From positions 91,637,830 to 91,701,829 of the forward strand of contig CM049307.1 in NCBI GenBank assembly GCA_026874595.1: a stretch of DNA of 64,000 bases, given 5' to 3'. Source of the stretch: Sipunculus nudus (taxonomy: Eukaryota; Annelida; Sipuncula; Golfingiida; Sipunculidae). The notes beneath the pieces were generated by a model that was not told the origin of the DNA, ran no database searches, and saw nothing but the letters and a program-made list of their open reading frames with translations. The translations under genes and the position numbers were made by a program. Positions within the stretch are counted from its first letter, which is position 1; each line of letters begins with the position of its first letter. Below are positions 1 to 64,000 of the stretch, piece after piece.

Positions 1-893
1 TTATCAAAATCCTTCATATTCTTCAAAGTTATCACAATTACACAGCAAAGCAGCTGAGTGACCCGTGACCATATTAAATATGTGTGGATGTTGCCCATAA
101 TTGAACTTGGGCAAGTAGATGTATTCTTCAAAAGTAGCTGATAAATAGTAAACATCACATAAAAGTGAATTATTTTACAGGTGGTGTCCATCGACTCCAT
201 ATATTTCCTATATTTTCTTATAAAAATGGTCTATAATTTCTTATACTTTCCAGCTTTTATCCCCGCATCTCCTATATTTTCCTGGGTTTTTTTCATGCAC
301 AATCATGTTGCTGATATAACATTGTTATCACTGAATTCAGTTTTTTCTTCAAGCAAGTGTGCATGTAGGATGGTATACAAGATGGCAGAATCAGGTTTAC
401 ACTGAGCAAAGTGTGACTGAGAGTTTGATATGATGGTAGAATGCATCTTTAGCAAAAAGGCATAATTCTGGTGAAAAGGCAAACCTGTATTAATGCCTTT
501 CCATTGGAAAGGTGAAAATTTCAAAGTATTTCGATCCCTGATCATAATGAGTTTAATGAAAATAAATCATATTTTTGTATGTCATCACAGCCCACCATAG
601 TATGGTGACCTCTAACCTCATTAAATATGCGCTGATCTTGCCTAGAATCGAACTTGAGCAAAGTAATTTATTAAGCGGTTAGCTATAGTGAAAACACATA
701 AAATCCCTGGTTAGGTAATACTGCGATACTACATGTTAATACACAGAGGGATGGCAGGATGTATGGATGGACGGACCGGGGGTAAACCAAAATACCATCA
801 ATAAGGGGAAATTAAAAGGAAAATTTTTAGGTTATTTGTGATTTTGTGATGGCTAGGAACCATGGTAAACCATGATAACACTTCTGGACTTAC
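1..893. repeat. Intron with two copies of a dispersed ~150-bp family
   Basis: No exon is visible. Approximate copies at 1-170 and 575-790 share the sequence pattern GTGACC..TGACC..ATTAAATATG..TGG.TTTTGCC.A.AATCGAACTTGGGCAAG. Further copies lie near 48900-49290, 54130-54530 and 63380-63800. Several end with a stretch of the form GGATGGACGGA, often seen at the edge of animal tandem-repeat elements. Origin unknown. Confidence 0.6.
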
Positions 894-1031
894 CCGGGCA
901 ATATAGTACAGGCCTCCGAAGACAGCGTATGGTGGGTCAATCACAGCACACACGTAATGAATGATGGTGGCCGGGCCCTCATTCCCGAACATGTCAAGCA
1001 TCGAGACAGCCATGTAGGGGATGAAGGCAGA
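894..1031 (-). CDS. ABCA5: ABCA5-like exon 21: TMD2 helices; last exon inside window
   Basis: Acceptor aattctattttcag|TCT; donor GCCCGG|GTAAGT, phase 0 to 0, about residues 1220-1265. It encodes [19 protein letters not shown] then [20 protein letters not shown], two further hydrophobic stretches of TMD2 with the conserved HY...I.P.Y...G pattern. The gene continues left of position 1, where NBD2 is expected. Confidence 0.92.
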
Positions 1032-3219
1032 CTGAAAATAGAATTTTTTATAAGAATTATCAACCATGCAAGAACTTCATCTCTTTCTCATGCCTCCAGC
1101 AGGTGGCGTGAACTGTACTTTTCCCTCGCTTTGTCAGCGAAATTCAGGGGAAAGTTCCAAACAGATTTTGTTGCAATTTGGTGGATGGTTCAGAAACACC
1201 CAAAGAAGAATCAATTAAATTTTGGATGTGAGTTGGATCACAACATGTTTTTTTTTTGTTTTTCATTCGTTATTTGTTATTCCTTGGTCTGACTAATAAT
1301 GTAAAAGGACCAAAAAGCACCGAAAAGCACAAAAAACAGTATTCTCACCTATTTCTACTTATTAATCATCGTACAAGTAAATATTTTGTCGACTTTGGTA
1401 CAAATATTTACGTAATTGTCCAAATAATCAGCCATCTGTCACCACCATTATCAACTGTCACTAGCATCATCTAGTGAATTATTATAAAATTAATTTGATC
1501 TTTTATAGTGAGTTTAAACACTGATGTATCAATAATGATAGCACTAAATGATAGTGATATTATACCAAATATTATCTGACATGTATATATCTCCTGAGTA
1601 TGCCACAAGCTATCATAAAACAACTTTTTTAATAATGACAATTGAAATCCATAGGCAGAGGTCTGTGCTCTCTGAGTATTTTCTAGTTATTAATAATTGT
1701 ATGTTAATGATCTCTTACATTTAATATAACATATAATATGTTCATCACACATATACCAACCTTGGATGTTGAAAAATTTCATCGAGGCCTTGATTATCAT
1801 CTTAAAATCATAAAATGTTAATTTTTCAGAAAATGTTGTAATTGCTAGCTCATTGTTTTAACAACCTTGTCACAAAAAGTGTTATTGAAAATTTGGTTCA
1901 TCATAAAAAAAGTAGCATATAACTGACCTGTCAACCCCACATGGGGTATATTAGAGAATCACATGTATACCCCAAGAGAACTAACCCATTCCTGTCACTG
2001 ATTGGCTGGAAAATAGACCTTTTTTTTCTTCTTTTTTTACTGACATTTCTTGATACACAACAAAAGTTACATCAAACATGAATTCATACAAACACAGAAT
2101 CTCATTCTGATTCAAATATACCTAAGGAAACATATTTTGATTTTACAGTCCTGGAAAATGGACCTTACACTTGACTGATATCTGGGAATGTGGCCTGCAG
2201 TAGCCCTCTTTTGAGCCTGAGCACTGCTAATTTGGATAAGCTGGGCTTTGTTTATTGAGACTTATTAGTGTAAGCTGAATATGTAGATGTCACTGGGATT
2301 AAAAGTTATTTTAAAATATATACTAAATCTAAACTTAACCACCATATTTTGATGATAGTAAGACCTTACCCAGCCAGCATCAAAGGTTGGAGATACATTG
2401 GACCAACATTGGATAACAACGTTGTTCCAACGTTGGTATCCAATGTTGGACCAACTCAATTTGCTCATTGGAACTACGTTGGACAGATGTTGGAGCAATG
2501 TTGTGTGACATGTTGGGCAAATGTAGGGCCAATGTAGGATATATGTTGCACCAATTTACTCATTGATATTAGGTTGGATATTTGTTGGATCTATGTTGTA
2601 TTTTACATTGTGCCAATGTAGGACCAATGTAGAGGATGCAATATCACTGAGGTTTTTCACCAACATGAACATTTAGGAATGAAATCTGGTTCAAATGTTC
2701 TAAAATATGCAAGTTATTCTTAATTGATCAATTATTGGTTCAAACAGTGTATATTATAAGTAAAGTCCTATATTATATGTACGATTATGTGTAGTAAGGT
2801 TTGTCAATAGGATTAAAAATTATTTCACTTGGTTTTTTAGTGAAATCACACTGGAAGACATCTGCATTCATACAAAATATAAACAGCATTCTCAGAGCAA
2901 TTACCTTTATCTTCAAAATAAAACTGACACAAAAATAACTTCAGAAATGTTTAATAATAATAGGACTGTATATTCCAACGTTCTACAGCTGACAATAACT
3001 ATAAATTTTGTAATAATTAATTTAGATCTGAATCGTCCACAGACATAATCCCAGCTGGTAACTGTGCTTCCTTCACACACTTCAACTTGTGCCTCTTCTT
3101 ATTCCCTTTTTCCCTGTCCCCAGCAAAACTCAGCCAGCTTTGGATACTTTTCTTAACATCCTCTATGCTGACCCTTTCAGCAAGTGGATTTTCTCTGACT
3201 GCACCTGAAGGAAAACATT

Positions 3220-3265
<46 letters not shown>

Positions 3266-6200
3266 CATATGTCACAGACGAAATTTAAATCCGGGCAGAT
3301 TTTTAATTCACCTAGACGAGATTGCCATTGTGATCTAGCATAGATAGATTTTAAACTCTTCTAGGAGAAATTGCAATCACAATCATGGAGTAGGCCAGGA
3401 TTTTAATCATGCGAGGTTAAAATTTGCCTGGTTTGATCCGGTGAGTTTAAAATTGGCCGGCCTAGGTAAGAATGAAATAGTGGTCTGATGGGAAATCCTA
3501 ATGTACTGGGCATTGTAGATTACATATGTATGATGTTTTTATTGCTCCTGTAAGATTTTTATAGAGCATATTTATATGAAATATTTCTGATGTCTTGCCT
3601 GTTCGGGATTTGTCAATAATTATAGGATATAGAGGGTAATTTATCTGGCATTTTTAAAAATTTTTTTTAGGCTGTTGCATTCTTTGAAGAATAGGTATTC
3701 TTTACCTAATGTGGTTTAGTTGTATACATGATTATTAATAATAATTAAATATTATTAATATCAATATAAATTAGAATTAACTGATATAAGTAACCGCATA
3801 AATAGTATTTTAGGAAGACACGTACGCCTATAAATAGAATATGCACAACCAAGTCTTATTTTGTTAATAAAATATTTAACTAAATTTAAAGGTTAACAGG
3901 CCAGTATTATTGTAATAGCATCTTCATAATTATGGATACAGTATAAACAGTAATATATTAAAATAATTTATCACTGATATACAATATATCATATTTGCTC
4001 TGCTTTTTTACAGTTGCACATTTCAGATGATCCGTAATTATTAAGATGACAGGAATTTGGATAAATCTATTACATAACTGTGTCTGCTAAATTGCTAAAT
4101 ATTAAATTATGAATGATAATTTTACATATATTATTATTTATTTTTATGGTAAAAGACTCCACAATAGGTAGAAAACTGAAATAAAAATAAAGGTGTCACA
4201 GTTATTACACTTTTTGTTAAGTTCAAATAACAGTGAATAGCTTGCTACTTTCAAATAATGAATTATATAAACAAAATGAATGCTAGTCCATATATCTTGT
4301 TCTGCTCACAAATAAACAGTAAGTTATTGTCACAACAAGTCAACTATAACTACTTGGCATGACCCATGCCTTCAAGAGTCTTCAAGAGCATTTGACATTT
4401 AATCAGTTAATTAATTTTAAGCAAATAATTTTTATGAGATGGTATACCACATAAAATAGATAAGGTTGCAAGGAATATTAAAATACTCATTAATGATACC
4501 AATTCCAAAATTAATTATTATATTAAAATATTACTGTAAAAATTGCAAATGACATTAGTTATATGCTTCACCAGATATTTTTATCAAGGGCTCTAAATTT
4601 ATTTAACTATTAACACTTGCAAATAATGTCTTAATCTATACATAATAGTAACCAGTAAGGCCAAAATAAAAAAAAGGTATGGTTCTCAGGCACTTTTTTC
4701 AGAAAATCAATGCGGGCGGGCAGTTTTTTTTAATTTTATTTTTTTGGTATGTTTCGATAAAAATGTCAAATTATAAGGGAAAAGCATGATGATAACATAT
4801 TTATTTGGCTAAATAAGTAAAAGCACTACATAATAAAGGAAATTGTATGATTTTATCTTCTTGAAAGAAATGTCCGAGCGGCTGCAGCTCAAAATTGATA
4901 ACAATTTTTGATGCGGGGGTTTAAAGTTGATGCGGGCAGTGCCTGAGAATCAAACCTTTAATTATTTTTGGCCTATTGTCAAAATAGTTAATGATACAGA
5001 GCTCGTAATATAACTGAAAAATCATTCATATGTCATTTAAATTGTACCAAGTTTTAAGAATACCATCAAATAATAATTTCAATCTCACTTAGGCAGATTT
5101 TTAACTCAACTGGTTGATACCAGGCAGATTTTAAACTCATTTAGGTAAGATAAAAATCCTGACCTGCTACATATTGTAATAATTACACACACACACACTA
5201 ATCTAATTCAGGGGGATAGAGTCAAAGCAATGGTAGTATAACATAATTTTGTAGTATGAAGGGACACAAGCATAACATACTACATTTTGTATATATACAT
5301 ATAACATACTACAGGACATCATTGTGGAAGACAGGGCAAGTGGTCACAATAATGTATTAACACATGACCTCAGGGGTCTCAGGGGTCAAGTATGCAACCC
5401 TGAGCTTTGTGCTGGCAGGGCTGGCATTGGCCCCCTTAATCAGCAGCACTGGTATACTGGCTCTGTACCATGTGTTCAGCCCCCCAGTGAAATTCTGTGC
5501 CCCTACACAATATAACATCATGAATACATATATGACTTAGTACTGCTTTTCACTAATATAAATTCTTATATGGTAAAGAAGCAGTGATTAAATATTAATT
5601 GCCATACATAACACAAAGAACATTTTATCATATATATCCAGTATATGAAGTTCAAATTCATTATTCCTTAAGATCCATATATAATGAACAATTTTGAGGT
5701 AAGTATATCCAGGTTAGATCAATTTAAGTGTTGGTTAAAGTAAATAATTTGTATAAACTTACCTCAGGATGTCTGTTCAGTCTGGATGATCTAGCTTAAC
5801 TGACTGGTCAAACACTCCAGGGGGTCACTTTTGGCGCCAAAGAATCATGTTACAAACTGCCTCCAGGCCACGGTTGGGCTGTGTGGTGATTGATAGTCCA
5901 CAAGCATTTCATCCAAGTAGGCCGCAATTATCAGACTTGAGTAGTATGTTAAGCCTCAGTTTATTATTTATACTTCACATAAAATTATAGTTGTAATCAA
6001 AGTTTCTCTCTATTAAATAATGAGAATTATTTCCCAAGATTAAAATATTTCCTATTTCATATTTATTAGCCAATTTGATCATATAATTCAGATTTTTATA
6101 ACACAGATTATTTAAATAGTATTTTAGAGAATGAACAGTAAGTTATATTAATACATATATATTAATTTTGTGAAAGGCATATCAAAATTGACAAATTTAC

Positions 6201-9200
6201 CTAAAAATTTAAAATTTGATGAGTTTTATGACTTTTTTGCGGTGATTTAAATCATACCAGGGCTGATATTTTAATTAAAAATAAAAATCTAGAACAGATA
6301 TGAATGAAATATATCCAATCACAGACTTGACATGTGCACACAATTTAGCTCTGTATTTTGTCTGTATGCTTCCCTGTTGATATCATTCTTGAATCCATAT
6401 ATATTTCATATTTTCCCCTGACATATCTGCAATGTTGGTCCAACGTTAAATACCCAATGTTTGTTTTTATATGTTGGTCCTACTTTGGCTTAATGTTGGC
6501 TGTCCAACAGTTGTTTTAAGGATGTTGGTCCAACATTGGACAAACGTTACCTATCCAACTCCTACATATACCCAACCAGCCAACATCTCTCCAACGTTTA
6601 CTAAATGTTCCATTGCTGGCTGGGTAACCATGTATGAATTTTTATAAATATACTGGTATACATCTTGCAAACAATGACTCTTGATGCTATCTGACAAACT
6701 AATGGTACTATGTGTACCTGTAGTAATACCATACTTATGCAAATGATTCTAAAATCAGTAAAGAGTCAGTGATAAGTTAGTTTCTAATGCAGTACAGCAT
6801 CACAAATGTCAAACTTAACACCATTTTGTACATTTTAACAAACCAAGTAATGTTACCATAAATAAGATAAAATTCAGATACCATCCAGTCCTATCACTTC
6901 ATAAATAGGCCTTTTGAAGTCCAACGTATAGAATAAATAAGTTTAATTCAAACATATAGGTTTTATCATCAGAAAACTAATTTATTTTGTGATTGTCACT
7001 TATTAAAAAGAAACATTATCCATTCATATACGTCACTTAATGCCAAAGCAGCAGATAAAAGATACATACAAATGAGAAGACATTCGGTAGGACTGTCTGG
7101 CAAGTCTCGTATTTCTCAAAGGCATATGAGAAGATGTATCCCAGCAACATCGTGACTGGCATGTACAGTAGATATAGGAGGATCATACTCAGTACTGCAC
7201 CAGCATACATTATTGGTGGACTCTGTAATACAGGAGACACAGATATTGATGAGAATGATTATATTGGACCTGAATATTTCTGAGATATCTATCTTTAAGG
7301 CCATAAGCACTTTACTGATCAGATGAATATTTATGGAGTATTTACCTGGAAGGTCATAAGGATTGTAATGATTGAACATGATCACTAATGAGGTCATTTA
7401 TAAGGCCACAAGCACTCTCTGAACATGAATATTCATCAGGTATTTACATGGGAACACCACAAGCACTTTGTCTTAATGAATATTCATGAGGTATTTTCCT
7501 GTGGAGGAACAAGCAGTGTAATGTCTCAATGTGTATGTTCATGAAGTTATTAACTGGAAGATCACAAGCACTTTAATATTTTGTATGAATATTCATGAGG
7601 TATTTACCTGAAAGGTCACAAGTCACTATTTTAGCTAAATATGATCATTTAAAAGGCATTGAAAGCCACAAACACTCTGTCTATGCATGAATATTCATGA
7701 GATATTTACCTGGAAGGCCTGAAGCATTATAACATTTGAACATGAATATTCATGAGGTATTCACATGGAAAGTCACATGCATTATAATATCTGAAAATAT
7801 AAAAATGCATAAGGGGTTTACCTGGAAGGCCACAAGTACTATTATGGATAGAAATGCCACTAAGGCAAACTGCGTTAAGTCGACACAGAACTGTACAGCC
7901 CAGTACATGTTCATGGATATGCCCGCTATCCTGAGCTGGCTGCGGGTCTTGATCTGCAACGTGAAATCACAAAATATCAAATAGAATAGGAAAATTTGAT
8001 TGGTGTCAATACCTCTGTTAATTATATTTTAGCTCTACCACATTCAATGTGCATACCTGGACTGGATTCAATGCAATTCTGGGAATTTAAATGCAAACGC
8101 ACAAATGTTACCCTATTAAGCTTAAATACAAAGGAAAATGCGGTAGTCCAGCGGTTAAGCTCCCATAAATGGAGGAATTGTGCAAAGAATGAAAGAAGCA
8201 TGAAAGTTGGCAAAAGTATTCTTTGGAGCTTATTGATGAAATTCAGATATAGGGCCAAGCTGAAAATAAATTATCTTGGCCGCCAAATTAGAAAATGTCA
8301 ATAACTTGAGTTAAAATGTCCCGAGAAAGCATTGCAAGTACTCTAATATTATGTGTTTTGGACTGAGAAATTCAATTTTTGAGGTTCCAACCCTCTCCAG
8401 GTACTCATTAACTGATTTTTATCATGAATTTGGTATTATTTCCATTAGTCCAACAGTTCAGCTGCATATTGAGAAGAATTGAAATGAAAACCTTGAAAGA
8501 AGAATGAAACTTGGCATAATAATTTTCCAGACCATATTCTATATGTTCAGAAATGGGGCCCAGCGGAATTCACAATATCTTGCTAAAACTCCAAGATGGC
8601 GGCCAAGATGGCCAACAAAACATAAAATACCAATACAGTCGGTTATATTTGTCCTTGAATGCATTGCAAGTGCACTGTTTCTATGTTATTAGGATCGAAA
8701 AAATTATTAATAAGGGTTCCAGGTCTGTATCATGCATGTGTGAATGAAGTCTGATTTTGTTGGTATTGAAATTGTGCTAAAATTACCCTTTTTTACCAGC
8801 ACATCTAACTGTAAAACGTATTTGTTGATTACCCTGCCGAAATTTAATATATTTGTTAATTTTAAGTATTTGATCATTATGTCTCTTTCAATGTAATGAA
8901 CAGGACAGTAGATTGGTAAAACGCTCAGCTCTCTTCACTGGCGAGCAAGTTTCTGTCCCGATGTTGCTATGAGAGTGGATTGTTGTGGTCCGTACAGAGT
9001 CAGTTGTTTTCTTCGTGTCCTCTGATTCCATCCACCACTTCGCCATCCAAGCCACGGAGAGTGCCTTGTAGTAGTTATTATAGCCAGTAGTACAATCAAT
9101 GTAAAAGCAATTTTATTTGTTTATAAGTTGTGGCTCTTTTGCCATGAGGTGACGGTGCAGCTTTAAGACTCTTTGCTTACATGAAGAAAGAATCAGTACA

Positions 9201-12200
9201 TATTTAGCGGCTCACCACATTATGCTGTATGCTACGCTTTCTTTTAAAGTGATAGATTTAGGCCTGTTGGTATCACTTTCTACTGAATGAGAATGAATTT
9301 ATCCATATGATAAAGATGGTATGTTGTTAGAAAGAATTCATAACCTATCATTAAGACATTAGAGAAAATCTCATGGTTTGTGGCGAGATTTCACCATTAT
9401 GCCATTGCGACTTCGACGGGGTTTGAACCGGGGACCTACAAACACGTCCTTAACCACGAGGCAACGTTCTAAACCCGTATATGCTATCTTTGTACTGTGG
9501 TGATGGTGCATGACAGAATCTGAACACTTGTAGACACTTGTGCAGTTTGCCGTTTACCTTCTACATTGATAATCCTTACCAATAAGCTAACTTTGCATTT
9601 CCAAGTGATGTCTTAAAATACTTCGTTTGCTTACATAATGCACACTTTAATATATAATGATAATTAGAAAAAATAAATATTTGCTTCATTTATTGAAATA
9701 ATTTATCTTCATGTGCACAGAATGCAATATTGTAGGTCGGACTTAACTTTGCACATGAGATAAAAGAACCGATCGTAAGTTGGAATTGTGGGCGTTTTAC
9801 TAGAAGAAAAACGCTCTTGTCCTACAAAATATAAGAGAAAATATTCAGGCAAGGTTATACATTTTGCTGGCAATATTACAAGAAAAATAATGTAATAAAC
9901 TTTTCTGTTCAGTAATAATAGAAGTAGTCTATCCTCATTAATATGTTCACTTGATGAAGTTAATTGTATGAAATACAAGTTTCCCAAGCATTCTGCATTT
10001 GGGCATAAAACTGACATAAAGGAAAAGTACAAAGGTTGCCAGAGCTCAGAAGCTAAAAGCACAGCAAAGTTACAATCACCAATCAAGTTGATAAAAACTC
10101 ATACCAAACTTTGTACTGAATTTTTAGGTAATTAAGTTAATGAAGAAAGAATGCATGTCTGGAACCTGAGTGTACATTATATTTTTCAACCTTGTTTTGT
10201 GAATTAGACTTTCTATCTTCCGTCTTGCTGTACCATTTTCTTAGCATCCATCCATGAAAGATTAATTAGCTTGAACCTGGCAGCACCGACTCATACATGT
10301 GGTGAATATTTCTAACAATATATGCTTGTACTACGTGAATCTACAAATGTGCATAATGTCAGCAAATGAAAGTATTTTGTTGACACCTACGCATTATGCA
10401 AAGTGAATTTTAATGGCAACTCGTTGGGAAGGAACAAGTTTTATATCACAAAAATTGCATCACAGCAAATGGCAGTGATGCTTTACTGACACGTGTCAGT
10501 TCTTTCCTACGATCATGCAGTCTAAAGTATACATCATCACCATATCACAAAATTAGTAATCTGCATGAGTGTTATTTCATGCATTCATCACCATAGTACA
10601 AAGGCAGCATACAGCAACATCTTGCGCACCTCTAATGTGTGTGGATTCTGCTTTTTTGCCAATATACAGTCTGAAAGCCATCACTTCATGGCAAAAGAAG
10701 CTTAAAATCCATACTGCACAGAGGTGTGAGCTTCTACATAAGCGCGTATCTTGTCATGCATGCATGTACTCTAAATTCATTATAAATAAAAGTCTTTCCT
10801 TTTAAACAGACATGGTGTTCAAATACTTTTAACAAGAACATGTAAATAAAATTTCAGCAGAACTTTTTGATTTTTTTTTTGCATTAATCAAGATTTACAT
10901 GAAGGTTAAGTTGATGGTAAAATTAAATATCATGTTTGTAGATTTTCGAAAACCCTACCTATTCTTCACTGATATATGAAGCTCCAACTGATACCAGACA
11001 GGAAAGCTAAGTTTCTTTCATCCCTTACAACTTGGGAGGTAATTAACCTCAAAGCAGTTAATACATTAGTTAGCATGCAAATAAAGGGATTTCAAACAGA
11101 GGAAGTCAGATATTAAATATTAATATAATAAAACCTATACCCAGCAAATGACATGCACTTTCATTTAAAAGTGCAGTATTCAGCAAATTTTATCAAGTTT
11201 ACTGTTGGGTGTACTGATGAAAAAGGGACTTTTAGTACAATTTTAGTAGGTACACACAAGGCGGAATCTATACAGCTGACAGGTGTAGGCTTCTATACAT
11301 AGGTCTGTATCCTGCCACGCACGCATCCAGTCTATTATAAAAGTTATAAGCAGGATAAACTTTTTATTATATGGATTGTCTAATTTATTTTATTATAATA
11401 TATAATTAATATAGATTGTACAGTTAATTGTAATTATTATGCTGATCGTAAAACCTAAGTACATGTATGTAGGTTTCAAATATTCTAATGGTAAGTGTCT
11501 ACCGACATATCAAGTTCAATCCTAATTTCACTGCAGATTTCGACAGATAAGTTTTTTTCACCCTTCACCTCTTCAAAGGAATTATATTTGTTAGCATGCA
11601 AACAAAGGGGAAGTAAAAGGAAGAAAGGAGGAAACATTGCAATAAAAGTTGTTCTACTATTAAAGCATCTGAATTCATGACAAAGCAGACAAACCTTTGT
11701 CAGCAAATGACACTTTCATTTGACTATGATCACAATGTATGCGACTACTGTGCAGAACTCAACAAATAATGTTTGCTATCCATTGTGCTAGTAAACAAGG
11801 GAAAATGTAGGACAATTTCAATATAAACACAACCAGGATTCATTCACAGGAGTCATTATACAGACTTTAAACCCTTATAAATGAATTTATCGACCCCAAA
11901 AACATAGAAATAGTGCACTTGGAAAGCATTCTAGGACATATATATTGTATTGAATGTATTGATATTTGATAATCCGGCGGCAATCTCGGCCGCCATCTTT
12001 GATTTTGACCAAGATCGGATGAATTCCACTTGGCCCTATATCTGAAAATATTGAGTATGGTCTGGCCAACTATTATGCCAAGTTTCATGCTTCTTTCACT
12101 TTTTGCACAATTCTTCCATTAACAGCTGGACTACAGTACATGTTTAAGAATGAAATGCAAGTGCTAAAACACTTACCATACATTTGAACTCCATTTTACC

Positions 12201-14110
12201 TCCAATATCAAGGTATACACTGTGTAATTTGTATTTCATGACTTGATCTATGGTGCTACTAAAACCAGTTATTACCCTGGTTTTATATATGTTATTAAAA
12301 AAAATTACAGGATTCTAAAAAATAATACTGCATCTGCATTTGAAAAGCAAATGTTTTCATACCTAAATGCAAAAAAAATGCAGAGTTATTTATATCTGTT
12401 CATTTAAAAGTAAATGCTACATTTTTCAAATGCAGATGCAATTGAATCCAAGCCTGGTTCATATTTATGAAAATGTTATATTTGATTCAGATTGTACGGA
12501 AGCGTATTGCTGCCACCTGGTAAAAGAAAAATAAATTATTTATCTCGTACGTACGACATACTATCTCGTACGTACGACATATTATCTCATACGTACGACA
12601 TACTATCCCGTACGTACGACATATTATCTAGTACGTACGACATACTATCTCGTACGTACGACATATTATCTCGTACGTACGACATATTATCTCGTACGTA
12701 CGACATATTATCTCGTACGTACGACATATTATCTCGTACGTACGACATATTATCTCGTACGTACGACATATTATCTGGTACGTACGACATAATAAATCTT
12801 ACGGATCTGATTCATAAACTAGACAACATGCAAACAGATATATGTATAAGCAATATGTATATGTTAAATAATGTATGTTTTCACATTTACTATATATACA
12901 ACATCTCCACCTCCTTGCAAACCGCTGGACCAACGTTGAAACCAACACACACACTCACATATGTCTATATATTTACAGTATATATTTAAATGCTAATCGA
13001 TTCACATTTTTGTGTGTGTCCAGGTTTCTGTAAAATTTCAAGCAAGCGAAATATACATCAAATCGTTGTCTGACAGTAATACAGAACTCTCATTTTAAGA
13101 CAGATGATTGAATAATGTTAGCAGTATATGATGTTATAATAGTGAGCCTGTCATAATGTTAATAAGAAACAATTTTCATAATTTTGATTATAAAAAAAAT
13201 TTTGCCTTTGCCAAATTGAAACTACCTTTTTGAGAAGGAAGGGTTCGAACAAGAGGTACAGCTCCCAAAGAGCCTGATTGAAAGTAATTGAGAACGGATA
13301 TTTGTGGGGCAGGTTTATAATATTCTAAACTGGTCTTTCTTATAACGCATCATGTAGTTGATCTTTTTGACTATTTAATGCATATACAGCCATTGATATG
13401 ATTGGTAGGTAGCTGAACAGACAATAATCCATTTAATGGGGTATGTATAATTTTTATTTTGAACCAAATTATAAAAAAAAAATATATTAAAAACTATCAC
13501 TCATGGAAGTGCGATTAATCTGTGACAGAAGAATACGAAATTCTAAAATAAGTCTTGACCTCATATGTCAGGCTGAAGTGGTGGTAAAATCTACATCTCA
13601 GATTTGTCTCATTTGCGGATTGGTACAAGATATTGTATTTGGCACATGTACGTGTAACTCGCCCTTCTGTAAACGGCATGAAGTTCAACTTATTGGATCA
13701 AGCACTTCGTTTCATAATATATGAATCATGAACCTCTCCTAATGGGCATCTCTGTATTACAGAACCTCTATTAGTGTCTGTTAAGTGTTTACATAAGATC
13801 TTACAGAGATGCCCGTAAGGAGAGATTCCTGATTCATACATTATAAAACGAAGTGCCGTTTACAGTAGGGCGAGTGACACTGTGCATTATGTCATAAATC
13901 TTGTATTACTCTCTGTATTACAGACACCTATATATTGACACTCAAGGTTCATATTCTTGTATAATAATATGTGTTTTGTCTCACATTATTAACTCATTTT
14001 GGCTGAATACGAAAGTTGTTCAGCAAATCCATGTCGACACGGGCTTAATATCACCTGTTTACCGGTTTTATACGTTATTATGGTTCTGTGTGTGAGTAAA
14101 CACAGTGCAC

Positions 14111-14204
<94 letters not shown>

Positions 14205-17200
14205 ATGAAAAGACTGAGAGCCTTGAAATATAATACCAGCGCTGTGTTAGAATGGCTCAGCCGGTGGATACTATTAATGTCATTAGTAATACATGTAACG
14301 TCTATCAGAGGTTCTTGTTTGACCAGATAAGATATCCTGACATATACAAGAGACACAATTCGTTATTGTTACTTGCGGGGGAGTCCTATGCTTATATGGC
14401 AAATTTGAAATGGAAATAAAATTTAGAAACGAGACCAATCGTTTAGAAACGAGACAAACACAGCGCTCACGCCACCTGGTGGTGGTACAACATAAATTCA
14501 CAATTCAAGGGTTTTCAAGCTTTTCTAGGTGTTTCTCTTTTTATGTTTCTTTTATTTTTTTTATAATTGTCGCAAATGCGCGACCAAGATCTTCCCTCTG
14601 GTCACCGGGCCTTCTTATGTAAACACGTAACAGACACTTATACAGGTTCTGTAATACAGAGATGCCCATTAGGAGAGGTTCATGATTCATATTTAATTAA
14701 ACGAAGTGCTTGATCTCATAAGTTGAACTTCATGCCGTTTAAAAAAGGGCGAGTTACACGTACATGTACGACATACATTATCTTTTATCAATCCGCAAAT
14801 AAGACAAATCTGAGGTGTAGATTTTACCAACACTTCAGCCTGACATATGCGGTTAAGACTTATTTTTTAATTTCGTATTCCTCTGTCACAGATTAATCGC
14901 ACGCCCATGAGTGATAGTTTTTAATATATTTTTATTTATAATTTAGTTCAAAATAAAAATTATACGTACCCCATTAAATGTATTGTTTTCTATTCAGCTA
15001 CCCAACAATCATATCAATGGCTGTATATGCATTAAATAGTTTAAAAGGTCAACTACACGATGTGTTATGTATAAATCTAGTTCTTAGAAAGATCAGTTTA
15101 GAATATTAGAAACCTGCCGTACAAATGATCATTCTCAGTTACTTAAAATCAGGCTATTTGGGAGCTGTACCTCTTGTCCGAACCCTTCTTTAAAAAAAAG
15201 TAGTATCAGTTTTGCAAAGGCAAGATTTTGTTCTTATTAACATTATGACAGGCTCACTATTATACTCTCATATACTGTTAAAAACATTATTTAATCACCT
15301 GTTGTAAAATGAATGCTTTATATGATTGTCAGACAACGATTTGATGTATATTTCGCTTGCTTGAAATATTACAGAAACCTGGACACACACAAAAATGTGA
15401 ATTGAATAGCATTTAAATATATACTATAAATAAATAGATATATGTGATTGTGTGTGTTGCTTTCAATGGTGGTCCAAGGAGGTGGAGATGTTGAATATAG
15501 TTAATGTGAAAACATACATTATTTAACATATACATATTGCTTAAACATATATCTGTTGGCATGTTATCTAGTCTATGAATCAAATCCGTGAGATTTATTA
15601 TGTCGTACGTACGAGATAGTATGTCGTACGTACGAGATAATATGTCGTACGTACGAGATAATATGTCGTACGTACGATATACTATGTCGTACGTACGAGA
15701 TAGTATGTCGTACGTACGAGATAATATGTCGTACGTACGAGATAGTATGTCGTACGTACGATATACTATGTCGTACGTACGATATACTATGTCGTACGTA
15801 CGAGATACTATGTCGTACGTACGATATAGTATGTCGTACGTACGAGATAATATGTCGTACGTACGAGATAGTATGTCGTACGTACGAGATACTATGTCGT
15901 ACGTACGAGAAAGTATGTCATACGTACGAGATAAATAATTTATTTTTCTTTTACCAGGTGGCAGCAATACGCTTCCGTAAGATTGCTCCATACATTTTAT
16001 CAATTTTAACTCAACCATAAAAATAATTCTGAGTATCCACTAGCCCAAGATACAAATTATAACAATTTTACAATAGCAGGGAATATTGCTAGTACCAATA
16101 TTCTTGTGACATGTGCCAGGAGTTAATAACAAGTGACCCATGGGTCATGACACTCAGCTGACTGACATGTTGATAATATGTCCTTGCACAGACAACTAAT
16201 TAAGATAGGTGACATCATTGTTGATGCATATTAGCTTAAGTTCATCAAGACCCATAAGCACAACAAATCTGATGACAGTCCAACCAACCTTTCATGAGGA
16301 ATCTGGCAATTTGTGTGTATTTTGCATTATTTCTGGGGTGCTCAAACATACCCCAAAACTCTGAGAATATAGGTTAACTGTGACCCAATTTCAGGTTTCT
16401 GGGGAGAACTTTTGAGGAACTCTCAGGATGTCAAGTTAGAAGATTCTGGGCCACATGGTTATGATTTGTGCCCTACTTTGGCATAAAATATTCAATTATT
16501 CTGAGGGGTGCTTATAAGCCCCATAGCTCAGAAAATATGGGTAACAGAGACTTTAATTCATGTTTCCAAGGAGACTTTTACAGATCTCCCTGGATGTCAA
16601 GTTTGAAGATTCTAGGACCAATGGTTACAATTTAAGCCCAGTTAAGGGATGACCGCATCTTTGAAGGTCTCATAAATAGAGAAAAAAAATTGTTAAAATT
16701 TAAAAAAAATTTAGGGGTGCCACCAATCCCCAAGAACTGATGAAATGATGAATATTCATGCAAAGAATCAGGGTGATCAATGCAATAGTTGTTTAGATAC
16801 TGGAGCATTGTATCAAATTTTTAGTTATTCTGGTTGGTACTCCTAAGCCCCATAGCTTGGAGGATATGGGTAACAAAGACCTAATTTCAGGTTTCAATTG
16901 AGTTTTTTATTGACCTCCCAGGATGTCAAGAAAGAAGATTCCATTTCAAATAGTTATGATTTGTGCCCTGTTAACAGACGAACACATCTTTGAAGGTATC
17001 AAAAATAAAGATAAAAATGCATAAAAATTCAAAGAAGTCCAGGTGGCACCACCAGTCTGCAGGAACTGATGAAACACTCCATGATGCGTATGCATGCAAA
17101 GAATAATGCAGATCAATGCAATAGTTGTTCAGATACCACAGCTTTTGTATCAAATTTTTAGTTATTCTGGGGGGTATTCTGAGCTCCATAGCTCGGACAA

Positions 17201-20200
17201 TATGTGTGATAGAGACCTAATTTCAGGATTCCATGGAGACTTTTCATGGGCCTCCCAGGATGTCAAGTAAGAAGATTCTAGGTGAAGTCGTTACAATTTG
17301 TGCCCTGTTAACAGATGCCCGCATCTTTTAAGGTCTCAAAAATAGATAAAACAAATAGTAAAAAATAAACAAAATACAGGTGGTGCCACCAGTCTGCAGA
17401 AACTGATGAAACACTCCATGATCAATATCCATGTAAATGGTTATCAATGCATTAGTTGTTCAGATACTTGAGCTTTTGTATCAAATTTTCTATTATTCTT
17501 GGGGGAGGGGGGTTCTTGGAAGCCCAATTGCTCACAAGTTTTGGGTAACAGAGACCTAATTCCAGGTTTCCAAAGAGACTTTTCATGGGCCTCCCAGCAT
17601 GTCAAGACAGAAGATTCTAAGTCCAGTCATCACGATTTTTGCCCTGTTAACAAAATGACAGCATCTTTTAAAGTTTAAAGAAAAAAATCGTAAAAATCGA
17701 AAAATACAGATGGAACCACCATTCTGCAAAAACTGATGTAACACCCCATGATCAATATCCATGCTTAGAATCATGGTGAACAAAGCATTAGTTGTTCAGA
17801 TACTTGAGCTTTTGTATCAAATTTTTCATTATTCTGAGGGGTACTTTGGAACCCATTACCTTGAAGAATACAGATAACAGAGACCTAACTCCATGTTTCC
17901 AAGGAGATTTTTTCATGGACCTCCCTGGATGTAAAGTAAGAAGATTCCAGGTCCAGTGGTTACGATTTGTGCCTTGTTAACAGACAGATGGCTGGATGGC
18001 CCGACGGACAACGGACAAAGAGTGATCGCTATAGCTCAGATGACTTACAGTCAGCTAAAAACATTATTAAATTTTCAGGTTAATATAAGGTTGATGATCC
18101 ATGTGTTGGTGGAGGTATGTGGTCTATAACTGCTCTCTAGTTCCATCTGACATTCTCCACGTACCTGTCTTTCCCTGACAACAAAGATAGCGAAACCAGC
18201 AGGAAGTATCGCCAAAGCCATGCCTAGCAGAATGGTTGAGGAAAACACACCGCCCTGGAACCCGGTTGCTCCAGCGATCTGTGGCCACGGTCTGCTCCAG
18301 GCTGTAATATTAACGGTGGGGTCCAGGAAGGTTCCTGTAGCCACCTTTAGCAGTGCGTTGCTGATTGTGTTGATGGTGACCGGTAACGAATGCACAGCTG
18401 TGTCATTGTACAAGGCTGTCACAATACTCTTTATCCCCTGAAACGGAGAGAAAAAGCAGTCTGAATAGATTTGTTGGGTGTTGTACTGCAACTTTAAATT
18501 TGTTTAAAGATTTTTTATGGAGTTAACCGCCTAAATTTATTATGCTGTCCCATCTAGTTCTTAATCTAAGTATGTAGATCTGCAGAATTCCATTTTAGTT
18601 TGGGACTACATAACAAAAGCAGTAGCTAGAGCTATCTATCATATTATTTTGTATCCTTGTGTCAGCCAGGCCCAGTCTCTTCCACAATTGAGGGACTACT
18701 CATCCCCACTGCTGGGTCATGACACACAATCTGCAGGAAGGAACAGGACCAAAAATATAGATGGAAAAGTGTTAGGTCAGATGAAACCTTCAGTAAAATA
18801 AAACAAAATTCAAAAAGATATTTATACATGCACTTTCATTCCTGAGATTATGTAAATATATATGTTCTTTATTGAAATATCAAAATGATCAGATTTGTAA
18901 ACATATTCATGGCACAAAAAATGAAAATAGACTGTAAACTGAGAGGAATGAAAAACATATTTTAATACAGAAATAAAGTTTTATCATACAGTTACTGCAA
19001 GTATACATGAGAAAAAGTTAGAATAAATATGATAAGTGGAATGGGGTACAATTATCAATATGTCCAGTGTTGTAGTGAGTCACTGCTTGTCAGGTCATGA
19101 CCCTTTGAGGCTGAGGCCAAGACAGAGTCACCACCCTCTGAGGCAAAGACAAGTCACCACCCTCTGAGGCAAAGACTAAGTGTGAGTAACTACCCTTTGG
19201 GGCCAAGACTGAGTCTATGTCAACATCCTCTGAGGCCAAGACTGCATCTGAGTCACCACCCTCTGAGGCCAAGACTGAATCTGAGTCACCACCCTCTGAG
19301 GCCAAGACTGAATCTGAGTCACCACCCTCTGAGGCCAAGACTGAGTCCCAGTCACCACCCTCTGAGGCGAAGACTGAATCAGTTTGTCCTCTTAGGCAAA
19401 GACTTAGTCCAAGTCATCATCTCCTTAGGCCAAGACTGACTCAGTGTCATCACCGACTGAGGCCAAGACTGAGTATGAGTCACCACCCTCTGAGGCCAAG
19501 ACCAAATCAGGGTAACCACCCTCTGAGAAGAAGACTGAGTATAAGTCACTGTCCTCTGAGGACACGATCAGGTTACAGGCACCACCTGCCAAGGTCTAAG
19601 GTCAACATAGAATCACCATCTAAATCATAATCCGTATAACCTTAGGACATTTAATGTCTGAATTCTGGTCTGAGTAAACTACAAAGTCAAATTTTTCCAA
19701 GCCTTAAGCCAGCATCTGTGCGAGTTGCCATGGGTCATTGCCTTCTTAAGTTGGATTCAGAGGCTGGTGGAATTTGTGCACAAGACCCTCAACACTGTCC
19801 CATACATATAGGTATTGAAAGGACGGATCTAAAATGTATGACCTTACCGAGGATACTGCCTGTACATACGAGATGTTCACTCCAAGATGATGGGGCTGAT
19901 TTTGTATCAAATATTCTGCATTATTTATTCTGAGGGTTTCCATTCCCTGGCTGACCAATCCAGCTATATAATCACTGGTGTTGTCACCACCTGAAAATAA
20001 AAATAAAACCAGCCTTGTCATACACACAAATATTTTAAGATTTAAATTTTTAAATTTTTGTTCTATCCTAAATATGATTATAATCTGGTACTTTTTATTA
20101 TTTACCATTATTTACCTATTATGTAATTGCAGTTATTATGGGAAGCTATAGATTTACTCAAGTGTGTATAGAAATTAACCTTATTTCAAGCTTTTTTCCA

Positions 20201-23200
20201 AGAAATTCACTTATCAGAGATTACTGAGGTGACTTATGTAGCCACTGCTGTGACTAATGTAGTTATTGCTGTGACTAATATAGTCATCAGCTGTGCTGAT
20301 GGGATGACTTATTTGTGGAGGCAACTTTTTCATGATTTTAACTCTTTTCTGCAAAATAGCTAATTTGAATCCCTTTCAAATATGAAGCGAACCATTGTAT
20401 TCAATCAGCATTATTTGAGACTAAATTTGAAAAAGGAGGGTATAGTCCATTCAACTATAATTTTTAGGCAAATAAATTATTGTAAACATTATATTGTCAG
20501 TTTGAGAATTCCGGAATTTTCTTTAGCACATAGAGAACAGGTGCTAGTACTTGACATTTGATCTTAATGTAGTTTTCATAAGATGTGAGGAAAAAATATC
20601 AATGAATGATTAATTATTATGACAGTGTTCAGATCTTTTGTTTTGGTGTATGGGAATATTCTCACAAAACAATAACTTAAATAAGTCATCAAGCAGACAT
20701 GCATTTTTCCTTGGACAGGCCTGTGATCTATGACATATCAGGTCTACTTGAGCATTTCCTACTAAACGTCTAAAGACACTGTGGCAGCTTTCACTTTAAG
20801 CCTGTCATTAAACCCAACTCATTTAGCTATCCGAATTTGTAACAGAAACATAATTTTGCTATAAAAAAATTCAGGTTTAGCAAGTTAAAAAAAATAACAG
20901 TATTTGAAAACTGTATCCTGATACACAATATCAGAATCACTGTATCGCAATACTGATATATCAATAATATCACGCAGCCCTAGAATGTCTGTCCTTCACG
21001 GATATAGTTATGATGTAATGTGTGATGTAACAGCGAAGTGCATGCATGAGGAGAATACAAGTCTCACTGTAAACAGGGGTTTGCAGCTCTTGTTCATTGG
21101 TCCAATAGTTATGGGTGCCTCTTTGTGCATGAATATCTATTTTGACATCTTCACTATTCTCTGTCATGTCCATTTCATATGGTTGGTGGTAAGATGTCAC
21201 TATAAAAGTTGACTAAAATTGTTTTAAACTGTTCACAGGATAATTATATGAGGTAGGTTATTATTTCCAAAACAGTTAATTACACATATATTCTTTCTGC
21301 CCTTGGTGCAACGATTTAAGCATTTTTTGACTTGCTGAAAAATAATTGCAAAAAAATACAGGTGGACAATAAACATACCTGAAGGGTCAACTTGGTACAC
21401 GAATGGTGGGAGTTGGTTGGGAACGAACACATTTCTTGTGTACAGGAAGGGTGTCAGGAACTGTCTGGCTGGTTCGCTTCTGATTTCAAATCGTGGCGTC
21501 AGAAACCTCTGTAAGGCCGCACCGAGGCAGATAAAAATCACAGGCATCACCAAACGGAAAAACATAATAGCGGGATGTCTGACACAGTAGAGTAGCTTTA
21601 TTTTGGCCAGTGCAAAAAATCGCTGCTTGGTCAGGTTAACTTCTGTTTTAAGACATGGTCTGACTACTGAATGGTTTAAAGGACTGTTCCCCATCTCAAC
21701 CACTGTGGGCTGGCCAGTTGTGTGGTTCATTTCTTCCATGGAGCCATTGGCAAATGATGGATTATTCTGAGGTTCGACGGTGTTGGCGCGCTTTGTACCT
21801 CCTGCATTTGGTACAACATCCTCCTCTGTCTCTTCGTCGTCTCCTTCTGCGTACTCCTCTGAAATCACAAATTATAAATTACAATGAAATCTTATCTGAC
21901 AACCACCTGGCTTTCACAACCACATCACTAAGACGACCCCTTTTTGGTACAAGACTAATATAAATCCTCATAAAACCTCCTGCTAATAAGAACACCCTGC
22001 TATATATAACACAAACTCTTTGGCTGGTGGTCAGTGAGATTTCAATGTACTGGAAACAAAAATTTAATATGGTCCAATCTGACAGCAGGTATTGAAAGTT
22101 AGAAAATTATATGGTTTTAATATAGCAAAGCTGTATACATAACAATCCCACTGTCATCATGAGATATGGTTTCCTTTCAATCCAGTAACATTTGGTCAAT
22201 TTCATTTTTTCAGCACAAATGCATAACACTTAAGCTTAAAAAAATAGCAGTATAAATTTCGAGTAAAAAAAACCAGAAAAGTGCTATCTAACTGTAACTG
22301 AAGTCTCTCAGAAACACCAAACAGAGGAAATTAATGAGGATCATTAATAAATAATAACTTTATTTAAACCCTTCAAACAGAAAAGAATCTCAGTTTTGGT
22401 TGTATCTCCTAAATAATTCATAAAATATGTTTGTATCAATATATATGAGGGTAAGAGGGGATTAATGCTACACACTAAACAAAACAACTAATTAACACCG
22501 ACAGACACAGGGCAAACAAATAACCAAGATCTAAACTTTGTGATAGAAGTAAACATAAGGTGAATTCTGAATGATAAAAGTAAACTGAACATAAATAACA
22601 ACAACAAATATTTCGTTGAAAAACATATTAACTGCACACAAGTGAATACAAAATGCAAAGTATTTCAACAACTAACCACATTAAAGTCTGCAAAAAATGC
22701 ATTAAAAGGGCCTATTCTGATATATGAGTCTATCAACTTTAGACAATCCCTTCAAACTTTTATAAAAAACTAGATGTGTCATTCCGACACGATACCCCCG
22801 CCTGGGGCAAATTAGAAACATTTGTTAAAATTTGAAAAAATTTTTAAGTTCAGGAGGTGTCATATGGTAAAAAGTAGGTCAACAAGGGCAAAATGCAAAC
22901 TTGATCTGTTACGGGTCATTATCAAGCAACACACCAAAAATCAGGCCAGTATCTGCAGGCACTGTGAAGTCCATACATGTGCATTTTCCATAAAAATTTC
23001 TGTCTTTCATGAAATTTTCTATGTTTAGGAGCCGTAAGACAATGAAAAGTAGGTCAACCGGGATGAAACGCAAACTCGATCTGCAACTGTCATTATCTGC
23101 TCACACATAAAAAATCAGGGGGGTATCTGCAGGAATTGAGGAAAAAAAGTTGGTACAAATGCATTTGTTATGAAAATTTATATTTTTCATGAAACTTTCT

Positions 23201-26200
23201 ATATTCAGGAGCAGTCAAATGGTCAAAAGTAGGTTAACTGAGACAAAACAAGAACTTGATCTGTAACTGGTCATTATCTGCCTACACACCAAAAATCAAG
23301 CCCGTATCTGCAGGCATTGCGAAAAAAAGTCCGTACATGTGCACTTTTTTATGAAATTTCTATGTTAGACCACCGTGAAACAGTCAAAAGTAGGTAAACT
23401 GGGACAAAACATGAACTCAATCTGTAACTGGTCATTATCTGCCCACACACCAAAAATGAGGCCAATATCTGCAGGTATTGCAAAAAAAAGTCAGTACATG
23501 TGTATTTGTCATGAAAATTTATATTTTCATGAAATTTTCTATGTTCAGGAGCCGTAAGACAGTCAAAAGTAGGTCAACTAGGACAAAACTCGAACTCGAT
23601 CTGTAACTGGTCATCATCTGCCCACACACCAAAAATCAGGCCAATATCTGCAGGCATTGTGAAAAAAATTCCGTACATGTGTATTTGTCATGAAAATTTC
23701 TATTTTTCATGAAATTTTCTAAGTTAAGGAGCCGTAAAACCGTCAAAACTTGGTCAACTGGGACGAAACGCGAACTCAATCTGTAACTGGTCATTATCTG
23801 CCCACACACCAAAAATCAGGCCAATATCTGCAGGCATTGCGAAAAAAAGTCCGTACATGTGTATTAGTCATGAAAATTTATATTTTTCATGAAATTTTTT
23901 AAGTTAAGGAGCCGTAAAACGGTCAAAAGTAGGTCAACTGGGACGAAACGCGAACTCGATCTGTAACTGGTCATTATCTGGCCACACACCAAAAATCAGA
24001 CCAATATCTGCAGGCATTGTGAAAAAAAGTCTGTACATGTGTATTTGTCATGAAAATTTCTGTTTTTCATGAAATTTTCTAAGTTTAGGAGCCGTAAAAC
24101 GGTCAAAAGAAGGTCAACTGGGAAGAAACGCGAACTCGATCTGTAACTGGTCATTATCTGGCCACACACCAAAAATCAGGCCAATATCTGCAGGCAATGC
24201 GGAAAAAAGTCCGTACATGTGTATTTGTCATGAAAATTTCTGTTTTTCATGAAATTTTCTAAGTTTAGGAGCTGTAAAACAGTCAAAAGTAGGTCAACCG
24301 GGACGAAACGCGAACTCGATCTGTAACTGGTCATTATCTGCCCACACACCAAAAATCAGGCCAATATCTGCAGGCATTGCGAAAAAAAGTCCGTACAACT
24401 GTTTTATTTCGGAAGGACGGACATGGGTAACACTATATGCCCTGGCCACTTTGTGGCGGGGGCATAAAAAAGGCCAGTCGAACCTTACCCCACACAAGCT
24501 GTTCATTTTTTTTATTCATGTGTTTATAACATGTGGGGGGTCTGCCAAAATAATCCACATATATTCAACAAAGACATATTGTGGAAAGTCAGTCAAACCA
24601 GAGTTTTTAAAGGGTGTTTTGCAACTAGTGACCTTTAACTTCTGCTCACAAGCAGTCATTGTTTATCTCCATTTGTCAATATATCTATGATAATAACAGC
24701 TTGTAGATAAACAAGCTCATATACCTATCACAGAGGTGTATTTTAGTGTTTACTTTAATTAAAGGGTGCTTTTATAGTCTTTTCAGTAAATACTCTTTAA
24801 CTTTTCTGTACTTTTCGGTGTTTAGAAAGACCCAAAAGTACTTCAAAATGTAGAATAAGCCAGAAAATAAATGAACTCAATAGATATCATACGAGAATAG
24901 CTGGCTTTAATTTTTCTATTTTTTAAACACAGTAAAACATATGTCTGTAAGTTTTATGAATCAGTGTTACTCAGATAAATTCATGAAAATTTCAACTCTA
25001 CCAAACTTTTAATTAACCAAAATAGACCTGTGTTAATTTATGCTGTTCATACTACAAAATTTAAAGAGGAATACTATACAACAATGTGGTTTGTTCTGTA
25101 TACATTCATGACTAAGTACTTACCAGCCTCAGATTCTTAAATGAAGAATAATGTTAAACATGAATTAACATCAATGAATCATTAATACTACTGAACATAA
25201 TAATGCCACAACCTTTGTCAGGCATTGTGAAATAAATTTAAAGCAAGCAGCAAATGTGTGTCAGATAGCAACAATGGCAAAAGTGTTGAGTTTTTTCACC
25301 TTAAGAAAAGATAACTTTACATGGCAGTACATGTGATCTTCCAGTTCCAGTGATCTTTTGAAGATTTTGCATGCATCCTGTTTTCCTTAGGATGTGTGGC
25401 AGGCTTAACATGTGAAGAATTTATTAAATAAATGATATCTTCCAAATGGGTTTTTAATTTGCGGCACATCATCAATAAAATTTCATTATTAACAATTATG
25501 GTTTTGAGACTAGAATTATAAATTAAAACAGTACCAAGGCCCCCTTGTGTAATTGCTTTCCAGGGAAAATAAAACACATGAGTGAATATATACACTTTGG
25601 AGTTATACCAATAATTTTGATACATGACATTTGGACATCTGTGTTTTAGTGTGTATGCAAAGTGGCAGCCTACATGAGCAGTTTAGAAAAACTGGGAGAA
25701 GTAAGTCTGTAATGGTTTGATAAGGGTGCAGGGTTGAGACACAGTAGTGGTGGGAGTCAGTTTCTTTTTCATAATCGATCATCGGTTTGAGCAAACCAAT
25801 TGATGATCGATTAATAATCAGTTCAGACAAAAATAAAGTAATATGCAACTATCTGTGAAATTGTACTTTCTTAACCCAGCCGCATGTCTCAGTAATTCAA
25901 CCTAAAGAAAGGACGTTTTTGCCTTTTTTTATATTTTCCTATAATTAGTAAGATATGCTTTTCAAAGTTTCATTTTAATTGTTTATAATAATCAAGAATT
26001 TAACAACAATCCAGGATATCTACTTGCTGCATAGACCTTGAGAATTTATGGAGCATATAACGCCATACCGCTCACATTGTGCAACTTACATCTAGTTACA
26101 AAACTTCCCGCTAATTCTGCAGCTCCCTGCCTTTTCACAGTGGTTTATTAAGTCCTCTGTTCTCGCATCTACCTTATTATATTCAGTTACATACGGAATT

Positions 26201-29200
26201 TATTTGGGAACAAAGACTCATTATTTGAAGCACAGAATGTTGTAAAAAATGGAAGAATAATTTTAGCCTAAAACATAGAGGCAGTCTGGAAAAAAAAACC
26301 ATGATTATGATGTAATCAATAGTTGCCTTTTGTAATTGAGCGCTTGAAAGTGGCAGCAAACCGACTGACTTTCGATAAAACTCCATGATCGGCCCACCAC
26401 TATGACACCACATATTTCAACCAAGAATCTATCTGTGGCAAGGTGACATTTATCAACATAGTTAATAGTGGATAACACTTTTTTGGACGATACCCAAATC
26501 TTTAAAATAAAGTAGGATTTTGCCATGTCTAACCACATGTAATTTCAAATCTTAAGAGAAAGAATTTCTGTAACAAGCTTGTTTGTACATCATAGAGCTG
26601 AATGAACATATGAAAACTTCTTACCCAATTTCAGGAAAACCTCTTCAAGGGTTGTCATTGAAACACCAAAGCTCTTGATGCCTAACTCTTCAGCTTTGCT
26701 CTGAGTGCCAGAAGTCTGTTCCAGCTCTCCAAACAGCCCCGCAAAGCTAGAAACGCTGCCCAGGGGCAGGATGTAGACAAGTTCCTTACTGTGGGAACGA
26801 TCAAGCTCAGCATCAGGAATGTGACTATGTACCAGGGCTGTGATGTCACTCTGATTGGCTGACGGTTCAACGACGAGGCTGCAAGTTTGAATCACCATAT
26901 TACATCAGACTTACAGACAATGATGATTCAACAGTGCAACATCATAATATAAAGGTAAATATTGTATTAATTGATATCATCAGCTATGCCTTCTTCAAGA
27001 CCGTGAAGTCAATGTCCAACTCCAATACAATTATCTTTTAAGAGCAATTTTAAAAGGAAATTTCAGATTATCATTAACATTTTTAAGTTAAAGTATACAT
27101 ATGCTTTTACCTTAATGGTTAATTACATTTATAGCTCCTGATGCTCTGCTAAGCTTGGTACATATAGTATTATTATTTAGTAATATTCTGTTAGTAGTTC
27201 CAACATTTACATACATTTTTATAATATGTAACAGAGTTTATCTTTCTACTGGACTTGGGCTGATTTGTCTAGTCTTACCTCCAAGTCAGAGTACAAGTCC
27301 ATAAGAAAGTAGACTTGAGTCCTACATCTCTGCTTATTCATTTTGTTGGGTTCTTATAAAGGCTCATATCTTAAACATCTTGTATATAATATGAATAGTA
27401 AATGGCAGGGCTCAACATTGACTTTTGAAAGTAGTTGCCCATATGGGCAAGTAACATCTAGCTTTAACTTGCCCTTCATGAATTTTTACTTGCCCTACAA
27501 ATATAATTGATTGCATTGTATTAAAGAACACAAAGATCCTTTTTCAAGCCTTTACTTGGGTAAAGGTGTATGTTGGACCAACTTGCCTGACTAGGAGACT
27601 TCTAGTTGCCCTTATACTATTATCTGGAACTTTCACTTGCCCCAGGTAAGTGGTTAACTGTTAATGTCTAGCCCTGAACAGTTGTTAATTGCTAGTAATT
27701 TGAGGCTCTTACAATGATTCACTCGATTTGGTGATATAAGATTTATTTCACCTGATATTTTAACAATATCCCATGTGTTTTAAAAAGATTAAATTTTTTT
27801 TTTTTATTTTCAAGAGTATCTCATGCATTTCGAATGGTGAAATAATGTTGTTTTCAAATTTCAGAAACAGCAGGAAATCTGTATGTAGGCAGATTAGGCT
27901 ATGCACCATCAACTTTCCTATATATATATATAATGCAATAAACTGCATCAAGCACAGTGGTGCAAAAATTGTTCAAACCCTTTATTACTCATATGATGAT
28001 TCTTACCCGAGATGGTAGCCCACACCGAACCTGTTCTTCAGAAAGAGGGAGGATCCACAGCACTGGAGCTGTCCCTTGTTGACGAAAGCCTTTCGATCTG
28101 AATTCAAGAAAAAATTCATATTTTTGGGGGAAAATCCTTTTGCTTAAATAGAATATGTTAATATGTTTATAAATGATTAATAGAAATTTGATTATTGGTG
28201 TAGTAATTCAATAAAATAAAAAAAAAAATAAAATAGCTCAAGCTCTGATAAGTGAGGAATGGGTCACCTGCATGTAACAGTAGAGAAAAACTGCTTGTCC
28301 AAAATAATAAACCTAAATAACCTATATGTGTGATACACAGCTGTGGGTAAAGCCTTCCCATTAAGCCTGGAGAGTGCTCGCTGCTCCTCAACTGAGATTC
28401 GAACTCATGCTCTTCTGGCTCCACCCCTTTGCTACAATAGCTGGCAGCATCTTACCTTTCTCCTTGTTCTTTGTTCTTTTCCAGATCTCTTCATTATTTG
28501 TAGCTTTATCAATATCCTGACAAGCATTAAGCCAACCAGCAATAACACTATACAAGGCCATTTACAGTAGTAAAAATCTGCCTCGACCTACTAACAAATT
28601 ATAACATGTGCCACATTTAATTTTATACTTGTACTGAGCTGGGCAAAGTGGACAGCCAGTCTTTCAAAAAGTGTTTGAGGTTATACTTAGTCCAAATACC
28701 ACCTTACATATACACACAACTAAACCCACAATATTACCAAGAGATATTTTACTAATATTTGATTCCTTGTATTCATCAGAATATATGACATACCAGCCAG
28801 AATGTCAGCCTCGTCCATGTAGTGTGTGGTAAGAAGAATGAGACGGCCTTCACGTTTGTTTTGCAGGAGAGTCCACAGGTGGCGCCGGGAGTAGGGGTCC
28901 ATTCCAGCAGTTGGTTCATCCAAAAAGATAACCTACAAAACACAAATCATCCTCAACATTACACATTTAGTTGCATCTATAACATATTCTACATGATCTG
29001 AAACCAATGAAATTATTTCATACAAGATGTATGCAATCACCAGGCGATCACTGGAAGCCTCCCACTGAGGACTGCAACTGAGTTATAATCAGGGATCCGT
29101 CAAGGTCAGAGTGTATGACCTACGGGATAAGGTCAAAGTCAAAAACCTCAGGTGCAAATCTCTGAACTAGAACCAGGTTAAACAAACAAAAATTTTGAAA

Positions 29201-32200
29201 CTGATGGTTTTGCACTAAGGGAGGGGGACCAAAGCAGGGTCTTCCACAAAAAAAATTGTATCCCAATATGAATATAGAAATAAACTGATCCATCCCTATA
29301 ACGAGTCTCCCCATCCTACACGGCTTAATATCAGTAATATACCTTCATGTTAAAAAAGTCAATAGAAAGAATAATGACACTTGAAGCTCAGCTGAATAAT
29401 AACCTTCTTTTTATTAGAGAGAAAAAATGCTGGATTTCAAAAATGTGTCCCAAAATTTGTAAATACCACACTGTTGAGAATATCTTTAGTTTGAGCAAGA
29501 GCACTTGTCAAGTGGCCTGACAGCGATAGTTTTGAAAATAATAATGAACAAGTGACCCATGGGTCATGACGCTCAGCTGCCAAGCATGACCTGTGACATC
29601 ATGGACTGAGATTCACAACTTCCAGTCAAATTTTGAAGAACCAATTTGCCAATTTGTTGAAAATTTTCTATGACAACAGAAATATATATCACCTATGTCT
29701 GGTTAAAACACAGTGAATTTATGGTCTGAGGAAAATGCATGATTGTTAAGCTATCAGGAACTATTCCAACAGCTTGCTTGAAACCTGTCAGTCTCAAAAG
29801 GAACTTCACAAAGGGCAAATATAAGATCAAAATATATAGCAAAAATCAAGGAAATACATGCAAGAACTAGAATACGGGTAGTCAACAAGCGACTACGTGT
29901 ATCCGCCTAAATCAGAGTGGAACGGGTGAAGTGAGGCATGGATTGAGTGGCAAGGGGAAATAGAGTGAAGTGTTGCATATTAGCATGGATGTCTGCAGCC
30001 CAATTGTGTATGTAGGTTGCGCCACCTACCACAAAATCCAGAAAGCTGTCCAAGTTGTATACATATGCAAAATTTAAGGCAGATAAGTCAAACCACTACA
30101 TGTATATGAGTGATTTTTGCCCTTGGCAGACAAACAGATGGACGCTGTGCAAAAATGGCTGCAGGTGGCACCACCAGTTTTGCGTATGATAAAGAGCTAT
30201 GTGAGAACTATGCACATGCAAAACTTTGGCCCAATCGGTGAAACGGTTCCCAAGATATAAGCTTGGATATCTGCTGCATAAATGTAGAATGTAGGTGGCG
30301 CCACCTGTCATAAAATCAAGAGAGCTGTCGGGGATGTATAAACCTGCAAAATTTTAGGCAGATATGTCAAACCACTGCAGAGATATGAGTGATTTTATCC
30401 CATGGCAGACAAATAGAGGGGAGCTGTGCAAAAATGGCTGCAGGTGGCGCCACCAGTTTTGCGTATGATACAGAGTGGGAGATCTATACACATGCAAAAT
30501 TTTGGCTCAATCAGTCAAACGGTTCCCGAGATATAAGCTTGGATGTCTGCAGCGTAAATGTTAATGTAGATGGCGCCACCTGTCATAAAATCAGAAAAGC
30601 TGTCCAGGATGTATACGCATGCTGAATTTCAGGTGAATTAGTCAAACCACTGCAGACATATGAGTGATTTTAACCCAAGGCAGACGAACAGATGGACACT
30701 GTGCAAACATGGTTGCAGGTGGCGCCACCATTTTTTGTGTATGTTATAAAGCTCTCCAAGGGCTACATTTGTGCAAAAAATTTTCCTGATCGGTCAAATG
30801 GTTCCCGAGATATGTGGGTTTATGTGTGGAAACAGACGCACAAACTGACACGGAGCTTAGAGGAAAGGTCAGAGGTCAAAACAAAATCGGGGCGCAGCAG
30901 TTCACATGTGACCTGAATATAATCCCGGGTTTCGTAAAATTCCGCCCAGCGGTTATGGAGGAGTTCTCCGGACACCTACATGGCGGCCGCAACGGCGTGC
31001 AGCTGAAAACATAGTATCCGCAAAACTCTGTTTTGGCGGATACAATTATTGAGAAACAGGTGCTTCTGTATGAAATTTCAATACAAGCCATCAGTACTGC
31101 ACTTTTATAAATGATGGTAATATTTATTCAGAAATATTTGACCCAATCCTTTACAAGATTACATAAATATACATCCAACTGCATTCACTTTAACTGTTCT
31201 TGAGATAATATGATCAAAAGGAATTAAAAGATGGTTGCCTGGTGGCCATATTGGACTTCTGACAAGTCTGAAATCAGACAACAAACATTCTCTAAATCAG
31301 ACCAAACATAAAAGAAAAATTACTGAAACTGCACTGAAGAAAGAATTTCTAAGGTGGCTAACTGGCAGACATAATGGATTTCTGACAAGTAAGACATTTG
31401 ATATCCCACATTCTCCAATAAGAGACCAAACTTGGGGCAAATTATCCAGGAATGAATGCCCAAAATAATTCAAAAGGCATGTCCAGACGCTCATATCAGA
31501 TTTATAGATATGCAATTGTAAAAAGTGTAAGTCCAATATTTTTTATTATCACTCTGCTTTTCAATGGGGTCAGCAGGGTAGTTAAACTGCCAAACCTGAA
31601 AGAAAAGAAATGCAGAAAGCATGACTAAGAGTCTTGAAATAAAACAAAAAGCCATCCTAAATCAAGGTACACATCCACATATTATGAGAACAAACACTTG
31701 CTTTTATATGTGGTGATACATATTAAAATATTCAGATATCTAGGAAACTAAGTTTATTGCTAGGATTCCATAAAATAAACTGCAAAATGTTCCCATCATC
31801 TTATAAATCAGTAGCTAAACCTTAATACTATACTCTCATAGTCTTAATGCCTGGCTGAAGCATTCAGACAACAGTGTTTTTGTTATGAAGTAACGAGGTA
31901 CTTATCACTGGGCCTTATCACTTAATAGGCTGATACAAAAGGGAGTCATATGTCACCAGTGTCACTCACAATTACAGCCACACAGGGAGATGTACCAGCT
32001 GGAGTGGGATGGTTATATATACAAGAAAAATAGAGATGGTCTATAAAATAAGTAATTGTGAACATCCCTGACCTATGACCTTGGCCTTTTGCCCACATAT
32101 CAACTGGATTTTTTTCTAAATGATGGGTAACTACTAACCACTTAAATCTGGTGTAATTACTTGGCAACCAATGGGTGAATAACTTTGACCTACAACCTTT

Positions 32201-35200
32201 AACCTGCTGACCAGCTGACCCCAAAATCAATAAGTTATTTATTCAAGCAAAAAGACCCATAAATATGAAGTTTGAGTCAAACTGAGTGATGCATAGATGT
32301 GGCATATGTGAAAGACTGAAGGTTTGGGTTGAACAGTTACACTTGAAATATGCTCACAAGCATTTAGAACAATTAAATATTGTGACCTTGACCTTTGACT
32401 TTTTGACCTCAACATCAATAGGCTTCTTCCCTTATTTGTAGGTAAGCCATATATGATGGAAGACAGATGGAAGGTACAGATTGAAAAGTTTGCCTGAAAA
32501 TGACTCCACGCAAGAAGTGGGTGCTGTGAACTTGACCTTTGACCTCAAAATCAACAGGTCTTTTCCCCTGTTGGCAGAGAAGCGATATCAGTGCTGAAAG
32601 GTTTGGAATGAAAAGTCTAGCTTGAAATGTGTCCACAACCTTTTCAAAGAAGTGGATCCTGTGACCCTGACCTTGTGACCTCAAAATCTATAGATTCTTC
32701 TCCTACTTAGTAGGTGAGCTATATGTGAAAGATCAAAGAATTGGGATGAAAGGTTTGGCTTAAAATGCATCCACAGGCTTTTCAAAGAAGAGGCTCCTGT
32801 GACCTTGACCTTTGACCTTTTGACCTAAAAAAATTATGGTTCTTCCCCTGTTGGTAGGTGAGCTGTATGTGAAAGATGGAAGGTTTGGGATGAAAATTTT
32901 GTCTCAAAGAGTTATTTCTGGGGGGTGCAAACACACCCCATAACTTCGAGAATAAAGGTCGCAGTGACCTAATTTCAGGTTTGCACGGAGATCTTTTTAT
33001 AACCTCTAAGACTGCATAGGGTTCATGGCCCTAGCCCCTACAGTTACGATTTGTGCCCTGCTAACAGACGGACGGCCGGCCGGACAGACAGACGGAAGGA
33101 CGACGAACAAAGACCCATCGCTATAGCCCAGCATGACTGAAAGTCAGCTGAGCTAAAAACATGAAACATTGATTACATATACTCATGTTGGGACAGTTCT
33201 TAGACCTTAATATTATGATATTATAATTTATAACAGGTCATTTCTGGTGATTATAACACAAATAAACAAAGAGACACGCACCTTAGGGTCCCCGATGAGG
33301 GCCATGGCTACCGACAGCTTTCTCTTCTGTCCTCCACTCAGGTGTTTACTTAACGTGTCCCCCTGATCTGTCAAGTCCACCTGCCCCAGGGACTCCTCCA
33401 CCTGAAGTTTGACAACAAATATAAAATATATCAAATCATAAAATTTTACAAATTCCACATGATACTGTGGTTGGCTTGACATGCATGAGGTGAAAATTTT
33501 GTTTTTAATATTTTTGGTTAAGGTAACCATCTCCCATTTTTATGCTGCCTCATCTAATTGTACATTTGCATAGTATATTTTGGTCTGGAACCATGGAGTT
33601 TGTATCTTGGTGCCAACCAGGCCTGGTGTCTACTGCACCTGCAGGTCCTAGGTGTTAAATTATCCACAATGCTAGGTCATAAAACCAAGGAACCCCCTCA
33701 GATACACTGCTATTGGGCACAGGTTTCCCATTAAGCCTGCAGAGTGCTCACATGGGTGGGTGGGGGGGGGGGGGGGGCAACCCTGAAATATCCAATTGTT
33801 GTTCATTGGCTGTGCTCTACTCCTCAACCAAAGAAGCCAGTGAGGTGGAAATTTTGCTATATTCCATTTTCTTTGCAATGTTTTCTCTTTCATAATCTCA
33901 CAAGAAACCTATGCTATGAGTAACAGATTTTATATTTTTCCGTAAAACTAATAATGATTATACCCTAATAACTGTCCTCATTTACTTCACATGTTGTAGT
34001 TATAATGACAGGCATTGATCCTTTTGAGATTATATTCATGTTTGATCAAAAGTCAGTCTTTACTTTTCCAGGCTTGTCCCAATTCTATGCAAAGAGGAAG
34101 TTGTTACTTTGAGGACATATTTTATGAAAAATCACCTTTCAAGGTAAGTGTTCAGTGGATGACTTTCGTTTTGACTAAAGGTGGTCATATTTATCAGTTT
34201 AATAAAGCCTACTGAGTCACATATTCACATCTTAATTCACATCTTCCATGCATATTTAGTCAAAAAAGTTTTGTACATGCATCATCAGTATTTCCTTAAT
34301 GTTTCTGGGTATTTTTAGGCAATTACTTGCTTAATTAATAACTTCAATGTTTGCAATTGCCAGGCAATCACTGGAAGCAAACAGCCACAACCGAGCGATA
34401 ATGGGGAATCTACTATTGAATGTACAACCTTGGAAATTAAGTCAAGGTAAAAATAATATAAGGTGCTAAGCTGACCCCTTTGACTAATATTACGCCCAAA
34501 GAAAAGTTTTTGAAAATCAGCCTTATTTGATATTTATTGCAAACAAGGGCCGAGCAGAAGGAAGAAATTTTTTTTTTAATGTTGTTTTTAGTGGTTTTGT
34601 TCCCTGGGAGACCTAAGAAAAGTTCACTCACAAAAATTTTGACCCAAATATTAATGAAAAATAAAGTCATCAACCCCTATAAACCTATCCTCCTTACAGG
34701 GGCTTGGGGTTAATTAATTATACAGGTAATACATCAAGTAAACCTACCACGCTCTCCACCTTGTCACTTGCTATACCTTTGAGCTTGGCGCAGACCTCCA
34801 GATGCTCGCGACATGACAGGTCATCAAACAAGATGTTGTGCTGTGGGCATACACCTGTCATCGAGCGGATCTCGTTCATGTCATTTGTGTCATTCACATC
34901 CTGTGTAAAACAGAAACCATTTTAGGCATTATGATAGGTAAAGTGGTTATACCTTTTTTTTCAATAGTCTATCTGCTCCTTTTTTAGAAATATTTTTTTT
35001 CCAGCTGGAATGTTCATCATACAAAGTAAGTTGCAAGAGTTAGGCATAAACCTAATTTACAACTATGAAAGAAAAAGAATTGACATTCCAGATCATTTAA
35101 AAACCTGAATAACACCCTTTTTTGTCACCCAAATATGAATGTTAACCTTAATACAAACAGCCCTATACTAATATGACAGTGAAGTTGTTCAAAACTTTAA

Positions 35201-38200
35201 ATTATGAATCAACAGCTTACAAGACTCTGTCAAATGGTGGATGAACCTATAATATATTAATACCAATAGTTGAATTACAAAAGGAAAGGGAGTAGTATGT
35301 ATGTGTATTTGTTGTACTAACCATATATTGTGATGATAGTTGTGCGAGAAATGTTCACAGTATAGCAGTGACTGGTCTGTAGCTGTGTTGTGTAAGTAGT
35401 TGTAGACACTGCTGATCAATGCGTGAGAGTAGTGCTACATTAAACTTCTAATAAAAATGGTTTTATAGATATATAAAATTTGAGGTTTGAATCAATGACA
35501 TTCAAATTGTGCAGATATAGAAACAGTTTAAAATAATTAAATATCTGGAAACTTTGTGGCAATTTAATGAAGTTACCTAAAGATGTAATTAATTACATGG
35601 TAAGTTTTCTTAATTAATTTATTGTGAGATGTGAATATATTGTAAAATTAATCCAGCAGTGAGTAGATAAACAAACATGGGAAGTTTAATAAATTAACAG
35701 AATATTTAAATACATGACAGAGCACTTCATGTTCAGCTTTATTTTGAAAGATGACCCTATTTTGTCTATGTCACAGCCTCAAACCAGTTGCAATTCTTGG
35801 GAGGTGAGGTGTTGAATACTATTAAGCCAATTGGACTTATATTTGTTTAACTTGTTGCCTGATTTACTTGATTAATGTTTGGTTTTCTGTAAACCTATCT
35901 GTGTAAGGGAAAAACAGCCATTAACATTAGGTGGTCCCTGATTAAAAGCATTGCTTAAACCAGGTACCACTGTACTTCAGCTTACCAAACCATATATGGT
36001 AGCAGAACCACTACTGGATGGGGTCAGGCCTGTTAACATGTTGATGAGTGTAGTCTTGCCTGCCCCATTATGACCAAGCAGTGCAGTAATCTGTCCTTCA
36101 TACATATCCAGAGATATACCTTAAATAAAGAGAGGAGAATTTCAATACAATGACATATTAAGCCAATGCTCAAAGTTGGACCATATTTTGCTCAAAATGG
36201 CAATTATTACATTGCATCATTGTACCATTGTGAATGTTCATGTTCTGTAAAGTATTTCATTTTGAAGTAAAATATTCTGATACCTTGGAACACTTTTTTT
36301 CTGAATATACAGTTGGTTTACATTTAGTTTTACTCAATTACTTCAATCAAAATCTAAAGCAAGGAAGAATAAAAAATGGTGATGGTGGAACACTCTGTTT
36401 CTGCATACAAGTTTTCTGTCATCTGAATGTATTAAATCTTCATAATTGACAAAACAATGGATGCGATGTCGGCATCTTAAGAAGTTAAGGAAGGTTACGA
36501 TTGTTAAACTACCGTAAAACTCGCTTATAAGTCAGAGGGGAGGTATCCAATAGACCTTTTCCACGAGCATGCGCATTGAGCTTAACTGCTGTCTGGGTCC
36601 GATTTTAAGCATTACAAATTTTGTCAAATAAGCCAGAGGTTCAGATCAGTGGCTCATTGTTAGAGAGAAGGTAGAATATTTACATTTATTATTATTTGAA
36701 ATATATTGAATATGCTCTTTTAACATTACAAATGACCTGAACACTCAGTGTCATTCACCAGCACCTAAGAAGGTTTTAGAAAGGTGTTTTAAAGATGCCC
36801 TTACCATTGACTGCAGTGACTGTCTTCTCTTTGCTGCTATACACCTTTTTTATATTAAACATCCTGTAATGAAATGTAAACCATATATAGTGAATCAGTA
36901 TCGAGTTTTAAGGTGTGACAATATTCCACTGAGCTAATACAAAAAAAAGTTCTAAGCTGTGATAGTCGCAGTCAGTTTAATGTGGCCTAAATATCTGTTA
37001 ACACAAAGATCAAGCATAGGTAAACAAACTGAAATATAATCATATTACATAATATTATACCCACAAAAATGAGCCTTGCTGTTGCTGAGTGCTTAAAAAT
37101 AGTGAACTTTAAAAAAATACCTTTTTTAATATATTAAAATACCACAAGAAATGAATATTAAAGTACTTGGGATGCTTCATAAATGAATGCCTATATGATT
37201 TTGCTGTTCTCTTTCTACAGCCAGGTGCCATCAAAGATCAGCTACATATAACCTCTTTACACTAATGAATATAAAATACAAAAGTGGGTAGAAATATAGA
37301 AACATTCTGCAATGTCTATCTGTTTTTGGTAGGATAAACTTTATCAAACAGAAAGCATTTTAAGGATATAAAGAATAAGAATATAAAACTAATTGCACCA
37401 CATTTCTGCTGGTAAAAATACAAGGAGAGCCTCTATACTGCATCTAATTTTAAAATATTTTTGTTTCCATATCCTGTGGGACACTGTACATTCTACCTGA
37501 GAACATTTCTACCGGCCATATCCTGTGGGACACTGTACATTCTACCTGAGAACATTTCTACCGGCCATATCCTGTGGGACACTGTACATCCTACCTGAGA
37601 ACATTTCTACCGGCCATATCCTGTGGGACACTGTACATCCTACCTGAGAACATTTCTACCGGCCATATCCTGTGGGACACTGTACATCCTACCTGAGAAC
37701 ATTTCTACCAGCCATATCCTGTGGGACACTGTACATCCTACCTGAGAACATTTCTACCGGCCATATCCTGTGGGACACTGTACATCCTACCTGAGAACAT
37801 TTCTACTGGCCATATCCTGTGGGACACTGTACATCCTACCTGAGAACATTTCTACCGGCCATATCCTGTGGGACACTGTACATCCTACCTGAGAACATTT
37901 CTACCGGCCATATCCTGTGGGACACTGTACATTCTACCTGAGAACATTTCTAACGGCCATATCCTGTGGGACACTGTACATCCTACCTGAGAACATTTCT
38001 ACCGGCCATATCCTGTGGGACACTGTACATCCTACCTGAGAACATTTCTACAAGCCATATCCTGGTTGACACTGTACATCCTACCTGAGAACATTTCTAC
38101 CAGCCATATCCTGGTGGACACTGTACATCCTACCTGAGAACATTTCTACCGGCCATATCCTGTGGGACACTGTACATCCTACCTGAGAACATTTCTACTG

Positions 38201-41200
38201 GCCATATCCTGTGGGCCACTGTACATCCTACCTGAGAACATTTCTACCGGCCATATCCTGTGGGACACTGTACATCCTACCTGAGAACATTTCTACCGGC
38301 CATATCCTGTGGGACACTGTACATTCTACCTGAGAACATTTCTAACGGCCATATCCTGTGGGACACTGTACATCCTACCTGAGAACATTTCTACCGGCCA
38401 TATCCTGAGGGACACTGTACATCCTACCTGAGAACATTTCTACCGGCCATATCCTGTGGGAAACTGTACATCCTACCTGAGAACATTTCTACCGGCCATA
38501 TCCTGTGGGACACTGTATGTACATCCTATCTGAGAACATTTCTACCGGCCATATCCTGTGGGACACTGTACATCCTACCTGAGAACATTTCTACCGGCCA
38601 TATCCTGTGGGACACTGTACATCCTACCTGAGAACATTTCTACTGGCCATATCCTGTGGGACACTGTACATCCTACCTGAGAACATTTCTACTGGCCATA
38701 TCCTGTGGGACACTGTACATCCTACCTGAGAACATTTCTACCGGCCATATCCTGTGGGACACTGTACATCCTACCTGAGAACATTTCTACCGGCCATATC
38801 CTGTGGGACAGCCTCTATGCTGTCTGTGCCAGGATTCATGTTGACGCTCTGTTCGTCTCCAGTGTTTCGTAGTAACTGCTGAATCTCCTCAGCTGATCGC
38901 ACCCTCGGGCACCAATAAGATGGCATAAGGAAAAAGTAGAAAGGCCGCCGAACCCCATACTCAGCTGAGGAAGCAAACAAGAAAATATAACCAGGGTTAA
39001 AGCCATGCGGGTAGACGCCAGTTGGGGGTAGACAAGATGGGGTTCTGCCTGCCACCACAAAGCTGACATTTGCAACCCTTCAACCGGCACAAAAGATCTC
39101 AAAAACTAACTAGCAGCAATTAAAGTTTGTTTTTTTTATTACCCCAAACTGCAAATCGAGAGCCAAAATAATCAATAAAACATAGTAATAACACATAGCA
39201 CAATGCAAAGATAAAGCTAACATATTCCAAAACCAAGTGGCCCCTGCCTTGAACACCTCTGCTTGCTTGGACAATGTCCATAAATTTAGCTGGCACTTAA
39301 ATTGTTTAGCTTTAACGTTGAATATAACAATAACATATATGTTATAATAATGAGACTACCTCTTTCCAATTAAACTATGATCAATTGACCAAGGAATTTG
39401 CTAATGATGCGTTTGCTGCCTAAATAAAAGTTATGGTTATTTAAATCTATTAAATTATTCTTGTTCTGCATAATACTTTGATTTACACACAATGTGATCA
39501 TTTACATGTTTCATATGGTAATTTATAATTATTTACCTATTATTTTACTTAAACCAGGTATGTATTTACACTTTTGTCAGGTCCAACACCCTTCTCAGAT
39601 CATTGAACCTGTTTTCCAAAATCACTGGACCTGTGGTCCAAAATCACTGGAACCATGGTCCAAAATCACTGGACCATTGGTCCAAAATCACTAGACCCAT
39701 GGTTAAAAATAACTGAATCTGTGGTCCAAAGAGGTGCTGTAACTCCAATATTGGCAAATATCATATTTTACTGAAAATGCTCTATATGTCATGTATATTT
39801 AACATACCATAACATATGTTACCTTAACATATGTAAATAGCTCCCCTTTAAGGAACATTTCATATTAAAGGATACAAAAGGTTTCAACTTGATATGACCT
39901 GCAATCCTGGTAAGTCATGGGCAGTCATGAAATAAAATCATAAAGGTGACCTGCTGAGAGTCAGAAACCTCCAAAAAAGACTAGTCACGTGATTGTCTTT
40001 GATGATCTTATGCCTACCATAAAACAAGCTGCCACAAGTCAAAACAAGTCCCATGACAAGTTACATGATGTAACTGGTGGTCCTGTGGTGTTGGTGTCAT
40101 CTTCTTACCCTGACAGGGTTGCAACTGTTTTTATGCTAAAATATGATAGACAGGCACCACGACCACCTGTTTTTGTGACTAGTCACAGGTGCTTGTGTTC
40201 ATAGCTCAGGTGTGGCTGGGGCTTAAGTGCTGATGATTAACAAGATATTTACCTGTAGTGCCTCACTTACTTGGAACAACATTATCCAGGTAGACAGCAA
40301 TAAGGCCGTACAGGACAAAGTCCACCAGCATCATGATCATTGGGACATAAACAGGAAGTTGGCCGACTGTCATGTTGCTGAATGTCAACCCACCTCTTCC
40401 CACATCCAGGAAAATTCCCTGAAATATATACAGCAGGACCTTGAATCATAGAAACCTGTCTACCAGAGACACCTCAGATTTTACAGATATATCTCTACTG
40501 TGGACATCTCTCATTACATACGTTTCTCTATTACAGATACCCTCTCTATTGTGGAACTCTCTATTACAGACACCATCTTTTTATTCACAGATACATCTCT
40601 ATTGTGTACACCTCTCATTACAGATAATTCTCTATTACAGACACCTCAATTTAGATACATCTTTACTGTGGATATCTCTCATTACAGATAATACTCTATT
40701 ACAAAAACATCTCTGTTGTGGACCCCTCTCATTACAGACACTTCTCTTTTACAGACATACCTTTACTGTGAACATCTGTCTATAACGGGCAGCTCTCTAT
40801 TACATATACCCCCTCTATTGTGAACATCTCTCTATAACAGGCACCTCAGTATAACAGAAACATCTCTATTGGGGACATCTCTCAATACAGTCACCTCTCT
40901 ATTACAGATTTACCTTTACTGTGGACTTCTTTCTATAACAGGCACCTCTCTATTACAGATACATCTCTACTGTGGACATCTCTCATAACAGATACCTCTC
41001 TATTACAGAAACATCTCTACTGTGGACATCTTTCTATAACAGGCACCTTTCTATTACAGATACATCTCAACTGTGGACATCTTTCTATAACAGGCACCTC
41101 TCTATTACAGATACATCTCTACTGTGGACATCTTTCTATAACAAAAACCTCTCTATTACAGATACATCTCTACTGTGGACATCTTACTATAACAGGCACC

Positions 41201-44200
41201 TCTCTATTACAGATACATCTCTACTGTGGACATCTTTCTATAACAGGCACCTCTCTATTACAGATACATCTCTTCTGTGGATAACTTTCTATAACAGGCA
41301 CCTCTCTATTACAGATACATCTCTACTGTGGACATCTTTCTATAACAGGCACCTCTCTATTACAGATACATCTCTACTGTTGACATCTTTCTATAACAAA
41401 AACCTCTCTATTACAGATACATCTCAATTGTGGACATCTTTCTATAACAGGCACCTCTCTATTACAGATACATCACTACTGTTGACATCTTTCTATAACA
41501 GGCACCTCTCTATTACAGATACATCTCTACTGTGGACATCTTTCTATAACAGGCACCTCTCTATTACAGATACATCTCTACTGTGGACATCTTTCTATAA
41601 CAGGCACCTCTCTATTACAGATACATCTCTACTGTGGACATCTTTCTATAACAGGCACCTCTCTATTACAGATACATCTCTACTGTGGACATCTTTCTAT
41701 AACAGGCACCTCTCTATTACAGATACATCTCTACTGTGGACATCTTTCTATAACAGGCACCTCTCTATTACAGATACATCTCAACTGTGGACATCTTTCT
41801 ATAACAGGCACCTCTCTATTACAGATACATCTCTACTGTGGACATCTTACTATAACAGGCACCTCTCTATTACAGATACATCTCTACTGTGGACATCTTT
41901 CTATAACAGGCACCTCTCTATTACAGATACATCTCAATTGTGGACATCTTTCTATAACAGGCACCTCTCTATTACAGATACATCTCTACTGTGGACATCT
42001 TTCTATAACAGGCACCTCTCTATTACAGATACATCTCTACTGTGGACATCTTTCTATAACAGGCACCTCTCTATTACAGATACATCTCTACTGTGGACAT
42101 CTTTCTATAACAGGCACCTCTCTATTACAGATACATCTCTACTGTGGACATCTTTCTATAACAGGCACCTCTCTATTACAGATACATCTCAACTGTGGAC
42201 ATCTTTCTATAAAAGGCACCTCTCTATTACAGATACATCTCTACTGTTGACATCTTTCTATAACAAAAACCTCTCTATTACAGATACATCTCAATTGTGG
42301 ACATCTTTCTATAACAGGCACCTCTCTATTACAGATACATCACTACTGTTGACATCTTTCTATAACAGGCACCTCTCTATTACAGATACATCTCTACTGT
42401 TGACATCTTTCTATAACAAAAACCTCTCTATTACAGATACATCTCTACTGTTGACATCTTTCTATAACAGGCACCTCTCTATTACAGATACATCACTACT
42501 GTGGACATCTTTCTATAACAGGCACCTCTCTATTACAGATACATCTCTACTGTTGACATCTTTCTATAACAAAAACCTCTCTATTACAGATACATCTCAA
42601 TTGTGGACATCTTTCTATAACAGGCACCTCTCTATTACAGATACATCACTACTGTTGACATCTTTCTATAACAGGCACCTCTCTATTACAGATACATCTC
42701 TACTGTGGACATCTTTCTATAACAGGCACCTCTCTATTACAGATACATCTCTACTGTGGACATCTTTCTATAACAGGCACCTCTCTATTACAGATACATC
42801 TCTACTGTGGACATCTTTCTATAACAGGCACCTCTCTATTACAGATACATCTCAACTGTGGACATCTTTCTATAACAGGCACCTCTCTATTACAGATACA
42901 TCTCTACTGTGGACATCTTACTATAACAGGCACCTCTCTATTACAGATACATCTCTACTGTTGACATCTTTCTATAACAAAAACCTCTCTATTACAGATA
43001 CATCTCTACTGTGGACATCTTACTATAACAGGCACCTCTCTATTACAGATACATCTCTACTGTGGACATCTTACTATAACAGGCACCTCTCTATTACAGA
43101 TACATCTCTACTGTGGACATCTTTCTATAACAAAAACCTCTCTATTACAGATACATCTCTACTGTGGACATCTTACTATAACAGGCACCTCTCTATTACA
43201 GATACATCTCTACTGTGGACATCTTTCTATAACAGGCACCTCTCTATTACAGATACATCTCTTCTGTGGATAACTTTCTATAACAGGCACCTCTCTATTA
43301 CAGATACATCACTACTGTGGACATCTTTCTATAACAGGCACCTCTCTATTACAGATACATCTCTACTGTGGACATCTTTCTATAACAAAAACCTCTCTAT
43401 TACAGATACATCTCTACTGTGGACATCTTACTATAACAGGCACCTCTCTATTACAGATACATCTCTACTGTGGACATCTTTCTATAACAGGCACCTCTCT
43501 ATTACAGATACATCTCTACTGTGGACATCTTTCTATAACAGGCACCTCTCTATTACAGATACATCTCTACTGTGGACATCTTTCTATAACAAAAACCTCT
43601 CTATTACAGATACATCTCTACTGTGGACATCTTACTATAACAGGCACCTCTCTATTACAGATACATCTCTACTGTGGACATCTTACTATAACAGGCACCT
43701 CTCTATTACAGATACATCTCTACTGTTGACATCTTTCTATAACAAAAACCTCTCTATTACAGATACATCTCTACTGTGGACATCTTACTATAACAGGCAC
43801 CTCTCTATTACAGATACATCTCTACTGTGGACATCTTTCTATAACAGGCACCTCTCTATTACAGATACATCTCTACTGTTGACATCTTTCTATAACAAAA
43901 ACCTCTCTATTACAGATACATCTCAATTGTGGACATCTTTCTATAACAGGCACCTCTCTATTACAGATACATCACTACTGTTGACATCTTTCTATAACAG
44001 GCACCTCTCTATTACAGATACATCTCTACTGTGGACATCTTTCTATAACAGGCACCTCTCTATTACAGATACATCTCTACTGTGGACATCTTTCTATAAC
44101 AGGCACCTCTCTATTACAGATACATCTCTACTGTGGACATCTTACTATAACAGGCACCTCTCTATTACAGATACATCTCTACTGTTGACATCTTTCTATA

Positions 44201-47200
44201 ACAAAGACCTCTCTATTACAGATACATCTTTACTGTGGACATCTTTCTATAAAAGGCACCTCTCTATTACAGATACATCTCTACTGTGGACATCTTTCTA
44301 TAACAGGCACCTCTCTATTACAGATACATCTCTACTATTGACATCTTTCTATAACAGGTACCTCTCTATTACAGATACATCTCTACTGTTGACATCTTTC
44401 TATAACAAAGACCTCTCTATTACAGATACATCTCTACTGTGGACATCTTTCTGTAACAAAGACCTCTCTATTACAGATACATCTCTACTGTTGACATCTT
44501 TCTATAACAAAGACCTCTCTATTACAGATACATCTCTACTGTGGACATCTTTCTATAACAGGCACCTCTCTATTACAGATACATCTCTACTGTTGACATC
44601 TTTCTATAACAAAGACCTCTCTATTACAGATACATCTCAACTGTGGACATCTTTTAATAACTGGCACCTCTCTATTACAGATACATCTCTACTGTTGACA
44701 TATTTCTATAACAGGCACCTCTCTATTACAGATACATCTCTACTGTGGACATCTTTCTATAACAGGCACCTCTCCATTACAGATACATCTCTACTGTGGA
44801 CATCTTTCTATAACAGGCACCTCTTTATTACAGATACATCTCTACTGTGGACATCTTCCTATAACAGGCACCTCTCTATTACAGATACATCTCTACTGTG
44901 GACATCTTTCTATAACAAAGACCTCTCTATTACAGATACATCTCTACTGTGGACATCTTTCTGTAACAAAGACCTCTCTATTACAGATACATCTCTACTG
45001 TGGACATCTTTCTATAACAAAGACCTCTCTATTACAGATACATCTCTACTGTGGACATCTTTCTATAACAGGCACCTCTCTATTACAGATACATCTCTAC
45101 TGTGGACATCTTTCTATAACAGGCACCTCTCTATTACAGATACATCTCTACTGTGGACATCTTTCTATAACAGGCACCTCTCTATTACAGATACATCTCT
45201 ACTGTGGACATCTTTCTATAACAGGCACCTCGCTATTACAGATACATCTCTACTGTGGACATCTTTCTATAACAGGCACCTCTCTATTACAGATACATCT
45301 CTACTGTGGACATCTTTCTATAACAGGCACCTCTCTATTACAGATACATCTCTACTGTGGACATCTTACTATAACAGGCACCTCTCTATTACAGATACAT
45401 CTCTACTGTTGACATCTTTCTATAACAAAGACCTCTCTATTACAGATACATCTCTACTGTTGACATCTTTCTATAACAAAGACCTCTCTATTACAAATAC
45501 ATCTCTACTGTTGACATCTTTCTATAACAAAGACCTCTCTATTACAGATACATCTCTACTGTGGACATCTTACTATAACAGGCACCTCTCTATTACAGAT
45601 ACATCTCTACTGTTGACATCTTTCTATAACAAAAACCTCTCTATTACAGATACATCTCAACTGTGGACATCTTACTATAACAGGCACCTCTCTATTACAG
45701 ATACATCTCTACTGTGGACATCTTACTATAACAGGCACCTCTCTATTACAGATACATCTCTACTGTTGACATCTTTCTATAACAAAAACCTCTCTATTAC
45801 AGATACATCTCAACTGTGGACATCTTACTATAACAGGCACCTCTCTATTACAGATACATCTCTACTGTGGACATCTTACTATAACAGGCACCTCTCTATT
45901 ACAGATACATCTCTACTGTTGACATCTTTCTATAACAAAAACCTCTCTATTACAGATGCATCTCAACTGTGGACATCTTTCTATAACAGGCACCTCTCTA
46001 TTACAGATACATCACTACTGTTGACATCTTTCTATAACAGGCACCTCTCTATTACAGATACATCTCTACTGTGGACATCTTTCTATAACAGGCACCTCTC
46101 TATTACAGATACATCTCTACTGTTGACATCTTTCTATAACAAAAACCTCTCTATTACAGATACATCTCAACTGTGGACATCTTTCTATAACAGGCACCTC
46201 TCTATTACAGATACATCACTACTGTTGACATCTTTCTATAACAGGCACCTCTCTATTACAGATACATCTCTACTGTGGACATCTTTCTATAACAGGCACC
46301 TCTCTATTACAGATACATCTCTACTGTGGACATCTTTCTATAACAGGCACCTCTCTATTACAGATAAATCTCTACTGTGGACATCTTACTATAACAGGCA
46401 CCTCTCTATTACAGATACATCCCTACTGTTGACATCTTTCTATAACAAAGACCTCTCTATTACAGATACATCTTTACTGTGGACATCTTTCTATAAAAGG
46501 CACCTCTCTATTACAGATACATCTCTACTGTGGACATCTTTCTATAACAGGCACCTCTCTATTACAGATACATCTCTACTGTTGACATCTTTCTATAACA
46601 GGTACCTCTCTATTACAGATACATCTCTACTGTTGACATCTTTCTATAACAAAGACCTCTCTATTACAGATACATCTCTACTTTGGACATCTTTCTGTAA
46701 CAAAGATCTCTCTATTACAGATACATCTCTACTGTTGACATCTTTCTATAACAAAGACCTCTCTATTACAGATACATCTCTACTGTGGACATCTTTCTAT
46801 AACAAAGACCTCTCTATTACAGATACATCTCTACTGTTGACATCTTTCTATAACAAAGACCTCTCTATTACAGATACATCTCTACTGTGGACATCTTCCT
46901 ATAACAGGCACCTCTCTATTACAGATACATCTCTACTGTGGACATCTTTCTATATCAGGCACCTCTCTATTACAGATACATCTCAACTGTGGACATCTTT
47001 CTATAACAGGCACCTCTCTATTACAGATACATCTCTACTGTGGACATCTTACTATTACAGGCACCTCTCTATTACAGCTACATCTCTACTATGGACATCT
47101 TTCTATTACTGACACCTCTCTATTACAGATACATCTCTACTTTGGACATCTTACTATAACAGGCACCTCTCTATTACAGATAAATCTCTACTGTGGACAT

Positions 47201-50200
47201 CTTACTATAACAGGCACCTCTCTATTACAGATACATCCCTACTGTTGACATCTTTCTATAACAAAGACCTCTCTATTACAGATACATCTTTACTGTGGAC
47301 ATCTTTCTATAAAAGGCACCTCTCTATTACAGATACATCTCTACTGTGGACATCTTTCTATAACAGGCACCTCTCTATTACAGATACATCTCTACTGTTG
47401 ACATCTTTCTATAACAGGTACCTCTCTATTACAGATACATCTCTACTGTTGACATCTTTCTATAACAAAGACCTCTCTATTACAGATACATCTCTACTTT
47501 GGACATCTTTCTGTAACAAAGATCTCTCTATTACAGATACATCTCTACTGTTGACATCTTTCTATAACAAAGACCTCTCTATTACAGATACATCTCTACT
47601 GTGGACATCTTTCTATAACAAAGACCTCTCTATTACAGATACATCTCTACTGTTGACATCTTTCTATAACAAAGACCTCTCTATTACAGATACATCTCTA
47701 CTGTGGACATCTTCCTATAACAGGCACCTCTCTATTACAGATACATCTCTACTGTGGACATCTTTCTATATCAGGCACCTCTCTATTACAGATACATCTC
47801 TACTGTGGACATCTTTCTATAACAGGCACCTCTCTATTACAGATACATCTCTACTGTGGACATCTTACTATTACAGGCACCTCTCTATTACAGCTACATC
47901 TCTACTATGGACATCTTTCTATTACTGACACCTCTCTATTACAGATACATCTCTACTTTGGACATCTTACTATAACAGGCACCTTTCTATTACAGATACA
48001 TCTCTACTGTGGACATCTTTCTATAACAGGCACCTCTCTATTACAGATACATCTCTACTGTGGACATCTTTCTATAACAGGCACCTCGCTATTACAGATA
48101 CATCTCTACTGTGGACATCTTTCTATAACAGGCACCTCTCTATTACAGATACATCTCTACTGTGGACATCTTTCTATAACAGGCACCTCTCTATTACAGA
48201 TACATCTCTACTGTGGACATCTTTCTATAACAGGCACCTCTCTATTACAGATACATCTCTACTGTGGACATCTTACTTTAACAGGCACCTCTCTATTACA
48301 GCTACATCTCTACTGTGGACATCTTTCTATAACAGGCACCTCGCTATTACAGATACATCTCTACTGTGGACATCTTTCTATAACAGGCACCTCTCTATTA
48401 CAGATACATCTCTACTGTGGACATCTTTCTATAACAGGCACCTCTCTATTACAGATACATCTCTACTATGGACGACTTTCTATTACTGACACCTCTCTAT
48501 TACAGATACCTTCTCTATTGTTGACATCTCTTCATAACAGACACCTACGTATTACAGATACATCTCTACTTTGGACACTTCACATTACAGATACCTCTTT
48601 TTAAAATATACCCTCTTTACTGTGGACATCTGTCATAACAGAGGTCTCTCAATAACAGATATCCTCTCTTTTTTGGACATCTCTCTATTACAGACACTTC
48701 AGTAATACAGATAGATCTCCATTGTGGCAACCTCTCATTGCAGATAAATCTCTATTACAAACCTATCTAGTGTGGTAACTGTGTTTGCTGATCACCACAT
48801 TATATCTCAGGAAATTACCAGGCACCTGCCATCTACAGGAACAATGTTGCTGGATGGTATTCCTAGCGTATGCCAAACAGGACTTCCTTTTTACAAATGG
48901 TGTGTAAGACATCAGTTGCATATCTTGTGACCTCTGACCTCATTTAAATTTGCATGGTTGCTGTGGAATATCAGGCTTAGGGATGATTATACTGATTAAT
49001 ATTATTTATAATATATAGGTTTTATCAAAAGCCATCATATTCCTGATTAAGTTATCAGTCACACCACACAGTCCCACAGTGAACTCTGACCTTACTAAAT
49101 ATGCGTGGGTTTTGTCCATAATCGATCTTGGGTGAGATAATCTATTTGTAAGTAGTTATGGTGAGTTTCCATCAAAGCCCCAGTAAGTTATCACAGCGAC
49201 ACTAAAGGTTAACGGACAGAACATGGGCATCATAATACGCACAACTATGGCATCCATTAACAGACCCACTGGGGGCTGCAGAGCTCCACCATTTCACCTG
49301 ATCCAATGCTAAATAAGCTTTATAAGACCATCTGTCTTATAAGAACACCTGTCTATTAAGACCACCCTTGAGTGAACCAAAACTGGATAAAAATTGGATA
49401 TAAATGTCTCATGAGATGTCCTGTGATTTAAGACCAATTTTGGGCAGTCTGACAGACTAGTGACAGTTGGTCTTATAACACGTTTCACTGAATTACCTGA
49501 TCCATTGCTAAGGCCAGAGCCACTGGTGATAACAGACACAATGCGATTTGTCCTCCCACAGGGATTGAAGAGACAGGACCATCAGCTGTGTAAGTTGTCC
49601 GAGTCAGACTGACCACTAAGTAGAGCAAGCTGAAGACGAGGGTCGCAAATCCTGCGAGGGCGCCGGCAGTTTCCGCTTTGCTGAAGAACGGAGTCATCAT
49701 GAATGCCATGTTGATGATCGTCAGGCCATACAGGAACAGAATCAGATAAAAAATGAAGACGTTGCTGTTACTGAACAGACGGGATGCCCAGGCTATTATG
49801 ACCACTATTACGGTCACCACCGCTATCACAACAGCATAGATGATACCCCAGGACAACCTACAACAAAATAAAAAAAAAAACATTTAAAGTTTTATAAAAG
49901 CTTCCCTTTCTTTGAAAAATTAAGTTAAAATATCCCAACATTTTTACAACCATTAACTGTATACCCTTATATTCGACATGTCATTTGTGACATCCAAGGT
50001 TTGGCTGTATGCAAAATGGCAGCCCCAATGAGCAGTTTCCATATTTTTACATCAGCTACACTTTCTTTGATGAATTAGAAGATAAAGAAAGGTTAAAATA
50101 TTTATTTAAATGTTTAAAACCATGGTAACCAGAGAAACTAGAAATTTCTGGCACTAGTGAAGCCAGGTACCTATACTCCATGATTTGTGTTCTCATTATG

Positions 50201-53200
50201 ACCCAATTTATTTATCCATTTCATGCAACCACTGCTTGCACAGGGAGGATATACCCTGGAAATTCAAAGGTTCTTTGATCACTGGGTTTGATTGATGAAG
50301 AATGTGTGTGCCAAGTTTGAATGTTTGGCACAGTGTTAAACTGCTGTCTGATGGTAGCCTACAGCAAATGCCCCCAATTTAATGCAAGCAGTAGTTGAAT
50401 GAAAAGAATAAGTAGAAGGAATGTAATACATTCACTGCATAAGAAGTGTACACCAGATTTTTTACAGACTTTTTACTGATGGTACTCCTTAACATGCCTT
50501 ACAGTACCACCTGTAAAACTATTGTAACTTCTTATATTCTAGCAGCACATGGGTCATATTAGAAAAAGGCTCTTAATTTCCATTTTGTGATTAGAACATA
50601 TTAAATGTTCCCATGAAAAGTTTCATGATGGACACAAGTATTGAGTTTAAGTCAGGTAATATCTTATGTGAGTGTTGAGGTATACAATATACCAGTTCCC
50701 TCTGATGTTAAATAACCACTGATGTCCACTCCTCATGCAGCTGCTATAAGCCTGTCTCCCTTGGCTGCGACAGCCTTGCGACCAATTGTGAATGCATCGT
50801 GAGAGTCTCAAAAGTGTCTTAGAACATTTGTGCCAATTCTCAATTTCCTCGCATGATTAACAAAGTGTCGCTAGCTTGTTGCACAAATTTTGAACATGTT
50901 CATTAAATTCTCAAAACAAAATTTCTCTCAAAATAGTCGCAGAGGCATCACTGGTGTCTCAAACATGTCTTGATCTATTCTCAAGTCAGTTTCCGCCAGT
51001 GAGGAAGTGCAAGAACTGCAAGACAAATTTGAGAGGGGTTTGCGACCTATGCAACTATATTGCCTTTATTTAGAGACAAAAATGAGAATCTGACAATCGG
51101 GGCACAAATTGTCCTGCGAATATTTCACAAATTGTGCAAATGTCTTGTGAACATCGCACCACATTCTCATGACAGGTACAGCTGAATTTTGGGGCAAACA
51201 CTCGTATGATGTTGCAAACATGTCGTAAGTACAATTCAGTATGATTGCAAGTGAAAACTGTCACTAATTGGCATAGTTTCTTGCAATAGTTGTGTCTCGA
51301 ACTTGTCGCAAAGCTGTTGCAGCCCAGTTAGATACAGCCTTACTCTGCAGTCATTCCAGGTCTCCCTCGCTTTTACCGCTGCTTTGTTTAGCAAGTTTTT
51401 TTCCTTGTTTTACCATCAAGCCTGGCTCAGGGCCAAGAACTGTAATCAAACCAATGAGAGACTGGTATCGCAAGGTTCAAAACTTGGAGCTGGATGCACC
51501 AAGTGATACCCCACTTTCATTGGTTGGATTACTATTTTAGGCCCTGTGCCAAGCCTGGTGGTGAGACCTGAAAAACCTAGAAAAAGAAGGAGATATGGAA
51601 CAACTGGTGTGTATGACTACTGCAAACAGAGTATATACTTCTACAGGAACTGATGAAGAAGCTTACCAGAATGCAGCATCTCTCATCCCCATCATCCGCA
51701 GCCCTTCCTTTATCTTCTTCTCCTTCTCAGCAACAAGGCTAACCGTCAAAAAGTTAATGAACGGGGAATACGCAAGGACGAAGTATATGGAAGCTAAGAT
51801 CTGGAGGTACGTGACATTGGGCGTCCATGACGGCTTAGGCATCTGTTTTACTGAAACCTGAGGCACTGGAAAATTGGTCTGGCCTGTTTTTAACTGAAAA
51901 TACATGAATTATTGAAAATTAAGATCACTGCTGCATCACATAAAGTTGTTACATAAAACTGAAAGACATTAAACAACTGTACACAGTTCCAACAACCTGT
52001 CTCTCCATCATTTTCATTTTTTTGTTTGGGGGGGGGGGGGGTAATTCTCTAAAAAAAAATATGTTTAAATAATTTCATATTATAATATGAATATGTAATA
52101 TTGCATTCAAGAAATTTAAAATTATTCCAATGTTTAGCTTTTAACCACTTTTTGAGGGCTGTAGCAATGCACAAAATTTTATTAAGGCATTGGACTGAAG
52201 CCAATCATTGATTGATAACTGAATTGTGCATTCATTATTGGTCAATTCCCCCTTTCTGATGGATCAAGTGTCCCTGCACTAGCAGCCATCTTTGTTTAAG
52301 CTGTTTTCAGAATCTTAACATGACAATTCATCCAAACAGTAGGTGTCAAAGATGACTGTCTTCTTTATGTGATCAATGAACTTGACTGAAATGCTGTGCT
52401 GCACAGACTCTTTCCTCAGAATTTTAATTAATTCATTTCCTGGAAAAAAAATGTGAATAAATACTGTGACTGGCTTTATTTCTGTGGGGTTAATATTTTG
52501 GTGATTTTCAGATTTACATTGTTTCAGGAGGCTTCCATTTTCATGAGCCTATCAGACAATAACCTACATAGGGTGTAAGTGACTAAACTGAAATATTATA
52601 TTAATATTTTAATATAAAATATCTGATATTATTTATGATATAAATCTTTGATGATTGGTTAACATGAAATATCTTTATTATTTATGAAAGTGATCTTCTC
52701 CTTTTCAAAGCCTGATGCTACAGGCACAGCAAACATACATGATACGCCAGTAAAGCCTCAGTATAAATTTATGGCTTTGTGTCTGCACTAGTTCAGCTTC
52801 ATATTTACCAAGGGTTTAATTTTGTGATAGTTTCCTTTTTGTGAATATTGGAAAATTTAAATCCTCATGAAAAAAAAGAGAAAAAGATCAGTAGATTTTT
52901 AAGTCCTTTGGGAAAATTAGTTTCATTCCTCAGGTTTATTTTGCGAATTTATGTTTAGGAACAATTAGGATACAAAAAATGACCCATTGCCCATAGTGCA
53001 AAGCTGGTGCCATATCACATTTTTTCCATGGGCATAATACCTGCTTCCTTTTGCCTAAATATGGGCATTATGGCCAATCACATTTGTCTATGGGCAATAT
53101 CAGTTGTGGCCTTTTGTCTACAATATGGCAATTGGGCATGTTTGCCTATTGTATTTTATCCCTGGACATTATAACCTGTGGACGTTTGTGTACATATAGG

Positions 53201-56200
53201 CTTTTGGCTAATTATATTTTGTCAATAGGCATCTAAACCTGAGGCCTATTCTGTATGGTGATTTTTCATATGCTATATCCCACAATTACATTTTCTAGAT
53301 TCTCTTCTTCTAGTCAGATCATGTATCTATATATACTCACCCTGATAAGTGAAGTATCTATGGCTGTCTGCAGACTAGTAAAACCACTGAACAAGTATTT
53401 ATTTGCTTCACAGCTCCTTTTTGCAAGTCCATCAGGCTGACGACACTGACCTGTTAAAATAAGATTATCATGTTATCCTACAAACCTTTCAAATTAAAAA
53501 GAAAACAAACATCTAGCATTCACAATAAAAAAAACACACCTTTAAATCAAATTAAGTTTTAAATCTTGAATTACAGTATATTCTCCATTTGTAGCTGCAT
53601 GCCTATTTTAAAGAAACATGTTGGTCACATATATTATTTGATGAACTACTAGACAACAATTTATCTCTAAACTACATATTCAAGTAGTGAAATGGGGTTC
53701 TTGAGCACAAACTCTTATTCACAACATACATAGAAAATGGTCCTTGCCCCTGCCCCTTGCACAATCATAGTACTTAACATTCAATTTTAATTTCTGTCTA
53801 AACAGATTCAATTCATCTATACAAATTTAGATGCCCAGATTTCAAGAAAACCAGATTTTAATTTAATGATTTTTTCATGACTTTAAACAAAAGTTCATGA
53901 TTTTTTTCTTCCATGAGTTTGGGTATTCAGCATGAAAAATGGTGCAGCAATTCATTAAATCATTACTTCTTAACAAACAGGAGCATGTATACAACAAGAG
54001 TGCATAATATGCCAGTTGTATGTCATGTGACTTTGATTTTAAATATATGTCTTGCATGAAATCTTTATATTACATGTAAATATATGAAGAACCTGCAGAC
54101 AAATGAACCTGGGGAGTGACTTCAATGGTTTAACTGAACATTCATACTGAATGTCATCAAAACCAAACAAATTTATGGACATTATTAAACAATACCACAA
54201 AGAAGCCCAGTAATCTTTGACCTCATTAAAGATGTGTGGATTTTGCAAAGATTCAAACTAAGATGAGACATTATAATGGTTGATATTTCTGTTGAGTTTT
54301 ATCAAATTCCAACATATCCTGTTAACTTATACTGCAGTGATACCACAAAGAAGCCTGGTGACCTCATACCTCATTAAATATGCATGGATTTTGCTTAGAA
54401 TCAATTTCAGGCAAGAATATTTTTGGTAAGTCATTAAAGTGAGTTTTGCGAAAACCTATCATACTCCTTGTAAGTTATTGCAGCGACACTAAATAATGAA
54501 TGTTGATGGATGGACGGTGATGGGAATACCTTAGATGGGCATATAACAAAAAGAAATCTGCATGGATGAGAGACATTTAAAGAGAGCCTTTAAATCAAAT
54601 TTCACGACTTTTCATGACTTTTTGTAAAATTCCCCAAAAAATCATAATTTTTTAGTTATTGAAATTTACAGTTTCAAAATTCATGACCTTTCTTTCAGGC
54701 ATGGGGACCCTGTTTCCCACTAGATATTACTTTAAAAATGTGCATAGACAGAGATACATATTTGGATATGGTTGAGTTAGCTGTGTGTTGTAAATTGTAT
54801 GCAGCTGTGGACACATGGTTAAAGATAATTATCACATGTGTATAGATAATGGCACCAGTTATGTATAGACAGAAATCAAGGTGAACAGATATGTCATGCA
54901 GTTCCTCTCATAACTATATGTTATATACTGTAGCAGAAAGTTACGACCAGTCTTATTGTTGATATTCACTTTAACTCTTTTTGTTTTTCAATCTTTCTTT
55001 CTCCCACCAGATGGGGAAAATTTTGTTACTGCATGAATCTTAAAATAGATATATATGTATAAATGAGGAATATTATTATAATGTGATCCACTGCTAAATT
55101 TTTGTTTAATAGCCTTTAAAGACAATCAGAGGAAATCACATTTCTGCACAATACACAAAAATATAGGTCACTTCTGCCTAATTTTGAGTTTCAAGGACAT
55201 GTTTGGATTTTAAACAAGAACTGTTTACATGTAACAGTCATGATTTATGCCTAATCAATGGATGTCCTACCAGACTGAACAGATTGTAAATTAGTTGAAC
55301 TGAAGGACAACAAACAAAGACATATCACTATATAATACACAGGACATGACATTAACTTTTGAAAGTAACTGTCCAGTGAGGCAAGTAATATACTTGCACT
55401 ACATGAATATTTATTTGCCCAAGATAATTCTAGATCACAGCCACAAACACAAAGTGTATTCCACATGATTGTGTGTTGTGTTTATTGCATTTTACACAAA
55501 AATAACATGTTTTTTAATAATATTAATCTTCAGTATTTTTTGTTCAGATAAAAGTATAAGAAACTTAGGATACAGAGGTATCACCAACATGATTTTATTT
55601 CTTCATGAAAGAAAATGGCTAACTGTATGTTAGATAAGATTCAGGCCTTTAAACATTATAGGTTTATGTTGGATCACTTGCCCTGTTGGACAAGTTAGAA
55701 GCTGACTTCTGGCTGCCCTACCACCTTTTCCTGGAACTTTTACTTGTCCTGGGAAAGCAATTAACCATTCATGCAGAGTCCTGATACAGCTTAGAATAAA
55801 TGAAGTTCAGCAAAGGTAACAATTCATAGGTTTTCAGATTTCTTCAGAAATATTTTATAATCTCTTATTCTTATTGAACCTGTTGGCTGTAAGAGTAGCA
55901 ATTTTCAGTTTCATCAGTTGTCTGCACCCAGACTCCATCTTCTACACAGTCCAGCATGCAAACAATGTCAGAGTCACTGTGCATTGGAAATTCAAATGAT
56001 TCCTTCAAAATCTAATATGTTTTAAAATTATTCAGAAACATGTTTAAATTGTGTATTCATTAAGACAGCTCTCGACACTCTGCTGCCAAATAAGCTAATC
56101 CTCACAGCGACAGGTAGCACAAATTATTTTCATGCAAATCATCCCATTCATATGACACATTCATTCATAAATTCCCTGCATATGGTTAGTATCAAACACA

Positions 56201-59034
56201 GAATTTGTATGCCGAAAGATATTCTGGTTAAAGGCTTACAATGTTAGAATTCCTTATTTTTTTGTTAGCAATGTTAGCAAGTTGTGACAGAAACACCCAA
56301 AGGAATACTTGAATAACACAGATCAGTAAATGTTTGGTGACCAAAAACTGATAGGATGGTGCTCTACCAGGGCCTGGAGGGCCGGGCTTTCAATAGTAAG
56401 AAAGTAGGAGAGTCTGGGAGGCTCAGGCCAAATTTAGGAGAGTGGGACTTTGGAGCATCCAAGGGGAGGGAACCTTTGTTGAATTTTGAAGAATAATGAA
56501 ATCTGTAATAAAAAATTTCAGTATTTTCCCTTATTATCCTATAATTATATTGTTATATGTCATCTCATTATGAGAGTCTGATTACAGTGTAACGTAAGGA
56601 TCAACTTTTGACTGGTTTGAGGATGTTGCTGTGGTCCTCTTGATCCTACAGGCAGAGGTTCGGACAATCAGAACTGAGCATCCAAAAAAAGATTTTGAGC
56701 GCAACAGATAATTACCCATGCATTCCTGCAAGCTTTGGGAGGGTTATAATTCACTACTGAACATTTTGTGAACTTACCTTGTCCAGCATACATTAATGTC
56801 GGGCTCTGAGCAAAGTCTGTTCTTATTGTGTAGTCCATAATACTCAAAGTATCGTCCACAAAGTTCACTCCGGCTGCCACACCTGATGGCTGTTTTAGGT
56901 ACTCCTGTACCATAGATGTCTCATTTGCATAATACGAAATGTTAAAAGAATCTGGTCCAGAGATCATGTTCTTAGTGACCTCATCCATAAAGGTCATAAC
57001 ACTGGCGGAATCAGGTGTTACAAAGATCTTCCCTGGAGCTAACGCAAACTGTGTTTGGTTCAGTGAATGTTCAGGGAAGTTGCTGATGGCTGGTTCTTGT
57101 CGAGGTGCTGAAAGACCTCTGACCAAAGCCAGGATCAATACAAAATATATCGGGAAAAATATCTCCTGAAATATAAAGAGATCACTATTACCATATGTGA
57201 GACATCAAATATATATTTTTTTCTTGAAGTTACTTATTATATTACCTCTTACCAAGACTAGGATCAATACAAAATAGACTTGGGATAATATCTCCTGAAA
57301 TAGAGAGAGATCACCATTAACATGAGACAACAAAAAGCCTTTACTTCAAGTGATTTGTTCCACTATTTTTCCAGTACCACCTGCAGTATATATATGATAC
57401 TGTTATGAAGTAGGAGATGACAAATATATTGTGACTTGAGAAAAATTTAAGGAATGTTTCAACTTTCAATGTTAAGAATATTTAGACTTCGTTCATACAG
57501 CAATGACGATCAGTTTTGGTTTCATTAAGTTCACTTCAGTATACTGGTATACAGACAAAGCCAGGATCAATGGATTTTTAATTTATAGACTCAAGTGTTT
57601 TTACTGAGGGATAAAGAATTACATGGCATTTGTTCATCAGTGGCCCACTGTCCAATGATAATTCATAAGTTTATACAGGTTTATAGTATTTCACAAATGT
57701 GCTCTGAATTGGTCTCTTCAATGAGATCATCAGATCATGTTTATGGGTCTGGAAATAGGACTGCAGGTCAGTCTATAACTGGATGTATGTCAGGTCAATA
57801 TAATCTTACATAAAATGACAACATGCATAATTATGTTATATATGTCAGGTCACCATTACCATCTACTCCAATGACATCATGAATCAGTGATGTAACTGAG
57901 GGCAAATGAATATGCATTGAGAATGTCAATCGGAACTCTGTATCAAAAAGTCTTGTATGGTTCGTGGTTGGGGCATAGATGACACAGAGAGGGGGGACCA
58001 CCCTTTTGCTTAAACATCATTGTCAACTGATCTGGAATATTAAGTCAATTGTCTGCCAATCTCATCTTGTGTCTCTCTGACCTATAATGTAACAAGTGAA
58101 ACACACACAAAATCACTTCGTAGCAATATCATAATGAAAGGGTATATTTAATATATCTCCTGAAATAAACATTAACTACTGGTAACATTAACATCTGTTT
58201 GACACAAAATATTCTTTCAAACAAGTATGGAAAGTTATTGCATGAATGTCCTAATCATCAAATCATTTTTCACATGTCTTTCCAAACTTCTTTAACTTAT
58301 AAAGGGTTCTATATTTTAGACTTTTCTATTGACAGAGATAGAATTCTCCCCTTAGGCATTTACCCAAATGGTAAAAATTATGACCTTTTCGCCTGTATAT
58401 CATGACAAAACCAAAAATTTGCAAATATTACAAGCTAAATTCAAAATGAAACAAATTTGGTGGTCTTGAGAACCACCATTTTTCTTAGAAACAGTAATGT
58501 AAATTTTAATTAAGATATTGTGCAACATATGTAAGATGTGAGTTCAAGCAGACCAATATTTGCATGTGCCAGTACTATTTTTTTGTCTGCATTCACTATA
58601 CATAAACATTGGGTCCTGGCAGTTGTGACATATATGCTATTTTGTAGGTCCATATTAATAAGTTACCAGACCAATAATATTTTTTTTTCATTTTCACTTA
58701 CAACAAACACGTTGCATAAAATATATGTATGCAGGACTTTTTCAAGTGTCACTGATTCAGAAATTCAGGATTTCCTTTCCATGAATTTGTCAGGAACTGT
58801 GAATGCAGAGGATATAGTGGAACTGTGTACATGTTTCATGATCTATGATCTGTTTGACCAACCCCATTGACAATGGATTAATGACTGGCCCATAGAAACA
58901 ATAACAGAAAGGGGAAGGGTGAAATAATAAATGTTCACATTTACCTGAGATGTGTCTCTCTTGTTTCTTTTCTTCAAGAGAAGATTTCTCTTGAGCAGAG
59001 CCAAGAACTGCTGGCTAAATGTTGCCTTTGCCAT
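894..59034 (-). CDS. ABCA5: ABCA5-like full ABC-A transporter, 21 exons, 3' end outside window
   Basis: Seen: joining 21 minus-strand exons (58945-59034, 56778-57165, 53341-53450, 51667-51893, 49497-49857, 40271-40418, 38775-38964, 36805-36863, 35986-36119, 34748-34900, 33282-33401, 28794-28932, 28007-28097, 26625-26878, 25124-25135, 21379-21858, 19848-19990, 18165-18437, 7822-7953, 7070-7222, 894-1031) gives an uninterrupted frame of 1,265 codons. NBD1 holds Walker A GHNGAGKT (~540-547), Q-loop CPQ (~587-589), signature LSGGQ (641-645), Walker B VIFLDE (661-666) and H-loop TTH (~695-697). Known: ABC-A proteins are single chains TMD1-NBD1-TMD2-NBD2 that move or flip lipids across membranes using ATP; ABCA5 acts in lysosomal and late endosomal membranes in mammals. 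The motifs [16 protein letters not shown] and [13 protein letters not shown] agree with ABCA5 rather than ABCA1 or ABCA3. NBD2 and the stop codon lie beyond position 1. Subfamily is inferred from recalled resemblance, not a search. Confidence 0.93.
3221..3262. repeat. (AT)n then (GA)n microsatellite
   Basis: About ten TA dinucleotides run directly into about eleven AG dinucleotides. Intronic simple sequence. Confidence 0.9.
4657..4974. mobile_element. MITE-like hairpin, about 320 bp
   Basis: The ends are imperfect inverted repeats of about 35 bp: left AGGCCAAAAT...GGTATGGTTCTCAGGCACT, right the complement AGTGCCTGAGAATCAAACC...TTTTGGCCT. The interior contains GCGGGCGGGCAG and GATGCGGGCAG. 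No coding capacity; a non-autonomous DNA transposon is the simplest reading. Confidence 0.65.
5090..6365. other. Intronic stretch without a recognised feature
   Basis: Short CA and TA simple tracts occur (about 5187-5200 and 5285-5310) and a 12-bp palindrome TTTGGCGCCAAA near 5829-5840. Nothing else can be supported. Confidence 0.5.
7070..7222 (-). CDS. ABCA5: ABCA5-like exon 20: TMD2 helix
   Basis: Acceptor ctgtattacag|AGT; donor TCATTT|GTATGT, phase 0 to 0, about residues 1169-1219. It contains the hydrophobic segment [20 protein letters not shown] and then [16 protein letters not shown], corresponding to the helix plus short loop (Y..SF.F.K......) in TMD2 of ABC-A proteins. Confidence 0.9.
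7325..7830 (-). repeat. Degenerate ~52-bp tandem repeats copying the exon 19 donor
   Basis: Ten or so units, spaced 44-60 bp, share the plus-strand pattern GAATATTCATGAGGTATTT then ACCTGGAAGGTCACAAGCAC. Read on the minus strand, the second part is the last ~20 nt of exon 19 (GTGCTTGTGGCCTTCCAG) followed by its donor. Besides the real donor at 7821, the units near 7346, 7606 and 7710 keep an intact CAG|GTAAAT; others have lost it. The conserved protein reading at the exon end implies that the exon is the source and the intronic copies are derived. Confidence 0.8.
7822..7953 (-). CDS. ABCA5: ABCA5-like exon 19: TMD2 helix after the coupling loop
   Basis: Acceptor cacgttgcag|ATC; donor TTCCAG|GTAAAC, phase 0 to 0, about residues 1125-1168. 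It encodes [20 protein letters not shown] then [20 protein letters not shown], matching the family motif K..QL..SG.....YW.......D. Its donor region is repeated about ten times in the following intron (7325-7830). Confidence 0.92.
8126..8700 (+). repeat. Dispersed repeat, two diverged units (left copy of an inverted pair)
   Basis: Units near 8140-8300 and 8470-8700 share GAATTGTGCAAAGAATGAAA, ATATAGGGCC and a GATGGCGGCCAAGAT-type core. A third copy lies in opposite orientation at 11870-12136. No coding potential is evident. Confidence 0.6.
8701..11860. other. Intron 18 interior
   Basis: Apart from the tRNA-like remnant at 9407-9475 I see only AT-rich sequence, with no splice-flanked coding segment. 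Two short similar blocks, at about 10610-10800 and 11255-11340, share ACAGAGGTGTGAGCTTCTA-like and GCATGCATGTACTCTA-like sequence. Confidence 0.5.
9407..9475 (-). pseudogene. tRNA-like sequence, probably SINE or tRNA-derived remnant
   Basis: On the minus strand CCTCGTGGTTAAGGA resembles an A box and GGTTCAAACCC fits the Pol III B-box consensus, spaced about as in a tRNA. The nucleotides flanking the B box (CCCC on both sides) cannot pair as a T-stem, so it is not a working tRNA gene. Confidence 0.5.
11867..12136 (-). repeat. Dispersed repeat, inverted copy of the 8.1-8.7 kb family
   Basis: The minus strand reads GTCCAGCTGTTAATGGAAGA, GCATGAAACTTGGCATAATA and CCAAGTGGAATTCATCC, matching the pattern at 8144-8690 in the other orientation. 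Together the pair could be arms of one ~4-kb element or independent insertions. Confidence 0.6.
12541..12790 (+). repeat. Left 21-bp array, 12 units with palindromic core TCGTACGTACGA
   Basis: Twelve units of the form ATCTCGTACGTACGACATAT. The 12-bp core TCGTACGTACGA is a perfect palindrome. Because 21 is divisible by three the array is open in several frames, giving RTYDILS-type repeats that are not evidence of coding. Confidence 0.95.
14115..14204. repeat. (TA)n then (GT)n microsatellite
   Basis: About 70 bp of alternating TA with one or two interruptions runs into ten GT dinucleotides. It lies in the loop between the foldback arms. Confidence 0.95.
15600..15930 (-). repeat. Right 21-bp array, 16 units, inverted
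   Basis: Sixteen units of the same palindromic 21-mer as the left array, in opposite orientation. The copy number differs from the left arm (16 against 12), so the arms changed independently after insertion. Confidence 0.95.
16126..18062. mobile_element. Tandem-repeat element with ~335-bp units
   Basis: The left end reads AAGTGACCCATGGGTCATGA then CACTCAGCTGA; the right end reads GGACAAAGAGTGATCGCTAT, then AGCTCAG...AGTCAGCTAAAAA. Between lie about five diverged units of roughly 335-340 bp marked by TTTGTGCCCTGTTAACAGA (near 16963, 17300, 17640, 17970) and TTGTATCAAATTTTTAGTTA. The same two ends recur at 29549 and 33165, so this is an interspersed family. No ORF. Confidence 0.75.
18165..18437 (-). 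CDS. ABCA5: ABCA5-like exon 18: extracellular domain end and membrane helix
   Basis: Acceptor ctctccgtttcag|GGG; donor GACAG|GTACGT, phase 0 to 0, about residues 1034-1124. It contains the canonical ABC-A block [20 protein letters not shown], the sequon NIT, then a membrane helix ([20 protein letters not shown]) followed by VRERQ, the start of the cytosolic loop before the next helices. Confidence 0.93.
18486..18800 (-). repeat. SINE-like dispersed repeat copy
   Basis: It shares GTCAGCCAGGCCCAGTCT, a CTGCTGGGTCATGAC-like stretch and a TTATGCTGTCCCATCTAGTT segment with the sequence at 33535-33690. No internal promoter is obvious in this copy. Family unknown. Confidence 0.5.
19085..19620. repeat. 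33-bp minisatellite, about 15 units
   Basis: Units of the form CACCACCCTCTGAGGCCAAG then ACTGAATCTGAGT; the central five or six are nearly identical and the outer ones degenerate. The period is divisible by three, so both strands stay open ([11 protein letters not shown]-like and [11 protein letters not shown]-like repeats). It sits inside intron 17, so it is non-coding. Confidence 0.9.
19848..19990 (-). CDS. ABCA5: ABCA5-like exon 17: second extracellular domain
   Basis: Acceptor tttttattttcag; donor TCCTCG|GTAAGG, phase 1 to 0, about residues 986-1033. It encodes [20 protein letters not shown], then INNAEYLIQ and ISYVQAV, matching the family pattern (S.Y...L...........YL......Y..A) in the second luminal domain. 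NIS is a possible glycosylation sequon. Confidence 0.88.
19991..21378. other. Intron 16, no recognised feature
   Basis: AT-rich sequence. A short repeat with CTGTGACTAATGTAGTTATT occurs at about 20230-20300. Nothing else is supported. Confidence 0.6.
21379..21858 (-). CDS. ABCA5: ABCA5-like exon 16: acidic linker and start of TMD2
   Basis: Acceptor gtgatttcag; donor TTCAG|GTATGT, phase 1 to 1, about residues 826-985. It opens with an acidic run ([14 protein letters not shown]), a low-complexity linker with Asn, Ser and Thr, then the cytosolic helix [20 protein letters not shown], a membrane helix ([18 protein letters not shown]) and the start of the second extracellular domain. The linker is longer than I recall for the vertebrate protein. 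Confidence 0.9.
21870..22070. repeat. Dispersed repeat with TCTTATCTGACAACCACC motif
   Basis: It resembles the sequence at 49310-49495 in its chain of short 'ataag/ccacc' half-repeats and in ending with GTGAGATTTCAATGTACTGG, comparable to ACACGTTTCACTGAATTACC there. Degenerate; family unknown. Confidence 0.4.
22766..24470. mobile_element. 180-bp satellite inside a repeat element, about 9 units
   Basis: The element starts near AACTAGATGTGTCATTCCG then ACACGATACCCCCGCC and ends near TATGCCCTGGCCACTTTG then TGGCGGGGGCATAAAA, so the ends are roughly inverted (ACCCCCGCC against GGCGGGGGCAT). Between are about nine units with an exact 180-bp period in the right half (GGAGCCGTAAAAC at 23728, 23908, 24088 and 24268). 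The left units are more diverged. No coding capacity. Confidence 0.8.
25124..25135 (-). CDS. ABCA5: Candidate 12-nt microexon 15 (AATCTGAGGCTG)
   Basis: Seen: a pyrimidine-rich stretch ending ttcatttaag, then AATCTGAGGCTG, then a near-perfect donor GTAAGTACTT. Its length is a multiple of three and its phase (1 to 1) fits exons 14 and 16. Including it turns the junction from LKLEEYAEG into LKLESEAEEYAEG; human ABCA5 reads LKLEVEAE at the same place, from memory. Microexons of this size are easily missed by gene finders. It is inferred from splice signals and family match, without transcript evidence. Confidence 0.7.
25136..26624. other. Intron 14, no recognised feature
   Basis: No splice-flanked coding segment and no clear repeat; a short hairpin lies at about 25770-25815 (GATCATCGG.TTGAGCAAACC with TTGATGATC). 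Confidence 0.6.
26625..26878 (-). CDS. ABCA5: ABCA5-like exon 14: NBD1 regulatory tail
   Basis: Acceptor tcaaacttgcag; donor TTGG|GTAAGA, phase 2 to 1, residues 737-821. It encodes the ABC-A post-NBD domain: [25 protein letters not shown] and the closing motif [15 protein letters not shown], which is nearly the same in all ABC-A proteins. Confidence 0.94.
27410..27685. repeat. Dispersed repeat rich in TTGCCC
   Basis: It begins GGGCTCAACATTGACTTTTG and ends GTCTAGCCCTG. A diverged copy with the same order of blocks (ACATTAACTTTTGAAAGTAA, CTGGAACTTTTACTTGTCC) is at 55345-55790. Confidence 0.6.
28007..28097 (-). CDS. ABCA5: ABCA5-like exon 13: end of NBD1 core
   Basis: Acceptor cttgaattcag; donor CTCGG|GTAAGA, phase 1 to 2, residues 707-736. 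It encodes [20 protein letters not shown] then [10 protein letters not shown], the conserved ABC-A segment after the H-loop (DR.A...G.L.C.GSS.FLK...G.GY.L). Confidence 0.94.
28255..28450 (-). repeat. tRNA-related SINE-like copy
   Basis: On the minus strand GAGTTCGAATCTCAG fits a Pol III B box, followed by TTGAGGAGCAGCGAGCACTC and AGGCTTAATGGGAAGGCTTT. A second copy with GGTTGAGGAGTAGAGCAC and AGGCTTAATGGGAAACCTGT is at 33700-33850. This supports a tRNA-derived SINE family in intron 12. Confidence 0.6.
28794..28932 (-). CDS. ABCA5: ABCA5-like exon 12: NBD1 Walker B, D-loop and H-loop
   Basis: Acceptor ttttgtag|GTT; donor GCTG|GTATGT, phase 0 to 1, residues 661-706. It encodes [20 protein letters not shown] (Walker B with catalytic Glu at ~666 and D-loop) and [12 protein letters not shown] with the H-loop histidine at ~697. 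All NBD1 residues needed for ATP hydrolysis are present. Confidence 0.96.
28933..29548. other. Left part of intron 11, no recognised feature
   Basis: No exon or clear repeat apart from GGCGATCACTGGAAGC at about 29042, which recurs at about 34363. Confidence 0.5.
29899..31043. mobile_element. 1.15-kb element with GTATCCGCC ends and ~277-bp tandem core
   Basis: Left end GTATCCGCCTAAATCAGAG; right end CTCTGTTTTGGCGGATAC, an imperfect inverted pair of about 19 bp. The core has about three units of 274-279 bp, each with CAGGTGGCGCCACCAGTTTT and CGGTTCCCGAGATATAAGC. No ORF. It probably inserted into an older repeat. Confidence 0.7.
32380..32900. repeat. ~139-bp tandem units with TGACCTTTGACC blocks
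   Basis: Four units spaced 137-140 bp, each starting with two to four TGACC-type half-sites (clusters near 32386, 32526, 32663 and 32803), followed by a TTCTTCCCCTGTTGGTAGGT-like and a GGTTTGGGATGAAAAGTTTG-like block. Confidence 0.8.
33282..33401 (-). CDS. ABCA5: ABCA5-like exon 11: NBD1 signature motif
   Basis: Acceptor tcaaacttcag|GTG; donor CCTAAG|GTGCGT, phase 0 to 0, residues 621-660. It holds the ABC signature [20 protein letters not shown] with the LSGGQ core at 641-645. The donor GTGCGT is weaker than the other donors of the gene but gives the correct phase and joins directly to Walker B. Confidence 0.95.
33530..33860 (-). repeat. SINE-like copy with internal poly-G run
   Basis: The minus strand shares the body of the 28.3-kb and 18.5-kb SINE-like copies. 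At about 33761-33777 it contains an uninterrupted run of about 17 G on the plus strand, after GGGTGGGTGG. Confidence 0.55.
34748..34900 (-). CDS. ABCA5: ABCA5-like exon 10: NBD1 Q-loop
   Basis: Acceptor tgttttacacag|GAT; donor AGCGTG|GTAGGT, phase 0 to 0, residues 570-620. It carries the Q-loop [12 protein letters not shown] (Gln ~589), then the helical subdomain start [12 protein letters not shown]. Confidence 0.95.
34901..35985. other. Intron 9, no recognised feature
   Basis: AT-rich, with no exon-like segment and no clear repeat. Confidence 0.6.
35986..36119 (-). CDS. ABCA5: ABCA5-like exon 9: NBD1 Walker A
   Basis: Acceptor ctttatttaag; donor GGTTTG|GTAAGC, phase 1 to 0, residues 525-569. 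It contains [20 protein letters not shown], an intact Walker A with the catalytic-site lysine (GHNGAGKT, ~540-547), followed by [14 protein letters not shown], typical of ABC-A. Confidence 0.96.
36805..36863 (-). CDS. ABCA5: ABCA5-like exon 8: start of NBD1
   Basis: A 59-nt exon with acceptor tttcattacag and donor AATG|GTAAGG, phase 2 to 1, residues 505-524. It encodes [20 protein letters not shown], the first strand of the nucleotide-binding domain including the tyrosine (A-loop position) that usually stacks on the ATP base. Confidence 0.9.
37467..38810 (-). repeat. 49-bp minisatellite made from the exon 7 splice donor, about 27 units
   Basis: Exact 49-bp period with few substitutions and one 4-bp insertion near 38515. 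Each unit, read on the minus strand, is the last 35 nt of exon 7 (starting GTCCCACAGGATATGG and ending AATGTTCTCAG) plus 14 nt of intron (GTAGGATGTACAGT). Nearly every unit therefore keeps an intact donor CAG|GTAGGA; a few have GTAGAA, and one near 38527 has lost the GT. The terminal unit is coding and matches the ABCA5 family, so the array grew from the exon outwards into intron 7. Confidence 0.97.
38775..38964 (-). CDS. ABCA5: ABCA5-like exon 7: TMD1-NBD1 linker
   Basis: Acceptor cttcctcag; donor CTCAG|GTAGGA, phase 1 to 2, residues 442-504. It starts [17 protein letters not shown], the conserved post-TMD1 motif, and ends [13 protein letters not shown], matching the family strand that leads into NBD1. 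Reading past the donor meets TAG at once, so splicing here is required. The last 35 nt of the exon plus 14 nt of intron form the repeat unit of a 27-copy array that starts at this donor. Confidence 0.9.
39590..39730. repeat. ~23-bp minisatellite, about 6 units
   Basis: Degenerate units of the form GGTCCAAAATCACTGGACCT in intron 6. Confidence 0.8.
39985..40170. repeat. Short inverted repeat with GACTAGTCAC ends
   Basis: GACTAGTCACGTGATT at the left and GTGACTAGTCACAGGTG at the right, with GGTGGTCCTGTGG and CCACGACCACC also roughly inverted inside. A small hairpin or MITE relic. Confidence 0.4.
40271..40418 (-). CDS. ABCA5: ABCA5-like exon 6: end of TMD1
   Basis: Acceptor tatatatttcag|GGA; donor CCAA|GTAAGT, phase 0 to 1, residues 393-441. 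A loop with the sequon NMT is followed by the last TMD1 helix ([21 protein letters not shown]) and a conserved Pro at its end. The 51-bp satellite of intron 5 begins within about 30-500 bp of its acceptor. Confidence 0.92.
40440..48800. repeat. Large 51-bp satellite in intron 5, about 148 units
   Basis: The core (about 40930-48490) repeats ACCTCTCTATTACAGATACA, TCTCTACTGTGGACATCTTT, CTATAACAGGC with an exact 51-bp period. Each unit is itself a diverged dimer: CTATTACAGATACATCTCT and CTATAACAGGCACCTCTCT are related halves. Edges (40440-40930 and 48490-48800) contain degenerate units. Variant units (GTTGACA, CAACTG, ACAAAAACC, ACAAAGACC) alternate in higher-order patterns. Since 51 is divisible by three it creates a 2,046-codon open frame at 40972-47112. 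Confidence 0.98.
46343..47974. repeat. 816-bp higher-order duplication inside the 51-bp satellite
   Basis: The run of sixteen 51-bp units ending in CTATTACTGACACC near 47112 is repeated directly and almost unchanged, ending at 47935. The shared rare variant CATCCCTACTGTTG lies at 46419 and 47235, exactly 816 bp apart, followed by the same order of unit variants. Confidence 0.9.
48890..49495. repeat. Dispersed repeats between satellite and exon 5
   Basis: 48900-49290 carries two units of the ~150-bp family also seen at the window ends (GTGACCTCTGACCTCATTTA). 49310-49495 is a chain of short TATAAGACCATCTGTCTTAT-type repeats abutting the exon 5 donor. Confidence 0.6.
49497..49857 (-). CDS. ABCA5: ABCA5-like exon 5: membrane helices 3 to 6 of TMD1
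   Basis: Acceptor ttttgttgtag; donor GATCAG|GTAATT, phase 2 to 0, residues 272-392. Hydrophobic segments lie near residues 276-297, 305-328, 336-356 and 372-389, with the conserved motif FLYGL and the short cytosolic turn [13 protein letters not shown] between helices, as in other ABC-A proteins. Confidence 0.93.
50755..51335. mobile_element. Possible 580-bp MITE
   Basis: Left CTTGGCTGCGACAGCCTTGC matches, in inverted form and with several mismatches, GTCGCAAAGCTGTTGCAGCC at the right end. The interior is rich in GTCTCAAA, TTGCGAC and TCGCA motifs and non-coding. Confidence 0.45.
51667..51893 (-). CDS. ABCA5: ABCA5-like exon 4: second membrane helix and coupling segment
   Basis: Acceptor tgtattttcag|TTA; donor TTCTG|GTAAGC, phase 0 to 2, residues 197-271. 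A membrane helix ([20 protein letters not shown]) is followed by the strongly conserved cytosolic motif [19 protein letters not shown], the hallmark of ABC-A TMD1 after TM2. The sequon NVT lies before the helix. Confidence 0.93.
51894..53340. other. Intron 3, simple sequence only
   Basis: A run of about 11 G near 52028, and degenerate repeats of the form GGGCATTATGGCCAATCACA at 53030-53230. No exon. Confidence 0.6.
53341..53450 (-). CDS. ABCA5: ABCA5-like exon 3: extracellular loop
   Basis: Acceptor attttaacag, donor AGG|GTGAGT, phase 1 to 0, residues 160-196. It contains the block [19 protein letters not shown], which corresponds to the conserved stretch (SCE...SGFT.LQ..ID) just before TM2 in ABCA5. 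Confidence 0.9.
53451..56777. other. Intron 2 with two dispersed repeats
   Basis: 54130-54530 holds copies of the ~150-bp family (TTTGACCTCATTAAAGATGT and similar). 55345-55790 is a diverged copy of the TTGCCC-rich repeat at 27.4 kb. The rest shows nothing recognisable. Confidence 0.55.
56778..57165 (-). CDS. ABCA5: ABCA5-like exon 2: first membrane helix and extracellular loop
   Basis: Acceptor tatatttcag|GAG; donor CAAG|GTAAGT, phase 1. It encodes residues 31-159 plus one base. [15 protein letters not shown] is the first membrane helix; the remainder is the N-terminal part of the large extracellular or luminal loop, with N-glycosylation sequons in NQT, NIS and NET. The boundary sequence of this exon is duplicated about 130 bp upstream in the intron (see 57253-57294). 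Confidence 0.9.
57253..57294 (-). pseudogene. Duplicated exon 2 acceptor forming a potential 42-nt cassette exon
   Basis: About 90 bp (57237-57325) is a diverged direct copy of the exon 2 start and its upstream intron. The copy keeps the acceptor (ctatttcag|GAG) and has a donor of its own, CTTG|GTAAGA. The enclosed 42 nt is open, phase 0 to 0, and would add [14 protein letters not shown], a second version of the first membrane helix. Exon 1 ends and exon 2 begins in phase 0, so inclusion keeps the frame. It may be a relic or an alternative exon. A further degraded copy of the acceptor (CTCCTGAAATA) is near 58158-58168, with a stop soon after. Confidence 0.6.
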
Positions 59035-59072
59035 TCTCACTCTGTCTTTTCATTCAGGGAACCATCAGAAAT
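58945..59072 (-). CDS. ABCA5: ABCA5-like exon 1: 5' UTR and start codon
   Basis: The exon opens after an acceptor (ctttcag) at 59073-59074, so at least one non-coding exon probably lies further right. The ATG at 59034 begins [20 protein letters not shown], a short basic cytosolic N-terminus (residues 1-30) like that of ABCA5 before its first membrane helix. An in-frame TGA lies 15 nt upstream of the ATG, so this is the first possible in-frame start in the exon. The exon ends CAG|GTAAAT, phase 0. Two short upstream ORFs sit in the 38-nt leader: ATG at 59065 (three codons and stop) and ATG at 59053, which overlaps the main start in another frame. Confidence 0.85.
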
Positions 59073-62000
59073 CTGAAAGTAAGATAAGCTAGATCAATAC
59101 TTTTTTACTTTGTCTGTTAGCAACTTTAGTTGAAAGTTTTGAAAACACATTTTTGTAAAACACTGAATGGATAAGATAACACCCAAGGAACATTGTGTTT
59201 GATTTTGGAGGTCGTCTGAAGCACCATAATATATTTTTATTTCAACAAATGTGAGATACTGGAAGGATAATTTCTTTATCCAAGCCAAGGGTCATGCCAT
59301 TCATTGGTATTAAAGGCCATCTATGTTCTACATGAATGACTGTGTACAGAACACAGGAAAGTTTAAAACCATTGCATGCAGAGGTTACATAGAGTCTCAT
59401 AACCATGAGCAAAAATTATGGTACAGCAAAAAAGATAATTCACAATATTTTCAGGAAGTTCAAAAATGACCCTCTAAAATTTGCTAACTCTTAATGGGTG
59501 CTGAAATAATGTACTTTTTTTAAATTAACTGTTTATTTAAATTTTATTTTAAATTAATCCATGAAAATAATATTTTTAAACGTATAATACTTTAACCTGC
59601 ACCAGGTTTAAAATGTGTTAGTTTATTTTTCATTTAAAAAATTCTTTTCATGGATTGATTTAAATTTAAATAAATATTTAATTTAAAAGGTGCATTATTT
59701 TATACATTTCCTTTGACTAAACATTAGTATGCTGTTGCTGCCAATGTATGCAGTAACTTTGCAAGGCTGATTCCTTTTTTGCATTCACAGTTGTGTATAA
59801 AATGTATGTAAACTTGCATTTGTTGTATACATAACTTATATGTTATATATTTATTGCATTAATTATTCCTGTACTGTTAAACATGACAGTATAAGATTAA
59901 GAAACCAGGTGCTTGAATGGAAACAGATACATGCACTGGGCAGATCACTCATCAGTGAATGCAAAGCAAAAGTTTCTGATATTTACAATGATTTAAATCA
60001 ATGTTTTCAGGTGATAAGCAGTTTTCCTCATGACCTAATACATAAATGTATTTAATCCCTGGAAAACCCTTATGTGATGTATAAAATTGAGCAGGATTTT
60101 TTTTTTATGTCATACATTTAATATTTTTGGCTGACAGGTTGCTATATGATCCCCCCCAAAAAATGTCGGGTAACAGCCAGGTTGTATACGTTCAACAAAT
60201 GTTATGCATGAAAGGAATTGGTCCTTATATAATAATATCAATGTATGATCCGGCAACCATGACCATACTGGGGCTGCAACTGTGTATTGCTAAGGGCTGG
60301 TCTTCAATTTCATTCAATTCAAGTTGATTATGGATAATTGCCTTTCGATTCAAATTTTTTATTTGATTATTTTATACAGTCACAGTATTCTGTCAGAGAT
60401 GTACATATATATATATCGACTAAAAGTTTTAATTCCATATGATTCTATAAAATTAAGATTAAATACCTGAGAATAATCAATTTATGCAGACCAAGTAATA
60501 TTTAAATCTTTTCATCCATTATTGTGTCAACATCTAGAGACTGAAAAGATATGAAAATGAAAGAAAATTCAATAATTGAAGTTAATCAATAATTTCATGC
60601 CTGTTACCTTTACTGAATAATGAGTGGCTTCAACTCAATGCATCAACTATTTAAAGCATAGTTACAGCCCTAGTGTAAAAGGAATCATAGCTTAAACATC
60701 AGTTATACCCTTTATCAAAGAAAACCCTAACTCTTTTCATTCTGATTAAATAACTTAAGGTTGGTTAGAAAACAATTCAAATGCATGCTGCACCACAATA
60801 AGTTTTAATTTAATTTTAAACCTGGTGGCTATATATTTATGTGTAAGAAATACATTAATTCAATTTAATTTTAAACCAAGTGACCCTGTCTTTTGGGGTG
60901 ACAAATACATTTATTACCTGTGACTGTAGCTATCTAAAACTGATGAAAATCAACAATTAACATCTAATTCAAAACAAGGTGGACCTGTCTTTAAGCATAT
61001 GAAAAATTTATTTTATACTTGAGAGAGTAACTATCTAAACCCAGGATGTTGATACACTTTAAATCTAAAACTTGCTATACCAAACTTATGTGTATATAAG
61101 CATGAATACTCTGAGTGTATCTGTTAAAACTAATGACACTCCAACATAAACCTTTAATTTACAATTCATGTCAGCCCTACATATGTGTTAAAAACATAAA
61201 TTACCTGCAAGTGTAGCTTTTAAAGTAACCAATATACACCTCAGACATCAGAAGATCTGCATATGTGTAGTAAACATGGCCCATGTGACAGCTTATATAA
61301 CGTGAAGCACTTGTACATTGTCACATGCTTTTAGAGTGTCCCATATTAACATAGTTTATACAGGTATCTAGGGCATTAGTAAGTGTTCTTATGCTGAGTT
61401 TATAATATTGATAATGCAGTCTCCGAGTCAAACTCATGTGATAACATCTCACGGATCAGTTATCTCACAATGACTGAATGAGCTACTTCAGAAGTAAGTG
61501 ACCTAGTTATAAGTGGAAATTTTTACGCCTGCATGGTCCTCACATGATATATACTGAATGAACTTTCCGTTTGAAAAAGCCTCAAATGCAGGAATATAGT
61601 TTCATCAAACAGAATGTTCATATAATAAGCCAAGAAATACATTTATGGAAGTAATGTGGAAGTCTTCATGTATATGCATTTTACATATTTTTATTTTTAA
61701 TTAATTTTTCAGAAACCTGGTAACTGCATAAACAAATTTTATATATGTAAACTACTGCAGATAATTTTCTGAGTACCAAATCCACAGCAAAAGGGAAAGT
61801 GAGAAATGTGTACTTTTTCTGATAGCATGAACCCATGAGAAATTTAAATTAAATAACCAAATGTAGAATTCATAAGTCTCAGAGTCAACCAAGAAAACAC
61901 AATAACCCGATCAAGTCAAGAGGTCTTAAGACACATATATACCTTGTTTATTAGAGTTGGATTTTAATATAATATCAATAACCCCTTTTTGGTGATATAT

Positions 62001-62270
62001 ATTGGTTCACATATGCAATATAAGCCAAACCTGAAATTTTTTTTTATAACTTTAACAAAAAAAAACATTTTAATAAAACAATTTGGTGTGACCAAAACCT
62101 CAAATTGACATGAGACACATGTATATATGATAAACTTGCAATAGGTGAGTAGGTGTAATAAGAATTGTTTACTTCAAAACTTAAAAATTCCCGAAAGTCC
62201 ATACAAGACCTACAGGTTCAGGCCAGCAGATTCATAAAGTACCAGTACACTTGCAAATTTAATTGGAAGT
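59073..62270. other. Upstream intron or 5' flank, one AT-rich hairpin
   Basis: The acceptor at 59073 implies that this lies inside the first intron. 59500-59702 is an AT-rich inverted repeat (TTAAATTAATCCATGAAAA against TTTTCATGGATTGATTTAA) of MITE size. I cannot identify the first non-coding exon or a promoter. Confidence 0.55.
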
Positions 62271-62271
62271 G

Positions 62272-62273
<2 letters not shown>

Positions 62274-62344
<71 letters not shown>
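62274..62344. repeat. (AT)n microsatellite, about 70 bp
   Basis: Uninterrupted alternating TA from GAATATTATA to ATAATACAG. Confidence 0.95.
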
Positions 62345-62347
<3 letters not shown>

Positions 62348-62656
62348 CAGAATAAAAAATTCATAAAAAAATCATTCAAGAGGGACAATAAACCTAATGA
62401 GTACGGAAAAACATCATACATCTTGCCATTATAATCAGAAAAAGCAGATCTGAGTTAAACTTTTAAAGATATCACTGCATAGAAATTGTTTACTGACAGA
62501 CAGACAGATGGACAGACAAAACTGAATACTATATATCCCCAACTCTGTTGAGGTAGGGGATATAACAACTGAAAAAGTACTTAACTGATTATCACACATT
62601 TTATTATATAGAGTCATCCTAGAGTCATAGAGAGTTATACTGATGGAACAAACAGA

Positions 62657-63232
62657 TATATATATGTCGAGGCCCAGATTAGAATCTGGCCCAATTTAAG
62701 CTTGTGATCCAAGACCTGTAAATTCGCAATTTTATTTGTTATGTTATTTATCATTTATGTGTTTTGTGCCCTTCAAAATGGTGTATCTGGAATAAATGTA
62801 TTATCTGATTTAAGATAATAAAAATCAAGCTAGCCTAAGATTAGATTAGGATTCTGATCTGGTTAGGTTTAAAATCAGTCCACCACAGGATTGTAATCTT
62901 GACTAGCCTAGATTAAAATTTTGATCTGGGCCAGCCTAGTTTAAAATCAGTCCACCACAGGAGAATAAGCTTAACCAGCCCAAATCAAAATTCTAATCTG
63001 GGCCAGCCCATTTTAAAATCAGTGCAGACCAGATTTAAATCCTGAAGTCTTCACCGCAGGATTTTAATCTGGACCGGGCCAGATCAAAATTTTTATCTGG
63101 GCTGGCCCAGTTTAAAACTGGTCTGGCCCAGATTAGAATTTTGTTCTGGCCGGTCCAAATCAAAATTTTGATCTTGGCTGGCCCAGTTTTAAATTGGGCC
63201 AGATTCTAATCTGGGCCTCAACATATATATAT
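62657..63232. mobile_element. 576-bp MITE with ~45-bp inverted ends
   Basis: The left end TATATATATGTCGAGGCCC then AGATTAGAATCTGGCCCAAT is mirrored at the right end with two or three differences. The interior is a chain of CTGGGCCAGCCCAGTTTAAA-type and TTTTGATCTGGG-type motifs. No coding capacity. Related motifs (CCGGGCAGATTTTTAATTC, GGCCGGCCTAGG) occur at 3290-3470 and 5095-5165. Confidence 0.8.
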
Positions 63233-63379
63233 GAATCAAATAGCTGGCTTTCAGAGAAAGTCAGGCATCACAAATGGGTAATGCCATACATGACCAACAT
63301 AAACAACTTGCCAGCTAGGATCTCAAGTCTACAGAATCCTATCCTGGGAACAAGAGCACTGAAAACATACATAATTCAC

Positions 63380-64000
63380 AAATATTATGTCTTGTGACCT
63401 CTGACCTCAAAAAATAAGCATATAATCAGCCAAGAATTAAATTCAGGTGAGAAACTGTATTGGTTCATATTTATAATGAGTTTCATGAATATCCATTAGA
63501 TTTTTTGACTACTTTAAGTCATCACAGCTTCACCAAAGTCTGGTGACCTCTGACCTAATTAAATATGCATAGTTTTTGCCAGGAATCAAACTTAGGCAAG
63601 ATATTATATTGGTTCATGTTTCTGTAGAGTTTCATCAAATCCATCATATTCCTGGTAAGTAAATCATCGCAGCATAACCACAAAGTAGCCTCGTGACAGC
63701 TGGCCTAATTACATATGTATGAATTTTGCCTATAATTTAACTCGGGCCAGATAATCTATTGCTCAGTACTTATGGTAAGTTATGTGAAGACACTAAAAGT
63801 TTTATTATAATACGTTAAGTCAAAGACAGCATATCAAAACCACAGCAATACTGGGATCACACACTAAAAGAAAGGAATTATGCTACACTGGATCCTATTT
63901 TTTCTATATCAGTCTAAACCTATAACACTATAGGGAGGGTGATGTCTGCTTAAGGTTTAAATAATCACACCGATTAATCTTAATCAGTGATCGGCTTCTG
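63380..64000. repeat. Right-hand copies of the ~150-bp dispersed family
   Basis: Three diverged units, with GTGACCTCTGACCTCAAAAA, GTGACCTCTGACCTAATTAA and GTGACAGCTGGCCTAATTAC. Beyond 63830 nothing is recognised. Confidence 0.6.

Follow-up and report, generated by a model that had tools for sequence, protein, structure and literature searches.

The window analysed here, a 64,000-nt stretch of the Sipunculus nudus assembly, carries on its minus strand an ABCA-type transporter gene whose best match among solved relatives is ABCA3. The product joined around exon 7 matches ABCA3 at 3.6e-61, followed by ABCA4, ABCA1 and ABCA7, and contains both the ABCA-type membrane segment and the NBD1 that mark the ABCA subfamily; ABC_tran (8.3e-18) is the only one of the three Pfam families listed for it to lie above the cut-off. 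Past the end of the window, three NBD-exon matches (tblastn, E 4.7e-4 to 1.6e-6) continue in order on the same strand, so the gene is apparently not truncated; these weaker matches are as would be expected for NBD2. Searches with Rfam at gathering scores and with ARAGORN returned no matches.

Exons were placed by inspection, further exons on the left side of the window being placed roughly. The label "exon 7" follows the numbering of an earlier, sequence-only reading of this DNA, and five coding exons upstream of it were found by eye. The features around exon 7 are as follows.

59034-58945, minus strand: exon with the start codon, by inspection
57165-56778, minus strand: exon 2, by inspection
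51893-51667, minus strand: exon, by inspection
49857-49497, minus strand: exon, by inspection
40418-40271, minus strand: exon, by inspection
38964-38775, minus strand: exon 7, 190 nt, its last 35 nt belonging to repeat unit 1, by acceptor and ABCA homology
36864-38774, minus strand: intron 7, 1911 nt long, roughly two thirds of which is array, by the exon joins
38809-38761, minus strand: repeat unit 1 (made up of the exon end, 38809-38775, and the first 14 nt of intron 7, 38774-38761), equal to the array consensus
37483-38760, minus strand: units 2-27, 26 further 49-bp units, by unit-by-unit alignment
37467-37482, minus strand: 16-nt partial unit ending the array, by unit-by-unit alignment
36863-36805, minus strand: exon 8, 59 nt, 19 residues, entered in phase 2 and left in phase 1, by frame
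36119-35986, minus strand: exon 9, encoding the NBD1 Walker A motif GHNGAGKTT, by inspection
34900-34748, minus strand: exon, by inspection
28932-28794, minus strand: exon, by inspection

Exon 7 starts at the acceptor CTTCCTCAG|CTGAG, ends in CAG|GTAGGA and lies between introns of 1306 and 1911 nt, with ABCA homology in frame across both joins. Exon 8, which the sequence-only reading did not describe, carries the reading frame on from exon 7 into the exon with Walker A. When exon 7 (ending at 38775), exon 8 and exon 9 are joined, their translation can be aligned with ABCA3 across the junction, with a gap of 2 residues, and this gives independent support for the exon 7 end that had been proposed from the letters alone. 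No second exon 7 was found when ten exon proteins were searched by tblastn (E 1e-3) against the window and 100 kb on either side.

The array that fills most of intron 7 is reported by TRF as a 49-bp unit in 27.3 copies (37467-38810, 96% matches, score 2491). Alignment unit by unit bears out the proposal that each copy consists of 35 nt of exon 7 followed by 14 nt of intron, and yields 27 complete units, one with the authentic donor and 26 extra, followed by a stub of 16 nt. The earlier estimate of about 27 consecutive donors is borne out. GT is kept in 26 of the 27, the exception being unit 6, which has AT in its place and a 4-nt insertion that lengthens it to 53 nt, and the donor nonamer CAGGTAGGA is identical in 22, with G>A at +5 in the other four GT-bearing units. 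That +5 variant is common to units 26 and 27 and occurs also in units 10 and 18. A block pattern at a lag of eight units (p 0.011 for this lag alone, 0.18 over all lags tried) is suggestive only of an 8-unit block duplication inside the array. A possible diverged copy of exon 7 past the array (~37390-37460) was discarded, since its score of 28 was reached by 78 of 1000 shuffles and by 15 of 200 control segments.

Several observations bear on where the array came from. Unit 1 equals the consensus and its exonic part encodes sequence that aligns to ABCA3, which identifies exon 7 as the source. A pattern search of the window's own assembly (1,426,538,692 bases in 153 contigs) with a 25-nt unit core, allowing up to 2 mismatches, gave 27 matches, all 27 inside the array, and the reversed-pattern control gave none; a DNA search of the assembly with the unit gave 12 matches among the best candidates scored, again all inside the array. 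The array therefore arose from exon 7, and it occupies a single location in the assembly as searched. Exact unit-core patterns had no matches in the viral_contigs and genome_contigs collections, from which the genome containing the window may be missing. Tandem arrays are error-prone in assembly, and the array could be an artefact or have the wrong copy number, its presence in the assembly from which the window itself was taken being no independent confirmation; however, 14 of the 27 units carry variants, in several combinations, there are no Ns in the window or in the 264-kb stretch formed by the window and its neighbouring sequence, and the contig is 98 Mb long. We regard this explanation as highly improbable, and the boundary-spanning anatomy would in any case survive an error in copy number.

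How good are the extra donors? Against the consensus MAG|GTRAGT, CAGGTAGGA agrees at 7 of 9 positions, within the range of 6-9 obtained for 10 donors of the gene, itself among them. As 21 of the 26 extra copies match the real site over nine bases, they are equally good decoys over those bases. Substitutions affect 5 of 243 cells in the donor nonamer and 18 of 1080 elsewhere in the unit (Fisher p 0.59), a comparison of low power in which units share history and cells are not independent; variation at the donor is comparable to that at the other positions, with no sign that decoys have been either kept or purged. One suggestion of the earlier reading was that the decoys soak up U1 snRNP, and the nonamer is indeed kept in 22 of 27 units. 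The numbers make such titration implausible, however: a cell holds about a million copies of U1, against which 26 extra sites per transcript are negligible, and we give the idea next to no credence.

The predicted consequences of donor choice differ markedly in whether the reading frame survives. The ABCA frame stays intact when exon 8 is joined to donor copy 1. As had been pointed out from the sequence, an in-frame stop (AGG TAG) lies immediately behind the authentic exon end, and the extensions to donor copies 2, 3 and 27 (three of the 26 were modelled) all run into it at once; because the same first stop follows directly, every extension past the authentic donor would truncate the protein before NBD1. 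Skipping of exon 8 likewise leads to a stop. The sequence-only reading had also proposed that GTCCCACAG|GATATGG acts as an acceptor for mini-exons. An interval of 26 nt from that point to the donor is indeed present, but such mini-exons would be unlikely, because both possible array acceptors are pyrimidine-poor (8 of 17 positions from -20 to -4, against 9-16 in the 10 gene acceptors scored) and because chains of one to six mini-exons all reach a stop, at the same codon.

The sole other productive route apparent would be a step between units at AG|GT, leaving the mRNA unchanged. In each unit TTCTCAG|GTAGGA sets an acceptor AG directly against a donor GT, and intron 7 might be removed as a recursive-splicing ladder in 49-nt steps or multiples of them, without trace in the mRNA. 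Such a ladder would fit with the adjoining AG|GT in the same 26 of 27 units that keep GT, and with an exon 7-8 junction that would stay as it is; on the other hand, the polypyrimidine tract is weak, with the same 8 of 17 positions, and an intron of 49 nt, as each one-unit step would require, is very short by animal standards. We consider recursive removal very unlikely.

Which donor is used can be approached through the lengths of the introns on either side of exon 7. In minigenes with competing donors of equal strength, as described in PMC9225289, the donor nearest the upstream acceptor is preferred under exon definition, whereas under intron definition the rule is reversed and the downstream donor is favoured; earlier work cited there places the switch between the two modes at flanking introns of 200-250 nt. 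With flanking introns of 1306 and 1911 nt, exon definition is expected at exon 7 and, together with the published preference for the upstream donor, it leads us to infer that copy 1 is used and that the remainder is intron. Of the three mechanisms offered by the sequence-only reading (titration of U1, use of one copy, tuning of splicing by the array), use of one copy thus fits best. Intron-defined splicing would predict use of the last copies, which would count against this reading.

We think it probable that the array is a minisatellite of the type called "mirages" in lancelets, one that leaves splicing largely undisturbed through exon definition. A 49-bp segment across the exon 7 5' splice site would first have been duplicated in tandem; slippage or unequal exchange would afterwards have multiplied the copies and made them alike. 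Unit 1 would remain the exon end and donor while the other 26 units leave with the intron, recognition across exon 7 favouring the upstream one of several equal donors. Any leakage to copy 2 or beyond, to mini-exons or to exon-8 skipping would end in a stop before NBD1, and mis-splicing would lower output and not create a new protein.

Arrays of tandem exon-boundary copies are already in print, and the idea is not new, although no publication on the array in this gene was among the matches listed in a search of open-licence literature. Lancelet mirages are described as tandem copies of exon-intron boundaries, many of them bearing AG/GT signals, in Adh3, the globins BflGb6 and BflGb9, PGBD5 and TnC, varying in length and reportedly leaving regular splicing undisturbed (PMC3087553, PMC3902484), and their repeated AG/GT signals could, according to the former account, serve as cryptic sites (PMC3087553). 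The units given there are 10-72 bp long at Adh3 and ~150-160 bp in the globins, where BflGb6 has 3-6 copies and BflGb9 a single duplicate (PMC3087553, PMC3902484). The present array shares with these the minisatellite-like boundary copies within an ordinary gene, its unit spanning an exon-intron boundary (35+14 nt) and its copies carrying splice signals (26 of 27); it differs from the mirages in those accounts in lying at a donor boundary, in an ABCA gene, and in having 27 near-identical 49-bp units. The human CBS VNTR, c.1444_1467+7(16_21), has a 31-bp unit in 16-21 copies that varies in people (PMC2630376). Its geometry is the same, the notation implying 24 nt of exon end and 7 nt of intron, although the gene is another and the unit is shorter (31 versus 49 bp).

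The closest relative by gene family is the VNTR in intron 18 of human ABCA7, described as a 25-bp unit in ~12 to 427 copies that begins with the exon-18 donor (PMC5954066). Here, too, an array in an ABCA gene includes the donor of an exon and lies beside NBD1-coding exons. There are differences: the ABCA7 unit starts at GT and no exonic part is described for it in that account, whereas 35 nt of the unit here are exonic, and human ABCA7 exon 19 is in frame (44 aa), whereas exon 8 here is out of frame. According to the same report, skipping of exon 19 rises with array length (3.2 times between extreme samples, 4.1-fold between two alleles of one patient), expression is 33% lower with the longest than with the shortest array combination, and splicing from the donor of the second unit keeps one unit in the mRNA, with a frameshift and a stop, at a level of ~2% that is independent of length (PMC5954066). 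The array in intron 7 thus belongs to a known kind, represented by the lancelet mirages, CBS and ABCA7, and is in the same gene family as one of these precedents.

Could the array be a dosage rheostat, its length setting the share of non-productive splicing (one-unit retention and exon-8 skipping) so that copy-number alleles tune output? Human ABCA7, where lower expression and more frequent skipping of the following exon accompany a longer array (PMC5954066), would be a precedent, and the alternatives modelled at this gene are all non-productive. However, one-unit retention in ABCA7 is unchanged with array length, the low-powered comparison above detected no constraint on donors among the units, and the RNA fold predicted for a 217-nt stretch with units 1-4 and the end of the exon is unremarkable (z 0.87), giving no support to a special RNA structure there. 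A rheostat of this kind, the tuning that the sequence-only reading had raised, seems to us unlikely. By analogy with the lengthening of the ABCA7 array, the near-neutrality that we favour at the present array length may nevertheless fail.

A second boundary of the gene is also duplicated. The exon-2 acceptor region (57209-57115, minus strand) has a diverged copy at 57334-57244 on the same strand (82.5% over 80 nt, E 1e-18). In this copy the acceptor is intact, with pyrimidines at 13 of 17 positions, and together with a newly formed donor, TTG|GTAAGA, it encloses a 42-nt open in-frame stretch at 57294-57253 (14 residues), a candidate new exon. The arrangement resembles that described for potato RdRp, in which a tandem duplication across an intron-exon boundary supplied new splice sites and a new intron was detected (PMC4974935); the exon-2 duplicate is nearer to that case than exon 7, where we propose no new intron. 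A stretch at 58217-58097 (minus strand) scores 54 against the exon-2 acceptor region, with 46 for the best of 307 controls and 1 of 500 shuffles as high, and may be a weaker, older copy. Another candidate (57640-57480) reached a score of 36, which does not set it apart from the controls.

We also asked how often exon ends have a local duplicate, defined as a match on the same strand, 20-1500 nt away, with an E-value no higher than 1e-9 when the 264-kb stretch is searched. The 32 exon-end queries from 16 exons, some placed by eye, with the start codon as the 5' end of the first exon and an arbitrary donor end for exon 15, gave 2 (the exon-7 donor and the exon-2 acceptor), compared with 351 of 3000 random 120-nt windows (11.7%), which included exons and arrays; 120 of the 351 had at least 20 copies. 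On this comparison we reject the idea that exon ends are preferred targets: this is a duplication-rich stretch in which boundaries are struck along with everything else.

Local duplication is abundant in the 264-kb region. A 51-bp minisatellite of ~158 copies (40450-48727, over 8 kb) occupies most of one intron, ends 32 nt short of the acceptor of the exon at 40418-40271 and has a 2057-codon stop-free frame on the plus strand. Two 21-bp arrays (12540-12791 and 15599-15933) lie ~3 kb apart; their consensus units look reverse-complementary and both contain the palindrome TCGTACGTACGA.

The array in intron 7 is a further case beside the boundary-spanning minisatellites of lancelets and human, and it also bears on how general the ABCA7-type length effect is. 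It is quite improbable, in our view, that donor-carrying minisatellites beside NBD1 arose independently in human ABCA7 and in this gene and that both act as length-dependent brakes on transporter output, every modelled alternative here ending in a stop. The array is a good test case and not an element of a new type: with the same donor nonamer occurring 22 times beside one exon, it amounts to a natural test of the choice among equal 5' splice sites, in which use of an upstream copy, as under exon definition, can be set against use of a downstream copy, as under intron definition.
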